A stretch of DNA of 64,000 nt from Longitalea luteola (GTDB lineage: Bacteria; Bacteroidota; Bacteroidia; Chitinophagales; Chitinophagaceae). The translations under genes were made by a program, and so were the position numbers. A model generated the notes under the pieces. The model was given only the letters and a program-made list of their open reading frames with translations. It did not search any database and had not been told where the DNA came from. This document shows, piece by piece, positions 1 to 64,000 of this stretch (position 1 is its first letter; each line of letters begins with the position of its first letter). The stretch is from NCBI RefSeq assembly GCF_017356035.1, contig NZ_JAFIQX010000014.1, positions 62,001 to 126,000 on the forward strand. Direction: 5' to 3'.

Positions 1-612
1 CTTGGCACCAACCCCATTTGCGTAAGTATACCGGCCGGCGAAGAACCCGCATTTGTTGCTGACCTCGCAACTACTACAGCGGCAAATGGCAAACTCGAGA
101 TCTTACAACGAAAGAACCTGGAAGCGCCGCTGGGCTGGATCCAGGATAAAGAAGGTCACCCAAGCACCAATGCACATGAGCTGAAGACCGGCGGCGCGCT
201 GCTGCCCCTGGGTGGCGACCGCGAGCATGGCAGCCACAAAGGTTATGCGCTGGGCGCAGTGGTTGATATTTTCTCAGCCGTATTGAGCGGCGCCAACTAT
301 GGCCCCTGGGTTCCCCCGTTTCCAGCCTATGTGCCTATGCCAACCGGTATGCCCGGCAAAGGCATTGGCCATTTCTTTGGCGCTATGCGGGTAGACGCCT
401 TCCGCCCCGCCGATGAATTCAAAGAACATATGGATAACTGGATCAGGCGTTTCCGCAGCGCCAAACCGGTGAACGGCGAAGCAAAAGTGCTTATTCCCGG
501 CGATCCCGAGCGCGAGATGGAAGCGGTAAGAAGAAAGGAAGGCATTCCATTACTGGATGCCGTAGCAACTGATCTTAAAGCTCTGGGAGAACGGTTTGGT
601 ATTAAGTTGTAA
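1..612 (+). CDS. Malate/L-lactate dehydrogenase family protein (Ldh_2 type), 5' truncated
   Basis: The reading frame is open from base 1 and ends at a TAA at 610-612, so only the last 203 residues are present. The fold is that of the NAD(P)-dependent malate/L-lactate/sulfolactate/ureidoglycolate dehydrogenase family (PF02615), unrelated to classical Rossmann MDH. Visible signatures are GTNPICVSIP at the truncated start, a DLATTTAANGK segment, and GSHKGYALGAVVDI, which matches the family's conserved GHKGYGL helix. The C-terminal third contains the EHMDNWIRRFRSA dimer-helix region. The exact 2-hydroxyacid substrate cannot be told from this fragment. The gene precedes aspartokinase on the same strand, with a spacer of 7-bp words between them. 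Confidence 0.85.
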   Translation, partial: LGTNPICVSIPAGEEPAFVADLATTTAANGKLEILQRKNLEAPLGWIQDKEGHPSTNAHELKTGGALLPLGGDREHGSHKGYALGAVVDIFSAVLSGANYGPWVPPFPAYVPMPTGMPGKGIGHFFGAMRVDAFRPADEFKEHMDNWIRRFRSAKPVNGEAKVLIPGDPEREMEAVRRKEGIPLLDAVATDLKALGERFGIKL

Positions 613-616
613 CCTG

Positions 617-658
617 TAACACTGAACTGGCAACCGGAAACCAGCAACTGGTAACTGT
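617..658. repeat. Degenerate 7-bp period repeat
   Basis: Six consecutive 7-mers of the family gtaactg/gaactgg/caaccgg fill the gap between the dehydrogenase stop and the aspartokinase promoter. It is a member of the window-wide heptad repeat class. Confidence 0.6.
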
Positions 659-666
659 TTGCACCT

Positions 667-674
667 TATCTTTG
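667..674 (+). promoter_or_regulatory. Bacteroidota -7 box (TAnnTTTG) for aspartokinase
   Basis: TATCTTTG matches the TAnnTTTG consensus exactly and lies 23 nt before the chosen ATG at 698. No clear TTTG -33 box is seen at the expected 19-21 bp upstream. The box lies inside a longer open frame that starts at 659, which argues for the internal start. Confidence 0.5.
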
Positions 675-697
675 CAGCCCTAAATAAATATTCCCAG

Positions 698-2023
698 ATG
701 AAAATCATGAAGTTTGGCGGCACCTCGGTAGGCAAACCCGATCGGATGCACCAGGTAGCGCAACTGATAACCAAAGACAACAGTGAGCCACGTATTGTAG
801 TATTGAGCGCATTAAGCGGTACAACCAATGCACTGGTAGCTATCGGCGAAGCCATGGCAGCCGGCAATCGTGACCAGGCCAAAGAACTGATCGACAAGTT
901 AGAAGCCCATTACCAGTCTTTCATCAAGGAACTGGTTAAGACCGATAAGGCATATGCCAAGGCGAAGAGCATTGTATCTGAACATTTCGAATTCCTGAAC
1001 ATCATATTGAAGATATCATTCAGCGAAGCCCTTAGCAAAGATATTCTCGCGCAGGGAGAGTTGCTGTCTACCAAATTATTCAGCGTTTACCTCGATGAAA
1101 AAGGCATAGATCATATGCTGCTGCCGGCGCTTGAATTCATGACCATCGACGCACAGGATGAACCGCAGCTGAGCACCATCAAGGTGAAGCTGGGCCGCAT
1201 CCTGCAGGAAAACAGCAAAAAACAATTGTTCATTACACAAGGCTATATCTGTCGCAATGCGCGTGGCGAGGTTGATAACCTGAAACGTGGGGGCAGTGAC
1301 TATACGGCTTCACTGATAGCTGCAGCAGTGAATGGTTCAGTTTGCGAGATCTGGACCGACATCGACGGCATGCACAACAACGATCCCCGTATCGTTAAAA
1401 AAACAGTGCCTGTTGAACAGTTGAGCTTTGAAGAAGCAGCCGAGCTGGCTTATTTTGGCGCCAAGATCTTACACCCTACCTGTATCTGGCCTGCGCAGCA
1501 ACAAAAGGTTCCGGTAAAACTGCTGAACACCATGCAGCCTGAAGCGCTGGGAACTACCATTACCCAGGAAGCCGGTTCTGTTGGCGTGAAAGCCGTAGCG
1601 GCCAAAGACGGTATCATCATTGTGAATATCAAGAGCAGCCGCATGCTGTTGGCATATGGTTTCCTCAGAAAGATCTTTGAGGTGTTTGAAAAATACCGTA
1701 CGTCTATCGATATGATCACTACTTCTGAAGTAGCGGTATCGGTAACTATCGATCATGGCGCTAACTTAACTTCCATCGTAAAAGAACTGGAACCATTCGG
1801 CACCATCACTACAGAAGACAATCACACCATCATTTCTGTAGTTGGTAATGAAATTGCACAGACGCAGGATATCCTGAGCAAATTGTTTGAAGCCTTAAAA
1901 CCAATACCAGTGCGTATGGTAAGTTATGGCGGCAGCAAACACAACGTGTCAATGCTCGTTCCTTCTTCTTACAAGACCCAAACCCTGCAACTGCTGAATA
2001 AAGGGTTGTTTGGGCTGGAATAG
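698..2023 (+). CDS. lysC: Aspartate kinase (aspartokinase)
   Basis: Phosphorylates L-aspartate to 4-phospho-L-aspartate, the first step toward lysine/diaminopimelate, threonine and methionine. The 441-aa protein opens with MKIMKFGGTSVG, the conserved nucleotide-binding start of the family, and carries KRGGSDYTASL near residue 200 and the IWTDIDGM/NNDPRIV substrate loop just after. The C-terminal ~150 residues hold the tandem ACT regulatory region (IVNIKSSRM; ISVVGNEIA). Length fits monofunctional LysC-type enzymes, and no homoserine dehydrogenase domain follows. The start at 698 was preferred over an upstream ATG at 659 because family alignment begins there and a promoter box lies between. 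Feedback inhibition by an end-product amino acid is likely from the ACT domains; which one is unknown. Confidence 0.93.
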   Translation: MKIMKFGGTSVGKPDRMHQVAQLITKDNSEPRIVVLSALSGTTNALVAIGEAMAAGNRDQAKELIDKLEAHYQSFIKELVKTDKAYAKAKSIVSEHFEFLNIILKISFSEALSKDILAQGELLSTKLFSVYLDEKGIDHMLLPALEFMTIDAQDEPQLSTIKVKLGRILQENSKKQLFITQGYICRNARGEVDNLKRGGSDYTASLIAAAVNGSVCEIWTDIDGMHNNDPRIVKKTVPVEQLSFEEAAELAYFGAKILHPTCIWPAQQQKVPVKLLNTMQPEALGTTITQEAGSVGVKAVAAKDGIIIVNIKSSRMLLAYGFLRKIFEVFEKYRTSIDMITTSEVAVSVTIDHGANLTSIVKELEPFGTITTEDNHTIISVVGNEIAQTQDILSKLFEALKPIPVRMVSYGGSKHNVSMLVPSSYKTQTLQLLNKGLFGLE

Positions 2024-2025
2024 TC

Positions 2026-2060
2026 TATGGTGAATGGTCAATGGTAAATGGTCAATCGAC
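2026..2060. repeat. 7-bp period repeat (atggtNa words)
   Basis: Consecutive words atggtga, atggtca, atggtaa and atggtca follow the aspartokinase stop. The same word family recurs near 44735, 59970 and 61625 and, reverse-complemented, inside the helicase gene at 33590-33625. Confidence 0.6.
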
Positions 2061-2088
2061 TCGTGAATCTTGAGCATTCTTAAAAATA

Positions 2089-2131
2089 AAAAAGCCGATA
2101 ATGCCTCTCAACATTACCGGCTTTCTTTTTA
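2089..2131. terminator. Bidirectional intrinsic terminator between convergent genes
   Basis: AAGCCGATAATG pairs with CATTACCGGCTT across a 7-nt loop with one mismatch, flanked by A-rich sequence on the left and a T tract on the right. It sits between convergent aspartokinase (+) and esterase (-), so it can serve both. Confidence 0.8.
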
Positions 2132-2202
2132 TTAGCCCCATTGAACCCATTCTCCCTGCGCCAGCAGCCCAATTTCTTGATCAAGGGAACTGTATTTCAT
2201 TA

Positions 2203-2250
2203 GCGCATTAGCCAATTAGCACATTAGCTAATTAGCACATTAGCTAATTG
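2203..2250. repeat. 8-bp period repeat (Naattagc/acattagc)
   Basis: Alternating octamers of attagc type run to and slightly over the 3' end of the esterase gene. The same family recurs at 50420-50490. Confidence 0.6.
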
Positions 2251-3167
2251 TTCTTAAGCCAGCCGTTCTTATCCATCCATTCCTGCACCAGGTCCATCCA
2301 CTTTACGTCACTGGTGGGGTTATTCATGCCAAAGCCATGACCACCTTTTTCATACAGGTAGAAATCGAACGGCACTTTATTCTTTTGCAGGGCGGTGGCA
2401 AACAGCAGCATATTCTGCACTTTCACGGTTTGATCATCTTCCGCATGTACAAGGTAGGTAGGCGGTGTTTTTTTGGTAACCTGCAATTCGTTGGAGTACT
2501 CCATTTTTTTTTGGGGCGAAGGGTCTTTGCCGAGCAAATTATCACGCGAACCCATATGGGTAATGCTATCGGCAAAACTGATCACGGGGTAGATGAGGAC
2601 CATAAAATCGGGTCGCAGGTTCGATTTCCTGCCTGCTTTAATATAAGCATGGTCAAAATGGGTACCAGCCGTGGAGGCCAGATGACCACCCGCAGAAAAA
2701 CCAATGATACCTACCCGGTCCCTGTCGATGCCCCATTGTTTTGCATTATCACGCACCAGTTGAATGGCCCGCTGTGCATCCTGAACCGGACCGATCTCCT
2801 TATTCACCATGGTTACATCGCTGGGCAGTCGGTATTTCAGCAAAAAAGCCGTGACGCCCATTTCATTAAATCGTTTGGCAACGTCATGGCCCTCATGGCC
2901 GGCAGCCAATAGGCGATAACCGCCGCCGGGAATAACAATAACGGCCGTTCCATTTGCTTTTTCTTTCGGTGGTTCATATATGGTCAGCGTTGGCCGGCTT
3001 ACTTTGAAGATCCGGCGAATTCCTTTTTCATCGGTTTCAGTATTCTCTTCATCAGGCACTGCTTTGGAATTGGGAATAGAATCAGGGTACAACGGGATCT
3101 CGTTTTGTGCGCAGGTCATCGAGGCGAAGCAGGTTAGGGTTACAAAAATGGTGAGTAGTTCTTTCAT
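2244..3167 (-). CDS. Secreted alpha/beta-hydrolase, esterase/acetylxylan-esterase-like
   Basis: 307 aa with a cleavable signal peptide (residues 1-20, ending TCAQ), so probably periplasmic. The alpha/beta-hydrolase core shows an oxyanion-hole segment VIPGGGYR near residue 80, the nucleophile elbow GFSAGGHLAS near 155, an acid in HAEDDQTVKV near 240 and a catalytic His in KGGHGFGM near 277. This arrangement is typical of BD-FAE/acetylxylan esterase-like hydrolases often annotated as xylanase or lipase in Bacteroidota. The natural substrate is not evident; deacylation of a plant polysaccharide side chain is an inference from family. It stands alone on the minus strand, convergent with aspartokinase, with a promoter box upstream at 3184. 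Confidence 0.82.
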   Translation of the reverse strand: MKELLTIFVTLTCFASMTCAQNEIPLYPDSIPNSKAVPDEENTETDEKGIRRIFKVSRPTLTIYEPPKEKANGTAVIVIPGGGYRLLAAGHEGHDVAKRFNEMGVTAFLLKYRLPSDVTMVNKEIGPVQDAQRAIQLVRDNAKQWGIDRDRVGIIGFSAGGHLASTAGTHFDHAYIKAGRKSNLRPDFMVLIYPVISFADSITHMGSRDNLLGKDPSPQKKMEYSNELQVTKKTPPTYLVHAEDDQTVKVQNMLLFATALQKNKVPFDFYLYEKGGHGFGMNNPTSDVKWMDLVQEWMDKNGWLKNN

Positions 3168-3183
3168 AAAACGTACATATAAT

Positions 3184-3217
3184 CAAATTTACTTGATTGC
3201 ATTAAAAAATCGGCAAA
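3184..3217 (-). promoter_or_regulatory. Putative TTTG / TAnnTTTG promoter of the esterase
   Basis: On the minus strand, TAAATTTG (3191-3184) lies 16 nt before the start codon, and a TTTG (3217-3214) lies 22 bp upstream, close to the 19-21 bp Bacteroidota spacing. Confidence 0.5.
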
Positions 3218-3392
3218 TCGGTAACCGGCACCGAAATAATTTCCGCAGACCAGTCTCAATTCTCCGGCAATCAGCAGTTTTAGCTGAATATTAAGTTAAA
3301 TGCCTTTCGCAGCCATGCAGTTCATCGCAAGGATGATCAACTTTGTAAAGGAACGAAAGGCTTATACTCCATCAACCATTAAAAACTTACGT

Positions 3393-3818
3393 ATGAAAAA
3401 ACTATACTTTACACTCATCCCCATTACCTTATTACTCATAACAGGCTGCAGCAAAGACTTTTTGAAATCATATGAACGGCGGATCGTCGGTGGCACCTGG
3501 GAGTTATACGACGTAAACAGTTTTGGCATTGGCAGCAGCGACAGGCCCAACTTCACGGCCGGCCGCTTCACTTTTGAGTCATCCGGCGGTGTAACGTATA
3601 TAAATAATCAGGGCGAAATGTATGAAGGCAGCTGGGATATCCGGCGCGACTGGCAGCAGGACTCACAGGTACAGGGCCTGTTTATAACCGTTGTAAGTTT
3701 TCAAACCCAGGATGTCATTTCTGAATACTTTGATGACCTGCAATTCACGGGCACCAATCGATTCAAAGCATTTATTTACAATGGCGGGCGCACCTATACG
3801 TGTAAATTTAAACGCTGA
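3393..3818 (+). CDS. Small hypothetical lipoprotein
   Basis: 141 aa starting at MKKLYFTLIP. An upstream in-frame ATG at 3300 exists, but only the start at 3393 gives a proper lipoprotein signal: hydrophobic core then lipobox LITGC with Cys19. The mature part is rich in beta-strand-like segments with alternating Tyr/Phe/Gly (RFTFESSGGV, MYEGSWDIRR), reminiscent of the small lipocalin-like lipoproteins common in Bacteroidota. I do not recognise a specific family. It stands alone, divergent from the esterase, and is followed by ~200 bp of heptad repeat and a terminator. Membrane attachment is inferred from the lipobox; function unknown. Confidence 0.7.
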   Translation: MKKLYFTLIPITLLLITGCSKDFLKSYERRIVGGTWELYDVNSFGIGSSDRPNFTAGRFTFESSGGVTYINNQGEMYEGSWDIRRDWQQDSQVQGLFITVVSFQTQDVISEYFDDLQFTGTNRFKAFIYNGGRTYTCKFKR

Positions 3819-4015
3819 ACGCTTAACGCAGAACGCTCAAGGCTCAAGGCTCAAGGCAAAACGCTTAACGCAGAACGCTCAAGGCTAAAGGCAAAATGCA
3901 AAACGCTGAGGGTTGAAGGCTCAAAGCTTAAGGCAAAATGCCTAACGCGAAACGCTCAAGGCTAAAGGCAAAACGCGTCTGCCGTCTGCCGTTTCCAGTC
4001 TGCTGTCTGCCGTTT
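3819..4015. repeat. Heptad repeat array (acgctta/aggctca and gtctgcc words)
   Basis: About 200 bp made of 7-mers: first acgctNa/aggctca words, then gtctgcc/gtttcca words. Phase is kept for long stretches although individual bases vary. Nothing coding is seen in the gap 3819-4123 beyond this array and the terminator that follows. Confidence 0.75.
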
Positions 4016-4019
4016 CACG

Positions 4020-4057
4020 AAAAAAGCCGGCAACCCCAAAAAGGTCTCCGGCTTTTA
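4020..4057. terminator. Intrinsic terminator
   Basis: AAAAGCCGG pairs with CCGGCTTTT across a 17-nt loop, with A-run before and T-run after, between the convergent lipoprotein gene (+) and queA (-). Confidence 0.75.
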
Positions 4058-4123
4058 TAATATCAATGTCCTTGATTACAGGAACCGTTTTTCATTTGCC
4101 CTTTGCTAATTTGCAAATTAGCG

Positions 4124-5173
4124 TTAGATCACCAGCATCGCATCTCCATAGCTGAAGAAACGATATTTGTCCTTAATGGCCTTTTTATAGGCTTCCATCG
4201 CCAGGTCATAGCCGGCAAAAGCGCAAACCATGATCAGCAGACTGGTTTTGGGCAGGTGCAGGTTGGTGACCAGTGAATCCGCAATATTGAACTGGTAAGG
4301 CGGATGAATGAAAATGTTCGTCCAGCCCTCGGAAGGCTTCAACAGCTTTTCAGCAGTATAAGAGCTCTCGATGGCCCTCATTGTAGTTGTACCAATGGAG
4401 CAGATGCGGTGATTGCCCTGGATCGCTTTGTTTACAATCTTGCAGGCCAGGTCATCGATCTTGTAGTACTCAGCATCCATTTTGTGTTTGCTGAGGTCTT
4501 CCACCTCAATTGGGCGGAAAGTACCCAAACCGGTATGCAGGGTTACTTCGGCAAAACGAACCCCTTTAATTTCCAGACGTTTGATCAGCTCGATGCTGAA
4601 GTGTAAACCGGCCGTAGGCGCCGCTACGGCTCCTTCATGCTTGGCGTACACGGTTTGATAGCGTTCTTTATCTTCTGCTTCGGGTTTGCGTTTAATATAC
4701 TTGGGTAATGGCGTTTCGCCCAGGAACTCCAGCATATTGCGGAACTCTTCATCGGTGCCATCCCACAAAAAGCGAATGGTCCTTCCACGGGAAGTGGTAT
4801 TGTCGATCACTTCAGCGATCAGCTCATCGTTCTCGCCAAAATAAAGTTTATTACCAACCCGGATTTTACGGGCCGGATCTACAATCACATCCCACAGCCG
4901 GTTTGGTTTATTTAATTCACGCAGCAGGAACACCTCGATCTTCGCCCCTGTTTTTTCCTTGCGGCCGTACATCCGGGCAGGAAATACCTTGGTGTTGTTC
5001 ACTACGAACACGTCCTTGTCATCGAAATAATCCAGGATGTCGCGGAAATGTTTGTTCTCTATCTGACCGGTGCTGCGATGCACAACCATTAAACGCGCAT
5101 CTTCACGTCTTTTTGTAGGGTGCTGGGCAATAAGGTTAAGTGGTAAATCGAACCGGAACTGTGAAAGTTTCAT
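4124..5173 (-). CDS. queA: S-adenosylmethionine:tRNA ribosyltransferase-isomerase QueA
   Basis: Transfers and isomerises the ribosyl group of SAM onto preQ1 at tRNA position 34, forming epoxyqueuosine. The 349-aa protein has the full-length family layout: N-terminal [14 protein letters not shown], the [12 protein letters not shown] motif near residue 57, a GETPLPKYI segment, [10 protein letters not shown] around 185-194, [10 protein letters not shown] near 261 and [11 protein letters not shown] near 307. Cytosolic. Transcribed alone; its upstream leader of ~130 nt is long and can fold (see 5201-5294), unlike most genes here, which have very short leaders. No other queuosine gene is adjacent; the two QueD-superfamily genes at 43.8-44.7 kb are probably biopterin-type. 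Confidence 0.96.
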
Positions 5174-5200
5174 GTGTATTTTTAACTGTTTTTAAAAGCC

Positions 5201-5294
5201 ACATGATACGAACGAGGGGGAGTAAGAACAGGGTACATCGGGGGGTGAGTTCCGATACAAACGAGGTCTTACGGCACCAGGTTTGATATCATGT
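5201..5294 (-). ncRNA. Putative structured 5' leader of queA
   Basis: Three nested helices can form in the queA leader: P1 5287-5294 with 5201-5208 (8 bp, perfect), P2 5267-5272 with 5222-5227 (6 bp, perfect) and P3 5252-5258 with 5233-5241 (7 bp with a 2-nt bulge). P1 starts about 20 nt after the -7 box and ends 27 nt before the start codon, where a cis-regulatory RNA would sit. Two CCTCGTTNGTATC copies lie in the internal segments (minus strand). I could not match it to preQ1, SAM or other riboswitch consensus sequences. Structure is read from complementarity only. Confidence 0.4.
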
Positions 5295-5313
5295 AAGCTA
5301 AAATTCGAGCGGG

Positions 5314-5345
5314 CAAAGGTAATTAAAAAAAATGCGGTTCCCAAA
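5314..5345 (-). promoter_or_regulatory. Promoter of queA (TTTG-N20-TACCTTTG)
   Basis: On the minus strand TTTG at 5345-5342 and TACCTTTG at 5321-5314 are separated by 20 bp, an excellent match to the Bacteroidota sigma-ABfr promoter. Transcription would begin near 5307, leaving a ~130-nt leader. Confidence 0.7.
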
Positions 5346-5593
5346 TTTAAAAATCGATAATATGATAGAATTCCCGCCGGCTACAGGGAATTGCTTATGA
5401 GGCAGAAACCCGCCTGCCAGGCAGGCAATCTGAATTTTACACCTTTCCCCCGCGTATTCTCCGTTCACATGTGCTATATTATTACGAAATTTATAGAAGA
5501 GGGAGAAGCGCTCTACAGATAACCTTCATAATCGCGCCTTAAACAACCAGGTAACCTGAGTACTGTCACCGGTCATTTAATTATTGAACACGT
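5346..5593. other. Intergenic region between queA and the TraB gene
   Basis: No coding signal seen. It contains a short perfect palindrome, GCCTGCC-a-GGCAGGC at 5412-5426, related to the AGGCAGG hairpin at 48380-48401, and A/T-rich sequence before the TraB start. No convincing promoter box was found. Confidence 0.5.
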
Positions 5594-8500
5594 ATGAGAA
5601 AATGTATCCGCTTGCTATCTGTTCTGATGCTGGCGATCGTTATGCCATCAATAGCACAACAGACGCGCCCAAAAACAAAACCGACTCCACAGCCTGCCGC
5701 CCCTGTCATTCCCAAACCTGCCTCCAAAAAATACCCGAGCCTGTTGTGGGAGATCAGTGGTAATGGCCTTAAAAAACCATCCTATCTCTTCGGCACCATG
5801 CACGTAAGCGATAAACTGGCTTTTCACCTGGGCGATTCTTTCTATACAGCCATTAAAAGCGCCGATGTAGTAGCGCTGGAAACAAATCCCGAAAGCTGGC
5901 AGGATGATTACAGCCAGTCGGTCTTCTTCCGCGGCCGCCAAAAAGGCGCATCTTTAATGAACCTGTATTCGAACCGGTGGGACTGGCCAACTGATCATAT
6001 GCGCATCACCACCTTCGCCATTGACCGGTATGAAGAAGCCATCAAAGCGGCGCTGGCAGTGGAGCCTTCCATGATCAATGGCATGCTGTACCGCACCTAC
6101 GGACGGCAGTCAGAAGATTTTGAAGAAGATACTTTTCTCGATATGTACATATTTCAAACCGGTAAGAAACTGGGCAAACGGGTGAGTGGGGTTGAGAACT
6201 TCCAGGAAAGTGAAAAGCTGGTGATGGAAGCGTACAAAGCCATGTTGCGCGACCAGAACAAGAAAAAAAGAAGCTATGATTACGAAGGCATGATGACCAA
6301 CCCCAAAAAAGTGGAGGATGCCTACCGCAAAGGCGATCTCGACCTGCTCGATTCGCTCGAGAGCATGACCGTTTTCTCGGATGCCTTCCAGGAAAAATTC
6401 CTGTACAAGCGCAATGAGATCCAGGCCAACTCCATTGATTCCATCATAAAGAAGATGTCGCTTTTTGTAGGTGTGGGCGCCGCCCATTTACCCGGCAAAC
6501 GCGGCGTAATTGAATTATTGCGTCAAAAAGGTTATACCATGCGCCCCATCCGTATGGACAGCCGCAACAGCCAGCAAAAAGAAACGGTTGACAGGATCAG
6601 GATCAACCACCCCTTTACTACCCAAACCTGCGACGACGGCTTTTATACCGTGTCGATCCCCGGCAAAAAGTTCTATCGGTTTACCGACTGGAACGGCATG
6701 GATGTAGTGCAATACGCCGATATGGTGAACGGCGCCTACTATATGGTCACCCGCATAAAAACAAACAGTTTATCGTGGGGGCATAGCAGTGACCAGGTAT
6801 TCAAAAAGATCGACAGCCTGCTGTATGAAAATATTCCCGGCAAGATCCTGAAGAGAACACCGATCACTAAAAACGGGTATAAGGGGCTCGACATCATTAA
6901 CCGCACCCGCCGTGGCGACCACCAACGTTACCAGGTATTCGTGACACCCTTCGAGGTTGTCCTGTTCAAAATGAGCGGTAATGGCGAATACATTAATACC
7001 GGTAATGAGGCCCAGGAATTCTTCGGCTCCATTCGCCTGAAAGAATATGGCGCCGCCGGCTGGCAAACCTGGCAGCCTGCAACCGGTGGATTCAGCATTC
7101 AACTGCCGCATGTGCCTGCCCTGCTGAAGGACAACAGTTTTGGCACCGACCGGCTCGAATATGCCGCACGCGACGCTGCTACCGGCGACAGCTATTTGAT
7201 CATGAAAGCCAACCTGCACAACTTTTCATTCATCGAAGAAGACAGCTTTGAGCTGAACCTGATGGATGAAAGCTATGGCTATTCCGACTTTATCGCCAAA
7301 CAACTCAGCCGCCGGTTTATCAGCGTCAACGGCTACCCGGCACTGGAAAGCAAGTTCAGACACAAGGACGGCAGCTATAGCAGTGTGAAATATGTGATCA
7401 GGGGGCCCGTATACTACGCCATTATTGCCAGTTACAAAAACGAGCATCCCGGCATACAACGCTTCCTGCAATCCTTTTCCATAACGCCGTGGGTTTATCC
7501 ACCGGCCACAACGCATACAGATACTACCCTGAGCATTACCGTCACTTCTCCAGTATATGCATCCGCTGGTAAAAAAAATGAAACCACCGGGATGGAAGAA
7601 TGGATCCAATTATCGAACGGCATAGTCGATGATGATGCAGACGACAATCTGCCCCCCTTTGGTACCCGGCTCATCGGTAATGACACCATCGGGGAAAAGA
7701 TCCTCGTCATGCATTACAAGGCCCCACAATACAGCTATAAGAAAGATAGCGCCAGCCTCTGGAAGAATGCCACTGCAAACACCTGGTTTGCCGAAAGCAC
7801 CTTCATCATAAAACAAAATAAAGAATATACCCTGCCCAATGGTATCCGCTGCCGCGACCTGCAGCTGACAGATACCAACAGCAGCCGGCTTATCATCGCA
7901 AAACTGTTCTACAATAAGGGGCATTTCTTCAGCATCTCTACCCTCACCGATACCCTCAGCACTAAAAGCGCTCTGTTATCTAACTTCTTCGCCAGCTTTA
8001 AACCGGCAGACACGCTCAAAGGTGAATCGCTGTTTGTGAGGAAGACCGACCGGTTTATGCAGGACCTTTTCAGCAAAGACTCGGTAACGGTAAAAAGGGC
8101 CCGCAAATCGTTGTACCAGGTTGGCTTTGATTCACTGGATGTTCCGCTGTTGAAAAAAGCCATTGATTCGCTCAACTGGACAATAAAAGATTACCTGCTG
8201 CTGAAAAGACATTTTATCGAAAGCCTGGGCAAATTGAGAGACGCCAGCATTACTCCTTACCTGAAAGAACTGTATTGGAAAGTAAAGGATACGGCCGACT
8301 GGCAGAACGCTATATTACATGCATTGCTTAATCAACGGACCAAAACGGCTTTCCTGGCATTTAAGGACCTGGTCTTGCAGGAGCCCCCGATCATGGATGA
8401 AGATTACGCCTATGCGCCCTACAGGCTACCTTCCGTATATGCAGATTATACCGTTGGTGGCAGGGTTGGCAAAAAAAACAGTTATTACGGCCGCTGGTCG

Positions 8501-9484
8501 CCGTTGTTCGATACCCTGTCGCTATCCAAAGTCATCTTCCCCGACATTTTACAACTGATGAATATTGACGATTATCGCAATGACATCATGAACTTACTGG
8601 TTACCATGGTAGACAGCGGCTACCTGCAGGCTGCCGATTATGAAAGCAGCTTTCCGAAGATCTACCTCGAGGCCAAACAACTTTTGAAGAAACAACTGGC
8701 CAAGGAAAACAAGGCTAAAATGGAAAAAGCAGCTCGTAAGGATGCTGCTCCTACCGTTTCATTGTACGCCAATTATGATGAAGAGGAAGACCGCCCTTCC
8801 GATGCCGGCAATACCGAGCTTGACCGGTATGCCATCCTGCTGTTGCCATTCATTACCAGGAACCCGGGCGTGCAAACGTTCTTCGAACAATTGCAAACCA
8901 CCCAGGACCGGCGTTTGTTATACAATACTTTCATCCTGCTGCTTCGCAACAAACACAACGTACCCGATTCCCTGTTCATAAAGTATGCACAGCTCGACGA
9001 ATACCGCAGCGAACTGTATGTTGACCTGGAAGCCATAAAAATGACCGACAAATTTCCCAAACAATTCAGGAACCAGTTCGACATTTCAAAAAGTTTGATC
9101 GTAAAGTCGCTGACCAATTACGACAAGATCGACACCCTCATATTCCTGGACAAACTGCCCGTAGCATACGAGAATAAAAAAGGCTATGTATATTTCTTTA
9201 AATACAAACGCATGCGTGACGATATTACCTGGCAGGTAGCATCTGCAGGCATGCAGCCAGAAAAAGCAGACCTGATAGATACCAAAAATGACGACTTCAC
9301 CTCAGTTGATGAAGAGCGCAAACTGGCCAATGACAAACCGGTAAAGGAGCAGTTACAAAAAATGCTGAAGGAAATGCTGTATGCGCGCCGCAACAGCGCC
9401 TCGGTATTTTACGATGCCCGTTCTTACAGCCTGTACAGGAATTATTTATCGGAAATGGTGAAGAGCCAGCGGTACAGGGATTGA
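5594..9484 (+). CDS. TraB/GumN family protein with very long C-terminal extension
   Basis: 1296 aa with a signal peptide (residues 1-22, ending IAQQ) and a Pro/Lys-rich linker. Residues ~48-320 are a TraB/GumN (PF01963) domain: LLWEISGNG, the YLFGTMH motif at 64-70, VVALETNPE, and the terminal VGVGAAHLPGKRG motif near 293-305. Family members resemble Tiki/erythromycin-esterase-like metalloproteases; GxxH and E residues are the presumed metal ligands. Usual length is ~300 aa, so almost 1000 residues are extra. The extension has repeated beta-rich segments each starting near GGFSIQLPHVP / FTTQTCDDGFYTVSIPGK, followed by an alpha-helical, HEAT-like C-terminal half (residues ~810-1290). Envelope localisation is inferred. 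Substrate unknown. Confidence 0.8.
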   Translation: MRKCIRLLSVLMLAIVMPSIAQQTRPKTKPTPQPAAPVIPKPASKKYPSLLWEISGNGLKKPSYLFGTMHVSDKLAFHLGDSFYTAIKSADVVALETNPESWQDDYSQSVFFRGRQKGASLMNLYSNRWDWPTDHMRITTFAIDRYEEAIKAALAVEPSMINGMLYRTYGRQSEDFEEDTFLDMYIFQTGKKLGKRVSGVENFQESEKLVMEAYKAMLRDQNKKKRSYDYEGMMTNPKKVEDAYRKGDLDLLDSLESMTVFSDAFQEKFLYKRNEIQANSIDSIIKKMSLFVGVGAAHLPGKRGVIELLRQKGYTMRPIRMDSRNSQQKETVDRIRINHPFTTQTCDDGFYTVSIPGKKFYRFTDWNGMDVVQYADMVNGAYYMVTRIKTNSLSWGHSSDQVFKKIDSLLYENIPGKILKRTPITKNGYKGLDIINRTRRGDHQRYQVFVTPFEVVLFKMSGNGEYINTGNEAQEFFGSIRLKEYGAAGWQTWQPATGGFSIQLPHVPALLKDNSFGTDRLEYAARDAATGDSYLIMKANLHNFSFIEEDSFELNLMDESYGYSDFIAKQLSRRFISVNGYPALESKFRHKDGSYSSVKYVIRGPVYYAIIASYKNEHPGIQRFLQSFSITPWVYPPATTHTDTTLSITVTSPVYASAGKKNETTGMEEWIQLSNGIVDDDADDNLPPFGTRLIGNDTIGEKILVMHYKAPQYSYKKDSASLWKNATANTWFAESTFIIKQNKEYTLPNGIRCRDLQLTDTNSSRLIIAKLFYNKGHFFSISTLTDTLSTKSALLSNFFASFKPADTLKGESLFVRKTDRFMQDLFSKDSVTVKRARKSLYQVGFDSLDVPLLKKAIDSLNWTIKDYLLLKRHFIESLGKLRDASITPYLKELYWKVKDTADWQNAILHALLNQRTKTAFLAFKDLVLQEPPIMDEDYAYAPYRLPSVYADYTVGGRVGKKNSYYGRWSPLFDTLSLSKVIFPDILQLMNIDDYRNDIMNLLVTMVDSGYLQAADYESSFPKIYLEAKQLLKKQLAKENKAKMEKAARKDAAPTVSLYANYDEEEDRPSDAGNTELDRYAILLLPFITRNPGVQTFFEQLQTTQDRRLLYNTFILLLRNKHNVPDSLFIKYAQLDEYRSELYVDLEAIKMTDKFPKQFRNQFDISKSLIVKSLTNYDKIDTLIFLDKLPVAYENKKGYVYFFKYKRMRDDITWQVASAGMQPEKADLIDTKNDDFTSVDEERKLANDKPVKEQLQKMLKEMLYARRNSASVFYDARSYSLYRNYLSEMVKSQRYRD

Positions 9485-9486
9485 TC

Positions 9487-9519
9487 AGGTGTGCCACACT
9501 TTGAAAGTGTGGCACACCT
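9487..9519. terminator. Near-perfect 16-bp palindromic hairpin after the TraB gene
   Basis: AGGTGTGCCACACTTT and its exact complement are separated by one base. It begins 3 nt after the TraB stop and has no T tract, so it may act as a 3'-end/REP-like hairpin more than a strict intrinsic terminator. A sister hairpin with the same TGTGCCAC core is at 24933-24964. Confidence 0.6.
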
Positions 9520-9535
9520 TGCCTACCTTTACCTC

Positions 9536-10078
9536 ATGCTATCCGAACAACAGGTCATTGAGCAAACAAAGAACTGGATCAAAAAAATTGTAATAGGCTG
9601 CAACTTTTGTCCGTTCGCTAACCGGGAATTTAAAAATAATACCATTCATTACCAGGTAGCATTCAGCCCCAAGCGATCAGACGCCAGAGAAGCCTTGTTG
9701 CGGGAATGTAAACGGCTCGACCGGGATAGATCGATTGCCACTACCCTGCTTATTTTTCCCAATGCATTCAGCGACTTTGACGATTACCTGCAATTGGTTT
9801 CGTTTGCCGAAAAACTGTTGATTCAAAAAAAGTACGAAGGCATTTACCAGCTGGCTACTTTTCATCCTTTATACCGGTTCGAGAACAGCGCCCCCGACGA
9901 CCCGGCCAATTACACCAACCGGTCCATTTATCCCATGCTGCATTTGCTTCGCGAAGACGATATCAGAAAAGCAATACAATTTTACGGTAATGCGGAAGAG
10001 ATCCCTGAACGCAATGTTCAATTTGCAAGAGAAAAAGGCGAAGTGTATATGAAGATGTTACGAGATAGCTGCATGTAA
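9536..10078 (+). CDS. DUF1415 family protein
   Basis: 180 aa, cytosolic by lack of signal. It matches the DUF1415 family: an N-terminal QTKNWIKKIVIGCNFCPFA segment with a conserved CNFCPF motif, FPNAFSDFDDYL in the middle, GIYQLATFHPLYRF with the conserved His, and YTNRSIYPMLHLLRE. The function of the family is not established; the Cys/His motifs suggest metal or thiol chemistry but this is inference. I chose the ATG at 9536 (sequence MLSEQQVIEQ) over an upstream ATG at 9491 because the longer frame runs through the palindromic hairpin. It lies 52 nt after the TraB gene and is convergent with the ABC ATPase gene. Confidence 0.82.
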   Translation: MLSEQQVIEQTKNWIKKIVIGCNFCPFANREFKNNTIHYQVAFSPKRSDAREALLRECKRLDRDRSIATTLLIFPNAFSDFDDYLQLVSFAEKLLIQKKYEGIYQLATFHPLYRFENSAPDDPANYTNRSIYPMLHLLREDDIRKAIQFYGNAEEIPERNVQFAREKGEVYMKMLRDSCM

Positions 10079-10114
10079 CGGTTTCTGGTTTTTGGTTTAT
10101 GTAAACAATAAACT

Positions 10115-11854
10115 CTATATCCCTTTAGGAATGGATGCTATCAATTGTCTGGTGTACTCTTTCTGTGGATGAAAATATATCTGCTCTGCATCCCCTATCT
10201 CTTCTATTCTCCCTTTGTTCATCACCATAATGCGGTCGCTGATATAGCGTACGACCGACAGATCGTGGGAAATAAAAACAATGGTAAAACCCATTTCTGC
10301 CTTCAGGTCGTTCAAGAGGTTTAACACCTGCGCCTGCACACTTACATCCAGCGCCGACACCGATTCATCACACACAATGAACTCAGGATTCAGCGCCAAT
10401 GCCCGGGCAATGACGATCCGCTGCCGTTGTCCACCCGAAAACTCATGCGGATACCGGTTAAAATGTTCCGGTTTCAGATTTACTTTTTCCAGCAGTTCCA
10501 TGACCCGGTCCTTCCTTCCCACGCTGGTGGAAACAATATTATGCACTTTCAGCGGCTCTGCAATAGCCGCCCCGATAGTAAGCCTTGGATTAAGTGAAGA
10601 ATAAGGGTCCTGGAAAATGATCTGGATATCCTTACGCATCGACTTCATGCTTCGCGCATCAATTGCCGACAGGTCAGTGCCATCATAATATATCGAACCG
10701 GATGTGGGCGGTATCAGTCCCAGCAGGGTTCTGCCAAGTGTTGTTTTACCACAGCCCGACTCGCCAACCAGTCCAAGCGTTTCGCCTTTATAAATTTCAA
10801 ACCCGATATTATCAACCGCCTTTACATATTCTACCGGCTTGCCCAACAGGTTCTTCTTTGAAGGGAACCATACATTCAGGCGGCTTACCTTGATAAACGG
10901 CCGTTTTGCAGTCACCGCTTCCTGTTCATATACAACAGGTGGTGGTGGTGCAAGCTGTGCATAACGGCTTAGTTCAAACGGACGATCATGCTCCAGGAAA
11001 TCGCTCACAATTGGCAGGCGTTCTCCCTTCGGATGCAGTACCGGTCTGCAGGCCAGCAGGCCTTTGGTATAAGGGTGTTGCGGGTTACTGAAAATGGCCT
11101 GTACCGAACCCGACTCCACTATTTCACCCAGGTACATCACAATGGCCCGGTCGGCCACTTCGGCCACCACACCCAGATCGTGGGTAATAAAGATCACACC
11201 CATTTGCCTCGTTTGCTGCAATTCTTTGATCAGTTGCAGAATGGTCTTTTGCACGGTGACATCCAAAGCGGTGGTTGGCTCATCACAGATCAGCAAGTCG
11301 GGTGCACAGCTCATTGCCATCGCGATCATTACCCGTTGTTTTTGTCCACCACTTAACTGGTGTGGATAACGCCGGAACAATTGCTCAGGATTCGGCAGCC
11401 GCACCTGCCTGAAGAGATCGATCGTTTTTTGCTTTGCTTCCTGTTTACCGATCTTCAGATGAAGGCGCAACGCTTCCTGCACCTGGTGACCGCAGGTAAA
11501 AACCGGGTTCAGCGAGGTCATGGGTTCCTGGAAGATCATCGCGATCTGGTTACCACGAATGTCGCGCAACTGCTCCGGTGTTTGCGTTAATAAATTCACG
11601 GTATTCTGCCCATCGGCCGAGAATAAAATGTCACCATGAGTATACCTGGCCGGTGGTTTGGGCAATAACTGCAAAATGGATAATGAAGTAACCGACTTAC
11701 CCGAGCCTGACTCTCCTACGATGGCGACGATCTCGCCACGACTTACCCTAAACGAAATATCCTTTACAGCAGTGGTGGTCCCGATCTCTGTAACAAAATC
11801 AACCTGCAGGTTATTTATTTGTAGTAAAGGCGCTGGCATTGTTGTGGTGGCCAT
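10115..11854 (-). CDS. Peptide/oligopeptide ABC transporter ATP-binding protein with two fused ATPase domains
   Basis: 579 aa with two complete ABC domains, like YejF/GsiA, equivalent to a DppD-DppF fusion. Domain 1 (~10-260) has Walker A GESGSGKS, signature LSGGQKQR and Walker B LLICDEP; domain 2 (~320-575) has GESGCGKT, FSGGQRQR and FIVCDES. Both end in the oligopeptide-transporter tail region (NPQHPYTKGLL; HPQKEYTRQLI), a feature of the OppD/F subfamily. It energises uptake of peptides or similar solutes through permeases not encoded here. The frame extends to a TTG at 11872; the ATG at 11854 (MATTTMPAPL) is a better start. It is convergent with the DUF1415 gene, 36 bp apart. Orphan ATPase genes of this type are common in Bacteroidota. 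Confidence 0.9.
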   Translation of the reverse strand: MATTTMPAPLLQINNLQVDFVTEIGTTTAVKDISFRVSRGEIVAIVGESGSGKSVTSLSILQLLPKPPARYTHGDILFSADGQNTVNLLTQTPEQLRDIRGNQIAMIFQEPMTSLNPVFTCGHQVQEALRLHLKIGKQEAKQKTIDLFRQVRLPNPEQLFRRYPHQLSGGQKQRVMIAMAMSCAPDLLICDEPTTALDVTVQKTILQLIKELQQTRQMGVIFITHDLGVVAEVADRAIVMYLGEIVESGSVQAIFSNPQHPYTKGLLACRPVLHPKGERLPIVSDFLEHDRPFELSRYAQLAPPPPVVYEQEAVTAKRPFIKVSRLNVWFPSKKNLLGKPVEYVKAVDNIGFEIYKGETLGLVGESGCGKTTLGRTLLGLIPPTSGSIYYDGTDLSAIDARSMKSMRKDIQIIFQDPYSSLNPRLTIGAAIAEPLKVHNIVSTSVGRKDRVMELLEKVNLKPEHFNRYPHEFSGGQRQRIVIARALALNPEFIVCDESVSALDVSVQAQVLNLLNDLKAEMGFTIVFISHDLSVVRYISDRIMVMNKGRIEEIGDAEQIYFHPQKEYTRQLIASIPKGI

Positions 11855-11872
11855 AAACAAATATCGCGACAA

Positions 11873-11992
11873 TTTCTGATTTTGTGATTTAGAGATTTTG
11901 CGATTTGCTCAGGTCTGACCGTCTGATAAATCTCAAAATCTCCAAATCAACAATCTCAAAATCAGAAATCTCAAAATCAGAAATCTACATTT
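11873..11992. repeat. 7/8-bp period repeat (aaatctc / aaaatcag words)
   Basis: An array of gattttg/aaatctc-type words occupies the whole gap between the A2M and ABC genes. A related array lies at 48240-48420. No terminator was recognised for the A2M gene. Confidence 0.65.
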
Positions 11993-11993
11993 C

Positions 11994-14900
11994 CTACTTC
12001 TTGTTCACTCTTATCACCCCGCCACCATTATAAGAATGGTATTCGCCATTATACATAGCCTCGGCGCTAACCGGTCCCATTTTATAGTTACCAGGCGAAA
12101 CCGCGCGTACGGCATAATAATAAACCTTGCGATTGCTTCTCAGATCATCAAATAAATTGATACGATCATCCCGCACATCGAGGGCTGTTGGTGTTGAAGC
12201 ATCCTTGATCCATTCCATGCCCGGGATCTCTTTGGTACGTGGGTTCTCGATCTCAAAACCGGCCGGCAGAATATCGGAGATAACCACATTATCTACATCA
12301 CCGCTATAGGCTTTTTCAAGTGTGATCTGAACAACTACCAGGTCATTCTGCGTAAAGGTATTACCATCGACGCTGCGGCCATAGCGATCAAAGAAGCGGC
12401 GGCGCACCCTGATAAAATTGTCTTCTTCCCTATAAGTACCACTGGCGCTGATGCCCTCGCTTTGCCAGTAATAATACAGGTGGCCTTCCCCTTTTGAACT
12501 TATCTCAATATTGGTACCACCCAATTGTTTGGCCGTTAGCTTTAACGGGCTGCCGGCTACACTGCCCACCGTTTTACCATTCACTTTTACATCCGCAGAA
12601 ACGGTTGCCTTGTTGGCTGCACGGGCTATTTTACCCAGTGACAGAAAACTGAACGAACACTCCTGCGTACTGTACCAGTTCCGTTGTTTCAGTTTATCAG
12701 CCACATGTTTGGCCATCACCGGTATTTGCGCATTTGAAGGATCGGCATCCAGCAGGGCATTCAACGAAATAGCCTCATCGCGAATGTCGGAATAATAACT
12801 GCCGCCAGTTTGTGCAACTGATATTTCACCACTGAAGGAAGAAGGCAGCAGTTCTTTGAATTTGGCTTTATCGCCGGCCACTGCATAGGCAACACTCAAC
12901 AGGTATTTACTATCGAGGCTCAGCAACACAGGATTGGCTTTGTAATAGTTCATGGCGCTCACATTCGGTTTACCTGCCAATGCCAGCACATACAAGCTGT
13001 AAGCCACTTCCTTGGGCGCTATTTTCTTCTTTTGTGATTGGTTGTAATAGTATAAAGCGGTCTCCTTATTCTTTAACCGGTTATTCATGTAATTCAGGAT
13101 ACCATTCAATACATTCTTATCTACTTCAAAGCCTGCTTTCTGCGCTTCCAGTAAGAAATGGCCTGCATACACGGTCGCCCACCAGTCTTCGGAACCTTCT
13201 CCATCCCACAGCGTAATGGCGCCATTATACAGCTGTCGCAATTTGATCTTGCGGATCGCTTCCAGCACGTTCCAGTTGGCAGAGGATTTATTTTCTTTAT
13301 TGCTGTGCAGCTGATCGGCCAGGTCGCCAAAATACAACTGCGGGAACGCGATGGACACAGTTTGCTCCGTACAACCATAAGGATATTCGACCAGATACCT
13401 CAACTGCTTACCCAGCTCGAGCGCCGGGTTGCGGCTTACCACCAGTTGGTAGTCGGTGCTGTTCGGCAGAAAATCGTTCAACGGAATATTGATGCGTTGT
13501 GCATTACCGCCCGTAAATGAACCGCTGCCGGTTACTACCTGCAAAGGCGATGCAGGCCGGATGCTGATCTCTGTCTCATCTGTGAACTTTTCACCCAGTC
13601 CCTGCACCTCCACTTTAACTTTTCCGGTGCTTACGGCAGGCGATGCCACCACCTGAAAGATCGCCTGACCCTCGCTGTTACTGTTGAGGGATACAGATTG
13701 TTGTTTATCGCCCAATACGTTCAACGGACCACTTACATTCAATATAGCAGTAGCCGATGCCGTATTTTTCGTCGTATTCGTAATAGTGACCGGTACGGTA
13801 ACGGTATCGCCCGGACTTAAGAAACGCGGCAGCGCAGTACTTAGCACCAGTGGATCTGCTACTGTCATAGCCGCTTCACCACTACCGAAGCTTTCATCTT
13901 TATAGGCCACTGCCATCAACCGTACTTCACCACTGAACTGGGGAATATCAAACTCAAACTCGGCTTCACCACTCATGCCGGTTTTTCTGGAACCGCTCCA
14001 GTAAGAAACGACCTTGAATCGTTTGGCCGGCATCGGATTGGTACGTTTGTTCATTTCGAGGTCGCCGTCACCACCCGTACTGCTCAACGTTGCTTTCAGT
14101 TCGGGGAACAGCAGCGGATACAGATCATAGCCATTCACCTCCAGCGCCTTCGGCGCATAAAAATGGTTGTAAGGATCAGGTGTCTGAAAGTCAGTTATCT
14201 GCAACACGCCATTGTCAACGGCCGCCAGCGTTACAAAACTGTTGGCAGCTGCTTTCACGGTCACCTTCTGATGCGTACGCGAACGAACCGACTTTTGCGC
14301 CACGATCTCGACGGCTATTTTGCGGCTCTTTTCTTCCACCTTCAAACTTTTATACCCATGCGCCACCGTCAACGGTATTTCACTAACATCGTGGGGTTTA
14401 ATGAGGGTTGCGGTAACATACACGTTCGGTAAATGCGCTGCCGAAATTTTCAGGTCAACCGAAGCAGTGCGGTTCTCCACATTTACATACTGGTAGGAAA
14501 CTACTTTGTCAGTCTCCATGGTTACCAGCATCCGGCCGCTGAATGGTGTTTTGAACAAGAGCTTGGCGTTATCGCCGGCCTCGTAAGCAGATTTATCAGC
14601 TTCTATATCGATATTACCTTCTGTATTTACTTCAAATGATGAATTTTCGCCGCCCCAGAAGCCATAGCTATAAAAACTCTTGCTCACATAGCTGCTTGCA
14701 CCGGGAATGGCCACCCGCAGTTCATATTCACCGGGCGACCGCGGAACAAAGCCGTAGGACGCCGTTTCACCACTTACTGTAATGGTTTGTTCGGCCACTA
14801 TCTTATCATCCTTTTGTGATTCGTACCTGAAATAATCACCGCTTTTTGAAAGCACGGTACGGTATTCATGTTTGATCACTTTTACTTCAGCGCGCGCTCC

Positions 14901-17408
14901 GTTCAGCACCTGCTCATCTTTGTTCAGCGCAATGATGGGAAATTTCACCTGCTGGTTCAACGGATAGTACCAGTAACCATCGCTGCCCAAACCAAAGAAT
15001 ACTTTTTGGGTATAAATATGGGCAGTTGCACTGCGGCTCACCGGACGACCGGTTTCATCAAATACGGTGGCATAAAAAGTGGTCTTCAACAATCCTTTAT
15101 TGGCAAACAGGGCCGGCACCTCAAAGTTTTGTTTCGCATTCCCGTTCTCATCAGTACTGCCTTCGTTCACCGCTTTGTCAAATGACATGCCCTGGTTTGT
15201 AATACTAAAATCATACTTGCTGTATTTCTTCGGATTGAAATAAGCGGCGCTGGTCTGGATCTCTGTTTCGTAATTCCGGTTGGCAGCCGGCGGTCCGAAA
15301 AAGTTAACCGCATTGATAGCCAATGTAGCTGATTGACCAGGCTCCAGGGATGTTTTATCGAGTTTCGCTGTTACCTTAATGCGATCTGGCACAAATTCTT
15401 CAATGCTGAAATTCTTGCTGGCCAGCAGTACATCGTTGGAGGTGTAAACTTCCAGCGTATAACTACCGGTTATAGCCGCCTCGTTAATATCAACATCACC
15501 ATCTGTAGCGCCCTGTGCATTCAGGGTTTTACGGAAGCTCTTTAATTCTTTACCATTCGGCAGCAGGAACTTCATTTTTACCGGCAGCTCGCCCGGCGAC
15601 TTCCATTGGCGATCGCGCAGGATCACCGCAAAATTCACTTTTTCACCAGGCCGGTAAATATCGCGCTCGGCATAGATAAATGCATCGAGTCCGGTACTGT
15701 TGCTGCGTTTGCCACCCACTTCAAAGCGGGAGGTATTTACTTTTGTACTGCTAAAAGGCAGGTAGTTGAAATCATTGGCGGTTTTGGCAATGATCATGGC
15801 CGGTTTAAAGCCGGCAAATTCCTTGCGGGAGAAAGCCACCTCCGCCACACCATCGGCATTGGTAGCGCCGGTACCCAATACCTGGTTATTGTTGCCATAG
15901 ACAACTACGTTCATGCCGTTGACCGGCTGGGCAGTTTTAATAGAGTTGGCAAACACAAACAGTTTATCGTTTCCTTCACGGGCAATTAACCCGATATCTG
16001 ATTTGGAAATAAAACGGCTGTCGCTGATCCAGTAATCCGTTGCCGACCGCATTTTGATATGATATATGCCTTTGAAATCAGGCAGGCGGTCTTCTACATT
16101 GAAACTGAACAGCCGGCTGCTGCCATATTTCGGCAGCGAGCGGGTATCTATCTCCTGTTCATAGATCACATCCCCGAAAGAAGCATCACTATTGCCATAA
16201 TAATCCCCTTCGTAATATTCGTCTTCGTAGCCGCCGCTTCTTGTATCTTTCGGACTGTACCCATAGCGTTGTGCTGCCAGCAGGTTGCTTTCATATATTT
16301 TGGAGATGATCACCTTTACCTTTGGGATATTGGTGATGCGCACCTCTATATTCTGATTGCCGAGTGCACTCAGGTAAACAGCTTTGCTGTTGCCAAAACG
16401 CAGGGATGGCTCCAGCTCACCAAAGGCAACATTATTATCATATTGTTCGCGTAATACGCCGCCAATACGGCCACGCAGTCCTTTGGCAATGGTGAATACA
16501 TAACTTTTATCTGCATCAAAGTTATCACTGCTCACGGCAAAACCGTCTTCCGTTTGTTCAATACTGAATTTTACCGCAGGATTAAAACGGATCAGGGAAG
16601 AAATGTTTTCCATGAGCACCTGCTGGCTGGTGCGAACAAACACTTTTCCGGTCAATCCATCATGTTCGGCAGTAACATCGTTAATGGTAAGGTTATACGG
16701 CGAAGGAATGAACACTTTATTTTCGATCGCTTCTTTGGTTCCGTTCACGCCACCATCGGGCACCAGACCTTTGTCGAAGCTTACCTTGGCCTCCAGGTCT
16801 TTATCTTCCAGTTTCAGTCCGGCAATACGCAGGGTGATCCTGCTGTCGGTACCTTCTGTAATAATGGTATAATCAAGGGGTTTACCACCCAGCTGCAACT
16901 GCATTTTATCTTTTATCGTAGCCGGACTAATAGCGTAATTAAAATACAGGTCAACCTGTGGGTAGGCCTTTGTTGAGTGCTGGTCGGCGAGCATCCAGGT
17001 TACGTTTGTATTATCCAGTTGCAGGAAGGGCGTATAGAAATTTATTTTCTCGCCTTTATCCAGCTTGCCGTATTTGCTGTGATCGAGCAGGTCGCCGCGC
17101 AGGCTTGCCTGGTAGGTAGTGGCAGGCGATAAAGGTTGTGCCGGCGAGAACACCAGTTCATCGGGATGCTCCCAGCGAAAGCGTCCGGCGATCTTAGGTT
17201 CAAAGGAAATATACTCAGTAGAATCCCAATTATTCAACAGTGAATCAGGAACAAGGGCCTTATCAAAACGGAACACCAGGTTACCAAGGGATTGCACTTC
17301 CCCTTTGGCATTGGTATAACTCAGGGAAACAGCGCTTCGATTACAGGCGGCGATGATACTCACGACAAAAACGCCTATTGTAATCAGGGCGATCAGTGGC
17401 TTACGCAT
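11994..17408 (-). CDS. Bacterial alpha-2-macroglobulin lipoprotein
   Basis: 1804 aa lipoprotein (lipobox SIIAAC, Cys22). The bacterial A2M layout is visible: N-terminal MG domains, a FIYAERDIYRPGEKVNF segment (~575-590) that marks the central MG region, and the thioester motif YPYGCTEQTV around residue 1343, followed by the alpha-helical thioester domain and a C-terminal receptor-binding-like domain (NNVVISDILPAGFEIENP). The CxEQ cysteine and glutamine needed for the internal thioester are present. Family members trap proteases in the periplasm by covalent bonding through the thioester after bait-region cleavage. The gene is divergent from pbpC with 266 bp between the starts; in enterobacteria the equivalents (yfhM, pbpC) are in one operon. 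A joint role in envelope defence and wall repair is inferred. Confidence 0.93.
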   Translation of the reverse strand: MRKPLIALITIGVFVVSIIAACNRSAVSLSYTNAKGEVQSLGNLVFRFDKALVPDSLLNNWDSTEYISFEPKIAGRFRWEHPDELVFSPAQPLSPATTYQASLRGDLLDHSKYGKLDKGEKINFYTPFLQLDNTNVTWMLADQHSTKAYPQVDLYFNYAISPATIKDKMQLQLGGKPLDYTIITEGTDSRITLRIAGLKLEDKDLEAKVSFDKGLVPDGGVNGTKEAIENKVFIPSPYNLTINDVTAEHDGLTGKVFVRTSQQVLMENISSLIRFNPAVKFSIEQTEDGFAVSSDNFDADKSYVFTIAKGLRGRIGGVLREQYDNNVAFGELEPSLRFGNSKAVYLSALGNQNIEVRITNIPKVKVIISKIYESNLLAAQRYGYSPKDTRSGGYEDEYYEGDYYGNSDASFGDVIYEQEIDTRSLPKYGSSRLFSFNVEDRLPDFKGIYHIKMRSATDYWISDSRFISKSDIGLIAREGNDKLFVFANSIKTAQPVNGMNVVVYGNNNQVLGTGATNADGVAEVAFSRKEFAGFKPAMIIAKTANDFNYLPFSSTKVNTSRFEVGGKRSNSTGLDAFIYAERDIYRPGEKVNFAVILRDRQWKSPGELPVKMKFLLPNGKELKSFRKTLNAQGATDGDVDINEAAITGSYTLEVYTSNDVLLASKNFSIEEFVPDRIKVTAKLDKTSLEPGQSATLAINAVNFFGPPAANRNYETEIQTSAAYFNPKKYSKYDFSITNQGMSFDKAVNEGSTDENGNAKQNFEVPALFANKGLLKTTFYATVFDETGRPVSRSATAHIYTQKVFFGLGSDGYWYYPLNQQVKFPIIALNKDEQVLNGARAEVKVIKHEYRTVLSKSGDYFRYESQKDDKIVAEQTITVSGETASYGFVPRSPGEYELRVAIPGASSYVSKSFYSYGFWGGENSSFEVNTEGNIDIEADKSAYEAGDNAKLLFKTPFSGRMLVTMETDKVVSYQYVNVENRTASVDLKISAAHLPNVYVTATLIKPHDVSEIPLTVAHGYKSLKVEEKSRKIAVEIVAQKSVRSRTHQKVTVKAAANSFVTLAAVDNGVLQITDFQTPDPYNHFYAPKALEVNGYDLYPLLFPELKATLSSTGGDGDLEMNKRTNPMPAKRFKVVSYWSGSRKTGMSGEAEFEFDIPQFSGEVRLMAVAYKDESFGSGEAAMTVADPLVLSTALPRFLSPGDTVTVPVTITNTTKNTASATAILNVSGPLNVLGDKQQSVSLNSNSEGQAIFQVVASPAVSTGKVKVEVQGLGEKFTDETEISIRPASPLQVVTGSGSFTGGNAQRINIPLNDFLPNSTDYQLVVSRNPALELGKQLRYLVEYPYGCTEQTVSIAFPQLYFGDLADQLHSNKENKSSANWNVLEAIRKIKLRQLYNGAITLWDGEGSEDWWATVYAGHFLLEAQKAGFEVDKNVLNGILNYMNNRLKNKETALYYYNQSQKKKIAPKEVAYSLYVLALAGKPNVSAMNYYKANPVLLSLDSKYLLSVAYAVAGDKAKFKELLPSSFSGEISVAQTGGSYYSDIRDEAISLNALLDADPSNAQIPVMAKHVADKLKQRNWYSTQECSFSFLSLGKIARAANKATVSADVKVNGKTVGSVAGSPLKLTAKQLGGTNIEISSKGEGHLYYYWQSEGISASGTYREEDNFIRVRRRFFDRYGRSVDGNTFTQNDLVVVQITLEKAYSGDVDNVVISDILPAGFEIENPRTKEIPGMEWIKDASTPTALDVRDDRINLFDDLRSNRKVYYYAVRAVSPGNYKMGPVSAEAMYNGEYHSYNGGGVIRVNKK

Positions 17409-17674
17409 ATAGGGTTAAAGTATTAGAGAAGTTAGGGCCCACCCGTTCCGAAGGACAATCCGGGCAGGGTTGGGGGCGTTAAAATACAAAAAGGAATATA
17501 ATTATTATACTGTTCTTTTGTTGGTTGAAAATAAACCGGAAATTAGCAAGGAACTATGGAGGCAGGCTTGACGAACCCATAGCGTTAAAATTATACACGA
17601 AAGTTACAATCAATTAACAGACACTGCCTGTTAATTTGTTATTAAAGTGCCTGAACCGAGGTGATACAACACAC

Positions 17675-20059
17675 ATGAAAACCGCACACAGAAAAACCAT
17701 AAAACAATTTGTCAACCACCTCTTAACGTGGCGCCCGAAACACCGTTACGCCAGCATTGGATATATATGGTTCAGGAAAATTTTTGTAACCGCCTGTGTT
17801 CTCACCATTTTATTTTTCTCCCTTAACTGGGTATTTCCGCTGCCCGACAAAGTAGAATACTCTACCATCATCACCGACAGCAAAGGCGAAGTGGTACATG
17901 CCTTTCTGACACATGATGAAAAATGGCGCATGAAGACCGAACTGGAAGAAATTTCGCCCCTGCTGCGCAAGACCATTATTGAAAAAGAAGACAAATATTT
18001 CTATTCACACCCCGGCATAAATGCCCTGGCTATTGGCCGCGCTTTCGTCAAAAATATTTTTCGCTGGAAACGTACTTCCGGCGCATCCACCATTACCATG
18101 CAGGTGGCACGGGGCCTGGAACCCAAAAGCAGGACCTATTTCAATAAGATCATTGAAATGTTCAGGGCATTACAACTGGAATGGAAATACAACAAGAACG
18201 AGATCCTGCAATTATACCTGAACCTGGTACCTTATGGCGGCAACATTGAAGGCGTAAAATCAGCTTCTATCCTCTATTTCAAAAAAAATCCCGATCACCT
18301 ATCCCTGGCCGAGATCACGGCCTTGTCTATAATCCCTAACCGGCCATCGTCGCTGGTGATGGGGAAACACAACGATCGCATTGTACAGGAACGTAACCGC
18401 TGGCTGCAGCGATTTGCAAAAGACAAAGTGTTCACCCAAAAAGAAATTGCCGATGCGCTCAGCGAACCGTTGACGGCTACACGCGGAACAGTTCCCCGGC
18501 TCATCCCCCACCTTGCCTGGAAACTACGACAACAGGGCGGTGATATCATTAAGACCAATATTGAACTGAACACCCAGTTAAAGACGGAGAAGCTGGTGGC
18601 CGATTATGCACGCATCCTAACGCTGAAAAACATCCGCAATGCGGCGGTGATCATTGTCGATAATCAAACCCACAAAGTGATCACTTATGTAGGCTCTGCC
18701 AATTTCAGGGACACCATCGATGCCGGCCAGGTGAATGGCGCCAAAGCCATCCGCCAACCGGGCAGTACGTTAAAACCATTATTATACGGCCTTTGTATTG
18801 ATCAAGGCCTAATGACGCCCAAAGCCATTATCACCGACGTGGCGGTGAATTATAACGGCTATGCACCAGAGAATTACGACAAACAGTTCAACGGGTATGT
18901 AACCATGGAATATGCCCTGGAACATTCCCTGAACATTCCGGCGGTGAAAGGACTGCAATGGCTGGGTAAGGACCCGTTTATTGATAAACTGGCCGTGTGC
19001 CATTTTCAACAGATCAAAAAAGACCAGCGCAAGCTGGGCCTTTCCATGATCCTGGGAGGTTGCGGCGCTACCCTGGAAGAATTAACCGGACTGTATGCTG
19101 TGTTTGCCAATAACGGCCGGTACATTCCGCCGAAATACACGCAGGAAGCATTTGAAGAACCGGGCCAGGGAGAAAGGATCTTAAGTGCGGCCGCCACCTT
19201 TATGATCAACGAGATCTTATCAAAAGTGAACCGGCCCGATTTTCCGCTGAACTGGCAAAGCACAGAGCACATGCCCAAGATCGCCTGGAAAACCGGTACC
19301 TCCTATGGCCGCCGCGATGCCTGGAGCATTGGCTACAACAGGAAATATACGGTAGGCGTGTGGACGGGCAATTTTTCAGCCCAGGGTATTCCGGAATTAA
19401 GCGGGGCCAACATTGCCACACCCCTGCTTTTTAAAATCTTCAACACCATCGATTACGACAGCGATGAACAATGGTTCACGCAGCCCAAAGACTGTGACAT
19501 GAGAATGGTATGCTCCGAAACCGGTTTACCACCCGGCGCCAATTGCCAGCATACGGTGAGTGATTATTTCATTCCGCTTATATCTACGAGTCAGCTATGC
19601 GATAACTTGCAGGAGGTAGCCATTTCGGCCGATGGAAAAAGCTCTTATTGCAAAACCTGTCAGCCCGCAGATGGCTATAAAAAGAAATTGTACCGCATTG
19701 TTTCGGCCGACATGCAACGCTATTATGAGGAGCGGCATATAGCCTATGAAAAAATGCCGCCGCATAACCCGGCCTGTGAGCGCGTGTTCAAAGAGGGCGG
19801 CCCGGCCATTACATCACCACGTAATGGATCGGAATATTTCATCAGCAAAAAACATCCTGAACCTTTGCAGTTATCATGCAATGTAGGGAACGATGTACAT
19901 AAAGTATACTGGTATATCAATAACCAGTTCTATAAAGCGGGGGATGCGCACAACCGCCAGTTCTTTATACCGGAGGAAGGGCCGGTTAAAATTTCCTGTA
20001 CCGATGACAAGGGTCGCAATCGGGATATTTGGATACGAGTGAAATATATTGATCTATAG
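17675..20059 (+). CDS. pbpC: Penicillin-binding protein 1C (bifunctional transglycosylase/transpeptidase)
   Basis: 794 aa. One N-terminal membrane anchor (~residues 37-57), then a GT51 glycosyltransferase domain with the EKEDKYFYSHPG catalytic motif near residue 103 and GASTITMQVARGL near 137, then a transpeptidase domain with SxxK (GSTLK, Ser ~362), SLN in the EHSLNIPAV segment, and KTGTS near 538. The last ~85 residues are the PBP1C-specific C-terminal beta domain (ITSPRNGSEYFI onward). It polymerises and may cross-link peptidoglycan in the periplasm. An upstream ATG at 17636 adds 13 residues and cannot be excluded. Divergent from A2M, the standard genomic partner of PBP1C. Confidence 0.95.
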   Translation: MKTAHRKTIKQFVNHLLTWRPKHRYASIGYIWFRKIFVTACVLTILFFSLNWVFPLPDKVEYSTIITDSKGEVVHAFLTHDEKWRMKTELEEISPLLRKTIIEKEDKYFYSHPGINALAIGRAFVKNIFRWKRTSGASTITMQVARGLEPKSRTYFNKIIEMFRALQLEWKYNKNEILQLYLNLVPYGGNIEGVKSASILYFKKNPDHLSLAEITALSIIPNRPSSLVMGKHNDRIVQERNRWLQRFAKDKVFTQKEIADALSEPLTATRGTVPRLIPHLAWKLRQQGGDIIKTNIELNTQLKTEKLVADYARILTLKNIRNAAVIIVDNQTHKVITYVGSANFRDTIDAGQVNGAKAIRQPGSTLKPLLYGLCIDQGLMTPKAIITDVAVNYNGYAPENYDKQFNGYVTMEYALEHSLNIPAVKGLQWLGKDPFIDKLAVCHFQQIKKDQRKLGLSMILGGCGATLEELTGLYAVFANNGRYIPPKYTQEAFEEPGQGERILSAAATFMINEILSKVNRPDFPLNWQSTEHMPKIAWKTGTSYGRRDAWSIGYNRKYTVGVWTGNFSAQGIPELSGANIATPLLFKIFNTIDYDSDEQWFTQPKDCDMRMVCSETGLPPGANCQHTVSDYFIPLISTSQLCDNLQEVAISADGKSSYCKTCQPADGYKKKLYRIVSADMQRYYEERHIAYEKMPPHNPACERVFKEGGPAITSPRNGSEYFISKKHPEPLQLSCNVGNDVHKVYWYINNQFYKAGDAHNRQFFIPEEGPVKISCTDDKGRNRDIWIRVKYIDL

Positions 20060-20061
20060 TT

Positions 20062-20236
20062 TTTCTGTTTAAAGTTCAAAGTTCTAAGTTTATTTTCCCA
20101 CGAAAAAGAAACTAAAACTTTGAACTATGAACTTTGAACTTTAAACTTTGAACTTTGAACTTTGAACTTTAAACTGTGAACTTTGAACTTTGAACTTTAA
20201 ACTTTGAACTTTAAACTGTGATCTGTGATCTGCGAA
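20062..20236. repeat. Heptad repeat array (actttga/actttaa words)
   Basis: About 170 bp of nearly regular 7-mers (actttga, actttaa, actgtga) fill the gap between convergent pbpC and the DUF2807 gene. It is among the most regular arrays in the window. Confidence 0.8.
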
Positions 20237-20959
20237 CTAATCAACTTTCGATACATTTCCAAGTCCGGTAATCGTTTTATCCACCTGCGCGCCGCCTTTA
20301 TACCGCACATTGCCGGCGCCTGAAATAGTAGCATCCAGTTTTACACTGGCATATACCTCTACATTGCCGGCACCTGCAATTGTCAGGTCGGATTCTTCTG
20401 TTAATAAATTCATGGCGTTTATCCCGCCCAAACCGGTCACTTCGGCTGTAAATTTCTTTGTTTCGCCGCTAAGTGTTATTTCACCGGCCCCCGAAATGCT
20501 GGCATTGATCTCGGGCGCATCTACATCCAGTTTCAAGGAACCGGCACCGGGGCAGGCTATTGTCAATGGGCCATCAGCACTGATCTTTGATTGACCGGTA
20601 ACCGTTCCTGCGCTGATCACCTTGATATTGTTGAATTGCGGAGAAGTAACATATACTTTTACGCCATCGCGTGACTTCAACCATGCGTCATCAGTTGTTT
20701 CCAGCTTCAGCACGCCGTTCGCCACCTGCACTTTAATGTGCTGCTGTAAATTTTCATCCGCTTCTATTTTAACGCTGGCCTGATTACCCTCCGTAAGGTA
20801 AACCTCAAAATTGCCACGGAGTTCAACACCTGTAAATTCACCCGGTGATTTATTCACAGTGGTTACATTGCCATTTCCTTCGATCCGTTTATCGCCATCC
20901 CACATGCAGGCATTGAATAAGAGGGTGCTCGCTAAAAGAATAAAGATGCTTTTTTTCAT
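20237..20959 (-). CDS. DUF2807 lipoprotein (GIN/adhesin-head domain)
   Basis: 240 aa lipoprotein: signal core followed by lipobox LFNAC (Cys18). The rest is a DUF2807 (PF10988, putative auto-transporter adhesin head GIN) domain, recognisable from FTGVELRGNFEVYLTEG, NGVLKLETTDD, and a run of beta turns with alternating G-A-G-[NS] and G-L-G at the end (ISGAGNVRYKG, TGLGNVSK), which suggests a beta-solenoid. Function of the family is not known; cell-surface or outer-membrane anchored is inferred. It is the downstream member of a tandem paralogous pair (37 bp gap) with the gene at 20996-21715. Confidence 0.88.
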   Translation of the reverse strand: MKKSIFILLASTLLFNACMWDGDKRIEGNGNVTTVNKSPGEFTGVELRGNFEVYLTEGNQASVKIEADENLQQHIKVQVANGVLKLETTDDAWLKSRDGVKVYVTSPQFNNIKVISAGTVTGQSKISADGPLTIACPGAGSLKLDVDAPEINASISGAGEITLSGETKKFTAEVTGLGGINAMNLLTEESDLTIAGAGNVEVYASVKLDATISGAGNVRYKGGAQVDKTITGLGNVSKVD

Positions 20960-20995
20960 AAAATGGTTTGGTTGGTATAAATGGTCTGTTATTAG

Positions 20996-21715
20996 TTACT
21001 TCACCTGTTTAATGTTGCCATTACCTGTAATATGGGTAGAAGGCACAGCATTCCCTTTATAACGCACATTGCCATTACCGCCTACTGAAACATCCAGCTT
21101 TACGCTGGCAAATACTTCCGCATCCGCATTGCCAAGGATCTCTACTTTGGTTTCTTCAGCCATGAGGTCGAAAGCTTTCAGATTGCCATTGCCCTGCAGC
21201 TTACATTCGAAGTATTTGGTCTGTCCTTTCAGGTTAATGCCTCCATTACCTGTTAATACGGCTGTAATTTCAGGTGCGTCCACATCCAGTTTAATGCTTC
21301 CATTTCCCTGCACTTTCAGGTCCAGTTCAGCAGAATCGGCGACCGGTGTTTGTCCCACCACGTCTCCCGAACCAATGGCGTATATCTTTTTGAAAGCGGG
21401 CGCTGTAACATATACTTTGATGTTCTTACGGGTGCGAAACCATACATTTTTTTTGGTGCGTACTTTTAAGGTGCCGTCATCAACGAAGGTCTCAATATAA
21501 GGCAGGAGATTACTTTCACCTTCGATCTTGACCGAGGCAGGGCTGCCAACAGCGACATATACGTCAAAAAATCCGTAAGACGCCACGCCGGTAAAGCTGC
21601 TGATATTCCTGGTTTCGGTAGTCACATCGCCATTACCTTTAATACGTTTACCGGTAAAGCGGCATCCGGCCACCAGTATGGTCGCTAAAAAGATCAAAAA
21701 GGTCCAATTTTTCAT
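20996..21715 (-). CDS. DUF2807 lipoprotein, tandem paralogue
   Basis: 239 aa starting at MKNWTFLIFL; the frame extends 9 codons upstream, but only this start gives a canonical lipoprotein signal with lipobox LVAGC (Cys18). It parallels its neighbour closely along the length: FTGVASYGFFDVYVAVG, DGTLKVRTKKN, IKLDVDAPEIT and a terminal GNGNIKQVK. Where the neighbour has G-A-G turns this one has G-N-G turns, suggesting duplication then drift. The two very likely form an operon transcribed leftwards, ending before the 20062-20236 repeat array. No biochemical role is assignable. Confidence 0.88.
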   Translation of the reverse strand: MKNWTFLIFLATILVAGCRFTGKRIKGNGDVTTETRNISSFTGVASYGFFDVYVAVGSPASVKIEGESNLLPYIETFVDDGTLKVRTKKNVWFRTRKNIKVYVTAPAFKKIYAIGSGDVVGQTPVADSAELDLKVQGNGSIKLDVDAPEITAVLTGNGGINLKGQTKYFECKLQGNGNLKAFDLMAEETKVEILGNADAEVFASVKLDVSVGGNGNVRYKGNAVPSTHITGNGNIKQVK

Positions 21716-21847
21716 GTTTGCAGGTTGTGTTTGATTACGCATTACAATTTAACCGGTTTTTCCAGCATTTGACGCGTATTCTGCTAAAATGTTACAGTAA
21801 CCCCTTGACAAATAATTAATTACTTTAATTTATTCCAGTGCATAGTC

Positions 21848-21966
21848 CTTGAGCCTTCAGCCCTCAGCCTTCAGCCTTCAGCCCTCAGCCCTCCGCCTTG
21901 AGCCTTTAGCCTTGAGCCTTCAGCCTTCAGCCTTGAGCCTTCAGCCTTTAAGCCTTGGGCCTTGGG
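21848..21966. repeat. Heptad repeat array (ccttcag/ccttgag words)
   Basis: 7-mers of ccttcag, ccttgag and ccctcag type run right up to the guaA promoter. The same family recurs at 46729-46800. Confidence 0.8.
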
Positions 21967-21976
21967 TGCTTTTTCT

Positions 21977-21984
21977 TACCTTCG
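21977..21984 (+). promoter_or_regulatory. -7 box of guaA (TACCTTCG)
   Basis: TACCTTCG is a one-mismatch TAnnTTTG box, 7 nt before the ATG at 21992, implying a very short or absent leader. It lies inside an upstream-extended frame that begins at 21962, which supports the internal start. Confidence 0.45.
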
Positions 21985-21991
21985 CACCACC

Positions 21992-23524
21992 ATGACGGAA
22001 AAGATTCTTATTCTCGATTTCGGCAGTCAGTACACTCAGTTGATTGCCAGGGCCGTCCGGGAGGCCAACGTTTATTGCGAAATTATTCCCTATCACAAAA
22101 AAGTTGAATTCGATCCCTCGCTGAAAGGTATAATCCTGTCGGGTTCACCATTTTCTGTGAACGATCCCAAAGCCCCGGAGGTAGACGTAAAATCCCTGCA
22201 CCAGCAGCTGCCTGTTCTGGGCGTTTGCTACGGCGCCCAGTTAACCGCCAAACAGTTTGGCGGACAGGTTGCCAAAAGTAATAAACGTGAATACGGTCGT
22301 GCCCTGATGCACAAACAGACCGACGACGTATTACTAAAAGATGTGATGGACCAATCACAGGTCTGGATGAGCCACAGCGATTCTGTACTGCAGATGCCAG
22401 AAGGGTTCAATGTACTTGCTACAACCGACAGCATTCCTTTTGCAGCGTTCAAAAAGAACGGAGAAGCCAATCCCCTGTACTGCGTTCAGTTCCACCCCGA
22501 AGTATACCATTCGGTGGAAGGAAAAAAGATCATTAAAAATTTCCTTGTAAATATCTGCGGCTGCCAGCAAAGCTGGACCCCCGCCCACTTTATCACAGAT
22601 ACGGTTAATGACCTCAAAAAACAGATCGGTAACCGTAAAGTGATCATGGCTTTAAGCGGTGGTGTAGATTCAACGGTTGCGGCAACCCTGATCCACAGGG
22701 CCATCGGCAGTAACCTGTACGGCATTTTTGTTGACAACGGGGTGCTGCGCAAGAACGAGTTTGAACAGGTTTTGGAAACCTACAAAACCATTGGTCTGAA
22801 TGTAAAAGGAGTAAATGCCAAACAACTTTTTTACGATGAGCTGAAAGGTAAAACCGACCCCGAAGCCAAACGTAAGACCATCGGCCGCCTGTTCATTGAA
22901 GTGTTTCAGCAGGAAGCCAAATCCTTTGAAGGCGTTGAACTGCTGGGACAGGGAACGATTTATCCTGATGTTATTGAAAGTGTTTCCGTACATGGGCCAT
23001 CGGTAACGATCAAATCGCATCATAATGTAGGCGGTTTGCCCGATATCATGCACCTGGAACTGGTAGAACCGCTGCGTTTTCTCTTTAAAGATGAAGTGCG
23101 CCGTGTAGGCAGCGAGCTGGGCATACCCGCCGACCTCCTGCACCGTCATCCTTTCCCCGGTCCCGGCCTTGCGATCCGCATTCTGGGCGAGATCACGCCT
23201 GACAAAGTGGAACTACTGCAGGAAGCCGACCACCGTTATATCCAGGGTTTGAAAGAACATAATCTGTACGACCAGGTTTGGCAGGCAGGCGCTATTTTAC
23301 TGCCTGTGAAAAGTGTAGGCGTCATGGGCGATGAAAGAACGTATGAATACACCGTAGCTTTACGTGCGGTAACGTCCGTCGACGGCATGACGGCCGACTG
23401 GGCCCATCTCCCTTATGAATTTTTGGCACATATTTCGACTGATATCATCAATAACGTTAGAGGTATCAACCGGGTGGTATACGACATCAGCAGTAAGCCA
23501 CCTGCAACGATAGAATGGGAGTAG
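21992..23524 (+). CDS. guaA: GMP synthase (glutamine-hydrolysing)
   Basis: Converts XMP to GMP using ATP and ammonia from glutamine. The 510-aa protein has an N-terminal class I glutamine amidotransferase domain ([14 protein letters not shown]; nucleophile Cys in GVCYGAQ near residue 79; [10 protein letters not shown] near 168) and an ATP-pyrophosphatase domain with the P-loop [12 protein letters not shown] near 220. The C-terminal dimerisation domain ends in the family's invariant PPATIEWE. Cytosolic, essential purine pathway. Monocistronic here, with a heptad array upstream and another repeat block downstream. Start chosen at 21992 because the domain begins immediately and a promoter box lies just upstream. 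Confidence 0.97.
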
Positions 23525-23540
23525 ACGTCTTTTAAGTGTT

Positions 23541-23585
23541 ACCGGTCACCGGTTACCGGTTTTCCCGGCAACTGGAAACCGGTGA
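23541..23585. repeat. 7-bp period repeat (accggtt words)
   Basis: accggtc, accggtt and accggtt words with a self-complementary core follow guaA. Same word family as the large array at 51575-51800. Confidence 0.55.
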
Positions 23586-23651
23586 CATTGAAATTCGCGA
23601 GGCGTGCGTATTATAATGACATCTCAACAGTTAGTATATAAAGCATTCCCT

Positions 23652-24893
23652 ATGATGAAAAAATGGTTCATATCAGTATTTTCATGCCTTGCCATGGCCT
23701 GGGTAGCACCTGTAGCGGCGCAAATTACGCCTACACCAACAGTACAACCTGCACAAGCGGCACAAACAATGCGGGATACCCTTCAAACAGATACCAGCCG
23801 CCAACAAATTGCAATTTTTACTCCCTTGTATCTTGATTCGGCATTCGATATAACAGGCAATTACCGGTACGATCATAAAACTTTTCCAAAACAATCCAGC
23901 GCCGGCCTGGAATTCTGGGAAGGCGCCGAACTGGCCATCGATTCCTTACGAAAAGAAGGCGTTCAACTCGACGTTCATGTATACGACATCAAGGCGCCCG
24001 CCCAACAGTTAGATTCAATCCTGAACAGCGAAGCATTTAAAGCTACCGACCTTATCATTGGACAGGTGAATGCGAATGAAGCGGCAAAATTTGCCAGTGT
24101 TGCCGCTACCATGGATATCCCTTTTATTAACGCAAACCTCCCTAGCGACGCAGGCATAACCAACAATCCGCATTACGTTATTCTGAATTCAACCCTTGCA
24201 ACGCATTGTGTGGGTATTTACCGCTTCCTGCAGAAAAATTATTCTTTGCAGGATATCATTGTATTCAGAAAGAAAGGCGTACAGGAAGACCGCGTACGGA
24301 ATTATTTTACCGAGTTTGAAAAAACAACAGCCGTAAAGCTGAAATTCAAGTACGTTACGTTAGAAGACAATTTCACCGCCGATAAGTTAAGGCTGCATCT
24401 CGACGAGGAGAAACCCAATATCTGCCTGGCCGGCAGCCTGGATGAATCTTTTGCGCGAAATCTTTGCCAGCAACTGGCCCTCACCAGTACAGCTGGCAGC
24501 CCCAATGTGATCGTTGGTATGCCCACGTGGGACGGCATCGATTTTGAGAAATCGCAGTTCAAGAACCTGGAAGTGATCTACAGCACGCCGTTCTATGTAG
24601 CTCCCACCAGCAAACTGGCATTATCGGTACATGAAAATTTCAAGAACACATTCTATTCGCGTCCGTCGGATATGGTTTTCCGTGGTTTTGAGACCCTTTA
24701 CCATTTTGCACATTTGTTACAACTGTATGGCAGTAATATCGGCTCAAGCCTGAGCGATAAAAAATACATGCTTTTTAGCGAATTCGATATTCAACCCGTG
24801 ATCAATAAGACCACCATGACACTCGACTATTTCGAAAACAAAAAACTTTACTTTGTTAAAAAAGTAGATGGCGTGGTGAAGACAGTTTACTAG
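23652..24893 (+). CDS. Periplasmic ligand-binding-like protein (type I substrate-binding fold)
   Basis: 413 aa with a signal peptide ending PVAAQ. The mature region resembles branched-chain amino-acid type periplasmic binding proteins (Peripla_BP_6): IAIFTPLYLDSAFD at the start, GLEFWEGAELAIDSLRKEG, DLIIGQVNANEAAKFA, DIIVFRKKGVQEDRVRNYF and a late FRGFETLYHFAHLL helix. In many Bacteroidota relatives this domain is fused to LysM repeats; none is present here. No permease genes are adjacent, so a transport role is doubtful; a sensory or envelope-binding role is equally possible. Two adjacent ATGs (23652, 23655) are possible starts; the longer frame from 23604 lacks a good signal peptide. Confidence 0.72.
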   Translation: MMKKWFISVFSCLAMAWVAPVAAQITPTPTVQPAQAAQTMRDTLQTDTSRQQIAIFTPLYLDSAFDITGNYRYDHKTFPKQSSAGLEFWEGAELAIDSLRKEGVQLDVHVYDIKAPAQQLDSILNSEAFKATDLIIGQVNANEAAKFASVAATMDIPFINANLPSDAGITNNPHYVILNSTLATHCVGIYRFLQKNYSLQDIIVFRKKGVQEDRVRNYFTEFEKTTAVKLKFKYVTLEDNFTADKLRLHLDEEKPNICLAGSLDESFARNLCQQLALTSTAGSPNVIVGMPTWDGIDFEKSQFKNLEVIYSTPFYVAPTSKLALSVHENFKNTFYSRPSDMVFRGFETLYHFAHLLQLYGSNIGSSLSDKKYMLFSEFDIQPVINKTTMTLDYFENKKLYFVKKVDGVVKTVY

Positions 24894-24932
24894 ATTACAG
24901 GTTTCACGTTCCAGGTTACAAGGAAATGATTT

Positions 24933-24964
24933 AGATGTGCCACGTTTGTAAACGTGGCACATCT
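24933..24964. terminator. Intrinsic terminator, TGTGCCAC hairpin
   Basis: AGATGTGCCACGTTT pairs perfectly with AAACGTGGCACATCT around a 2-nt loop and is followed by TTTTT. Same core as the hairpin at 9487-9519. Flanked on both sides by 7-bp words (gttacag family, 24895-24930 and 24983-25018). Confidence 0.8.
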
Positions 24965-25024
24965 TTTTAACATATATGCCTGATCCCCTGAAACTTGTAA
25001 CTAGTAACCTGTAACAGCTTTTTG

Positions 25025-26029
25025 ATGCCACTAATATCGTTTACAGATAAAGGCCTCTATTGTGAGCCTGGACGGTTTTACATCGATCCCTGGCAACCGG
25101 TTGACAAAGCAGTGATCACCCATGCCCATAGCGATCACGCCCGGGCCGGCAACCAGGCTTATTTATGCCACCGCGACACCCTTCCATTATTACAATTGCG
25201 GCTGGGCCCCAATAACTACCAGTCATTGGAATGGAATGAAAAAATAAAGCTGAACGAAGTCACTGTATCCCTGCATCCTGCTGGGCATATCATCGGTTCA
25301 TCGCAAATACGGGTTGAATACAAAGGCGAAGTGTGGGTGGTAAGCGGCGATTATAAAACGGAGGCAGATGGCCTCAGTGGAATCTTTGAACCTATCCCCT
25401 GCCATACTTTCATTTCGGAATCTACATTCGGCCTGCCCATTTATAACTGGAAACCACAACAGGAAATATTTCACGATATACAACAATGGATAAGAACTAA
25501 TGAAGTCGCGGGCAAAACATCTGTATTGATCGGCTACAGCCTGGGCAAGGCACAGCGGCTGTTAAAATCGTTGGAAGAGGTCACTGGAAATATTTATGCG
25601 CACGGCGCCATTTATAATGTACATCAAACGCTGATACAGGCAGGCTGGAAATTACCAGCCATACAACGTGTTACCCCCGAATTACCAAAAGAAACCTATA
25701 GAGGAAGTGTAGTACTGGCGCCCCCATCTGCAGATGGCAGTCTGTGGATGCGACGTTTTCCATCAGCGAGCACGGGTATATGCAGCGGCTGGATGCAGGT
25801 GCGCGGCCATCAACGCCGCCGTAATGCCGATGCGGGTTTTGCCCTCAGTGATCATGCCGACTGGAACGGTTTGCTGGAAAGCGTAAAAGCAACGGGTGCA
25901 CAAAAGGTATATGTCACACACGGCTTTCAATCGGCCTTCAGCCGCTACCTCAGTGAAATAGGCATTGATGCGGCTGAAGTAAAAACGGAGTATGGAACGG
26001 AGGAAGAAGAAAACCAATTAGCTAATTAG
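25025..26029 (+). CDS. Ligase-associated DNA exonuclease (metallo-beta-lactamase/beta-CASP fold)
   Basis: 334 aa. The metal motif HAHSDHA is near residue 36, a second ligand region SGDYKTEADG near 110, and SDHADW near the end. The sequence APPSADGS and GWMQVRG before SDHADW are hallmarks of the ligase-associated exonuclease family (TIGR04122), related to mRNA 3'-processing nucleases. Family members occur with an ATP-dependent ligase and a DEXH helicase, as here, and are thought to act in DNA repair. The ligase gene is 359 bp downstream, separated by a tandem repeat. The frame begins at a TTG at 25022, but the ATG at 25025 is the natural start. Confidence 0.9.
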   Translation: MPLISFTDKGLYCEPGRFYIDPWQPVDKAVITHAHSDHARAGNQAYLCHRDTLPLLQLRLGPNNYQSLEWNEKIKLNEVTVSLHPAGHIIGSSQIRVEYKGEVWVVSGDYKTEADGLSGIFEPIPCHTFISESTFGLPIYNWKPQQEIFHDIQQWIRTNEVAGKTSVLIGYSLGKAQRLLKSLEEVTGNIYAHGAIYNVHQTLIQAGWKLPAIQRVTPELPKETYRGSVVLAPPSADGSLWMRRFPSASTGICSGWMQVRGHQRRRNADAGFALSDHADWNGLLESVKATGAQKVYVTHGFQSAFSRYLSEIGIDAAEVKTEYGTEEEENQLAN

Positions 26030-26062
26030 ATGATGTGATGATGTGATAATGCAATACAGGCA

Positions 26063-26388
26063 GGAACGCCGGAATGGAAAGAATTATCACATTATCGAAT
26101 TATCAAATTATCACATTATCACATAATGCCAGATAATGATGATATGATAATTTAATACCACTGCTGTGGATGCTTTGGCGCGACCTTCGCGCTTGTTGGA
26201 ACGCCGGAATGGAAAGAATTATCACATTATCGAATTATCAAATTATCACATAATGCTAGATAATGATGACATGATAATTTAATACATGCTGCTGTGGATG
26301 CTTTGGCGCGGCCTTCGCGCTTGTAGGAACGCTGGTATGGAAAGAATTATCACATTATCGAATTATCACATTATCAAATTATCACATT
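26063..26388. repeat. ~130-bp direct tandem repeat with internal 8-bp words
   Basis: Three copies of a unit starting ggaacgc[ct]gg begin at 26063, 26198 and 26326 (spacing 135 and 128 bp; the last is partial). Each unit holds attatc octamers (acattatc, gaattatc, aaattatc). Copies 1 and 2 also hold a GGCGCG-acctt-CGCGC hairpin segment. The array runs directly into the ATG of the ligase gene, leaving no recognisable ribosome binding site. Nothing else is seen in this 360-bp gap. Confidence 0.8.
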
Positions 26389-27990
26389 ATGCTTGAGTTT
26401 GCGCAATTGTTATTCAAGTTAGGTACCACCACTAAAACCAACGATAAGCTCGAAGCATTAGCTTATTATTTTGCGCATGCCAATGAAAAAGACAAAGTAT
26501 GGGTGATCGCCCTGTTCAGCGGCCGGCGGCCGCGCCGCACCGTTAGCGGCACCCAACTGGCCGTATGGTGCACCGAACTTATTCATTTACCCATCTGGCT
26601 GTTCCAGGAATGTTATCATACCGTTGGCGACCTGTCTGAGACCATTGCCTTATTGATTCCGGAAACGAAGATATCCTCCTCTCCCACGGGCCAGCCGCTG
26701 CATTACTACGTCGAAAAGTTCCAGCAACTCGAAAAAGCAGGCGAGGCGGAAAAGAAAATGTTCATCCTGCAATCGTGGCTGGAATTGAGCAGCCGCGAGC
26801 GCTTTGTGTTCAACAAATTGCTCTCAGGCACGTTTCGTGTGGGCGTATCCCAAAAACTCATGGTGAATGCCCTCGCTCGAACGGTACAGCTGGAACCCAA
26901 TACCATTGCCCACCGCATCAGCGGCAACTGGGATCCCGCCACCACAAGCTTCTCGGCGCTGTTAAGTGAGCAGTCGACCCAGACAGATTTCTCCAAGCCC
27001 TACCCTTTCTACCTTGCCTATGCGCTGGAAGACCCGTTACCGGAGCTGGGCGAACCCGCCGACTGGCAGGCCGAATGGAAATGGGACGGCATCAGGGGTC
27101 AGATAATAAAAAGGAATGGCCAGTTATTTGTCTGGAGCCGCGGAGAAGACCTGATCACGGAAAAATTTCCTGAATTCAGCATTCTCCAAAGCAAATTGCC
27201 CAACGGCGTTGTAATAGATGGCGAGATCCTGCCTTACAAAGATGGACAGGTGCTTAACTTCAATATACTGCAAACCCGTATCGGCCGTAAGAATGTTACC
27301 AAAAAACATTTGCAGGATGCACCTGTTGGACTGTTCGCCTATGATCTGCTGGAATTAAATGGTGAAGACCTCCGGTCCATGGCGTTGAACGAACGCCGAG
27401 CAGCGCTTGAAGACCTGGTCACATCCCTGCAATTGCCTTTTTTACAATTATCCCCCGTGGTCACCTTCAGCAACTGGGATGAGTTAACCACCATCCGCGA
27501 GCAGAGCCGCAACCTGAATAGTGAGGGCCTGATGTTGAAACGAAGATCATCGGCTTATCAGGTAGGCCGCCGCCGGGGCGATTGGTGGAAATGGAAGATC
27601 GATCCCCTCACCATCGATGCGGTGATGGTGTATGCCCAGAAAGGAGCCGGGCGCCGCAGCAACCTGTATACCGACTACACCTTTGCGGTTAAAGACGGCG
27701 ACAAATTGGTTCCCTTCACAAAAGCGTATTCCGGATTGACCGACAAAGAATTTGCTCAGGTAGATGCCTTCGTGAAAAGGAATTCACTCGAAAAGTTTGG
27801 ACCTGTTCGTACGGTGAAACCAGAACTGGTATTTGAGATCGCCTTCGAAGGGATTGCCGCCAGCAACCGCCACAAATCAGGCGTAGCGCTCCGTTTTCCC
27901 CGCATCAGCCGCTGGCGAACCGATAAAACACCCAATGACATTAATACGTTGGATGATCTCAGGAAAATGCTGGAATTGTATGGAAAATGA
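26389..27990 (+). CDS. ATP-dependent DNA ligase (ligase-exonuclease-helicase cluster type)
   Basis: 533 aa. Residues ~1-180 form the DNA ligase N-terminal domain; the nucleotidyltransferase core has motif I EWKWDGIRGQ with the adenylated Lys near residue 231, motif III-like FAYDLLELNGED, IDGEIL, motif IV EGLMLKRRSS and motif V GDWWKWK; an OB-fold follows. It seals nicks using ATP; the housekeeping ligase in bacteria is NAD-dependent LigA, so this is an accessory repair ligase. Family TIGR04120 members pair with the exonuclease upstream and the helicase at 31610. The ATG is formed by the last base pairs of the upstream octamer array (cacattATG), which is unusual. Confidence 0.92.
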   Translation: MLEFAQLLFKLGTTTKTNDKLEALAYYFAHANEKDKVWVIALFSGRRPRRTVSGTQLAVWCTELIHLPIWLFQECYHTVGDLSETIALLIPETKISSSPTGQPLHYYVEKFQQLEKAGEAEKKMFILQSWLELSSRERFVFNKLLSGTFRVGVSQKLMVNALARTVQLEPNTIAHRISGNWDPATTSFSALLSEQSTQTDFSKPYPFYLAYALEDPLPELGEPADWQAEWKWDGIRGQIIKRNGQLFVWSRGEDLITEKFPEFSILQSKLPNGVVIDGEILPYKDGQVLNFNILQTRIGRKNVTKKHLQDAPVGLFAYDLLELNGEDLRSMALNERRAALEDLVTSLQLPFLQLSPVVTFSNWDELTTIREQSRNLNSEGLMLKRRSSAYQVGRRRGDWWKWKIDPLTIDAVMVYAQKGAGRRSNLYTDYTFAVKDGDKLVPFTKAYSGLTDKEFAQVDAFVKRNSLEKFGPVRTVKPELVFEIAFEGIAASNRHKSGVALRFPRISRWRTDKTPNDINTLDDLRKMLELYGK

Positions 27991-28010
27991 CAGGCCAATT
28001 TTCAAATTCG

Positions 28011-28018
28011 TAAATTTG
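28011..28018 (+). promoter_or_regulatory. -7 box (TAAATTTG) before the cytochrome c gene
   Basis: Exact TAnnTTTG match 19 nt upstream of the ATG at 28038, in the 47-bp gap after the ligase stop. It suggests the cytochrome gene has its own promoter and is not only read from the ligase. Confidence 0.45.
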
Positions 28019-28037
28019 AATAATAATTCCTGCGCGA

Positions 28038-29423
28038 ATGAAAAAATGGATGGTGGTGCTGGTACTGATAGTAGCCAGTGGGGTTGCTTTTACCGCGATA
28101 CTGAACGATGGAGCATATGAACCTGTGCACATTCCGCCCAGCACACAACGCACCGGCGGCGATGCACAGAAAGGCTACGAATACCTGACAACCGGTGATT
28201 ATGTAAAAGGAGGTATGCCCTATAACATCTGGATCCTGGGCATGGGTAAAGACAAGACCAATTTCCTGCAACGCACCGGAAAAAATGCCGACATCTCTCA
28301 CGAATATACCGCCGTTACCGCCAACAACGGCGAAGTGCTGGTAGCGCCCAACTGCATGCAATGTCATGCACAGGTGTTTGATGATACCCTGATCATGGGC
28401 TTAGGCAATACTTTCATTGATTTTACCGCCAATGAAAAGCTCAACGTCAACAGACTTAAGAAAGTAGAGAGTTTGTTAAAACTCACGGCGCCGAACAAGT
28501 ACAGAGCCGCCAAACCATTTATCGATGTGGCCAAAACGATCACACCTTACCTTATTACCGAGATCAGGGGTGTAAATGCGGCCGACCGGCTGGCCGCCGT
28601 GCTCGTAGCGCATCGGGATCCGGTTACTTTTAAATGGAACCCCGAAGCACAGCTGGAAATACCGGAAGGCGTTATTCCCTCCGATGTACCACCATGGTGG
28701 CTGCTGAAAAAAAAGAACGCCATGTTTTATAATGGGTTCGGCCGCGGCGACTTTGGCCGTTTCTTGATGGCCTCTAACCTGCTTACGGTAAATGACACGG
28801 CCGAATCGCACGAAGTAGACACGCACATGCCCGATCTGCTGGCCTATATCTATTCGCTGGAACCTCCCAAATATCCGGGTACGGTCAATACCGCCCTGGC
28901 CAATGAAGGTGAGATTGTATTCAATAAAAAATGCTCCGGTTGCCATGGCACCTACGGAACCAATGAAACGTATCCGAATCTCCTGATACCGCAGGCCGTT
29001 ATTCAAACCGATTCGCTGTTATATAAAAACAATTATTCCAGTCCGCAGTTTGTGAACTGGTTCAACCAAAGCTGGTTCACTACAGGCGATCATCCTGCCC
29101 GCCTGGAGCCATTCATGGGCTACATTGCACCGCCACTCGATGGCATCTGGGTCACTGCACCGTTTTTGCATAACGGATCAGTGCCAACGCTGGAAGCGCT
29201 GCTCAACAGCGATCTGCGTCCGCGGTACTGGCGTCGAAATTTCAATAAGCCGGAATATGATTATGAAAAACTGGGTTGGAAATATACCAAAGAAAATCAA
29301 GCCGGCGGCAAGCTCATTTACAATACCGATCTGCCCGGCTATGGCAATTATGGCCACACGTTCGGCGATAAATTAACTGAGCAGGAAAGAAAGGCAGTGC
29401 TTGAGTATTTGAAAACACTCTAG
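28038..29423 (+). CDS. Di-haem c-type cytochrome, secreted or membrane-anchored
   Basis: 461 aa with an N-terminal hydrophobic segment (residues 5-22). Two haem-binding motifs are present: CMQCH near residue 106 and CSGCH near 300. The C-terminal motif PPLDGIWVTAPFLHNGSVPTLEALL is shared with RoxA-type and other large di-haem cytochromes and cytochrome c peroxidase-like proteins. The ~195-residue spacing between the haem sites is like RoxA, but RoxA is longer, so I do not claim oxygenase function. Periplasmic electron transfer is the safe reading. It sits between the ligase and helicase genes and shows no functional tie to them. Confidence 0.82.
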   Translation: MKKWMVVLVLIVASGVAFTAILNDGAYEPVHIPPSTQRTGGDAQKGYEYLTTGDYVKGGMPYNIWILGMGKDKTNFLQRTGKNADISHEYTAVTANNGEVLVAPNCMQCHAQVFDDTLIMGLGNTFIDFTANEKLNVNRLKKVESLLKLTAPNKYRAAKPFIDVAKTITPYLITEIRGVNAADRLAAVLVAHRDPVTFKWNPEAQLEIPEGVIPSDVPPWWLLKKKNAMFYNGFGRGDFGRFLMASNLLTVNDTAESHEVDTHMPDLLAYIYSLEPPKYPGTVNTALANEGEIVFNKKCSGCHGTYGTNETYPNLLIPQAVIQTDSLLYKNNYSSPQFVNWFNQSWFTTGDHPARLEPFMGYIAPPLDGIWVTAPFLHNGSVPTLEALLNSDLRPRYWRRNFNKPEYDYEKLGWKYTKENQAGGKLIYNTDLPGYGNYGHTFGDKLTEQERKAVLEYLKTL

Positions 29424-29439
29424 CGCGGCAATCGACAAC

Positions 29440-29480
29440 CGGCAATGTATGGGATGTTACAGGTTGCAGGTCACAAGTTA
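29440..29480. repeat. 7-bp period repeat (gttacag/gttgcag words)
   Basis: gttacag, gttgcag, gtcacaa and gttacct in register follow the cytochrome gene. Related to 24895-24930 and 42781-42890. Confidence 0.5.
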
Positions 29481-29527
29481 CCTGGCATATCCCCGACCTG
29501 TCAGGAGTCCGTTAAGAAAATCGGCTG

Positions 29528-29553
29528 CTCCCCCTTTAGGGGGCTGGGGGGTT
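29528..29553. repeat. C5/G5 palindromic element, copy 1
   Basis: CTCCCCC-ttta-GGGGGctGGGGGGtt. Similar elements occur at 32338-32372 (inside the helicase gene), 34324-34346 and 34446-34470, all within 5 kb. Confidence 0.6.
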
Positions 29554-29582
29554 AACAAAAACTCCCCGCTAAAAACGGGGAG
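29552..29582 (-). terminator. Intrinsic terminator of the T9SS type A gene
   Basis: On the minus strand CTCCCCG-loop-CGGGGAG is followed by a T tract, ~30 nt past the stop at 29613. Confidence 0.75.
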
Positions 29583-29612
29583 CCTGTGTGCAAAAATAAC
29601 CCTCGGTTAACA

Positions 29613-31229
29613 TCATTTAATCAGTTTCCTGAACGAAGTATGGTTGCCTGCTTTCATCTGCACCAGATAAGAACCGGCCGGCAGCGCCGACAGATCACTG
29701 ATGACAACGGTATTTCTGCCCAACACGCCAGCATGTTGCTGTTTTCGTACCAGTTCGCCACCCGCATTGTACAGCGCTACCTGGATCATTCCGGCTTTCT
29801 CCAGTTGCATACTTATTTGCAGGATATCTGTAAAAGGATTAGGGAACACTGTCGCGGAGGCCAGTAAAGTATTCCCTGTTTTTACCACTACCGTATTGCT
29901 GTAATACATCTTTCCATCCAGTGCTGTTGATCGTACTCTGTAAAAAACAGTTCCCGTAACAGCAGGAGCATGCATGTACACATAAGGTGTGTTCTGGTCA
30001 TTCTGGCCGGTGGCAGCTAATTCACCCGCACGGGTAAACACCTGTCCATCCTGGCTGTATTCAATGGTAAAGGAACGTATATCTGATCCGGAGTTTGCAG
30101 ACCAGTTCAGCTGAACCTGACCACTATGATAAGCAGCCTGCAAAGAAGAAAGTTTTACCGGCAATGCTATGCAGGCATCGGGATTTGCCCGCTCGGGCGT
30201 ATAAGTGGCGGTATCAGCAGCTATCAGCGAGCCATTTACAGTCAGGTGCTGAGTAGTGCCACCGCTGATGTTTTGATTGGTGGTCAGCCTGTTGGCGCCG
30301 TTAACGCCGGCAATGGTCTGGTTATTTGATATGCCACCGCCTACATGCAGGCTGCCGGTTCCGCGGATCTCGCCATTGTTACTTAAGGCGCCGCCAATGC
30401 GCAATTGTGCGTTGCTGTTATTTATGCGAAAGTAATTGCCATTGATAGTATAAGAACCATTTACCACAACCAGCCCTTCATTGCGGGTGCCTATGGAAGT
30501 GGTAATACTGCCGGTAATGGTGATCTCACCCAGGTTCACCAGCGAATCATTGGTATTGCCGCTGCTGATATTGTTATTTCCGCCCCGGAAAACGGCTATG
30601 TTCTGATTATAAAACGTGCCTGCCAGGTTGATGTCCCCCGCGACGGTTACGCGGCCGCGGTTATTGATGGTGGTTCCGCTGCTGGTGGTAAGGCTTTGTG
30701 AAAAATTCAATACGCCGTTATTATTGATCGCAGCATTGCTGCCAAGATTGGTACTCTGGCTGAAGGTCATGGTACCACAGGCGGTATTTGAAACAGTGAT
30801 GGCGTTGTTCTGATTCCAGTTACCGGCCCAGGTGAAGCTGCCGCTGTTCGTGATGGCAGCCCCATTATTGAGCGTTATATTATTCATCACAACGGTTCCG
30901 CTGGATGAAAGGCTGGCGGAAAAGCTATTGGCCTGGCTGGGGGCAAGGCGTCCGCCTGTAGCTACCTGAACAACAGATCCGTTGTTGGTCGAAAGATTTC
31001 CGGTATAGTTGCCACCATTGGCGATATACAGGGTAGCCCCATTGTTCAGCGATATATCGCCACTGAAATTGGTGGTGATACATACGGTTTGTCCATTATT
31101 GTAAGTGCCGGCACTATTGACCGTACTGCCTGCCGGGCACTGGGCTTTTACCACCCCGGCGCTCCATAACACCAGGTTCATGGCCCCTATCCAACGGATA
31201 AAGGCATGGGTACGAAAAGGGAATTTCAT
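29613..31229 (-). CDS. Secreted protein with T9SS type A sorting domain
   Basis: 538 aa starting at MKFPFRTHAF with a signal peptide to VKAQ (~residue 30). The frame is open further upstream to 31283, but only this start gives a signal peptide. Residues ~35-340 are a Gly/Asn/Ser-rich repetitive region with strands such as NNGSVVQVATGG and INNRGRVTVAG, consistent with a beta-helix (adhesin or polysaccharide-binding type). Residues ~345-440 look like an Ig/fibronectin-type domain (KLSSLQAAYHSGQVQLNW, TIEYSQDGQVF). The last ~75 residues are a T9SS type A C-terminal domain (VFPNPFTDILQI, LPAGSYLVQM, terminal KLIK). Export through SprA-containing T9SS is expected. Ligand unknown. Confidence 0.87.
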   Translation of the reverse strand: MKFPFRTHAFIRWIGAMNLVLWSAGVVKAQCPAGSTVNSAGTYNNGQTVCITTNFSGDISLNNGATLYIANGGNYTGNLSTNNGSVVQVATGGRLAPSQANSFSASLSSSGTVVMNNITLNNGAAITNSGSFTWAGNWNQNNAITVSNTACGTMTFSQSTNLGSNAAINNNGVLNFSQSLTTSSGTTINNRGRVTVAGDINLAGTFYNQNIAVFRGGNNNISSGNTNDSLVNLGEITITGSITTSIGTRNEGLVVVNGSYTINGNYFRINNSNAQLRIGGALSNNGEIRGTGSLHVGGGISNNQTIAGVNGANRLTTNQNISGGTTQHLTVNGSLIAADTATYTPERANPDACIALPVKLSSLQAAYHSGQVQLNWSANSGSDIRSFTIEYSQDGQVFTRAGELAATGQNDQNTPYVYMHAPAVTGTVFYRVRSTALDGKMYYSNTVVVKTGNTLLASATVFPNPFTDILQISMQLEKAGMIQVALYNAGGELVRKQQHAGVLGRNTVVISDLSALPAGSYLVQMKAGNHTSFRKLIK

Positions 31230-31609
31230 GCGGGTCGAGGGTTGTATTGCGCGCATTGGTGAACCAATCCCGGGCCAGATCAAAAAAAGCTGATAACCAT
31301 GCTTGGTGCCAACAGCCAGCCCCTATCCCAATTAGCTGTACTTAATACACTTATAAGTATTTATTATTTTTAAAGAATTACCCTTAGCTATAGGGTAGAA
31401 ACCTGTATTAAACCGTATTTATTTCCCATTACCGGAAAATTTCTTCCAAAACCGGGAAACGGTCGCGACGATCAAGTGCCTGTATAGAGCTTAAAGAAAG
31501 TAAGGGTCCTTGACCCGGGCGATTTGGGCAGGGGCCCGAAAAATCACTAAATTACCCCCCAAAGGGAAAGGCATCCATTAGCCATTGGTAAACGGCATGC
31601 CCCTGTGTT
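31230..31609. other. Intergenic region between divergent T9SS cargo and helicase genes
   Basis: No coding signal and no clear promoter. It has several short palindromes: acttataagt near 31350, CCGG-flanked segments at 31430-31460, and a G/C-rich cccgggc/ggggcccg block at 31517-31540. One of them may mark a promoter or operator; I see no basis to choose. Confidence 0.4.
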
Positions 31610-34339
31610 ATGAGGCTTCAAACTACTACCGGATATAAGATCATTGTTGACTGGCTGGCAAACAAAAGCCTCCATCCTTTTACATTCCAGGAAGAAACCT
31701 GGCAGCACATTATTAATGGTAAAAGCGGACTGGTAAATGCCCCGACGGGCTGCGGCAAAACATTTTCAGTTTTTTTAGGGGCGCTCATCGATTTCATCAA
31801 CCACCATCCCGATAACTGGAAGACCAAAGCCGGTAACGGATTGCAGTTGTTATGGATCACCCCGTTACGGGCGCTGGCTAAAGATATCGGCCGGGCCATG
31901 GAAGAGGTAATCAATGAATTGGGCATGGAATGGAAGGTGGGCATCCGCAACGGCGATACCGATATAAACGAAAGGCAGCGACAAAAACGCCGGATGCCCG
32001 AAGTGTTGATCATCACTCCGGAAAGCCTGCACCTGCTGCTGGCACAAAAAGGCTATGCGGCCGTTTTTGAAAGCCTTAAGATCCTGGCAGTGGACGAATG
32101 GCATGAGCTCATCGGTTCCAAAAGAGGCGTTCAGGTGGAACTGGCCGTGTCGAGGTTGGTAGGTTTGCGCAAGCCTATTGACAATACACAAGTTGCAACA
32201 GAGCGTAAAGGGGAAGACATCGATTGCGAATTGCCTGCTGCCTATTGTCCTTTGAGGGTTTGGGGTATTTCGGCTACCATCGGAAATCTCGATCAGGCCA
32301 AAGAAGTACTACTCTCACCTATATTAACTTTCTCCTCCTCCACCGGGGGAGGCCTGGAGAGGGCCTCCGCCACAGTGAAAGCCAATATTCGCAAGGACGT
32401 TGTTATAGAATCGATCATCCCCGACGAAATTGAAAAATATCCCTGGGCCGGGCATCTGGGACTTAAACTCATTCATAAAGTATTACCCATATTAAATACC
32501 AGCCGCACTACCCTTATCTTCATTAACACCCGGGGCATGAGCGAACAGTGGTACCAGGCTCTGCTCACGGCAGCCCCCGATCTTGCAGGCGCTATTGCCC
32601 TGCACCATGGCAGTATTGAACAGGAACTGCGCATCTGGGTAGAAGAAGCTTTGCACACCGGCCGACTGAAAGCAGTGGTGTGTACGGCCAGTCTTGACCT
32701 GGGTGTAGATTTTCGACCGGTGGAAACCGTTATACAGGTGGGATCGCCCAAAGGCGTTGCCCGTTTTTTGCAACGCGCAGGGCGAAGCGGCCATAGTCCG
32801 GGCGATGTAAGTAAGATCTATTTCCTGCCCACCCATTCGCTGGAACTGGTAGAAGCTGCCGCCCTGAAGAATGCCGTGGCGGAAACCTTTATTGAAAGCC
32901 GCGAGCCGATGCTGTTGTGTTTCGATGTGCTGATCCAGTACCTCAGCACCCTGGCAATTTCTGATGGGTTCCGGCCCGAGCAGCTTTTCGATGAGATCAG
33001 ATCAACCTATTGTTACCGCGACATAGCCCATGCAGAGTGGATGTCCATTTTGGAATTCATTACTACGGGCGGCAATGCATTGCAACAATATGATGAATAC
33101 AAAAAGGTAGAGATCATAGACGATGTATACCGCATCACCAGCCGGCGAATAGCCATGCGGCATCGCATGCATATCGGCACCATTGTAAGCGAGGCCATGA
33201 TGAAAGTGAAATTCGTAAGCGGTGGATTTATCGGGGTCATTGAAGAATGGTTCATCACGCGGCTGTCGCCCGGTGATGTGTTTACCCTGGCCGGCCGTAA
33301 CCTGGAGCTGGTGACCATTAAAGATATGACTGCCCTGGTTCGAAAATCAAATGCAAAAAAATCCATCGTGCCCAGTTGGCAGGGCGGCCGCATGCCGCTG
33401 AGCGCTAATCTGGGGAAGAAGCTGAGGGAGAAATTTGAGGAAGCGAGGAATCAGAAGTCGGAAGTCAGAAGTCTGAAGTCGGAAGCCGGAGCAGAGAAGC
33501 CGGAAGCCGGAGGTCAGCGGTCAGCAACCACAGTTAGAAAAAGCGGAAAGCCAAACAGCAGTAGCGAGAACCGGTTATCGGACACCCACTCAACATTCAC
33601 CATTCCCCATTCACCATCCGATATCGAGTTACAGGTATTGGAACCACTATTCCAACTACAACAAACGCTCTCCCACGTCCCCGGCGCCAATGAACTGCTG
33701 ATTGAACAGATCGAGACCCGGGATGGGTATCACCTCTTTGTATATCCGTTCGAAGGCAGGCTGGTGCACGAAGCCATGGCAGCCATCCTGGCCTGGCGCA
33801 TCAGCCGGATAACGCCCATCACCTTCTCCTTTGCCATGAATGATTACGGGTTCGAATTGCTCAGCGATCAACCCATTCCGGTAGACGACACCAATGTTTA
33901 TGAGTTGTTTACAGCAGATAATTTACTGGCTGATATTCAACGAAGTGCTAATGCAACAGAAATGGCAAAACGAAAGTTCCGCGATATAGCCGTCATTGGC
34001 GGACTGATTTTCCAGGGTTACCCTGGTGAGCAGAAAAAAGCACGGCATTTACAATCTTCCGCATCGTTATTATTCAATGTATTTTCAGAATATGAGCCCG
34101 GCAATTTACTATTACGGCAATCTTACCAGGAAGTGTTCGATCAGCAGATGGAAGAAGTACGACTTCGTAATATGTTGGAGCGCATACAGGCATCGAAGAT
34201 CATAATTACTTTTCCACAGCAGTTAACCCCATTCTGTTTTCCGATAAAAGTAGACAGTATGCGCGAAAACCTCACATCGGAAAAACTCGAAGACCGCGTA
34301 AAACGCATGCAGGCGCAGCTTAACCCCCCGGCTCCCTAA
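31610..34339 (+). CDS. Ligase-associated DEXH-box helicase (Lhr-type) with three repeat-derived insertions
   Basis: 909 aa. SF2 helicase motifs: Walker A APTGCGKT near residue 45, DEWHEL near 161, SAT in WGISATIGN near 220, and QRAGRSGH near 388, followed by the Lhr winged-helix and core domains (GGFIGVIEEWF; YPFEGRLVHEAMAAILAWR). Family TIGR04121; it is expected to unwind or translocate on DNA with the neighbouring exonuclease and ligase. Three segments look inserted relative to the family: ~residues 190-215 (DNA 32180-32260), ~240-260 (32335-32380) and ~611-672 (33439-33625). Their DNA resembles the window's intergenic repeats. The frame stays open throughout, so the protein is probably functional. 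The stop lies in another copy of the C5/G5 element. Confidence 0.9.
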   Translation: MRLQTTTGYKIIVDWLANKSLHPFTFQEETWQHIINGKSGLVNAPTGCGKTFSVFLGALIDFINHHPDNWKTKAGNGLQLLWITPLRALAKDIGRAMEEVINELGMEWKVGIRNGDTDINERQRQKRRMPEVLIITPESLHLLLAQKGYAAVFESLKILAVDEWHELIGSKRGVQVELAVSRLVGLRKPIDNTQVATERKGEDIDCELPAAYCPLRVWGISATIGNLDQAKEVLLSPILTFSSSTGGGLERASATVKANIRKDVVIESIIPDEIEKYPWAGHLGLKLIHKVLPILNTSRTTLIFINTRGMSEQWYQALLTAAPDLAGAIALHHGSIEQELRIWVEEALHTGRLKAVVCTASLDLGVDFRPVETVIQVGSPKGVARFLQRAGRSGHSPGDVSKIYFLPTHSLELVEAAALKNAVAETFIESREPMLLCFDVLIQYLSTLAISDGFRPEQLFDEIRSTYCYRDIAHAEWMSILEFITTGGNALQQYDEYKKVEIIDDVYRITSRRIAMRHRMHIGTIVSEAMMKVKFVSGGFIGVIEEWFITRLSPGDVFTLAGRNLELVTIKDMTALVRKSNAKKSIVPSWQGGRMPLSANLGKKLREKFEEARNQKSEVRSLKSEAGAEKPEAGGQRSATTVRKSGKPNSSSENRLSDTHSTFTIPHSPSDIELQVLEPLFQLQQTLSHVPGANELLIEQIETRDGYHLFVYPFEGRLVHEAMAAILAWRISRITPITFSFAMNDYGFELLSDQPIPVDDTNVYELFTADNLLADIQRSANATEMAKRKFRDIAVIGGLIFQGYPGEQKKARHLQSSASLLFNVFSEYEPGNLLLRQSYQEVFDQQMEEVRLRNMLERIQASKIIITFPQQLTPFCFPIKVDSMRENLTSEKLEDRVKRMQAQLNPPAP
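32338..32372. repeat. C5/G5-like palindromic element, in-frame inside the helicase gene
   Basis: ctcctccaccGGGGGAGGcctggagag resembles the intergenic C5/G5 elements and encodes a Ser-Ser-Thr-Gly-Gly-Gly-Leu-Glu segment absent from the expected family sequence. Confidence 0.5.
33439..33625. repeat. Heptad repeats inside the helicase coding region
   Basis: 7-mers of gaagtcg/gaagccg type run 33445-33515, then attcaccattcccc words at 33590-33622. These match intergenic families at 45480-45540 and, in reverse complement, 2026, 44735 and 61625. The translation is a Lys/Ser/Glu-rich linker between helicase domains. Confidence 0.75.
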
Positions 34340-34346
34340 AGGGAGA
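34324..34346. repeat. C5/G5 palindromic element, copy at the helicase 3' end
   Basis: cccccgg-CTCCCtaaaGGGAG spans the helicase stop codon. It could also act as a weak terminator, but lacks a T tract. Confidence 0.5.
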
Positions 34347-34441
34347 GCAGTTTCCAGTTTGCAGTTTTTACAATTTTACTATCTGCGAGTTTATCCACAT
34401 TCACTCCCAAATAGAGAAAGCTCAGCAAGTTTCGGCGACCA

Positions 34442-34530
34442 TACTATGCCCCTTCAGGGGGTGGGGGGTAAAAAAATGCCTGCCTTTTTATTGCCGTACC
34501 GATAAGCACGCAAAAAAAGCAGGCATAGTA
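34442..34530 (+). repeat. Two alternative hairpins sharing one 3' arm
   Basis: TACTATGCC (34442-34450) and ATGCCTGC (34476-34483) are each perfectly complementary to overlapping parts of GCAGGCATAGTA (34519-34530). The two pairings exclude each other, as in attenuators. No gene follows within 600 bp, so a regulatory target is unclear. Confidence 0.4.
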
Positions 34531-34768
34531 AATTTTACACACAGCTCTAACCAACAACGTTTAATACTTTCAGAGGAACAAAGGTTCATGATAAGGCTCT
34601 GAAAAGATTCCATAAGCTAGGGATTAATACGAGCCAAAAACAGCCAGGCCTTTCCCAGGAATTGATAACGGGTACGCTGTTTTCAAAGGTTTACAGATGA
34701 TGCAGGGAATGGATGAAACGCGTGTTTTTACAGGGTCAGTGTATTGACTAAATGAGTAAAAGGCAAAA

Positions 34769-34882
34769 AAGTTGATTGACATTGGATTTCGCCGGTATTC
34801 ATTGGATATTAGAATGACTTTTGGACGGTTGAATTAAAGGACTCTGGACGATACGAGGTTGCCAATCCCCGTCAATCAACTT
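34769..34882. repeat. Long inverted repeat, possible structured RNA or MITE-like element
   Basis: AAGTTGATTGAC (34769-34780) is the exact complement of GTCAATCAACTT (34871-34882). The helix continues inward with ATTGG (34781-34785) / CCAAT (34862-34866) after a 4-nt CCCC bulge, giving 17 pairs around a ~76-nt loop. Confidence 0.45.
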
Positions 34883-35173
34883 GGGTCCAAAAATAGTTGT
34901 GGACAAGAATGTGAACAAGAGCACAATTGCCCTATTTTATTTATTCGGTTTTTACCTGCCAAACTAGTAATATTCACATATCAACAGAGTATGATATACA
35001 TCTACTCTTAGTAAACTTACCCTGTATTTTCTTTTACGTATATTCCGAAATAGTATAATTTCGTAAATCTGCTATAGTATTTGTCACGAAAATTTAAGAT
35101 TTTGGGGCCCGAAAATCGAAGTAGTGTAAACAGACATTTTCAATCCCTTATCTTATTAAAAAATACAACCCGC

Positions 35174-35848
35174 ATGAAAAAACCTGACACCGAAGGCGTT
35201 ATTAAAGTAGCTATTGCCGACGACCATGCCCTGTTCAGGGCCGGCGTTCGTACCGCCCTGGCTGCTAAAAGGGACGTAGAGCTCATCGCCGAAGCCGACA
35301 ATGGCATGCAGCTCCTGAACCTGCTCAGACACATTGAACCAGACATTATTTTGCTGGACATTCAAATGCCTATCATGGATGGCATTCAAACACTGCCTGA
35401 GATCCGCAAACTTCGGCCAGAAGCTAAAGTGATCATTCTTTCCATGCACAATGATCATTCTATGATCAGCAAACTCATGGAGATCGGTGCCAATTCTTAC
35501 CTCACCAAGAACTCTGATTCGGAAACCATTTACCAGGCCATTAAAACCTGTTATGAACAGGAATTCTTTTTTAATGAGCTTACCAACAAGGCTTTACTAA
35601 CTGGTTTGCGTACTAAACGCACAGATGTAGCCGGACCACAAGATGTAAACTTATCCGAAAAAGAGATCAGGGTGCTGAAACTCATGTGTGAAGAAAAGAC
35701 CACCAAGGAAATCGCTGATATCGTAGAGATCAGCCCACGTACCGTTGAAGCCATTCGCGACAAACTCAAAACCAAAACCGGCGCCAAATCAATGGCCGGT
35801 CTGGTCATGTATGCAGTGAAAAACGGTATTATCGATCAGAACGTATGA
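35174..35848 (+). CDS. NarL/FixJ-type response regulator
   Basis: 224 aa. Receiver domain residues ~8-125: acidic pair ADDHALFRAG, phospho-acceptor Asp in IILLDIQMP near residue 61, Ser/Thr at ILSMHND, Lys in SYLTKNS. LuxR-type HTH residues ~155-215 (LSEKEIRVLKLMCEEKTTKEIA then SPRTVEAIRDKL). DNA-binding transcription regulator activated by phosphorylation; no histidine kinase is adjacent, so it is an orphan here. The frame extends to a TTG at 35081 but the ATG at 35174 starts the receiver domain correctly. Followed by a strong terminator, so it is monocistronic. Confidence 0.93.
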   Translation: MKKPDTEGVIKVAIADDHALFRAGVRTALAAKRDVELIAEADNGMQLLNLLRHIEPDIILLDIQMPIMDGIQTLPEIRKLRPEAKVIILSMHNDHSMISKLMEIGANSYLTKNSDSETIYQAIKTCYEQEFFFNELTNKALLTGLRTKRTDVAGPQDVNLSEKEIRVLKLMCEEKTTKEIADIVEISPRTVEAIRDKLKTKTGAKSMAGLVMYAVKNGIIDQNV

Positions 35849-35896
35849 ATGATTTAAGTTCATCAGTAGCGTAGTTCCATCAGTCAAAACGTCTGT

Positions 35897-35931
35897 AAAT
35901 CCGTTCCGGTAAACCGGAACGGATTTTTTTT
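35897..35931 (+). terminator. Strong intrinsic terminator
   Basis: AAATCCGTTCCGG pairs perfectly with CCGGAACGGATTT around a TAAA loop, followed by a T run, 48 nt after the response regulator stop. Confidence 0.9.
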
Positions 35932-36058
35932 GACTTAATGCGGCTACTTCGTTTGTGACTGCTCCCGCAACTTATTACACCGAACGCATCTGGTTTAACT
36001 TTTTTGCCGGCTCCTGGCTACCCCGGGGCCGGGTTTGCTTTTGGTCTTCTTCTCTAAT

Positions 36059-36245
36059 ATCTCGTACATGTCCCGTATATGTTCCGTACATGTCTCGTAT
36101 ATAAGCCGTCCCTTTAAAGGTACGGGACATGTACGAGAAACTAATGAAAGACCTACCTGACAATAAGGAGTCATTACAGGCCCAGATACGAATCAGATAC
36201 GAATCAGATACGAATCAAACACGGATCAGATACGGCCCAGGTACG
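36059..36245. repeat. Inverted repeat plus 11-bp tandem repeat upstream of the aminotransferase gene
   Basis: CTCGTACATGTCCCGTA (36061-36077) is exactly complementary to 36121-36137, and a third related copy lies at 36083-36101. Further on, cagatacgaat (11 bp) is repeated 3-5 times from 36184 to 36240. The area extends the downstream ORF artificially to 36129. Apart from this, the gap 35932-36302 shows no gene. Confidence 0.7.
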
Positions 36246-36302
36246 CTTCGTTCCAGCCCAATTGCGTATTGTTTTGTTGCATTCTTTCCAGAACTTCACC
36301 CC

Positions 36303-37145
36303 ATGAACACCTGGTTGTTTTACAATGAAGCAATTATCCCCGCAGACACGCCCATCATTACAGCGGGCAGCCGGGGGCTCCGGTTTGGCGATGGACTATT
36401 CGAGACCATTAAAGTAGTTAATGGAAAAATGCCCCTGTTCGACCTGCATATCGAAAGAATGAACCAGGGCCTGAACTTACTGAACATAACACTGCCCGAT
36501 CATTATACACCCGATTATCTTACCCAGATCATTCTTGACCTGTATAACCGCAATAATATACCGGGTGCGGCCCGGGTACGGATCACTATTTTCAGGGGCA
36601 ACGGCACCTTGTTCGCCACGGAAGAACCACATGCCTCCATCATCATTCAGGCAGAACCACTGGCCAGCGATTACCTCGCTTTCAATGAAACGGGTTTCAC
36701 TATTGATGTTTGTCCGGTTGTACAAAAAAGTGTCGATCAGCTGGCGAACCTGAAATCGAACAATTACCTGCCCTATGTAATAGCAGCACAATATGCCCGG
36801 CAACATCAATTAAATGAGTGCCTGGTGCTGAACACCCATAACCGCATCTGTGATGGCACTATTTCCAATATCTTCCGCATTCATCAGAACAGTATTTATA
36901 CCCCACCCCTGTCGGAAGGCGGTGTGGCCGGCGTTATGCGAAAATATTTATTGACGGCCCTGTCAAAAGCCGGCTATGCTGTTCATGAAAAAATATGTAC
37001 GCCCGATGAACTCGAGGCCGCCAATGAGGTATTTCTAACCAATGCCTTGTATGGCATACGGTGGGTAGCAAGATTCAGGAACAAAATGTATACAAATAAG
37101 CTGGTTGCAGAATTGCATCAAAAGGTTGAGCAGTTAACCAGTTAA
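36303..37145 (+). CDS. Class IV aminotransferase (PabC / branched-chain-type fold)
   Basis: 280 aa, PLP-dependent. The motif GSRGLRFGDGLFETIKV near residues 20-36 and LKSNNYLPYVIAAQYA near 155 with the PLP-binding Lys identify the class IV fold shared by 4-amino-4-deoxychorismate lyase, D-alanine and branched-chain aminotransferases; GTISNIFRI (~195) and the late FLTNALYGIRWV segment also fit. By length and the lack of the long BCAT N-terminus it is more like a PabC-type lyase than IlvE, but this is not certain. No pabA/pabB is nearby. The start at 36303 (MNTWLFYNEA) is chosen because the upstream frame is repeat sequence. Confidence 0.85.
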   Translation: MNTWLFYNEAIIPADTPIITAGSRGLRFGDGLFETIKVVNGKMPLFDLHIERMNQGLNLLNITLPDHYTPDYLTQIILDLYNRNNIPGAARVRITIFRGNGTLFATEEPHASIIIQAEPLASDYLAFNETGFTIDVCPVVQKSVDQLANLKSNNYLPYVIAAQYARQHQLNECLVLNTHNRICDGTISNIFRIHQNSIYTPPLSEGGVAGVMRKYLLTALSKAGYAVHEKICTPDELEAANEVFLTNALYGIRWVARFRNKMYTNKLVAELHQKVEQLTS

Positions 37146-37165
37146 CTGGTTAACTGGTTAACTTG
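37128..37165. repeat. 8-bp period repeat (ggttaact words)
   Basis: gttaaccagttaactggttaactggttaac overlaps the 3' end of the aminotransferase gene. A ccagttaac copy also lies in the first codons of the photolyase gene (37205-37213). Confidence 0.6.
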
Positions 37166-37198
37166 CCACCAAACGACCTGAACCCAAAAAAATAGTTT

Positions 37199-38503
37199 AT
37201 CGCACCAGTTAACGTCTTCTGGTTTCGCCGCGATCTGCGGTTACACGACAATGCAGGATTATACCATGCCTTAAAAAGCAATAATCCCGTATTGCCCATA
37301 TTCATTTTTGATACTGATATCCTTGACCAGTTGCCATCAAAAACCGATCGCCGTGTTGAATTTATTCATACGACGCTTCAGCAGCTTCAACAACAATTAC
37401 AGCAACTGGGATCAACATTGGTAGTCTGCCACGATACGCCACTCAATGCATTCAAAAAGCTGCTTCAACAATACCCCGTTGAAAAAGTGTTCACCAATCA
37501 CGATTATGAACCGTATGCCCGGGAACGGGATGAACGCATTGCAGCATTCCTGCAACAATATAACATTTCATTCCATACCTGTAAAGACCAGGTCATCTTT
37601 GAAAAAAACGAAGTGGTAAAAGATGATAACAGGCCATATACCGTGTTCACCCCTTACAGCAGGAAATGGCGCGCCAGGTTGAATGACTTCTATATCAAAA
37701 GCTATCCCACTGAGAACTATACCAATCATTTTCACCAACAGGCAGCGGAACAGCTGCCTTCATTGCAAGCAATAGGCTTTACGCAAACGAATGCCGCTTT
37801 TCCGCCTGCTACTATTGATAACGGCATTATTGAACAATATCATAAACAGCGCGATTTCCCGGCTATTGAGGGCACGAGTCATGTAGGCGTACATCTTCGC
37901 TTTGGCACTATCAGTGTGCGGCAACTGGCGCAAAAAGCCGTGCAGCTCAATGAAACCTTCCTGGGTGAACTGATCTGGCGTGATTTCTTTCAAATGATCC
38001 TCTGGCATTTTCCGCATGTGGGCGCCGGAAAGGCCTTTAAAGCTGAATACGACTTCATTCAATGGCGCAATAATGAAGATGAGTTTGCGCGCTGGTGCGA
38101 AGGTTATACGGGCTACCCCATTGTAGATGCAGGCATGCGCGAGTTGAATAACACCGGCTTCATGCATAACCGGGTTCGTATGATCACCGCATCCTTTCTG
38201 GCCAAACATTTACTGATCGACTGGCGATGGGGCGAGGCGTATTTTGCAGAAAAGCTCCTCGATTATGAACTGGCCAGCAACAATGGCAACTGTCAATGGG
38301 CAGCCGGTTGTGGTTGCGATGCAGTGCCTTATTTCCGCATTTTCAATCCATATTTACAGGCCAAAAAATATGATCCGGAGCTGAAGTATATCAGGAAGTG
38401 GGTACCCGAATTTGAAGAGCTCAGCTACCCCCGGCCGATAGTTGATCATGAAATGGCGCGCAAGCGTTGCCTGGAAACCTATAAAAAGGCACTCAAGCGC
38501 TAA
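37199..38503 (+). CDS. phrB: Deoxyribodipyrimidine photolyase (CPD photolyase), start codon not canonical
   Basis: Light-driven repair of pyrimidine dimers with FAD. The N-terminal family motif FWFRRDLRLHDN begins at 37217. C-terminal FAD domain motifs: ELIWRDFFQMILWHFP, WCEGYTGYPIVDAGMREL, MHNRVRMITASFLAKHLLIDWRWGE, ASNNGNCQWAAGCGCD and YFRIFNP, typical of class I CPD photolyases. From the in-frame TAG at 37193 to the motif there is no ATG, GTG or TTG; the codons are TTT ATC GCA CCA GTT. The first standard start (TTG, 37292) would remove the conserved motif. ATC at 37199 occupies the expected Met position. The 3' end overlaps the convergent phosphotransferase gene by 4 bp. Confidence 0.9.
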   Translation: MAPVNVFWFRRDLRLHDNAGLYHALKSNNPVLPIFIFDTDILDQLPSKTDRRVEFIHTTLQQLQQQLQQLGSTLVVCHDTPLNAFKKLLQQYPVEKVFTNHDYEPYARERDERIAAFLQQYNISFHTCKDQVIFEKNEVVKDDNRPYTVFTPYSRKWRARLNDFYIKSYPTENYTNHFHQQAAEQLPSLQAIGFTQTNAAFPPATIDNGIIEQYHKQRDFPAIEGTSHVGVHLRFGTISVRQLAQKAVQLNETFLGELIWRDFFQMILWHFPHVGAGKAFKAEYDFIQWRNNEDEFARWCEGYTGYPIVDAGMRELNNTGFMHNRVRMITASFLAKHLLIDWRWGEAYFAEKLLDYELASNNGNCQWAAGCGCDAVPYFRIFNPYLQAKKYDPELKYIRKWVPEFEELSYPRPIVDHEMARKRCLETYKKALKR

Positions 38504-39498
38504 CCCTCAAAAGGCGGCAGCTGGTGGTGCTCATATAATCTTTTAACGAAAACATTGATATACCGCTTCAGGTAGTTCTCATTAAGGTATGAGTTGGTCC
38601 AGTTTTCAAAGCGGCTGCACTGCACCCCGAGATAAAATATATACAAGCCCACACTGGCAAACGGGATCAATTGTTTTTCAGCTTCCGGAACAGGCGTAAT
38701 GGATTCATAACCCTTATAGAAGCTTTCCAGCTTTCGCTGAAAAGGTTCCGGCTCTCTTTCGGTGTTCACTAACTGCAGCACGTAATAAGCAATATCGAGC
38801 AGCAGCCAGCCATTGCCGCAAAAATCAAAATCAAAGAGGGTGATGTCTTCGTTGTTATAAATGTGCAGGTTGTCGAACCAGATGTCGAGGTGAACAACCC
38901 CTTTTCGCAGCAGGTGAACCGGCGCATTTAAAAAACTGCGCAATACCTGCTTCTGCGCATGTTGCATAAAACGCATTTCTTCCGTTTCCAGATCAATGTA
39001 TTGCCTGATCAATTGAAAGGGATCGGTCAGCAATACCTTGTGATCATACTTCACCCGCTGCACGGGCAGATCCCTGGTAATTGTATGCATGCGGGCCATG
39101 ATGGCGCCCAGTTTACAATGAAGCGCTTCGGAATAATTCATCACCTTCTCCCCTTTTGCATACGAGAACAACACGGCAAAACGTATTCCTTCAGGCGCCG
39201 GGATCTGTTGAATGCGATTACCCTGCTGATCCGGCAGGGCATAAGACACCGGAATATCATTTTCCTGTAACAACTGTAACAGCCTGATCTCCTCTGCTAT
39301 TTCCGTCTCAGACCGCCAGTGTAAACTATAGATCCTGAATACATACTTATGCATACCATCGGTTACCAGGTAGGCATGATTGATAGCTGCCCGTATTAAA
39401 CGGCAGGTGGTCGCTGTACCCAAACCATATTGTTGTTGCAGGTAGACAGCTAAATGTGTTGCCGACAGCGTGGAACACACAACGGGAAAAGGTTGCAT
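38500..39498 (-). CDS. Aminoglycoside/choline-kinase-like phosphotransferase
   Basis: 332 aa of the APH/choline kinase/homoserine kinase superfamily (PF01636). The catalytic loop GVVHLDIWFDNLHI near residue 200-213 has the Brenner-type HxDxxxxN, and TLFDFDFCGNGWLLLDIAYYVL supplies the DFD metal site. N-terminal lobe: THLAVYLQQQYGL and TDGMHKYVFRIYSLHWRSE with a likely ATP Lys/Arg. Substrate not predictable; resistance function should not be assumed. Convergent with photolyase (4-bp overlap of stop codons). Confidence 0.8.
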   Translation of the reverse strand: MQPFPVVCSTLSATHLAVYLQQQYGLGTATTCRLIRAAINHAYLVTDGMHKYVFRIYSLHWRSETEIAEEIRLLQLLQENDIPVSYALPDQQGNRIQQIPAPEGIRFAVLFSYAKGEKVMNYSEALHCKLGAIMARMHTITRDLPVQRVKYDHKVLLTDPFQLIRQYIDLETEEMRFMQHAQKQVLRSFLNAPVHLLRKGVVHLDIWFDNLHIYNNEDITLFDFDFCGNGWLLLDIAYYVLQLVNTEREPEPFQRKLESFYKGYESITPVPEAEKQLIPFASVGLYIFYLGVQCSRFENWTNSYLNENYLKRYINVFVKRLYEHHQLPPFEG

Positions 39499-39673
39499 AG
39501 ATGATTAATTTTTAATATCAGCGAATTGGAAAAACAAACCTGAAGAACAGGTATTGGCAGAGGCTGATAAAGAAAGGGCAGCATGCAGAAGTGACCGGCT
39601 TAGCGGCGTCCGGAATGTAAACCGGACTGCGAAGATAATAACAGTTAGTTACTGACAAAAATCGTTTTTTCGA

Positions 39674-39681
39674 TAGCTTTG
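39674..39681 (+). promoter_or_regulatory. -7 box of the ECF41 gene (TAGCTTTG)
   Basis: Exact TAnnTTTG match, 21 nt before the ATG at 39703. No good -33 box is seen. Confidence 0.5.
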
Positions 39682-39702
39682 TTCAGCATTTTTATAATAG
39701 AA

Positions 39703-40560
39703 ATGGAAATAACTACCGAAGTCCTGGAACTGCGTCCATATCTTTTCAAGATAGCGTACAGTATGCTTGGTGAAGTTGAAGAAGCCGAGGATATCGTGCA
39801 GGACGTATATGAAAAATGGTTAGCTGCTGAAAATGTAAGAACGCCTAAGGCCTATATGGCACGAATGACCGTAAACAAAAGCATAAAACGGCTCAATGAA
39901 TTGAAAGTGTTCAGGGAAACCTATACCGGCACATGGCTGCCTGAACCATATATTAGTTTTGAAGTTACTGCTACTGAGATACCAACAATAGAATATGGCC
40001 TGCTTTTCCTTCTTGAAAAGCTTAATCCGGTAGAACGGGCGGTATTCATATTACGGGAAAGCTTTTCAGAAGATTATAGTTACATAGCAGCATTAACCGG
40101 ACTGTCAACAGACAACTGCCGCCAAACCTTACACCGTTCCTATGAGAAACTTGGCCGTAATCCGCAGACAAAAGTGAATCCAGCAAATTACCATAACCTG
40201 GTAGAAGCTTATCTGCAATCAGTTTTGAATCAGGACCGGTCTTCATTAGAACAGATCCTGCGCCACGATATCGAATTGTACAGTGATGGCGGTGGCAAAC
40301 GCAGTACAGCCATTAAACCGCTCTTTGGTTTGGAAAAAGTGCAAAAATTCCTCTTCGGTGTAATACAGCTTTTGAGAGAGCAGATCGATGAATATGAATA
40401 TAGGCCTGCCTTTGTAAACGGAGTACCAGCACTGCTGATACTCCGCAAGGCCGATAAAGAACTGGATTCTATCCAATATTTCGAATGGGAGAACAACGCT
40501 ATGGCCCGTTTGTTATTGGTAAGAAATCCTGATAAGCTAAAGATCAGAGCAGCATTATGA
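39703..40560 (+). CDS. ECF41-family RNA polymerase sigma factor
   Basis: 285 aa. Sigma region 2 (LRPYLFKIAYSMLGEVEEAEDIVQDVYEKW) and region 4 (LNPVERAVFILRESFSEDYSYIAALTG) are followed by a C-terminal SnoaL-like domain. The ECF41 hallmarks are all present: the linker motif WLPEP near residue 78, DGGGK near 194, and NPDKL at the C-terminus. In this family the C-terminal extension replaces an anti-sigma factor by modulating polymerase binding. ECF41 genes are known to neighbour carboxymuconolactone decarboxylase, oxidoreductase or epimerase (COE) genes; the next gene is such a CMD-family protein. Start at 39703 chosen over an ATG-like upstream start (39679) because region 2 begins there. Confidence 0.94.
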   Translation: MEITTEVLELRPYLFKIAYSMLGEVEEAEDIVQDVYEKWLAAENVRTPKAYMARMTVNKSIKRLNELKVFRETYTGTWLPEPYISFEVTATEIPTIEYGLLFLLEKLNPVERAVFILRESFSEDYSYIAALTGLSTDNCRQTLHRSYEKLGRNPQTKVNPANYHNLVEAYLQSVLNQDRSSLEQILRHDIELYSDGGGKRSTAIKPLFGLEKVQKFLFGVIQLLREQIDEYEYRPAFVNGVPALLILRKADKELDSIQYFEWENNAMARLLLVRNPDKLKIRAAL

Positions 40561-41127
40561 TGCTTTTTGCGCTTTTCTCATTTTAGCTATATCACACAAC
40601 ATATCTGAATGAACGTTTAGCCCTATGTTCGAGATGTTATAATAAAATTCAGTGGCTACTATCCAAATGATCTCACATATCGAGCGCTCATTATAATGTT
40701 TGGCCAGTTCGTCAAACAATTCCTTTTCCATTTTACGGTCACGGGTCAGGCGGGTGACAAAATCCAACAGCACTTTTTCCTTTTTAGTAAAAAGGCTGCT
40801 TGTTTCATACTTATACAGCTCATCGAATTTTGCCTGATCCATAGAAGCCTCAATGGTTTTCGCCCGCCCGATATCGATACAAAAAAGACAAACATTAATT
40901 TCTGCCACTTTCTGCCGAACAAGCATAACAGTTTCCGCCGGCAACTGTAACTTGTTATCCAGCTGGCTGATCTTTCCTGTAAATGCAACAAAACTGAAAG
41001 GCAACCTGGCAGCCATTACTTTTAATGGCGTCATTACCTTGCCTATTTTCTTTTTAGAATAGAAATAAAGAAATTTTCCAATTAAGCCTTTAGGCTTTTC
41101 AACAGGGGTAAGAAATGGAATGTCCAT
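40555..41127 (-). CDS. Carboxymuconolactone decarboxylase (AhpD-like) family protein
   Basis: 190 aa, start ATG at 41127 (a TTG two codons upstream extends the frame). The AhpD/CMD fold is marked by VAEINVCLFCIDIGRA with a CxxC pair and by the helical ERSICEIIWIVATEFYYNIS segment. Family members are peroxidase-like or decarboxylase-like enzymes acting on thiols or aromatic rings. It is the typical regulated partner of ECF41 sigma factors, but here it is convergent, and the two stop ends overlap by 3 nt, so it is not in an operon with the sigma gene. Its promoter would be at the right side of the gene. Confidence 0.88.
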   Translation of the reverse strand: MDIPFLTPVEKPKGLIGKFLYFYSKKKIGKVMTPLKVMAARLPFSFVAFTGKISQLDNKLQLPAETVMLVRQKVAEINVCLFCIDIGRAKTIEASMDQAKFDELYKYETSSLFTKKEKVLLDFVTRLTRDRKMEKELFDELAKHYNERSICEIIWIVATEFYYNISNIGLNVHSDMLCDIAKMRKAQKAS

Positions 41128-41217
41128 ATACAATTATTTTGTTCTTACCTATGATCTCGGAATAGCTGTTTTGTGACAAGACTGGGTGAATAATTTTTAA
41201 AAATTATTCTGAAAAAG

Positions 41218-41255
41218 AAAAAAGGGCTGCCTTGCTTTAGAAGACAGCCCTGGTA
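41218..41255. terminator. Intrinsic terminator
   Basis: AGGGCTGCC and GACAGCCCT pair around a short loop, with a T run on the minus-strand side, serving the lipoprotein gene at 41356-41811. The adjacent gtaaatttactatgc (41251-41265) is nearly the reverse complement of a segment at 34522-34537. Confidence 0.65.
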
Positions 41256-41355
41256 AATTTACTATGCTGAGGCTCTCTGGCCGGCATTTTTGACGCGTTT
41301 GACACTTGCCAGCATCGTGAAGCAGGCAACGCATAGCCGGGATAAAATGTTTTTT

Positions 41356-41811
41356 TTAATGCTGCGCCATTCTGTTGGCGGTACTGCGCAGTTTATAATA
41401 GTAATCGTCGATACCCTGACCCGACCTGAGCGTTAGAGCAGAACCGTAATGATCGGTTTCATCGGCATAGGTAACACAGGCCTTGTCGTATTTGCTGCCC
41501 GACGCCCGTGATGAAAACCAGGCCTGCAGAATAACGTCGTCCTTACTTACATATATGATCTGACCGGTAGAATCGCATTTGATCTTTTGTTTAGCATCAC
41601 GTTTACCATTGATCAGCTCTTTGTAGATATTAATTTCAGATGGATCGGTAATGGTTTCAGCCAGCGTGTCGCCATGGTTAAAGAATTTCAGCTGGATCTT
41701 ATCCACATCCTTTAACAGGTCTGCAAAATATTTTTTGCCTTTCTCTTTGTGGGAAATGTTACTGCAGGAAACCAGTGTTAACAAGGCGAAACCAAGGGAA
41801 ACATTTTTCAT
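41356..41811 (-). CDS. Small hypothetical lipoprotein
   Basis: 151 aa starting at MKNVSLGFAL with lipobox TLVSC (Cys16). The frame is open for 11 codons upstream, but the lipoprotein signal fixes the start. The mature part has a short helical start (KEKGKKYFADLLKDVDKIQLKF) and beta segments with a KDDVILQAWFSS turn and YADETDHYGSAL. I do not recognise a family; it looks like small Bacteroidota-specific lipoproteins. It is in the same direction as mqnD, mqnB and S41 but has its own terminator. Confidence 0.7.
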   Translation of the reverse strand: MKNVSLGFALLTLVSCSNISHKEKGKKYFADLLKDVDKIQLKFFNHGDTLAETITDPSEINIYKELINGKRDAKQKIKCDSTGQIIYVSKDDVILQAWFSSRASGSKYDKACVTYADETDHYGSALTLRSGQGIDDYYYKLRSTANRMAQH

Positions 41812-41911
41812 ATAATTACATTTACAGTACGTATCCGCTGACACTCGCTTTACAAATCAGGCACCCGGTTCAATATATGCTTCGGGATTTTCAGCAAAGG
41901 ATATACCATAT

Positions 41912-42751
41912 TTACCGCATCTCCAAAAAGATATCCTTTTCATGGGTATGTACGTTCTTCAATTGTTTGTAAATATCCAAAAAAGTATTTACCGCCGCTT
42001 TACCATCACGTCCTAATTCCAGCGAATAGTTATTCACATACAGGTCGATGTGCTGCCGCATTACGTGCTCACTCATTTCCTGTGAATGTTGTTTTACATA
42101 ATCGGTGATCTGCGGGTAATTTTTGAATGCATATTCAAGGCTCCGTTTAATAAGGGCATCTACTTTTTGCTGCAGGGCGCTGTTGAATGTTTTCTTCATT
42201 ACAATTCCGCCGAGCGGAATAGGATTACCCGTTTGCTGTTCCCAGTATTCGCCCAGGTCAACCAGTTTATGCAATCCTTTCTGTTGATAGGTAAAGCGGT
42301 TCTCATGAATGATCACCCCTGCATCAACTTCTTCATTCAGTACGGCATCTTCGATAGCAGAGAAGATCATGAATTTCTTTTTGGCAGCCTGCGGGTATGC
42401 CAGCGAGAATAACATGTGCGCAGTAGTATGCTCACCGGGAATGGCAATGGTCATATCATTCACAGCCTTGGTATCGGCGCCTGCCTGTTTCGTTATTAAC
42501 AGCGGACCTACACCTTTTCCCAATGCGCCGCCCGCGTTCAATACAAGATATTTATCCAGCAACAGCGGCAATACACCATAGCTGATCTTGGTAACATCGA
42601 GCCTGCCCTGCAATGCCCATTCGTTAAGCGTTTGCACATCTTCAAGCACAGGTTGCACCCTGATACCTTCCGTATCGATCTTATTATTTACCAGTGCATC
42701 AAATATAAAAGTATCATTTGGACAAGGAGAGAATCCTAATGTTAGTTGCAT
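41912..42751 (-). CDS. mqnD: 1,4-dihydroxy-6-naphthoate synthase MqnD
   Basis: 279 aa. The start LTLGFSPCPNDTFIFDALV is the family signature, and GVGPLLITK, GEHTTAHMLF (~115) and VIIHENRFTY (~165) match the type II periplasmic-binding-like fold of MqnD. Works in the futalosine pathway, converting the cyclic dehypoxanthinyl futalosine into 1,4-dihydroxy-6-naphthoate, a menaquinone precursor. mqnB lies upstream on the same strand, so both are probably cotranscribed, with a 155-bp gap filled by repeats. No MqnA or MqnC gene is visible in the window. Confidence 0.93.
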   Translation of the reverse strand: MQLTLGFSPCPNDTFIFDALVNNKIDTEGIRVQPVLEDVQTLNEWALQGRLDVTKISYGVLPLLLDKYLVLNAGGALGKGVGPLLITKQAGADTKAVNDMTIAIPGEHTTAHMLFSLAYPQAAKKKFMIFSAIEDAVLNEEVDAGVIIHENRFTYQQKGLHKLVDLGEYWEQQTGNPIPLGGIVMKKTFNSALQQKVDALIKRSLEYAFKNYPQITDYVKQHSQEMSEHVMRQHIDLYVNNYSLELGRDGKAAVNTFLDIYKQLKNVHTHEKDIFLEMR

Positions 42752-42780
42752 TACTTTTCTTTATGTTGATTGTGATTCCA

Positions 42781-42890
42781 TTAATATGTTACAGGTTACA
42801 AGGTTACCGGTTTATCAGTTCCGGTCATAAGTTGCAGGGTACAGGGCTGTTTTCCCTTGCAACGTGCAACCTGCAACATGTACCGCTATC
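42781..42890. repeat. Degenerate 7-bp period repeat (gttacag/gttaccg words)
   Basis: A loose array of 7-mers between mqnB and mqnD; includes gttacaa, gttgcag and caacctg words. It may interfere with cotranscription of the two mqn genes. Confidence 0.5.
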
Positions 42891-42906
42891 TATTGTGAAC
42901 GAATAA

Positions 42907-43563
42907 TTACAACGACGCACTGCTCACTATTTTGATAAGCTTTTCGTTAAGTTTTTCGATCGCCTCTTTCATTTTCCATTTCGATTTATCCCGTTCACCA
43001 ACCACATTGGAAACAGCCCGCAATTGTATATATGGGATTTTTTCTATCAGTGCTACATAATGAAAAGCAGCGCCTTCCATTGATTCAACAACCGGTTGGT
43101 ATTTTTGTTGCAACTGCCGGATGCGCGTGGGGCGGGTAGTGATCTCACTGATGGTAACCCCCTTCACAAGGGGCAGGTTATGCCGCTGCAACAGATCGAG
43201 GTGATGGTTCACCAGGCTCTTGCCTGTATAGGGATCAGTTATCTGTGGAAGCCCCATATCGAACACATCATTGAACTCATCATTTTCCTCTACCCCCAGA
43301 TCGCCGCACACTTCTTCCTGCACCAGCACCAGGCTGCCGGGCGGATATTCGTTGGAGAAACTGCCAGCGACACCTGCCTGGATAAGCAGGTCGGGCCGCT
43401 TTTTACCGATCGTTTTGGTGAGCCAGTAAGCTGTGCTCAAACTGCCGATGCCAGTGATCAATACCTCAAATTTGTTGCCGCCGATCAAACAGTTTCTGTC
43501 TGCCAGATAGTTGATCGTTGGTTGAATCTCAAAATTGGTAGCGGCTATCAATAAAATATCCAT
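42907..43563 (-). CDS. mqnB: Futalosine hydrolase MqnB
   Basis: 218 aa of the MTA/SAH nucleosidase fold. Motifs: LIAATNFEIQPTINYL at the start, IQAGVAGSF near 84, VESMEGAAFHYVAL near 165, and RAVSNVVGERDKSKW near 190, which fits the futalosine hydrolase subfamily. It splits futalosine to dehypoxanthinyl futalosine and hypoxanthine in the menaquinone pathway. The downstream mqnD strongly supports the assignment. A TAGATTTG box on the minus strand (43575-43568) ends 4 nt before the ATG, implying an almost leaderless mRNA. Confidence 0.93.
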   Translation of the reverse strand: MDILLIAATNFEIQPTINYLADRNCLIGGNKFEVLITGIGSLSTAYWLTKTIGKKRPDLLIQAGVAGSFSNEYPPGSLVLVQEEVCGDLGVEENDEFNDVFDMGLPQITDPYTGKSLVNHHLDLLQRHNLPLVKGVTISEITTRPTRIRQLQQKYQPVVESMEGAAFHYVALIEKIPYIQLRAVSNVVGERDKSKWKMKEAIEKLNEKLIKIVSSASL

Positions 43564-43567
43564 GCTG

Positions 43568-43575
43568 CAAATCTA
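43568..43575 (-). promoter_or_regulatory. -7 box of mqnB (TAGATTTG)
   Basis: Exact TAnnTTTG match directly before the mqnB ATG. Confidence 0.5.
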
Positions 43576-43794
43576 AGCATCAAACTTTCAAGATCAAGAA
43601 ACAAGGAACAACCTTTACATCTAAAGATTCTGTACGTTTTTTTTCTGTTAACCCGTTATACTGCCTGCCCTTTTTAGCTTTGGCCGTGCCCGCCTTATCC
43701 GTTAAATGTTGTGCCTTATCCCCTTAATCCTGAGCCCCGGAATGTGTGCCTTGAACCTGATACCCTGAATCTTTACCTTGTGGCCTCGAAATCT

Positions 43795-43802
43795 TACCTT
43801 TG
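43795..43802 (+). promoter_or_regulatory. -7 box of the first PTPS gene (TACCTTTG)
   Basis: Exact match, 21 nt before the ATG at 43824. A TTTA at 43772-43775 sits 19 bp upstream as a possible -33 element. Confidence 0.55.
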
Positions 43803-43823
43803 CGCCAAATTTTCACGACAACA

Positions 43824-44234
43824 ATGGTGTATCTGACTCGTGTTGAACATTTTAATGCGGCCCATAAACTGTATAACCCCAACTGGAGCAAGGAGCAGAA
43901 TGAGATCGTTTTCGGCAAATGCGCCAATCAGAACTGGCATGGCCATAATTATGAATTATATGTGACTGTAAAAGGCCGTCCCAGTGCCGACACGGGGTTT
44001 GTATGTGATGTAAAGGAACTGAGCCGGATCATCAACCAATACGTGATTGAGCAATTGGATCACAAGAACCTGAATGTGGATGTGCCGTTTATGAAAGACC
44101 AGCTGTGTTCAACCGAGAACCTGGCTATTGCCATCTGGCGACAGCTGCAACCTAATTTACCGGCCGGGGTTCAATTGCATGGCATAAAGCTGTATGAAAC
44201 ACCCCGCATTTTTGTAGAGTATTTTGGCGAATAG
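43824..44234 (+). CDS. 6-pyruvoyl-tetrahydropterin synthase / QueD superfamily protein (copy 1)
   Basis: 136 aa. Zinc ligands: His in EHFNAAH and two in WHGHNYEL; proton-relay LDHKNLN near residue 86. The Cys-to-HGH spacing is C-X5-HGH (KCANQNWHGH), the pattern of true PTPS enzymes, whereas QueD has C-X3-HGH. So 6-pyruvoyl-tetrahydropterin formation for tetrahydrobiopterin-like cofactors is more likely than queuosine synthesis, although moonlighting is known in the family. Followed 81 bp later by a paralogue and then folE, which makes the substrate precursor. The start at 43824 (MVYLTRVEHF) is preferred to an upstream ATG at 43800. Confidence 0.88.
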   Translation: MVYLTRVEHFNAAHKLYNPNWSKEQNEIVFGKCANQNWHGHNYELYVTVKGRPSADTGFVCDVKELSRIINQYVIEQLDHKNLNVDVPFMKDQLCSTENLAIAIWRQLQPNLPAGVQLHGIKLYETPRIFVEYFGE

Positions 44235-44315
44235 CCGTTAAATACCCTGAACAATCACAACACCAACCTGTTATAAAATTGGTGTTGAAGGCGTTAATAC
44301 TTGTATTTGAATAAC

Positions 44316-44729
44316 ATGAGCAAAAAAGTAGCTGTTTACCGTAAGGAACATTTTAATGCGGCCCACCGCTTATATAATCCTGCCTGGGATATGGCTAAGA
44401 ACGATGCCGTGTTTGGTAAATGCAACAATCCCAGTTTCCATGGTCACAATTATGAATTAATAGTAAAAGTGACAGGTATACCTGACCCCGAAACGGGTTA
44501 TGTGATGGACATGAAAATATTAAGCGATCTCATCCGGGATCATGTGCTGGAGAAGTTTGATCATAAGAACCTGAACCTGGATACCGAATATTTCAAAGCA
44601 TTGAATCCAACAGCTGAAAACATTTGCCTGGTGATCTATGATCTGCTGCGTGAAAAAATTGATCCTGCGCTCGACCTGCAGGTACGATTGTATGAAACAG
44701 AGAGAAATTTTGTGGAGTATCCGGCATAA
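44316..44729 (+). CDS. 6-pyruvoyl-tetrahydropterin synthase / QueD superfamily protein (copy 2)
   Basis: 137 aa, clearly paralogous to copy 1 (EHFNAAHRLYNPAWD, FHGHNYEL, FDHKNLNLD, RLYETERNFVEY). It also has C-X5-HGH (KCNNPSFHGH) and all expected zinc and relay residues, so both copies should be catalytically competent. The two copies may differ in partner or substrate, or one may form a heteromer; the sequence alone does not decide. It lies between copy 1 and folE on the same strand. Start at 44316 (MSKKVAVYRK) gives a better N-terminus than the ATG at 44301. Confidence 0.88.
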   Translation: MSKKVAVYRKEHFNAAHRLYNPAWDMAKNDAVFGKCNNPSFHGHNYELIVKVTGIPDPETGYVMDMKILSDLIRDHVLEKFDHKNLNLDTEYFKALNPTAENICLVIYDLLREKIDPALDLQVRLYETERNFVEYPA

Positions 44730-44732
44730 AAG

Positions 44733-44860
44733 GTATGGTGAATGGTTAATGGTGAGTGGTTCTGCAACAATTAAATTATTCAGCCTTTTGTATTAGCGTT
44801 AAGCGTTCAGCGTTTGGCATCCCTGCGCGAAGCTTCAGCAAAGCAAGGCGTTCAGCATCA
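44733..44860. repeat. Two short heptad arrays (atggtga; gcgttca words)
   Basis: atggtga/atggtta words at 44733-44760 and gcgttaa/gcgttca words at 44798-44850 separate copy 2 from folE. Confidence 0.55.
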
Positions 44861-44878
44861 TAAACTAAATCAACGGAA

Positions 44879-45475
44879 ATGGCCTACAAAAAAATTGATC
44901 AATACGAAGATAAAATAATGCCCGGGCTGATAAAGCATTACCGCGAAACACTGTCGTTGCTGGGTGAAGATCCTGAAAGGGAAGGATTGGTGAAAACGCC
45001 GGAACGGGTGGCCAAGGCTATGCAATTCATGACGCAGGGTTATGAAATGGATGCAAAGGCGATCCTGGATTCGGCCAAATTCAGGGAGGATGTGAGCGAA
45101 ATGATCCTGGTAAAAGATATTGAATTGTACAGCCTGTGCGAACACCATTTACTGCCTTTCTTCGGCAAAGCCCATATTGCTTATATTCCTAATGGATATA
45201 TTACCGGACTTAGTAAATTGGCCCGCGTAGTGGATGTATATTCCCGGCGGTTACAGGTACAGGAGCGCCTCACCACTCAAATCCTGGGTGCAATAAAAGA
45301 AACACTGCAACCGTTGGGAGTGGCAGTGGTAATTGAGGCATCGCACCTGTGCATGATGATGCGCGGTGTGCAAAAACAAAACTCCGTTACTACTACCTCA
45401 GCTTTCTGGGGCGAATTTGAAAAAAATGAAACCAGGAGCGAGTTTACCAAATTAATTTCAAGCAAGCTGCATTAA
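44879..45475 (+). CDS. folE: GTP cyclohydrolase I
   Basis: 198 aa. Converts GTP to 7,8-dihydroneopterin triphosphate, the first step to folate and biopterin. Zinc and catalytic residues are present: [18 protein letters not shown] with Cys and His near residues 84-87, [10 protein letters not shown] and [12 protein letters not shown], and the second Cys in HLCMMMRGV near 155; the tail SAFWGEFE matches. Directly downstream of two PTPS genes, which use its product, so the three likely form a biopterin unit though the spacers are repeat-filled. Cytosolic decamer in known homologues. Confidence 0.96.
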
Positions 45476-45477
45476 CG

Positions 45478-45667
45478 AAGACGGAAATCGGAAGTCGGAA
45501 AACCGAAGTCCGCAATCGGAAGTCGGAAGCCGGAAATCGGAGCGGTTCAAAGTTCTTATCTCACGTCTGATTGCATACTTCTGAAGTTGAACCTTTGAGT
45601 TACGACCTCAGACTTCTGACCTCAGACTTCTGACCTCAGATTTCAGACCTCAGACTTCTGACTTCTT
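45478..45667. repeat. Two heptad arrays (cggaagt and acttctg/acctcag words)
   Basis: cggaagt/cggaaat words at 45478-45540, a less regular middle, then acttctg/acctcag at 45600-45667. The two are related by complementarity. No gene or terminator hairpin is seen in this gap before fabD. Confidence 0.75.
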
Positions 45668-45725
45668 TTTTGGATAGTTAAAACCTTTGTGGCATTTTTG
45701 TTTTTTTTAAACCCCTTTTTACATT

Positions 45726-46616
45726 ATGACACATGCTTTTGTGTTCCCGGGCCAGGGTTCTCAGTTTCCGGGGATGGGAAAAGACCACTATGAAAACAGC
45801 GCTTTTGCAAAAAGACTATTTGAACAGGCAAATGAGATCGTGGGGTTTCGTATTTCGGATATCATGCTTAACGGCAGTGAAGAAGATCTGAAGCAAACCA
45901 GGGTAACGCAACCCGCCATTTTTCTTCATTCCGTTATTGCCTTTAAAAGTATTGATAATGCACGCCCTGAAATGGTTGCCGGCCATTCGTTGGGTGAGTT
46001 TTCGGCACTGGTGGCTAACGGTGTATTGAGTTTTGAAGATGGATTGAAACTGGTGAGCATCAGGGCGCAGGCTATGCAAAAAGCCTGTGAAACCAATCCT
46101 TCTACCATGGCAGCCGTATTAGGTCTCGACGATGCAAAAGTAGAAGAGATCTGTGCCCAGGTTCAATCGGAAACCAAAGAGATAGTTGTGCCGGCTAATT
46201 ATAATTGTCCTGGCCAGTTGGTGATCAGCGGAACTATCAAAGGCATTGAAATAGCCATCGAGCGGCTGAAAGCGGCAGGCGCCAAGCGGGCGCTGGTACT
46301 GCCGGTAAGCGGCGCGTTCCATTCACCGTTAATGGAGCCTGCCAAAGCAGAATTGTCGAAAGCCATTGAGGCCACTACATTCTACCATCCTAATTGTCCT
46401 GTTTATCAAAACGTTGTGGCCAAAGCCGTGGGCAATAAAGAAGATATTAAACAAAACCTCATCGATCAGCTGACCAGCGCTGTTAAATGGACCCAAAGCA
46501 TCAAGACCATGATCACCGACGGCGGTACCCATTTTACAGAATGCGGTCCGGGTAAGGTGTTACAGGGACTGATCGCCAAGATCGATAAAAAAGTTACTAC
46601 TGACGGAGTGAGCTAA
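45726..46616 (+). CDS. fabD: Malonyl-CoA:ACP transacylase
   Basis: 296 aa. Transfers malonyl from CoA to acyl carrier protein for fatty acid synthesis. Motifs: FPGQGSQFPGMG at the start, active Ser in GHSLGEFSAL near residue 88, the Arg of LVSIRAQAMQ near 112, His in SGAFHSPLM near 195, and FTECGPGKVLQGL near the end. Length is normal. Stands alone; a bidirectional hairpin follows. The typical partner fabH is 4 kb away on the other strand, not in the same operon as in many bacteria. Confidence 0.96.
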   Translation: MTHAFVFPGQGSQFPGMGKDHYENSAFAKRLFEQANEIVGFRISDIMLNGSEEDLKQTRVTQPAIFLHSVIAFKSIDNARPEMVAGHSLGEFSALVANGVLSFEDGLKLVSIRAQAMQKACETNPSTMAAVLGLDDAKVEEICAQVQSETKEIVVPANYNCPGQLVISGTIKGIEIAIERLKAAGAKRALVLPVSGAFHSPLMEPAKAELSKAIEATTFYHPNCPVYQNVVAKAVGNKEDIKQNLIDQLTSAVKWTQSIKTMITDGGTHFTECGPGKVLQGLIAKIDKKVTTDGVS

Positions 46617-46658
46617 ACCAATAGACAATAGGCAATTGGCAAACTCAATACCCACAAA

Positions 46659-46697
46659 ACAAAAGTGAGTCTTCATATAACGATGACTCACTTTTGT
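46659..46697. terminator. Bidirectional terminator between fabD and the S41 gene
   Basis: ACAAAAGTGAGTC pairs perfectly with GACTCACTTTTGT around a 13-nt loop, between convergent genes. Confidence 0.8.
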
Positions 46698-46728
46698 CTT
46701 ATATACATTATTGTTATCGTTTTACTTT

Positions 46729-46800
46729 GCCTTGCGCCCTTTAGCCTTCAGCCTTTAGCCTTCAGCCAGCCTTTAGCCTTCAGCCTTGAGCCTTGCGCCT
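46729..46800. repeat. Heptad array (ccttcag/cctttag words)
   Basis: Same word family as 21848-21966, abutting the 3' end of the S41 gene. Confidence 0.7.
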
Positions 46801-46801
46801 T

Positions 46802-48115
46802 TTAAGGTATCATTCCCTTAAACTTCGACTCGCCCAGGAGGGCATTGGTATGAAGTACCTCTTCGCTTAATCTCCTCCGCTGCTCCACGGTAACCCCAAA
46901 CCGGGCATAGTTACCGCTATTGATATAATTCAGGACGGCATTCAGGCAGCCTTCACCTGCATCACCCCAATTTTTATCCAGTCCATCCGGCACCTGGTGA
47001 TCGAGGGTTAAGCCGTTGAAATAATTTCCCTCCCCTTTTTTATTTACCGTGCGGAACGACACCGGAAAAATATACCAGTCATATACCCCGATGGGGTAAA
47101 AACCAACCGGCTTGCCATGGGTATGTGATGGCCCTACCAGGTGAACCTCCATATAAGGGATCAAACTGTTAATTAATAATTCACTGGCAGAAGCGGTATT
47201 CTGGCTTACGATAAAGAACAGGCGGTTGAGATCGAGGCTTCCTTTCTTTACAAACCGCTGGGTCACATTCAGGGAACGATACCTGTCATTGAATTCTTCG
47301 GTAAGCATTACATCGCTGTTGCCTGCCACCGGCACCAGGTAATTGGCCAGTAAATTCTGTACGGCCACATATCCCCCGCCGTTATAACGCAGGTCAACGA
47401 CCATGTCCTGCACCCGGGCTTCATTGAATTTATCGAAAATGCGCGTAAACTCATCTTTGATCTCATTGGTATCGCCCAGGAAAGAATTAAACACAAAATA
47501 ACCGGTTTGATGGCCGCCTGCCGTATATATAGAATCAAATAACACGGGATGTTCCCTGTAGGAAGCAGCCCGCAGTGTAATGGTTGTATCGGCGCTGTTG
47601 GGCCGGCCAAACAGGAAAGTGCCGGTAGCGCTTTGATAAACAGCTCTTATAATTTCATTGGCATGGGTGGAATTGATATTCGGATTTCCATTGACCTGCT
47701 TAATGTGCCAGCTGCGTTTGATACCTGCTTTACCAGCCGGTGATTCCGGTTCAACGTAAGACACCCGCAGATCATTATCGGTAAGAAAAAAGATGTTCAT
47801 ACCAAAGTCGCCGCCGATGCCGGTGCTCAGCTTCTCCCAGTCGGACCGTAACATAGCGAAACTCCACCGGTCAACCGGCATATTAAAGCCGGGTTCGGCA
47901 CTGAAAGCCCTAATGCCTTCCATGACAGCATTGGGATCGGTAAATGTGTGCGCATCGAATGTAGGAGGAATGTTATTGTACCAGAGATAAATATCACGGG
48001 CGTAGTTGGCAGCCGTGTCGTTCTTTACAACATAGCTTACTACGTCATGATCTTTTTTGCAGCTTACCATGGTAAGCCCGATAAAAATTACCGCCCCTGC
48101 TACAATCGTTTTCAT
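46802..48115 (-). CDS. S41-family (tail-specific) peptidase lipoprotein with PDZ domain
   Basis: 437 aa lipoprotein: signal then lipobox TMVSC (Cys19). Residues ~30-110 form an N-terminal helical cap (ARDIYLWYNNIPP is a common Bacteroidota S41 feature), ~110-190 a PDZ domain (VEPESPAGKAGIK), and ~205-410 the S41 peptidase: VDLRYNGGGYVAVQ, nucleophile Ser in SQNTASASELLINSL, and the general-base Lys likely in HGKPVGFYP. Acts in the periplasm or at the outer membrane on unknown protein substrates. It has a local terminator and heptad arrays at both ends, so is probably monocistronic. Confidence 0.9.
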   Translation of the reverse strand: MKTIVAGAVIFIGLTMVSCKKDHDVVSYVVKNDTAANYARDIYLWYNNIPPTFDAHTFTDPNAVMEGIRAFSAEPGFNMPVDRWSFAMLRSDWEKLSTGIGGDFGMNIFFLTDNDLRVSYVEPESPAGKAGIKRSWHIKQVNGNPNINSTHANEIIRAVYQSATGTFLFGRPNSADTTITLRAASYREHPVLFDSIYTAGGHQTGYFVFNSFLGDTNEIKDEFTRIFDKFNEARVQDMVVDLRYNGGGYVAVQNLLANYLVPVAGNSDVMLTEEFNDRYRSLNVTQRFVKKGSLDLNRLFFIVSQNTASASELLINSLIPYMEVHLVGPSHTHGKPVGFYPIGVYDWYIFPVSFRTVNKKGEGNYFNGLTLDHQVPDGLDKNWGDAGEGCLNAVLNYINSGNYARFGVTVEQRRRLSEEVLHTNALLGESKFKGMIP

Positions 48116-48239
48116 AATAGAAACTGATAATTTTCTATGTGACTGGTATCAGCAACACGACGCTAACACATGTAATTTAGAAGAAAATCGCAACCATAGG
48201 GAGGCAACCGGATAACTTTAACAAGTTACAAATAAATAG

Positions 48240-48420
48240 CAATTTCTGATTTTGAGATTTCGGGATTTCGAGATTTGCCGCACGTCAAAGCCGCTGAGAA
48301 ATCTCAAAATTCCAAATTCCATTTCTCAAAATCCTGAATCTGTAAAGGAAGCATGAATTTCGGATTTTTAAATCTCGAAACCTGCCTGCCGGGAGGCAGG
48401 TCTCAAAATTCCGAAATCGT
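48240..48420. repeat. 8-bp period repeat (gatttcgg / ctcaaaat words) with AGGCAGG hairpin
   Basis: gatttcgg/gatttcga octamers and their complements span the gap before GNAT. At 48380-48401 ACCTGCCT and AGGCAGGT form an 8-bp hairpin related to the GCCTGCC palindrome at 5412-5426. Nothing else is seen in 48116-48425. Confidence 0.65.
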
Positions 48421-48425
48421 AAATG

Positions 48426-48875
48426 CTAGATGGTGATGCTGCAGTTGATCCACTCCGGATCAAAGTGGGCTTTATATTTCTTATAGAAGTTAATGGCGGG
48501 TTCATTCCATTCCAGCACCTGCCAGGCAATGCCACTGAAGTTCTTCTCTTTCGCTTCTACCATCAATTGATCGAACAGCATTTTGCCCAATCCCCTGCCC
48601 CGCATTTTCTCGGTAACGATCAGGTCTTCCAGGTACATGCGCTGGCCTTTCCAGGTACTGTAGCGAATGTAGTACATGGCAAATCCTTCCACCCGGCCAT
48701 CGGCTTCAGCCACAAAAGCCCACCAAACGGGCCGGGCGCCAAAACCGCTTTCCACAAAATGCTCCATGGTAACGGTAACTTCCTGCGGCGCTTTTTCATA
48801 TTCCGCCAACTCACGGATCAGTTCCAGCAACCGGGCACAATCGGCTTTAACAGCACGACGAATAGTAATTTCCAT
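48426..48875 (-). CDS. GNAT family N-acetyltransferase
   Basis: 149 aa. Acetyl-CoA binding motif RGRGLGKMLFDQL near residues 93-105, preceded by MYLEDLIVTEKM, with WNEPAINFYKKY near the end: the GNAT fold. The N-terminus ITIRRAVKADCARLLELIRELAEYEK and the FYKKYKA... tail are like spermidine/diamine acetyltransferase-type members, but the acceptor is not certain. It lies 40 bp downstream of the cystathionine gamma-synthase-like gene and is likely cotranscribed with it. Confidence 0.9.
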   Translation of the reverse strand: MEITIRRAVKADCARLLELIRELAEYEKAPQEVTVTMEHFVESGFGARPVWWAFVAEADGRVEGFAMYYIRYSTWKGQRMYLEDLIVTEKMRGRGLGKMLFDQLMVEAKEKNFSGIAWQVLEWNEPAINFYKKYKAHFDPEWINCSITI

Positions 48876-48915
48876 TTTTTATAAAGTGAATATGTCAAAT
48901 AATTAAACGGGAGGC

Positions 48916-50148
48916 TTACAAACCTTTGAGCGCCTGGTCCAGGTCCATAAGAATATCCTGCACATTTTCCATCCCGATGCTCATGCGGATAAGTCCGTCC
49001 GTGATCCCATATTGTTCGCGCTGTTCTTTCGGTACGCCATAATGCGTCATAGAAGCGGGATGGCATAACAACGTATCACAGGTGCCCAGCGACACGGTGC
49101 GGGTGCATAATTGCAGGCGGTCCATCATTTTCTTACCAGCTTCCAGTCCTCCCTTAAGTTCGATGCTCATCACCGCACCTGGGTGCCGCATTTGTTTGCT
49201 GGCCAGGTAAAAATCAGGATGCGAAGGCAAACCATGGTAGTTCACTTTTGCTACAGCGGCGTGACCTTCGAGGTAATTGGCTATTTCTGTAGCGTTATGA
49301 CAATGGCGTTCCATCCGCACTTCCAGGGTACGCATGCCATTGATCAATAAAAAAGCATCGAATGGATTGCTGTTGCCGCCTAACAGCCGAATGACCTTGG
49401 TCGCTTTGGTATTCATGAACTCAATATCGCGACCGATCAGTACACCGCCTACCGCTGTACCATGACCGTTGAGGAACTTGGTGGTGGAATGAACAATGAA
49501 ATCGACCCCAAACTGGAAGGGCTGCTGCAAATACGGAGTTGCAAATGTATTGTCACATGCCACCAGTTTGCCGTATTGGCGGGCCAGGCTGGTCAGTTCT
49601 TCGATGTCAACACATTGCAGGGTCGGATTGGCCGGTGTTTCGATGTACACCATTTTTATTTCGGGGTGTGCTTTCAGCGCTTCTTCCGCTTTTTCCGGTT
49701 GACGCAGATCAGCGATCACTGCTTCAATGCCTAAACCGGGCAGGATCTTATCCATTATTTCCTGCGAACCGCCATACAGCGAATAATGCGACAATATTTT
49801 ATCGCCGGCTTTCAGGGTCGACAGGAAGAGGGTAGATATAGCGGCCATACCCGAAGCATGTAACAATGCTTTAGCCACCATTGGTTTTCCATTGTCGTCG
49901 GTCAGTTGGAAACACTCCATGGCAGCGATCTTTTTTTCTGCCTCATCAAAGGTGGGGTTTCCCCAGCGGCTATAAATGTAGCCTTCTTCCTGCCCGCTGA
50001 AGCGGCGCATGCCCTGTTCGGCGGTATCATACACAAAAGTGGAAGAAGCATAGATAGGCACCAGGTGAGCGTAGTTGGGATCCTGTTCATGTCCGGCATG
50101 AATTGCCAGGGAGGTAAAACCTGAATACGGGAATTGATTGTTAGCCAT
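48916..50148 (-). CDS. Cys/Met-metabolism PLP enzyme (cystathionine gamma-synthase / methionine gamma-lyase type)
   Basis: 410 aa. PLP-dependent fold type I: HYSLYGGSQEIMDKIL, YIETPANPTLQCVDI near residue 170, and PLP-binding Lys in VHSTTKFLNGHG near 225; ESLGTCDTL-like SLGTCDTLLCHPASMTH near 350. The family includes cystathionine gamma-synthase, cystathionine lyases, methionine gamma-lyase and O-acetylhomoserine sulfhydrylase. Sequence alone does not separate these, and the opening TSLAIHAGHEQDP is seen in several. Likely operon with the GNAT gene. Confidence 0.85.
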   Translation of the reverse strand: MANNQFPYSGFTSLAIHAGHEQDPNYAHLVPIYASSTFVYDTAEQGMRRFSGQEEGYIYSRWGNPTFDEAEKKIAAMECFQLTDDNGKPMVAKALLHASGMAAISTLFLSTLKAGDKILSHYSLYGGSQEIMDKILPGLGIEAVIADLRQPEKAEEALKAHPEIKMVYIETPANPTLQCVDIEELTSLARQYGKLVACDNTFATPYLQQPFQFGVDFIVHSTTKFLNGHGTAVGGVLIGRDIEFMNTKATKVIRLLGGNSNPFDAFLLINGMRTLEVRMERHCHNATEIANYLEGHAAVAKVNYHGLPSHPDFYLASKQMRHPGAVMSIELKGGLEAGKKMMDRLQLCTRTVSLGTCDTLLCHPASMTHYGVPKEQREQYGITDGLIRMSIGMENVQDILMDLDQALKGL

Positions 50149-50164
50149 GTGTACGAAGTTACAA

Positions 50165-50490
50165 GGAAAAGCTGAACGCTAAACGCTTAACGCAGAACGC
50201 TCAAGGCAGAAGGCACAAAGGCAACGAGGCATAAAGGTACAAAGCCCGCAAACGATGCTCTAAAAGAAAGGTGAATCTTCTGCACTCCGCAGAAAGATCC
50301 ACCCTTACAATAAGCTTAAAGCGCCCTGCATAAACAGGCAGTTAGAAATAAATTTATCAATTACGCTCACGTCTGCATAAATGCAGGCGGTTCATTCGAT
50401 AGTGAGATTGAAATGGAAGCATTAGCACATTGGCAAATTAGCACATTAGCTAATTGCATCATCACATCATCACATTAGCCGATTATCACA
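50165..50490. other. Intergenic region with heptad/octad repeats and a putative fabH terminator
   Basis: acgctta/acgctca words at 50169-50215; attagc octamers at 50420-50490. Between them, 50270-50303 holds a hairpin (GGTGaATCTTcTGC with GCAGAAAGATccACC) followed on the minus strand by a T-rich stretch, placed to terminate fabH, ~190 nt past its stop. No gene seen in 50149-50495. Confidence 0.55.
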
Positions 50491-50495
50491 TTGCT

Positions 50496-51488
50496 CTAGC
50501 ATCCCCATTTCACGAGGGTAGCGCCCCAGGTGAAACCGCCGCCAAAAGCAGCCAGCACAATGTTATCGCCTTTTTTCAGCTGGCTTTCCCAGTCAAACAA
50601 ACAAAGCGGTATAGTGCCTGCTGTTGTATTACCATAACGGTGAATATTCAGCATTACTTTGTCGTGGGTGAGTCCCATCCGGTCTGCGGTAGCGTCAATG
50701 ATGCGTTTGTTGGCCTGGTGAGGTACCAGCCAGGCGATATCGGCCCCGGTTAGTTTATTTCTTTCGAGCAGTTCGGCGCTTACATCGGCCATACCTTTTA
50801 CAGCCGCTTTAAACACCGGTTGTCCTTCCTGGTAAATGAAATGCTCTTTGTTGGCAACGGTTTCTACAGAAGCGGGGCGTAAGGAACCACCGGCTTTCAT
50901 ATGCAGGTGCGGGCAGCCGCCGCCATCACTCCTAAGGATGCTATCCAATACGCCATATCCTTCGGTATTTGCTTCCAGCAGAACGGCCCCGGCCCCATCA
51001 CCAAAGATGATGCAGGTAGTGCGGTCGCTGTAATCTACGATAGAGCTCATTTTGTCGCCGCCAGCTACGATCACTCTTTTATAGCGGCCACTTTCAATTA
51101 AAGCGGCGCCGGTAGTGAGGGCATATAAAAAGCCGCTGCAGGCAGCCAGGAGATCATATCCAAAGGCATTCCTAAGCCCGGCCTTGTAGCATACGAGGTT
51201 GGCGGTAGAAGGGAACATCATATCGGGCGTAACGGTTCCAATAACAACAGCATCAATGTCTTCGGGACCTATGCCTCTTTTTTCCAATAATTGTTTCACA
51301 GCAGGTACGATCAGGTCTGAAGTGCCTTTGTTGGCGCCTTTCAGGATGCGTCTTTCTTCAATGCCGGTACGGGTCCTGATCCACTCATCACTGGTATCTA
51401 CGATCTTTTCTAAATCTGCATTTGTCAGCTTGTCTTCCGGTACAAAGCCGCCAACAGCTGTGATGGCGGCAGTAATTTTTTGCGTCAT
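50496..51488 (-). CDS. fabH: 3-oxoacyl-ACP synthase III
   Basis: 330 aa. Catalyses the first condensation of acetyl-CoA (or another starter) with malonyl-ACP. Catalytic triad: Cys in [12 protein letters not shown] near 115, His in [11 protein letters not shown] near 255 and Asn in IHRYGNTTA near 285; [15 protein letters not shown] near 30-45 is the typical N-terminal motif. The frame is open to 51551, but the ATG at 51488 (MTQKITAAI) starts the family correctly. A TATCTTTG box on the minus strand (51567-51560) supports a start of transcription there. Confidence 0.95.
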
Positions 51489-51559
51489 GCTACTATTATA
51501 CAGGTTTGATATTGAATCAATTTTGAAAACAAATCCAGGAAATAAGAACAAATAAGCGC

Positions 51560-51567
51560 CAAAGATA
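51560..51567 (-). promoter_or_regulatory. -7 box of fabH (TATCTTTG)
   Basis: Exact TAnnTTTG match on the minus strand, 71 nt before the ATG. It lies next to the large heptad array. Confidence 0.45.
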
Positions 51568-51574
51568 GCACAAA

Positions 51575-51800
51575 GCCGGTTACCGGTTACCAGTTACCAG
51601 GTGCCGGTTACCAGGTGCCGGTTACCAGTTACCGGTTACCAGTTACCAGGTGCCGGGTGCCGGGTACCAGGTGCCGGGTGCCAGTTACCGGGTGCCGGTT
51701 ACCAGTTACCGGTTACCAGTTACCAGGTGCCGGTTACCAGGTGCCGGGTGCCGGGTACCGGTTACCAGTTGCCGGGTACCAGTTACCAGGTGCGGGGAAC
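51575..51800. repeat. Large heptad array (gttacca/ggtgccg words)
   Basis: Over 220 bp of 7-mers of gttacca, gttaccg, ggtgccg and ggtacca type, the longest array in the window. Because 7 and 3 share no factor, it gives long repetitive open frames (Pro-Val-Thr / Pro-Gly-Ala) in all three phases; these are not genes. Confidence 0.9.
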
Positions 51801-51829
51801 TGGTCGCCAGGCCTGCTTCGCGTCAGCCT

Positions 51830-51950
51830 TTCTTCCTCTTGCCTTCCAGCGTCTTGCCTTTCTGCTTCTTTGCCTTTTTGCCTCGTTGCCTTTTGGCCTT
51901 TTGCCTCGTTGCCTTTTAGCTTTTTGGCTCGTTGCCTTGATGCCTCCAAT
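51830..51950. repeat. Degenerate 7/8-bp period repeat (cgttgcc / ttttgcc words)
   Basis: ttttgcc, cgttgcc, tttttgcc and related words follow the large array. Period is less strict. Confidence 0.55.
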
Positions 51951-52022
51951 AACGCTCTCATTAAGTAATTGTTATATACGCTATCCCAGCCGCAATAAGT
52001 TTTTGGCCATTCGACACAAACC

Positions 52023-52059
52023 CCCGCCCGTACCGAACGTACCGTTCGGTACGGGCGGG
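52023..52059. repeat. Perfect 16-bp-arm palindrome upstream of ruvA
   Basis: CCCGCCCGTACCGAAC and its exact complement are separated by GTACC. It lies between divergent fabH and ruvA, so it is not a terminator for either. A REP-like element or regulator site is possible. Confidence 0.7.
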
Positions 52060-52093
52060 AAAAACTTCAAATCCGAAAGCAGAAACCTTTCCA

Positions 52094-52101
52094 TATTTTC
52101 G
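52094..52101 (+). promoter_or_regulatory. Possible -7 box of ruvA (TATTTTCG)
   Basis: One-mismatch TAnnTTTG box only 4 nt before the ATG, implying a leaderless mRNA if used. Confidence 0.35.
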
Positions 52102-52105
52102 CTTA

Positions 52106-52690
52106 ATGATCGCATTCGTAAGAGGACAATTCGTACTTAAGACACCAGCGGTGGTCCACGTGGAAGCCAACGGTGTAGGATACGAACTTCAGATAAGCCT
52201 GCACACATACTCACACATTCAGTCGCTCGACAAAGGACTGCTGTATACACATTTGCACATTAAAGAAGATGCACATACTTTATACGGCTTTTTTGATGTA
52301 GCCGAAAAAGAGCTGTTTTTACAGTTGGTAAGTGTGTCGGGTGTAGGTGCAGCTACTGCACGAATGATGCTGTCTTCCCTGAAACCCGACGAACTTTCCC
52401 GGGCTATTGTTCAGGGTAATACCAAACAACTGGAATCGATTAAAGGGATCGGAAAAAAATCGGCCGAACGGATCATATTGGAACTGAGGGATAAACTCAG
52501 CAAAACCAAGCCAGGCCTAAATATTTCGCCGTTGATAAACAATACGTTGGAGCAGGATGCGTTAAATGCCTTGATTGCACTGGGAATCGCCAGGGCTTCG
52601 GCAGAACAGGCCATCCAACGCGTAATAAAAGCGGAACCTTCTCTTAGTGCAGTTGAAGAAATTATTAAGAAAGCTTTAAAAACCATTTAA
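52106..52690 (+). CDS. ruvA: Holliday junction branch migration protein RuvA
   Basis: 194 aa. OB-fold N-terminus (MIAFVRGQFVLKTPAVVHVEANGVGYELQIS), helix-hairpin-helix motifs (LVSVSGVGAATARMML and SIKGIGKKSAERIILEL), and a C-terminal RuvB-binding domain (LNALIALGIARASAEQAI). Binds Holliday junctions and loads RuvB. It is followed after 43 bp by sprA, a gene order common in Bacteroidota. Cytosolic. Confidence 0.97.
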   Translation: MIAFVRGQFVLKTPAVVHVEANGVGYELQISLHTYSHIQSLDKGLLYTHLHIKEDAHTLYGFFDVAEKELFLQLVSVSGVGAATARMMLSSLKPDELSRAIVQGNTKQLESIKGIGKKSAERIILELRDKLSKTKPGLNISPLINNTLEQDALNALIALGIARASAEQAIQRVIKAEPSLSAVEEIIKKALKTI

Positions 52691-52733
52691 GCCTATCGTT
52701 CGGAACTCTACCTAACTAATTCTTTAGAGAAGA

Positions 52734-55700
52734 TTGTTACGCGCACCTTACAGAAACAGACTAACACTTGTGTTAATAGTAGCTGCATGCGTTGCTATGG
52801 GTTCCACTGCACAGGCTTTCTTTGCCCCCAGACAGGACTCCACTCAACGCCAGGGCATTGACACATTGAAATATCCCCTGCACGACAGACGGGGCGATAA
52901 ATTTACCTTTCCTCAACGGAATTCCATGGGCCTCAACGACCCGGCCAACATCCAGGATTCCATTGTCTACGATCCTAAAACAAAGCAATACTACATCATT
53001 GAAAAGATAGGCAACTTCTACTACCGGAAGCCCACCTATCTCACCTTTGAAGAGTTCATGGCTTTGCAGGCCCGTAAACAGGAAGCGGACTACTTCAAGA
53101 AAAGATCGAATATCCTGAGCGGCCTGAACCGTAAAATGCTGCGGCCCCGGATGTCCATGACCGATAACCTGTTCAACCGCATCTTCGGCAACGGAAAAAT
53201 AGAGATCAAACCCCAGGGTGAGGTGAATATCCTGGCGGGTTACCAGGGCCAGAACATCAAGAACCCCGCACTGCCCGAACGGGCGCGCCGTAACGGTGGT
53301 TTCGATTTCGACATGAACGCCAACCTCAGCGTCATCGGCAATATCGGCGACAAGCTCAAATTGCCCATCAGCTATAACACCCTGGCCAATTTTGATTTTG
53401 ACAACCAGCTGAAACTTGACTATACCGGTACCGACGACGAGATCATAAAAAAGATCGAAGCCGGGAACATCTCCTTTTCATCAAAAGGCACCCTGATCCC
53501 CGGCGCCCAGCAGTTGTTCGGTATCAAGACGCAGCTGCAATTCGGAAAACTCTTTATCACCGGCGTACTGGCCAACCAGCGGTCACAAAAACAATCGCTG
53601 GGTTTACAGGGCGGATCGGCCAATACCTATTTCGAGTTCAAGGCCAATGATTATGAAGAGAACCGGCACTTCCTGTTAGCCCAGTACTTCCGCCATAATT
53701 ACAACAAGGCCATGTCGAAACTGCCGGTAGTTACTTCGCAGATACAGATCCTTCGTGTGGAAGTATGGGTAACTAACCGCAATGGTTCCACTACGGAAAC
53801 CCGCGACGTGGTAGGTTTAATGGACCTTGGCGAACCAGAGCCTTACAACCGGACCTTTTTTACCGGTGGTGGTAACGGTTTACCGGGTAACGATGCCAAC
53901 TCCCTGTTCCGCCAGGTCATTAATGATCCCAGCAGCCGCAATCCATCCGCCATCACCAGCAAGCTGTCGTCGCTTGGATTGCGCCCCGTGCAGGATTTCG
54001 AAAAAACATTCGCCCGAAAATTAAACCCAACCGACTTCTTCTTTAACCCGCAGATCGGTTTCCTTTCCATAAACCAACCCCTGCAGCCCGATGAAGTGCT
54101 GGGGGTAGCCTATCAGTATAGCTACAACGGAAGAATATATCAGGTGGGTGAGTTCTCACAGGATGTGCCGCCCGATACCACCAATACAGCGGCGGGTACC
54201 CAGAAAGTGTTGTTCCTGAAATTATTGAAAGCCACTTCACAGCGTACGAATCTGCCGCTCTGGGACCTGATGATGAAGAACGTGTACACGCTGAAAACAA
54301 AAGACGGCAGCTATTTATCCGGCGTACAGCCAGCCGATTTCAAACTGAACGTTCTGTATGAAGAACCGAGCCTTGGTCAGAAACGCTTTTTACCCGAAGG
54401 GGAACACCCCGGCGTACCGCTGATCACGCTGCTGAACCTCGACCGGCTGAACGCCCGGAATGACCCATTACCCGATGGGGTATTTGATTTTATAGAAGGC
54501 TTTACCATACAATCGCAACAGGCCCGCATCATCTTCCCCTTCCTGGAACCCTTCGGTCGCGACCTTGATTCAGTGGCCTTCCGCAGCAGTACACCCGATC
54601 TAAAGCAGAAATACGTATACTATCCGCTCTATGACACCATCAAGGAAATAGCCAAGACCTACGCCAACCTCGACCGGTATGTCATCAGCGGTTATGCCAA
54701 AGGCCAAAGCACTTCGGAAATCTCCCTGGGCGCTTTCAACGTACCCCAGGGTTCAGTGAGCGTGACAGCCGGCGGCCAGGTACTTGCCGAAAATGTTGAC
54801 TATGTGGTGGACTATAATCTGGGTACGGTCAAGATCATCAACCAGGCCATTCTCAATGCCGGATTACCGGTGAATGTACAGTTTGAGAACAATGCCGGTT
54901 TTGGTATTCAGCAACGAAATTTCATGGGCCTGCGCCTCGATTATATGGCCAAACAAACCGCCCGTGAACAGTTGACCATTGGCGCCTCGCTGGTACGTTT
55001 GGGTGAACGTCCTTTCTTTACCAAAACCAGTTACAATGAAGACCCTATTCGCAATACTATGTATGGGGTCGACTTTAACTACATGACCCAGGCGCCGCGC
55101 ATCACCCGCTGGCTCGATAAACTGCCCTTCTACCATACCACGGAAATGAGTACCATCACCGCTTATGGTGAAGCTGCTTACCTGAAACCAGGTCACCCGC
55201 CGCAAATCGGAAAAGGCAGCAGCAGCCAGGTATTCATCGATGACTTTGAAGGGTCGCGGAACGCTATTGACCTGCGTTTTCCGCTGGTAAGCTGGGGACT
55301 GGCCTCTACCCCATCTGGCAATGGCCTGTTCCCCGAGGCTGATAAACGTGACACGCTGGAATATGGTTACAACCGCGCCAAACTGGCCTGGTATAATATT
55401 GAACCGGTATTGCAGGACAGAACCAGCGCCGACAACCCGATCAACAGAGGTTTACTGAATGACCCCCGCGTACGTTCTGTAAACGTTCGCGATATCTTTC
55501 CTCAACGCACACCTGATCTGGGCCAGGGAAGCCTGGTAACCTTCGACATGGCGTACTACCCAACAGAGAAAGGTCCTTACAACTACGACGCACGCTCCGG
55601 CAGTGTTGACCCTTCTGGTAAATTACTTAACCCAAGATCCCGCTGGGGCGGTATCATGCGCGGTATAGACCAGGTTGACTTTGAGACCGGCAATGTGGAG

Positions 55701-58700
55701 TTCATTGAGTTCTGGTTGCAGGACCCGTTCATTCTGAACCCCAGCAGTACGGGTGGTGAATTATACTTCAACCTGGGTAATATTTCAGAAGACGTGCTGA
55801 AAGATGGTAAACGCTTTTTTGAAAATGGCATCAGCGGCGCCGTTACCACCGCCCTGGAAGATACAGCTACCCGCTGGGGTAAGGTTCCGGCCAACCCAAT
55901 ACAGGTAACCCAGGCATTCAGTAACGACCCCGCCGACAGACCGCTGCAGGACGCCGGTTTTGACGGATTGGTGAACGAGGGCGAGCAAACAAAATTTCAG
56001 GCATACTTAAACCAGTTGCAGGCCATTGGTTCCGGCGCTTACCAACAGGCACTGAATGACCCTTCGAACGATGATTACATCAACTATCGTAATGCGCAAT
56101 TCGGCGCCAATGACGGTATTCTTGCCCGTTATAAGAATATCAATAACCCCCAGGGCAACTCACCGGTGGCCAGCAGCGGCGACCGTTTTGTAAGCGCCTT
56201 TACTTTATATCCCGACCAGGAAGAATTCAACCGCGACAATACGCTGAACGAGCTGGAAGAATACTTCCAGTACAAGGTAGATCTTAGAAAAAGCAGTTTC
56301 CGCGTGGGCAGCAACTACATTACTGATAGTATGGAAGTTCGACCCAGCAACAGCCCTACTGAAACCTGGTACCTGTTCCGCATCCCCATCAGGGAGTTCC
56401 AGCAGAAAGTAGGTAATATCCCTGACTTCAAATCTATCCGGTTCATAAGAATGTTCCTCACCGGTTTCGAGGATTCAGTAGTATTACGCTTTGCCAAACT
56501 GGAACTGGTGCGTAACCAATGGCGTCAGTTCAACTACCAGCTGGATACCACCAGCCAGTATGTACCTATTCCAACAAACACTACCACTACGGTAAAACAA
56601 CTTGCGGTGAACGTGGAAGAAAACGGTTCGCGCTATCCGGTTAACTATAAAACACCGCCCGGCGTAATTCGCCAGCAACAGTTAAGCAACAACAACGTGA
56701 ACCTGTTGCAGAACGAACAATCATTGAGCCTGCAGGTATGTAACCTGGCGCAGGGCGATGCCCGCGGTGTTTTCAAGACCATGAACCTCGACCTGCGGCA
56801 GTATAAACAGCTGCAGATGTATGTGCACGCTGAATCGGTGAAAGGCAGGAACGACCTCAGGAATGGCGACCTGTATGCCGTTGTGCGCCTGGGTAACGAC
56901 CTCATCAGCAACTTTTACGAGATAAAAATTCCGCTGGATATTACGCCGTGGGAAACTACCGATGATGAACTGATATGGCCGGCCAACAACGATCTTCAAC
57001 TGTCGCTCGACAGATTGACTTCGCTAAAGGTATCGCGTAACAATAATGGCCAAACGTTCCGGTATTACCAGGAAACCGATGGCGATGGAAAACAGTTCGC
57101 CATTCTTGGTAACCCCAACCTCGGTGAGGTAAGGGCCTTCTTTATCGGCGTACAGAACGTTAACCGGTTAGACGCCTGTACAGAGGTTTGGTTCAATGAG
57201 CTGCGACTGTCGGGCCTCGATGAACATGGCGCCTGGGCTGCCACCGGCCGTTTGGATATAAAACTGGCCGACCTGGGTACCCTGTATATTTCCGGAGCCG
57301 CCAGAAGCGCCGGCTGGGGAACGCTGGAACAAAGAGTGAATGAACGTTCACGCGAAAGCTTTACACAACTGGATGTTGCCACTAACCTGGAGCTGGGTAA
57401 ACTGTTGCCCGCCAAAGCCGGTATTTCCATTCCGGTGTATGCCAGTTATTCAAAAACAGTGACTACTCCCGAGTACGATCCCTACGACCTGGATATAAAA
57501 CTGAAAGACAAACTTAAAGCGGCTTCTGGCGCCGAGAAGGATTCTATCCGCAACGATGCCATTGACGTGAAGACCATTAAAACGGTGAACTTCACCAATG
57601 TGAAGAAGAACAACGTCAATGGCAAGAAACAGCAGATCTGGAGCATCGAGAATTTCGATGTGAGCTATTCGTATTACAAGGAAGAACAACACAACCCGCT
57701 GATAGAAAGCAATGAGGTGGTGCGCCACCGCGCGGGCCTCGGTTATAACTATACATCGACGCCCAAATACTGGGAACCGGTAAAAGGTTTCATTAAAACA
57801 AGATCGCCGTGGGTAGCTGCCGTAAAGGATTTCAACATCAACCCCATACCTACCCTGTTAGGCTTTAGGGCCGATGTGAACCGCCAGTTCGGCACCTACC
57901 GGCCACGCAGCGTTGGTACACCCAAGCACCTGATACCCGAAACATACGACAAGTACTTTACCTTCGACCGTACCTATAACCTGCGCTGGGATTTCACCCG
58001 TTCGCTGAACCTCGATTTCACGGCCCTGAACCGGGCGTGGGTAGACGAAGACAGCGGGCGCCTGGATGAAGCGGAGAAAAAACGCATGTGGCATAATTTC
58101 TGGAAAGGCGGCCGTACCATTCAGTACAACCATAAGGCAACCGTTTCATACACGCTTCCAACCAGCAAACTGCCCTTCCTCGACTGGACCACCATTCGGG
58201 CAGGTTATACTGCTACTTTCGATTGGTTAGCCGCTTCCTTACTGGCCAGGGAACTGGGCAATACCTTATCGAACACCCAGCAGAAAAACCTTACAGCTGA
58301 ACTGGACTTCACCCGCTTGTACGCCAAGTCGCGGTTGTTACGGGCTTTTGATGAAGATCTGCCACCGCCTCCACCGGTGCCTGGTGGCAACAAGACCGAC
58401 TCAACCACCAAAAAGAGAAAACGCGATCCGAATGCGCCGCTCGAATTAAGCGGTGCGGCAAGATTCGGCGGCCGCATACTCACCATGCTGAAACGGGTGA
58501 ATGTGCAATACTCTGAAAATGCCAGCGCTACCATTTATGGTTACACAGATAGCACCCGTGCACTGGGCATGAACTTTAAGTCTATGGCCCCCGGCCTTGG
58601 ATTTATTTTCGGCCGTCAGCCCGACACCAATTTCGTAAATATGATGGCGTCGAAAGGCTGGCTCACCGCAGATTCCAATTTCAACTATCAGAACCGGCAG

Positions 58701-59876
58701 GATTACCAGCAACGATTGAACATCACGGCCACGCTTATACCAATACGCGATCTCACCATTGACCTTACGCTCGATAAAACGTTTGGTAAAATGTACAGCG
58801 AACTGTATAAGGACACTACGGGCACCGGCCTTAACTTCGCCCGGTTAAACCCGTATACATCCGGCAGCTTCAGTGTGAGTTATATTGCCCTGAAGACCAT
58901 GTTCACGCCGGTGAAAGCGAACGAGGTAACCAGTACCTTCCAGAAATTCCAGGATTATCGTATTATATTATCACAACGGCTGGCCGAGCAGAACCCGAAA
59001 TGGCAAAACTTAAATCCAAACCAGCAGATCACCAGCGATGGCTATTATGCCGGTTATGGCCGTTATGCCCAGGATGTGTTATTGCCGGCTTTCATCGCCG
59101 CCTATACGGGAAAGAGTCCGAATTCAGCGCCGCTGATCAAACAGGATAATCCAAACATCCGCTCCAATCCGTTCTCCGGTATATTGCCAAGGCCTAACTG
59201 GCGGCTTACCTATAATGGATTGACCAGGATAAAAGGAATGGAAAAGGTGTTTACCAACTTTACCATTTCGCATGGTTATACCGGTACCCTCAGTATGAAC
59301 AGTTTTACTTCGGCGTTGCTGTATCAGGACACGTTAGGTTATCCTTCGTTCGTTGATACACTCACGGGTAACTTTGTTCCTTACTTCCTGGTACCGAATA
59401 TTTCGATCAGTGAGCAGTTTGTACCAATGATCGACCTCGATATGCAGTTCACCAATCAGCTCACAGCCCGTTTTGAATACAAGAAATCGAGAACAGTGAG
59501 TTTGAGCCTGATCGACTTCCAGCTCAGTGAATCACGGTCAACCGAATTCACCATTGGCGCCGGTTTCAGAAAACGTGGTGCTTTCTCCTGGATCAAGTTC
59601 AAAGGCAAACCGCTTCAGAACGATGCCAGCTTTAGACTGGATGTGGGACTAAGGGACGATATAACGTCGAACAGCCGCCTCGATCAAACGCAGGCCCTGC
59701 CAACGAACGGACAAAAAGTGATCACCATTAATCCCACGATCGATTATGTGATCAGCAACCGGGTTAACCTGAAATTATATTTTGAACAGCGCCGGGTTGA
59801 ACCGAAGATCTCCACTTCACCACCGATCACGACTACCCGCGCCGGTATTCAGATAAGGATATCACTGGCGCAGTAA
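52734..59876 (+). CDS. sprA: SprA, type IX secretion translocon protein
   Basis: 2380 aa, as expected for SprA. The first ~26 residues form a signal peptide (LTLVLIVAACVAMGSTAQA). The protein forms a very large outer-membrane beta-barrel that exports T9SS cargo. Recognisable segments: FEEFMALQARKQEADYFKKR near residue 105, FDFDMNANLSVIGNIGDKLKLP near 190, IDDFEGSRNAIDLRFPL, and a C-terminal barrel region ending in a beta signal (TTRAGIQIRISLAQ). Disruption in Flavobacterium blocks secretion and gliding. The start appears to be TTG at 52734: an in-frame TAG at 52725 closes the frame upstream, and the next ATG would cut the signal peptide. A terminator follows at 59926. Confidence 0.97.
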   Translation: MLRAPYRNRLTLVLIVAACVAMGSTAQAFFAPRQDSTQRQGIDTLKYPLHDRRGDKFTFPQRNSMGLNDPANIQDSIVYDPKTKQYYIIEKIGNFYYRKPTYLTFEEFMALQARKQEADYFKKRSNILSGLNRKMLRPRMSMTDNLFNRIFGNGKIEIKPQGEVNILAGYQGQNIKNPALPERARRNGGFDFDMNANLSVIGNIGDKLKLPISYNTLANFDFDNQLKLDYTGTDDEIIKKIEAGNISFSSKGTLIPGAQQLFGIKTQLQFGKLFITGVLANQRSQKQSLGLQGGSANTYFEFKANDYEENRHFLLAQYFRHNYNKAMSKLPVVTSQIQILRVEVWVTNRNGSTTETRDVVGLMDLGEPEPYNRTFFTGGGNGLPGNDANSLFRQVINDPSSRNPSAITSKLSSLGLRPVQDFEKTFARKLNPTDFFFNPQIGFLSINQPLQPDEVLGVAYQYSYNGRIYQVGEFSQDVPPDTTNTAAGTQKVLFLKLLKATSQRTNLPLWDLMMKNVYTLKTKDGSYLSGVQPADFKLNVLYEEPSLGQKRFLPEGEHPGVPLITLLNLDRLNARNDPLPDGVFDFIEGFTIQSQQARIIFPFLEPFGRDLDSVAFRSSTPDLKQKYVYYPLYDTIKEIAKTYANLDRYVISGYAKGQSTSEISLGAFNVPQGSVSVTAGGQVLAENVDYVVDYNLGTVKIINQAILNAGLPVNVQFENNAGFGIQQRNFMGLRLDYMAKQTAREQLTIGASLVRLGERPFFTKTSYNEDPIRNTMYGVDFNYMTQAPRITRWLDKLPFYHTTEMSTITAYGEAAYLKPGHPPQIGKGSSSQVFIDDFEGSRNAIDLRFPLVSWGLASTPSGNGLFPEADKRDTLEYGYNRAKLAWYNIEPVLQDRTSADNPINRGLLNDPRVRSVNVRDIFPQRTPDLGQGSLVTFDMAYYPTEKGPYNYDARSGSVDPSGKLLNPRSRWGGIMRGIDQVDFETGNVEFIEFWLQDPFILNPSSTGGELYFNLGNISEDVLKDGKRFFENGISGAVTTALEDTATRWGKVPANPIQVTQAFSNDPADRPLQDAGFDGLVNEGEQTKFQAYLNQLQAIGSGAYQQALNDPSNDDYINYRNAQFGANDGILARYKNINNPQGNSPVASSGDRFVSAFTLYPDQEEFNRDNTLNELEEYFQYKVDLRKSSFRVGSNYITDSMEVRPSNSPTETWYLFRIPIREFQQKVGNIPDFKSIRFIRMFLTGFEDSVVLRFAKLELVRNQWRQFNYQLDTTSQYVPIPTNTTTTVKQLAVNVEENGSRYPVNYKTPPGVIRQQQLSNNNVNLLQNEQSLSLQVCNLAQGDARGVFKTMNLDLRQYKQLQMYVHAESVKGRNDLRNGDLYAVVRLGNDLISNFYEIKIPLDITPWETTDDELIWPANNDLQLSLDRLTSLKVSRNNNGQTFRYYQETDGDGKQFAILGNPNLGEVRAFFIGVQNVNRLDACTEVWFNELRLSGLDEHGAWAATGRLDIKLADLGTLYISGAARSAGWGTLEQRVNERSRESFTQLDVATNLELGKLLPAKAGISIPVYASYSKTVTTPEYDPYDLDIKLKDKLKAASGAEKDSIRNDAIDVKTIKTVNFTNVKKNNVNGKKQQIWSIENFDVSYSYYKEEQHNPLIESNEVVRHRAGLGYNYTSTPKYWEPVKGFIKTRSPWVAAVKDFNINPIPTLLGFRADVNRQFGTYRPRSVGTPKHLIPETYDKYFTFDRTYNLRWDFTRSLNLDFTALNRAWVDEDSGRLDEAEKKRMWHNFWKGGRTIQYNHKATVSYTLPTSKLPFLDWTTIRAGYTATFDWLAASLLARELGNTLSNTQQKNLTAELDFTRLYAKSRLLRAFDEDLPPPPPVPGGNKTDSTTKKRKRDPNAPLELSGAARFGGRILTMLKRVNVQYSENASATIYGYTDSTRALGMNFKSMAPGLGFIFGRQPDTNFVNMMASKGWLTADSNFNYQNRQDYQQRLNITATLIPIRDLTIDLTLDKTFGKMYSELYKDTTGTGLNFARLNPYTSGSFSVSYIALKTMFTPVKANEVTSTFQKFQDYRIILSQRLAEQNPKWQNLNPNQQITSDGYYAGYGRYAQDVLLPAFIAAYTGKSPNSAPLIKQDNPNIRSNPFSGILPRPNWRLTYNGLTRIKGMEKVFTNFTISHGYTGTLSMNSFTSALLYQDTLGYPSFVDTLTGNFVPYFLVPNISISEQFVPMIDLDMQFTNQLTARFEYKKSRTVSLSLIDFQLSESRSTEFTIGAGFRKRGAFSWIKFKGKPLQNDASFRLDVGLRDDITSNSRLDQTQALPTNGQKVITINPTIDYVISNRVNLKLYFEQRRVEPKISTSPPITTTRAGIQIRISLAQ

Positions 59877-59925
59877 TACGGTCAACGCCTAACGCTTAAC
59901 GCAAAACGCATAAACAATAAAAAAC

Positions 59926-59957
59926 GAGCCGGCTTTCTAAAGCCGGTTCTTTTTTTA
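59926..59957 (+). terminator. Intrinsic terminator of sprA
   Basis: GAGCCGGCTTT and AAAGCCGGTTC pair around CT, followed by a run of 8 T. It lies ~50 nt after the sprA stop. Confidence 0.85.
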
Positions 59958-59962
59958 TTCTA

Positions 59963-60075
59963 TGGGTAGTGGATGGAGTGGATGGTGAATCGTCAATCGT
60001 CAATCGTGAGTTACTCGCATATTGTGACTTCCGGCTTCGGACTTCTGACCTCCGACTTCCGACTTCCTGCTTCTG
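59963..60075. repeat. Heptad arrays (gaatggt/gtcaatc; gacttcc/gacttct words)
   Basis: atggtgaatcgtcaatc-type words then gacttcc/gacttct/gacctcc words in strict 7-bp register. Confidence 0.7.
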
Positions 60076-60080
60076 ACAAA

Positions 60081-60112
60081 AAAAAGAGCCACACTTTTAA
60101 AATGTAGCTCCT
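60081..60112 (-). terminator. Intrinsic terminator for the gene at 60134
   Basis: On the minus strand GAGCTACATTTT pairs with AAAAGTGTGGCTC (with mismatch) and is followed by a T run. The core resembles the TGTGCCAC hairpins. Confidence 0.7.
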
Positions 60113-60133
60113 ATAAAAATGTAAACCTATTAA

Positions 60134-60631
60134 TTAATTGTTCTTCGCTGTAGGCTCCGGCTTTTTCATCAACATAACGTAACCGCAAAGGTTCTTTTTC
60201 TTCTTATTCACCTGTACCGGTTTTATCATGTGGTATTCACTGAACTGCGGCGTATAGGTATAACTGATAACATTCCCGTCTACATCGCCCCATTGGTGTC
60301 TTTTGTATACTACCTGGCGTTCGTTCCAGTCGTACATCCGTACCTCGTATAATTTTGAAGAGGGATCACCAATAAAAACAAATTGATATACGGTACCAGC
60401 CTGCATTGGTAAAACTACGGGCATTTCATACTCACTCTCCATTTGTACAGATGCTTCGCGAAGTAGTACATATCCCTGATCAACACTTGCTTTTTTTATG
60501 CTGTCAACTGTTTGCTGGTAAGGATTGCCTTCACATTTTTGAAGTTTGATCACATCATTTTGAGCCCGTAGAGAAGGGGAAAGTAGTATACAAAGACATG
60601 CTAAGATGCATACGCACAGGGTTTTGCACAT
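60134..60631 (-). CDS. Secreted hypothetical protein
   Basis: 165 aa with a signal peptide (Cys-rich hydrophobic start, cleavage after SLRAQ). Mature part: beta-rich, with QAGTVYQFVFIGDPSSKLYEVRMYDWNERQVVYK and a Lys-rich near-end (VNKKKKNLCGYVM). No known domain recognised; similar small secreted proteins are frequent in Bacteroidota. Two Cys in the mature part (KCEG, NLCG) could form a disulfide. Monocistronic with own terminator. Confidence 0.7.
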   Translation of the reverse strand: MCKTLCVCILACLCILLSPSLRAQNDVIKLQKCEGNPYQQTVDSIKKASVDQGYVLLREASVQMESEYEMPVVLPMQAGTVYQFVFIGDPSSKLYEVRMYDWNERQVVYKRHQWGDVDGNVISYTYTPQFSEYHMIKPVQVNKKKKNLCGYVMLMKKPEPTAKNN

Positions 60632-60824
60632 AGTAATTGGTTTTAAAGCAGGATTTTGGATGCAGTCGCAGTATAAAGCTACACAAATTGCGGGAACGGT
60701 ACAAGCAGCACGGTCAACATTTCAAATATTCTAAATGAATTATGTATCGCTGGATAAATTTTTCATTAAAGTTTAATGTACACAACAGCAAATTCCCGCA
60801 CATGAAAAGTTTTTCCGCGTAAAA

Positions 60825-61577
60825 CTACTTATGCAAATAGAATGAATTTGCCTGTGCGAGGCAGGTGAGCACCAGGTCATTGATACATACATGTGGCGGC
60901 AAAGTACTGGTGTAATAAACGACATCGGCGACATCAGCAGCAGAAAGCGGCTGATAACCGTCATATATTTTTTCGGCAGCGGCTGCATTGCCTTTGAACC
61001 GCACCATCGAGAATTCAGTTTCTGCAGCACCGGGATGAATGGCGGTAACTTTGATCTTGTGACGCAACAGATCAACCCGCATTGACTGGGAAAGCGCATC
61101 CAATGCATATTTGGAAGCACAGTACCCGTTGCCCTTTTCATAAACTTCCTTCCCGGCAATAGAACCCATGTTAATGATATGCCCCTGTTTCCTGGCGATC
61201 ATGGCCGGGATAACAGCTTTTGTTACATACATCACCCCTTTTACATTGGTATCGATCATGATCTCCCAGTCTTCCGTTTCAGCATCTTCAAAATAATCGC
61301 GGCCAAGGGCAAGCCCCGCATTATTAATTAGAACATCAATGTTTTTAAGATCAGCAGGTAATTGTTCTATAGCAGCGAAAACAGCGTCACGGTCACGAAC
61401 ATCGAAAACCAGCGGATGCACTTTTATCTGATAAGATGAAGTTAACTGCTGTGAAAGCTCATTGAGCCGATCGGCGCGGCGGCCGGTAATGATTACGTTG
61501 TGATTATTAGCTGCAAATCTTTCTGCCATTGCTTTGCCAAATCCCGAAGTAGCGCCGGTAATGAGTACTGTTTTCAT
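60825..61577 (-). CDS. Short-chain dehydrogenase/reductase (YdfG-like)
   Basis: 250 aa classical SDR. Cofactor motif TGATSGFGKA near residue 7, NNAG in VLINNAGLAL near 86, the catalytic Ser in NMGSIAGKE near 137 and YCASK (Tyr ~152, Lys ~156). An ITGRRADRL basic patch suggests NADP. The closest named type is YdfG/3-hydroxy acid dehydrogenase, but SDR substrates cannot be read from sequence. The TAnnTTTG box at 61607-61600 (minus) is 22 nt before the start. A sepiapterin-reductase role tied to the folE/PTPS genes is conceivable, but nothing in the sequence shows it. Confidence 0.88.
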   Translation of the reverse strand: MKTVLITGATSGFGKAMAERFAANNHNVIITGRRADRLNELSQQLTSSYQIKVHPLVFDVRDRDAVFAAIEQLPADLKNIDVLINNAGLALGRDYFEDAETEDWEIMIDTNVKGVMYVTKAVIPAMIARKQGHIINMGSIAGKEVYEKGNGYCASKYALDALSQSMRVDLLRHKIKVTAIHPGAAETEFSMVRFKGNAAAAEKIYDGYQPLSAADVADVVYYTSTLPPHVCINDLVLTCLAQANSFYLHK

Positions 61578-61599
61578 GGAACCTTTGTTGATTAGGCTG

Positions 61600-61607
61600 C
61601 AAATGTA
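61600..61607 (-). promoter_or_regulatory. -7 box of the SDR gene (TACATTTG)
   Basis: Exact TAnnTTTG match on the minus strand, 22 nt before the ATG at 61577. Confidence 0.5.
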
Positions 61608-61620
61608 GCTAAAGTACGCT

Positions 61621-61754
61621 ATTGTGAGTGGTGAATGGTGAATGGTGAGTGGTGAGTAGCTCGCTAATTATAAAGATCCGAACTTGCGCCGCTAAATTTT
61701 GCCAACTGTGAACTATGAACTGTGAACTATGAACTGTAAACTGTAAACTGTGAA
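61621..61754. repeat. Heptad arrays (gaatggt/gagtggt; tgaacta/tgaactg words)
   Basis: gtgaatggtgaatggtgagt words at 61625-61655 and tgaactg/tgaacta/taaactg words at 61700-61754 abut the 3' end of the T9SS type B gene. Confidence 0.75.
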
Positions 61755-64000
61755 CTATCTTATTAGAACAGCAGTTCCTTTTCGGATCACCACTTTACCG
61801 GTATAATCGGTGCCGCGGGCCATCCACACATAGGTGCCGGTGGCTTGCGGCCTGCCTCCGATAGTGCCATCCCAACCCGATTCAGGAGAATAACCTCTGT
61901 ACACCATTTGTCCCCACCGGTTGTAAACACAGAAATAATCAAGTGTGGCAATACCCACCGGTATCGGCCGCAATACATTGTTGCGGCTGCCGCCCGGCCG
62001 GAAGGCATTGGGCACAAAGATATCAGGCGCTGTTTTGAATACTTTGATATTGATGGTGTCCAGATCAAAGCAGCCTTCCGCCGTATAAGCCCTTAGCTGG
62101 TAAGAAAAATTTTCATTGAGCATGGCAACGGGATTGGCAATATCGTTCCGGCTGAGGTGTAACGGTGGCTGCCATTCGTAAAAATCAGAACCCCTGCCAT
62201 TCAGCAACAAGGGCTGTCCAACAACAATTGAAGTATCATTACCGGCAAAAGCGAAGATCTCATCCTTTACATTCACGATAACGGTATCCCTGCCAGGCTT
62301 CGGGCAACCGAGCGTATCATAAACCGTAAGCACATACGGCGTTGTTCTGAGCGGCCAGGCGAGGGTATTCAGATCATTGGGATCACGCAAAGTGCTCACG
62401 GGGGTCCACATGAACCGGTACCCTATCATGCTGCCATGTAAAGTTGCAGTATCTTCATAACAAATTAGCGTATCGGCCCCTGCCCTCGCTGTAGGATACG
62501 GTATGGTACGAATGTTCAAGGCATCTTCTGCCCAGCATTTGCCAATATGCGCCACAACATGATAGGTAGTATTGCCATCAGGTTTTACGAAAGGTTGTTT
62601 TACTGCGGGATTACTCATGTATCCGGTGGCAGGATTGGCTGTCCACTCAAACTTTAAACCATCGGTTTGCGGGTTTAACCGGATCGTATCCGTTAAACAA
62701 ATGGTGCTGTCGGCGCCGGCATTCAGGGTTACAAAATCAACTACGCGAACACGCACATTATCGGTATTCACACAACCATTTTCGTTTAAGGTGACAGTAT
62801 AAGTAGTGGTGGTTTCAGGCCATACCGATGGTGTGGCCGTATTTGCATCGAGGATATTATATGATGGTGACCAGGAAAAAATACCATTGCCACCGGCATT
62901 GAGCTTCAAAGTATCGATGCTACAGATCAACGTATCCCTGAATGCCAGGGCAATCGGCGGCTTTTCGCGTACATCGGCCGTTGCCGTGACCGTTCCCACA
63001 CAACCTTTATCACTTTCTACGGTAAGCGTTACCGTTTTTAACCCTGTCGTGTTAAATTTCCAGCTGGCATTTTGCGCAGTAGAGACATCGGCACTGGTAG
63101 TTTCATCACCAAAATCCCAATTCCATTTGGCCGGGGCGCCGTACCTGGAAGTAGTCTGATCAAAGAACTGCAAAGGCAGCAGCACACAGGTTCCCTGCAC
63201 TTTGATGGCTGGATAAAAACCTGGATACACTTTAGCCAGCGTCACGGTTTCATCTTCACACTGCCCTGCCAGCACCACTTTCACTTTAACGGTGTAAGTA
63301 CCTGTATCGGCAAACTGGTGCTGCACGCGGCCTTCAATATCGGTAGTGGTTACCGGGGGCGTACCATCGCCAAAATCCCAGGTATATACAGAACCGGCGG
63401 GGTTCACCTGTTCATTTCTGAACGTTACCAGAAAATCGTCGCAGTAGGAATAATTGGGCTTTAGCAATGCTTGCAGCGGAATGCAATCCGACACTTTAAC
63501 ATGCACATCTTTTCGATGGATGTTGATCAGTGCGCCCTGCCTGTATTCATAAGCGCATACCGTAATTACATATTGGCCGATGGTTGTTGGCGCTATTCCG
63601 CTGATAAGCCCTGTTTTGGGATCAATACTTACCTGACCGCCAAGTGGACCATTGCCGCCATAAGGCGACCGGTAATTCAAATTTGTGTAAGGTGGTGAAG
63701 ATGCTGAAACCGGACTGGGCCTGTCGGTATTGGCGCCCACAAAACCACTGCAAAAACTATAAGTTACCGAATCGGTACCATCAGGTTCGGTAGCGGCAAA
63801 ACTCAGCGTAAAATTGCTGCCGCGGCAAATAGCGGTGGCATCGTTGGGCAGGAAGCGGGGGCTTGAATTTTTGTACGCTTCAGGTAAACTGTTGGTGCCT
63901 GGTATCTCGCACATGTAAGTGGCCCCAACCGCATTACTCCGTGGCACCAGGTTAATGATATTATCGATACGGCAACAGCGCTGGTATGCGATGGTATAGC
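61755..64000 (-). CDS. Large PKD-domain secreted protein with T9SS type B (gliding motility-associated) C-terminus, 5' truncated by window end
   Basis: At least 748 aa; the frame continues past base 64000, so the apparent Met at 63947 is an internal GTG. The upstream continuation reads YQRCCRIDNIINLVPRS, matching the family's N-terminal region. It has at least two PKD domains (YTWDFGDGTPP near 63375, WNWDFGDETTS near 63120) and several Ig-like/gliding repeats with ADSTICLTDTIRLNP and AGADTLICYEDTATLHG patterns. The last ~90 residues are the CHU_C/T9SS type B domain: FVPNAFRPGGSRNN, YFCVYNRWGQMVYRG, GWDGTIGGRPQATGTYVW. Secretion by T9SS is expected; likely a surface adhesin or gliding-linked protein. 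Confidence 0.92.
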   Translation of the reverse strand, partial: YTIAYQRCCRIDNIINLVPRSNAVGATYMCEIPGTNSLPEAYKNSSPRFLPNDATAICRGSNFTLSFAATEPDGTDSVTYSFCSGFVGANTDRPSPVSASSPPYTNLNYRSPYGGNGPLGGQVSIDPKTGLISGIAPTTIGQYVITVCAYEYRQGALINIHRKDVHVKVSDCIPLQALLKPNYSYCDDFLVTFRNEQVNPAGSVYTWDFGDGTPPVTTTDIEGRVQHQFADTGTYTVKVKVVLAGQCEDETVTLAKVYPGFYPAIKVQGTCVLLPLQFFDQTTSRYGAPAKWNWDFGDETTSADVSTAQNASWKFNTTGLKTVTLTVESDKGCVGTVTATADVREKPPIALAFRDTLICSIDTLKLNAGGNGIFSWSPSYNILDANTATPSVWPETTTTYTVTLNENGCVNTDNVRVRVVDFVTLNAGADSTICLTDTIRLNPQTDGLKFEWTANPATGYMSNPAVKQPFVKPDGNTTYHVVAHIGKCWAEDALNIRTIPYPTARAGADTLICYEDTATLHGSMIGYRFMWTPVSTLRDPNDLNTLAWPLRTTPYVLTVYDTLGCPKPGRDTVIVNVKDEIFAFAGNDTSIVVGQPLLLNGRGSDFYEWQPPLHLSRNDIANPVAMLNENFSYQLRAYTAEGCFDLDTINIKVFKTAPDIFVPNAFRPGGSRNNVLRPIPVGIATLDYFCVYNRWGQMVYRGYSPESGWDGTIGGRPQATGTYVWMARGTDYTGKVVIRKGTAVLIR

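Follow-up and report, generated by a model that had tools for sequence, protein, structure and literature searches.

Among long simple repeats, heptanucleotides form the most frequent category in the majority of the genomes surveyed, and polymerase slippage has been proposed as their source (Mrazek et al. 2007, via PMC4679880). Cyanobacterial STRR sequences usually consist of 7-nt units and are hairpin-capable (PMC2670836), and the gene for RNase P RNA has been reported to contain such heptanucleotides (Vioque 1997, cited in PMC4748335 and PMC2858038). TAACTGA heptamers were described in Beggiatoaceae, cyanobacteria and five Bacteroidetes, with a mechanism of spread that was reported as not evident (MacGregor 2015, PMC4679880). 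The GGGAATC-type heptads of Xanthomonas and Nostoc are G-rich and quadruplex-forming (PMC4692102). Rickettsia palindromic elements, approximately 150 bp long and belonging to ten families, are inserted in frame in ORFs (PMC10969869). The repeats in the ORFs of Borgs are perfect, and their unit lengths are all divisible by three (PMC9879509).

The window analysed here, a stretch of 64,000 nt from Longitalea luteola, contained a conserved helicase gene with heptad DNA in frame. As in the cyanobacterial STRR case, 7-nt units lie inside a functional gene, but the host there is an RNA gene, whereas here protein genes are most likely read through in frame. TAACTGA arrays are similar in that they occur in gaps and in some ORFs, are mixed with other heptamers in places and form long arrays in a number of Bacteroidetes and cyanobacteria (PMC4679880). 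That work, however, concerned one word, its ORF arrays were mostly terminal or in hypothetical ORFs, and a loop occupied recurrently in orthologues is not described for TAACTGA in the part of the report used here (PMC4679880). With the Rickettsia palindromic elements, the inserts share the in-frame placement of repeat DNA in unrelated conserved genes; they differ in lacking a family consensus and size, being tandem 7-nt words that vary in length and in wording. For Borgs, too, one process was inferred for genic and intergenic repeats, and disordered protein regions result (PMC9879509), but the unit here is 7 nt, which is not divisible by three, and the repeats are imperfect. GGGAATC-type heptads are likewise dispersed, mostly non-coding and under-represented between divergent ORFs (PMC4692102), whereas here many word families occur.

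Both heptad repeats and repeats inserted in frame have precedents, and the inserts are heptads of a known sort that act within genes as in-frame insertion elements do. What looks new is the recurrence of 7-nt arrays in loops of housekeeping genes that are present in single copy. Among the open-licence papers retrieved by full-text searches, no title or opening part of an abstract mentioned coding heptads in Chitinophagaceae or 7-nt arrays lying in the loops of orthologous housekeeping proteins. A 7-nt unit is expected to be barred from genes, since each step breaks the frame, yet arrays were found mid-gene in single-copy genes such as valS. Such arrays constrain how heptads spread, because frameshifted intermediates of single-copy genes should not survive. 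They also amount to recurrent natural experiments that show which protein loops can accept an arbitrary sequence, and they provide a marked target for watching repeat turnover between strains.

Heptad loops in the ligase-associated helicase

The ORF at 31610-34339 encoded 909 aa and scored 1061 bits against TIGR04121, above the curated cut-off of 850, which places it in this family. Its nearest solved sequences were 5V9X and 7LHL, both ATP-dependent DNA helicases, which we take to be Lhr proteins; a Pfam WH_Lhr domain agreed with the Lhr-type identity. The closest named helicase gene was that of Longitalea arenae, followed by those of Niastella species. The TIGR04121 profile aligned as two pieces (3-570 and 570-802) meeting at profile position 570, and approximately 54 residues (aa 618-671) lay outside the match. 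The features of the gene and the corresponding arrays in the gaps of the window were:

31610-34339, plus strand: ligase-associated DEXH helicase (TIGR04121, Lhr-type), carrying the inserts; from the profile match
32174-32254, plus strand: loop of site 1 (aa 189-215), preceding RVWGISAT; ATTGCCN-like heptads, decayed (lag-7 z > 3)
32324-32374, plus strand: loop of site 2; length variable, not built of heptads in the family
33449-33628, plus strand: site 3 linker, 60 codons, aa 614-673, from REKFEEAR to LQVLEPLF
33447-33531, plus strand: GAAGYCN heptad block, first half of the site 3 linker; from TRF and pattern scan
33586-33617, plus strand: ATTCACC heptad block, last part of the site 3 linker; from TRF and pattern scan
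2018-2057, minus strand: ATTGACC/ATTCACC-word array; from TRF and pattern scan
45477-45665, unstranded: GAAGTCG heptads forward, then inverted GACCTCAGACTTCT heptads; from TRF and pattern scan
60026-60073, minus strand: GAAGTCN-word array; from TRF and pattern scan
61623-61658, minus strand: ATTCACC-word array; from TRF and pattern scan

Within the site 3 linker, TRF reported period 7 at 33454-33511 (GAAGTCG/GAAGCCG) and 33586-33617 (CCATTCA). The earlier note on this DNA had read the stretch as heptad words of the gap families, lying in frame as a linker between conserved helicase segments, and both the split of the profile and the pattern scans against shuffled sequences bore this out. With at most one mismatch, GAAGYCNGAAGYC matched the window 22 times (0.88 expected; 0 of 100 shuffles reached 22), with six matches in the linker, nine at 45484-45665, six at 60026-60073 and one at 10641. 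The pattern CATTCACCATTCACC, with at most three mismatches, matched 18 times (2.05 expected; 0 of 100 shuffles reached 18), at places that included 33587-33615, 2022-2057, 44737-44758 and 61623-61658. GAAGYCN and ATTCACC words are common to the linker and nearby gaps, as had been proposed, and the linker is gap-type repeat DNA inside a translated gene. Two features had been missed: the inversion within the array at 45477-45665, and site 1, which is a second heptad loop of the helicase and more decayed than site 3. In a predicted structure, aa 190-211 and aa 627-668, in the two heptad loops, had pLDDT values below 50; since the mean pLDDT of the model was 66.7 and further stretches were low, only the loop positions were taken from it.

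Other repeat-like sequences were observed in the helicase genes. At site 2 (32324-32374 in the window), several genus and family loci carried non-heptad, repeat-like DNA coding for SPSTGGGRGE-type peptides. The site 1 loop of the helicase at locus L043 encoded the peptide VILSLSKDAPCHPEPAEG, resembling a translated palindromic repeat. The stop codon of the window gene lay inside a palindromic repeat-like stretch (34322-34350, CCCCCCGGCTCCCTAAAGGGAG), and the last residues of the helicase (NPPAP) differed among species.

Recurrence in orthologues and other conserved genes

Helicase matches at E <= 1e-60 were present in 139 of the 195 genomes of the family sample. According to the earlier note, a similar linker in most orthologues would have spoken against an insertion. 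This was not found: 26 of the 30 best-scoring family members had 23-30 aa at this position versus 76 in the window gene, 16 anchor residues included in each case. Counted between anchors, the loops of the 30 best-scoring members were short: 2-18 residues for site 1, 7-29 for site 3. An alignment with close relatives had been suggested, with the same position and the same words as the expectation. The position held, all ten genus genomes having a helicase with a linker of 31-79 codons between the anchors of site 3, but the words differed.

Periodicity was analysed in 116 non-redundant family helicases (142 loci minus L002 and L003, giving 140, minus 24 duplicates). These are not a random sample of the family: 30 loci (L013-L042) were its best-scoring members, 80 came from the relatives of the window gene, as the best of 392, and 20 (L043-L062) were chosen mainly for split matches or long frames. 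Heptad DNA was found at site 1 in 29 and at site 3 in 19 of the 116 helicases. When linkers of at least 20 aa were pooled, self-matching at lags 7, 14 and 21 was 0.49, 0.46 and 0.43 for site 1 (37 of 116 helicases) and 0.43, 0.39 and 0.35 for site 3 (28 of 116), with 0.28 expected. In the core coding DNA of the same helicases all lags were at or below 0.31, and the 7-nt peak was absent from the site 2 linkers of the family helicase set. Tested singly, linkers of at least 14 aa had a lag-7 z > 3 in 29 of 50 cases at site 1, 19 of 58 at site 3 and 1 of 22 at site 2, compared with 6 of 812 core pieces; the single-linker tests, both for periodicity and for the ranking of own words, covered linkers of 42 nt or more. 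Lag-7 matches in heptad-positive linkers were independent of codon position (0.53, 0.57 and 0.54 for the three positions), and, as far as these sequence statistics go, the 7-nt period is a property of the DNA.

Of 48 heptad linkers, 46 had stops in another forward frame. When the window gene was compared with seven genus mates, the flanks on both sides of the linker differed mainly at third codon positions, and substitutions in the linker were about equally distributed over the three positions. By this pattern, both flanks are evidently under purifying selection and the linker is apparently free to change. Given the codon-position pattern of flanks and linker and the stops in the other frames, the linker is most likely read through in translation, its sequence being constrained only by frame, stops and position. 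An untranslated gap or a pseudogene is unlikely given the codon-position pattern on both flanks. On a quick ML tree with variable sites excluded, the heptad state changed at least 18 times at site 1 and at least nine times at site 3; these counts are blind to gain versus loss, and the differing words favour repeated gain or overwriting.

The suggestion in the earlier note that repeats can enter coding DNA applied more widely than had been claimed, as similar DNA occurred in the second helicase loop and in other conserved genes. The loci of the 80 relatives span 1.42 Mb and include 689 ORFs that are 250 aa or longer; the helicase accounted for 49 arrays, and the remaining ORFs of this size for 11. 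Of the latter, six were more than 60 aa from both ends: three in LpxB and one each in GMP synthase, a flavoprotein (TIGR00275) and an unassigned ORF. The LpxB of locus L102, the flavoprotein and GMP synthase were identified by family match, and the other two LpxB via shared motifs; for two of the three LpxB arrays the gain in length was none or 3 aa. The L. luteola genome had 44 matches to GAAGYCNx3 at 28 places. Among the 23 places examined, six were mid-gene, each in a conserved ORF (helicase, ValS, DnaX, ABC-F ATPase, TIGR00275 flavoprotein and GltX), and two others were right at the 5' end of a long ORF. The best non-self match of the window linker in its own genome was the ABC-F insert, followed by the flavoprotein insert. 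No mid-gene arrays were seen among the coding-class arrays in 400 kb of one L. luteola contig. Mid-gene arrays are uncommon, yet certain loops are hit repeatedly. The helicase as the sole target was ruled out by the arrays in LpxB, ValS, DnaX, ABC-F, TIGR00275 and GMP synthase.

The ValS loop of L. luteola had 32 residues, encoded by forward GAAGYCN and inverted GACTTCN heptads, and exceeded that of the genus mate G001 by 14 aa (42 nt, six heptads). In G002 and G004 this loop had 22 residues with ACAAACN words, and in six other genus genomes it had 17-18 residues without 7-periodicity; valS was not found in G006, a genome that is 61% complete. Lag 3 (0.49 and 0.51) nearly equalled lag 7 (0.49 and 0.56) in the loops of G002 and G004, whose arrays may represent one common ancestral array. 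The TIGR00275 flavoprotein loop was expanded with 7-periodicity in L. luteola, G002 and G009, and was longer in G001 without clear periodicity; in uninserted relatives it was already word-like (G004: GTAAAAAGTTTGAAGTATGAAG). GltX had no change in length, with G002 being similar, and is an ambiguous candidate for a heptad insert. Since the uninserted gene was already word-like for both TIGR00275 and GltX, local expansion or chance is possible in these two cases.

Origin of the inserts

The words of the inserts were compared with those of the host genomes. The GAAGYCN part of the window linker had at least 38 non-self matches at E <= 1e-3 in its own genome versus 0-7 in each of nine genus mates (best 40 candidates per genome). 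GAAGTCNx3 was counted 23 times in L. luteola, 15 times in G005 (one perfect array), once in G007 and not at all in seven other genomes; the reversed control, CTGAAGN, was itself a heptad family (24 matches in L. luteola, 15 in G005) and is therefore not neutral. Counts of ACAAACNx3 were 145 in G002, 146 in G004, 70 in G001, 63 in L. luteola and 0-18 in the rest, and the two richest genomes were exactly those with ACAAACN words in the ValS loop. When 11-mers were compared in 300-kb samples of seven of the ten genus genomes, 4 of 11 linkers ranked their own genome first; mean sharing was 0.355 (own) vs 0.279 (others) for linkers and 0.247 vs 0.256 for core pieces. Among these seven genomes, the site 3 linker of the window ranked its own genome second and the site 1 linker sixth, and with 100-kb samples the site 3 linker ranked it last of nine. 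In 20-kb flanks, 17 of 31 linkers shared more than the others did on average. Sharing of words with the host genome is thus real but uneven, and in some cases the gene inserts are built of words favoured by the host genome itself. The 3' part of the window linker, including its ATTCACC end, matched the G004 linker (81% DNA identity, query 104-199). Because this part matches G004, while matches to the GAAGYCN part are most numerous in L. luteola, the site 3 insert is not a single recent event, which amends the earlier note.

In our view the best explanation, with a probability of roughly 0.6, is that pre-formed repeat blocks were copied into genes, seeded by short homology, and that in-frame events in loops survived. 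Template switching or strand invasion, seeded by short homology while DNA is replicated or repaired, would copy repeat blocks to new places, some of the blocks being multi-family composites with a palindrome. A block that reached a gene would survive only if it was in frame, stop-free and within a loop, and the linker would later drift, sometimes being overwritten with the current words of the host. The same loops were hit in different lineages with different words. At locus L102, the helicase linker and the LpxB loop had heptads and 25 identical nt of a palindrome in common, and the best of the other 115 site 3 linkers shared 13 nt with this LpxB loop. The N. soli linker matched an array in its own genome (L263) over approximately 140 nt at 76%, and a second place in that genome over 70 nt at 87%, including the palindrome; an upstream reading frame runs into the L263 array. 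No donor-recipient pair was caught among the arrays compared.

Slippage in place is possible, although we consider it unlikely. A chance near-heptad would expand and be kept on a gain of 21 nt (three heptads, together or in quick succession), and the resemblance of words in different genes would reflect seeds that were alike or a polymerase with sequence preferences. The proposal of Mrazek et al. 2007 for heptads (via PMC4679880), the word-like state of the uninserted flavoprotein loop in G004 and the 42 nt, or six heptads, gained by the L. luteola ValS loop relative to G001 agree with slippage. Slippage alone, however, does not account for composites with palindromes that are common to several loci, for inverted heptads inside one insert, for differing word families joined in one linker or for word sets that differ between sister genomes, and the lengths of heptad-positive linkers followed no multiple-of-7 rule. 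The median length of exact lag-7 runs was 10 in coding and 7 in intergenic arrays; coding runs were thus no shorter, and no signature of selection against slippage was seen. In phase-variable contingency repeats, perfect tandem runs have on/off length variants within a population; the longest exact lag-7 run in the window linker was 9 nt, with one genome per species compared. The genes valS, gltX, dnaX and lpxB are essential in most bacteria. L. luteola had one valS above the cut-off and one gltX, so that single 7-nt additions would pass through frameshifts. The single-copy hosts, together with the shared blocks and inverted partners, favour block copying over slippage.

Palindromes beside some arrays and linkers, and the frequent inverted heptads, could also point to a discrete mobile element (REP/MITE/RPE-like) in the loops, with the heptads as its body. 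This is improbable, as the inserts were seen without constant length or consensus and 86 of 120 sampled arrays had no complementary partner of score >= 12 within 200 nt. We give hardly any credence to protein-level selection for a Lys/Ser/Glu-rich disordered linker with the DNA repeats as a by-product. The heptad loops do contain the stretches with pLDDT < 50, but lags 7 and 14 exceeded lag 21 and lag 7 was independent of codon position; linker residues varied by species, and their substitutions were about equal at the three codon positions. The lag pattern and the codon-position-independent substitutions contradict a protein-driven linker. More speculatively, block copying could be part of a word-copying process in which a species-specific, changing heptad lexicon is written, seeded by homology, into any word-like sequence in gaps and housekeeping genes, a doubtful idea at present. 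If it were true, protein loops would be in concerted evolution with intergenic DNA.

Arrays across the genus

In 1.264 Mb of L. luteola and eight genus genomes (the eight stretches of 100 kb each including the helicase), 229 lag-7 arrays were found, of which 131 were intergenic, 67 mixed and 31 in crude ORF calls. Many of the array-bearing short ORFs and N-terminal extensions in these calls are probably spurious. Lag 8 was the second commonest basic period (94 arrays), lag 11 had 19 arrays, and other lags up to 30, multiples of 7, 8 and 11 aside, had 1-20 arrays each. With their 7-nt period and many dispersed, mainly intergenic arrays, these sequences are heptanucleotide repeats of the STRR/LSSR type. 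Of the 333 intergenic arrays, 120 were sampled, and 34 of these had complementary heptads of score >= 12 no more than 200 nt away, vs 2 of 120 controls; by this measure, a minority of the arrays have putative STRR-type hairpin potential. Arrays numbered 1.25 per kb in convergent, 1.13 in tandem and 0.70 in divergent gaps (325 of the 333 placed), a bias too mild for simple terminators.

Arrays of other periods were also observed in the window. Period-8 arrays (ATTATCAC, ATTAGCAC) were located at 26062-26390, 2198-2249 and 50420-50455, one of them with a 128-nt repeated unit. Two 11-nt arrays lay close together at 36063-36109 and 36183-36234 (CGTACATGTCC, CAGATACGAAT), lag 11 being a third, rarer class. 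In L278, L291 and several crude ORFs, heptad arrays at the 5' end gave N-terminal peptides like TCNLQLVTCN, likely owing to wrong start codons. A Kdo-transferase-like ORF in G001 (L164:14574-15971), below the curated cut-offs, had a heptad array at approximately aa 41-80, directly before the family match. In N. soli, a perfect GAAGTCT array with 15 overlapping three-unit matches was found at G005:C2:122676-122793; arrays elsewhere were imperfect.
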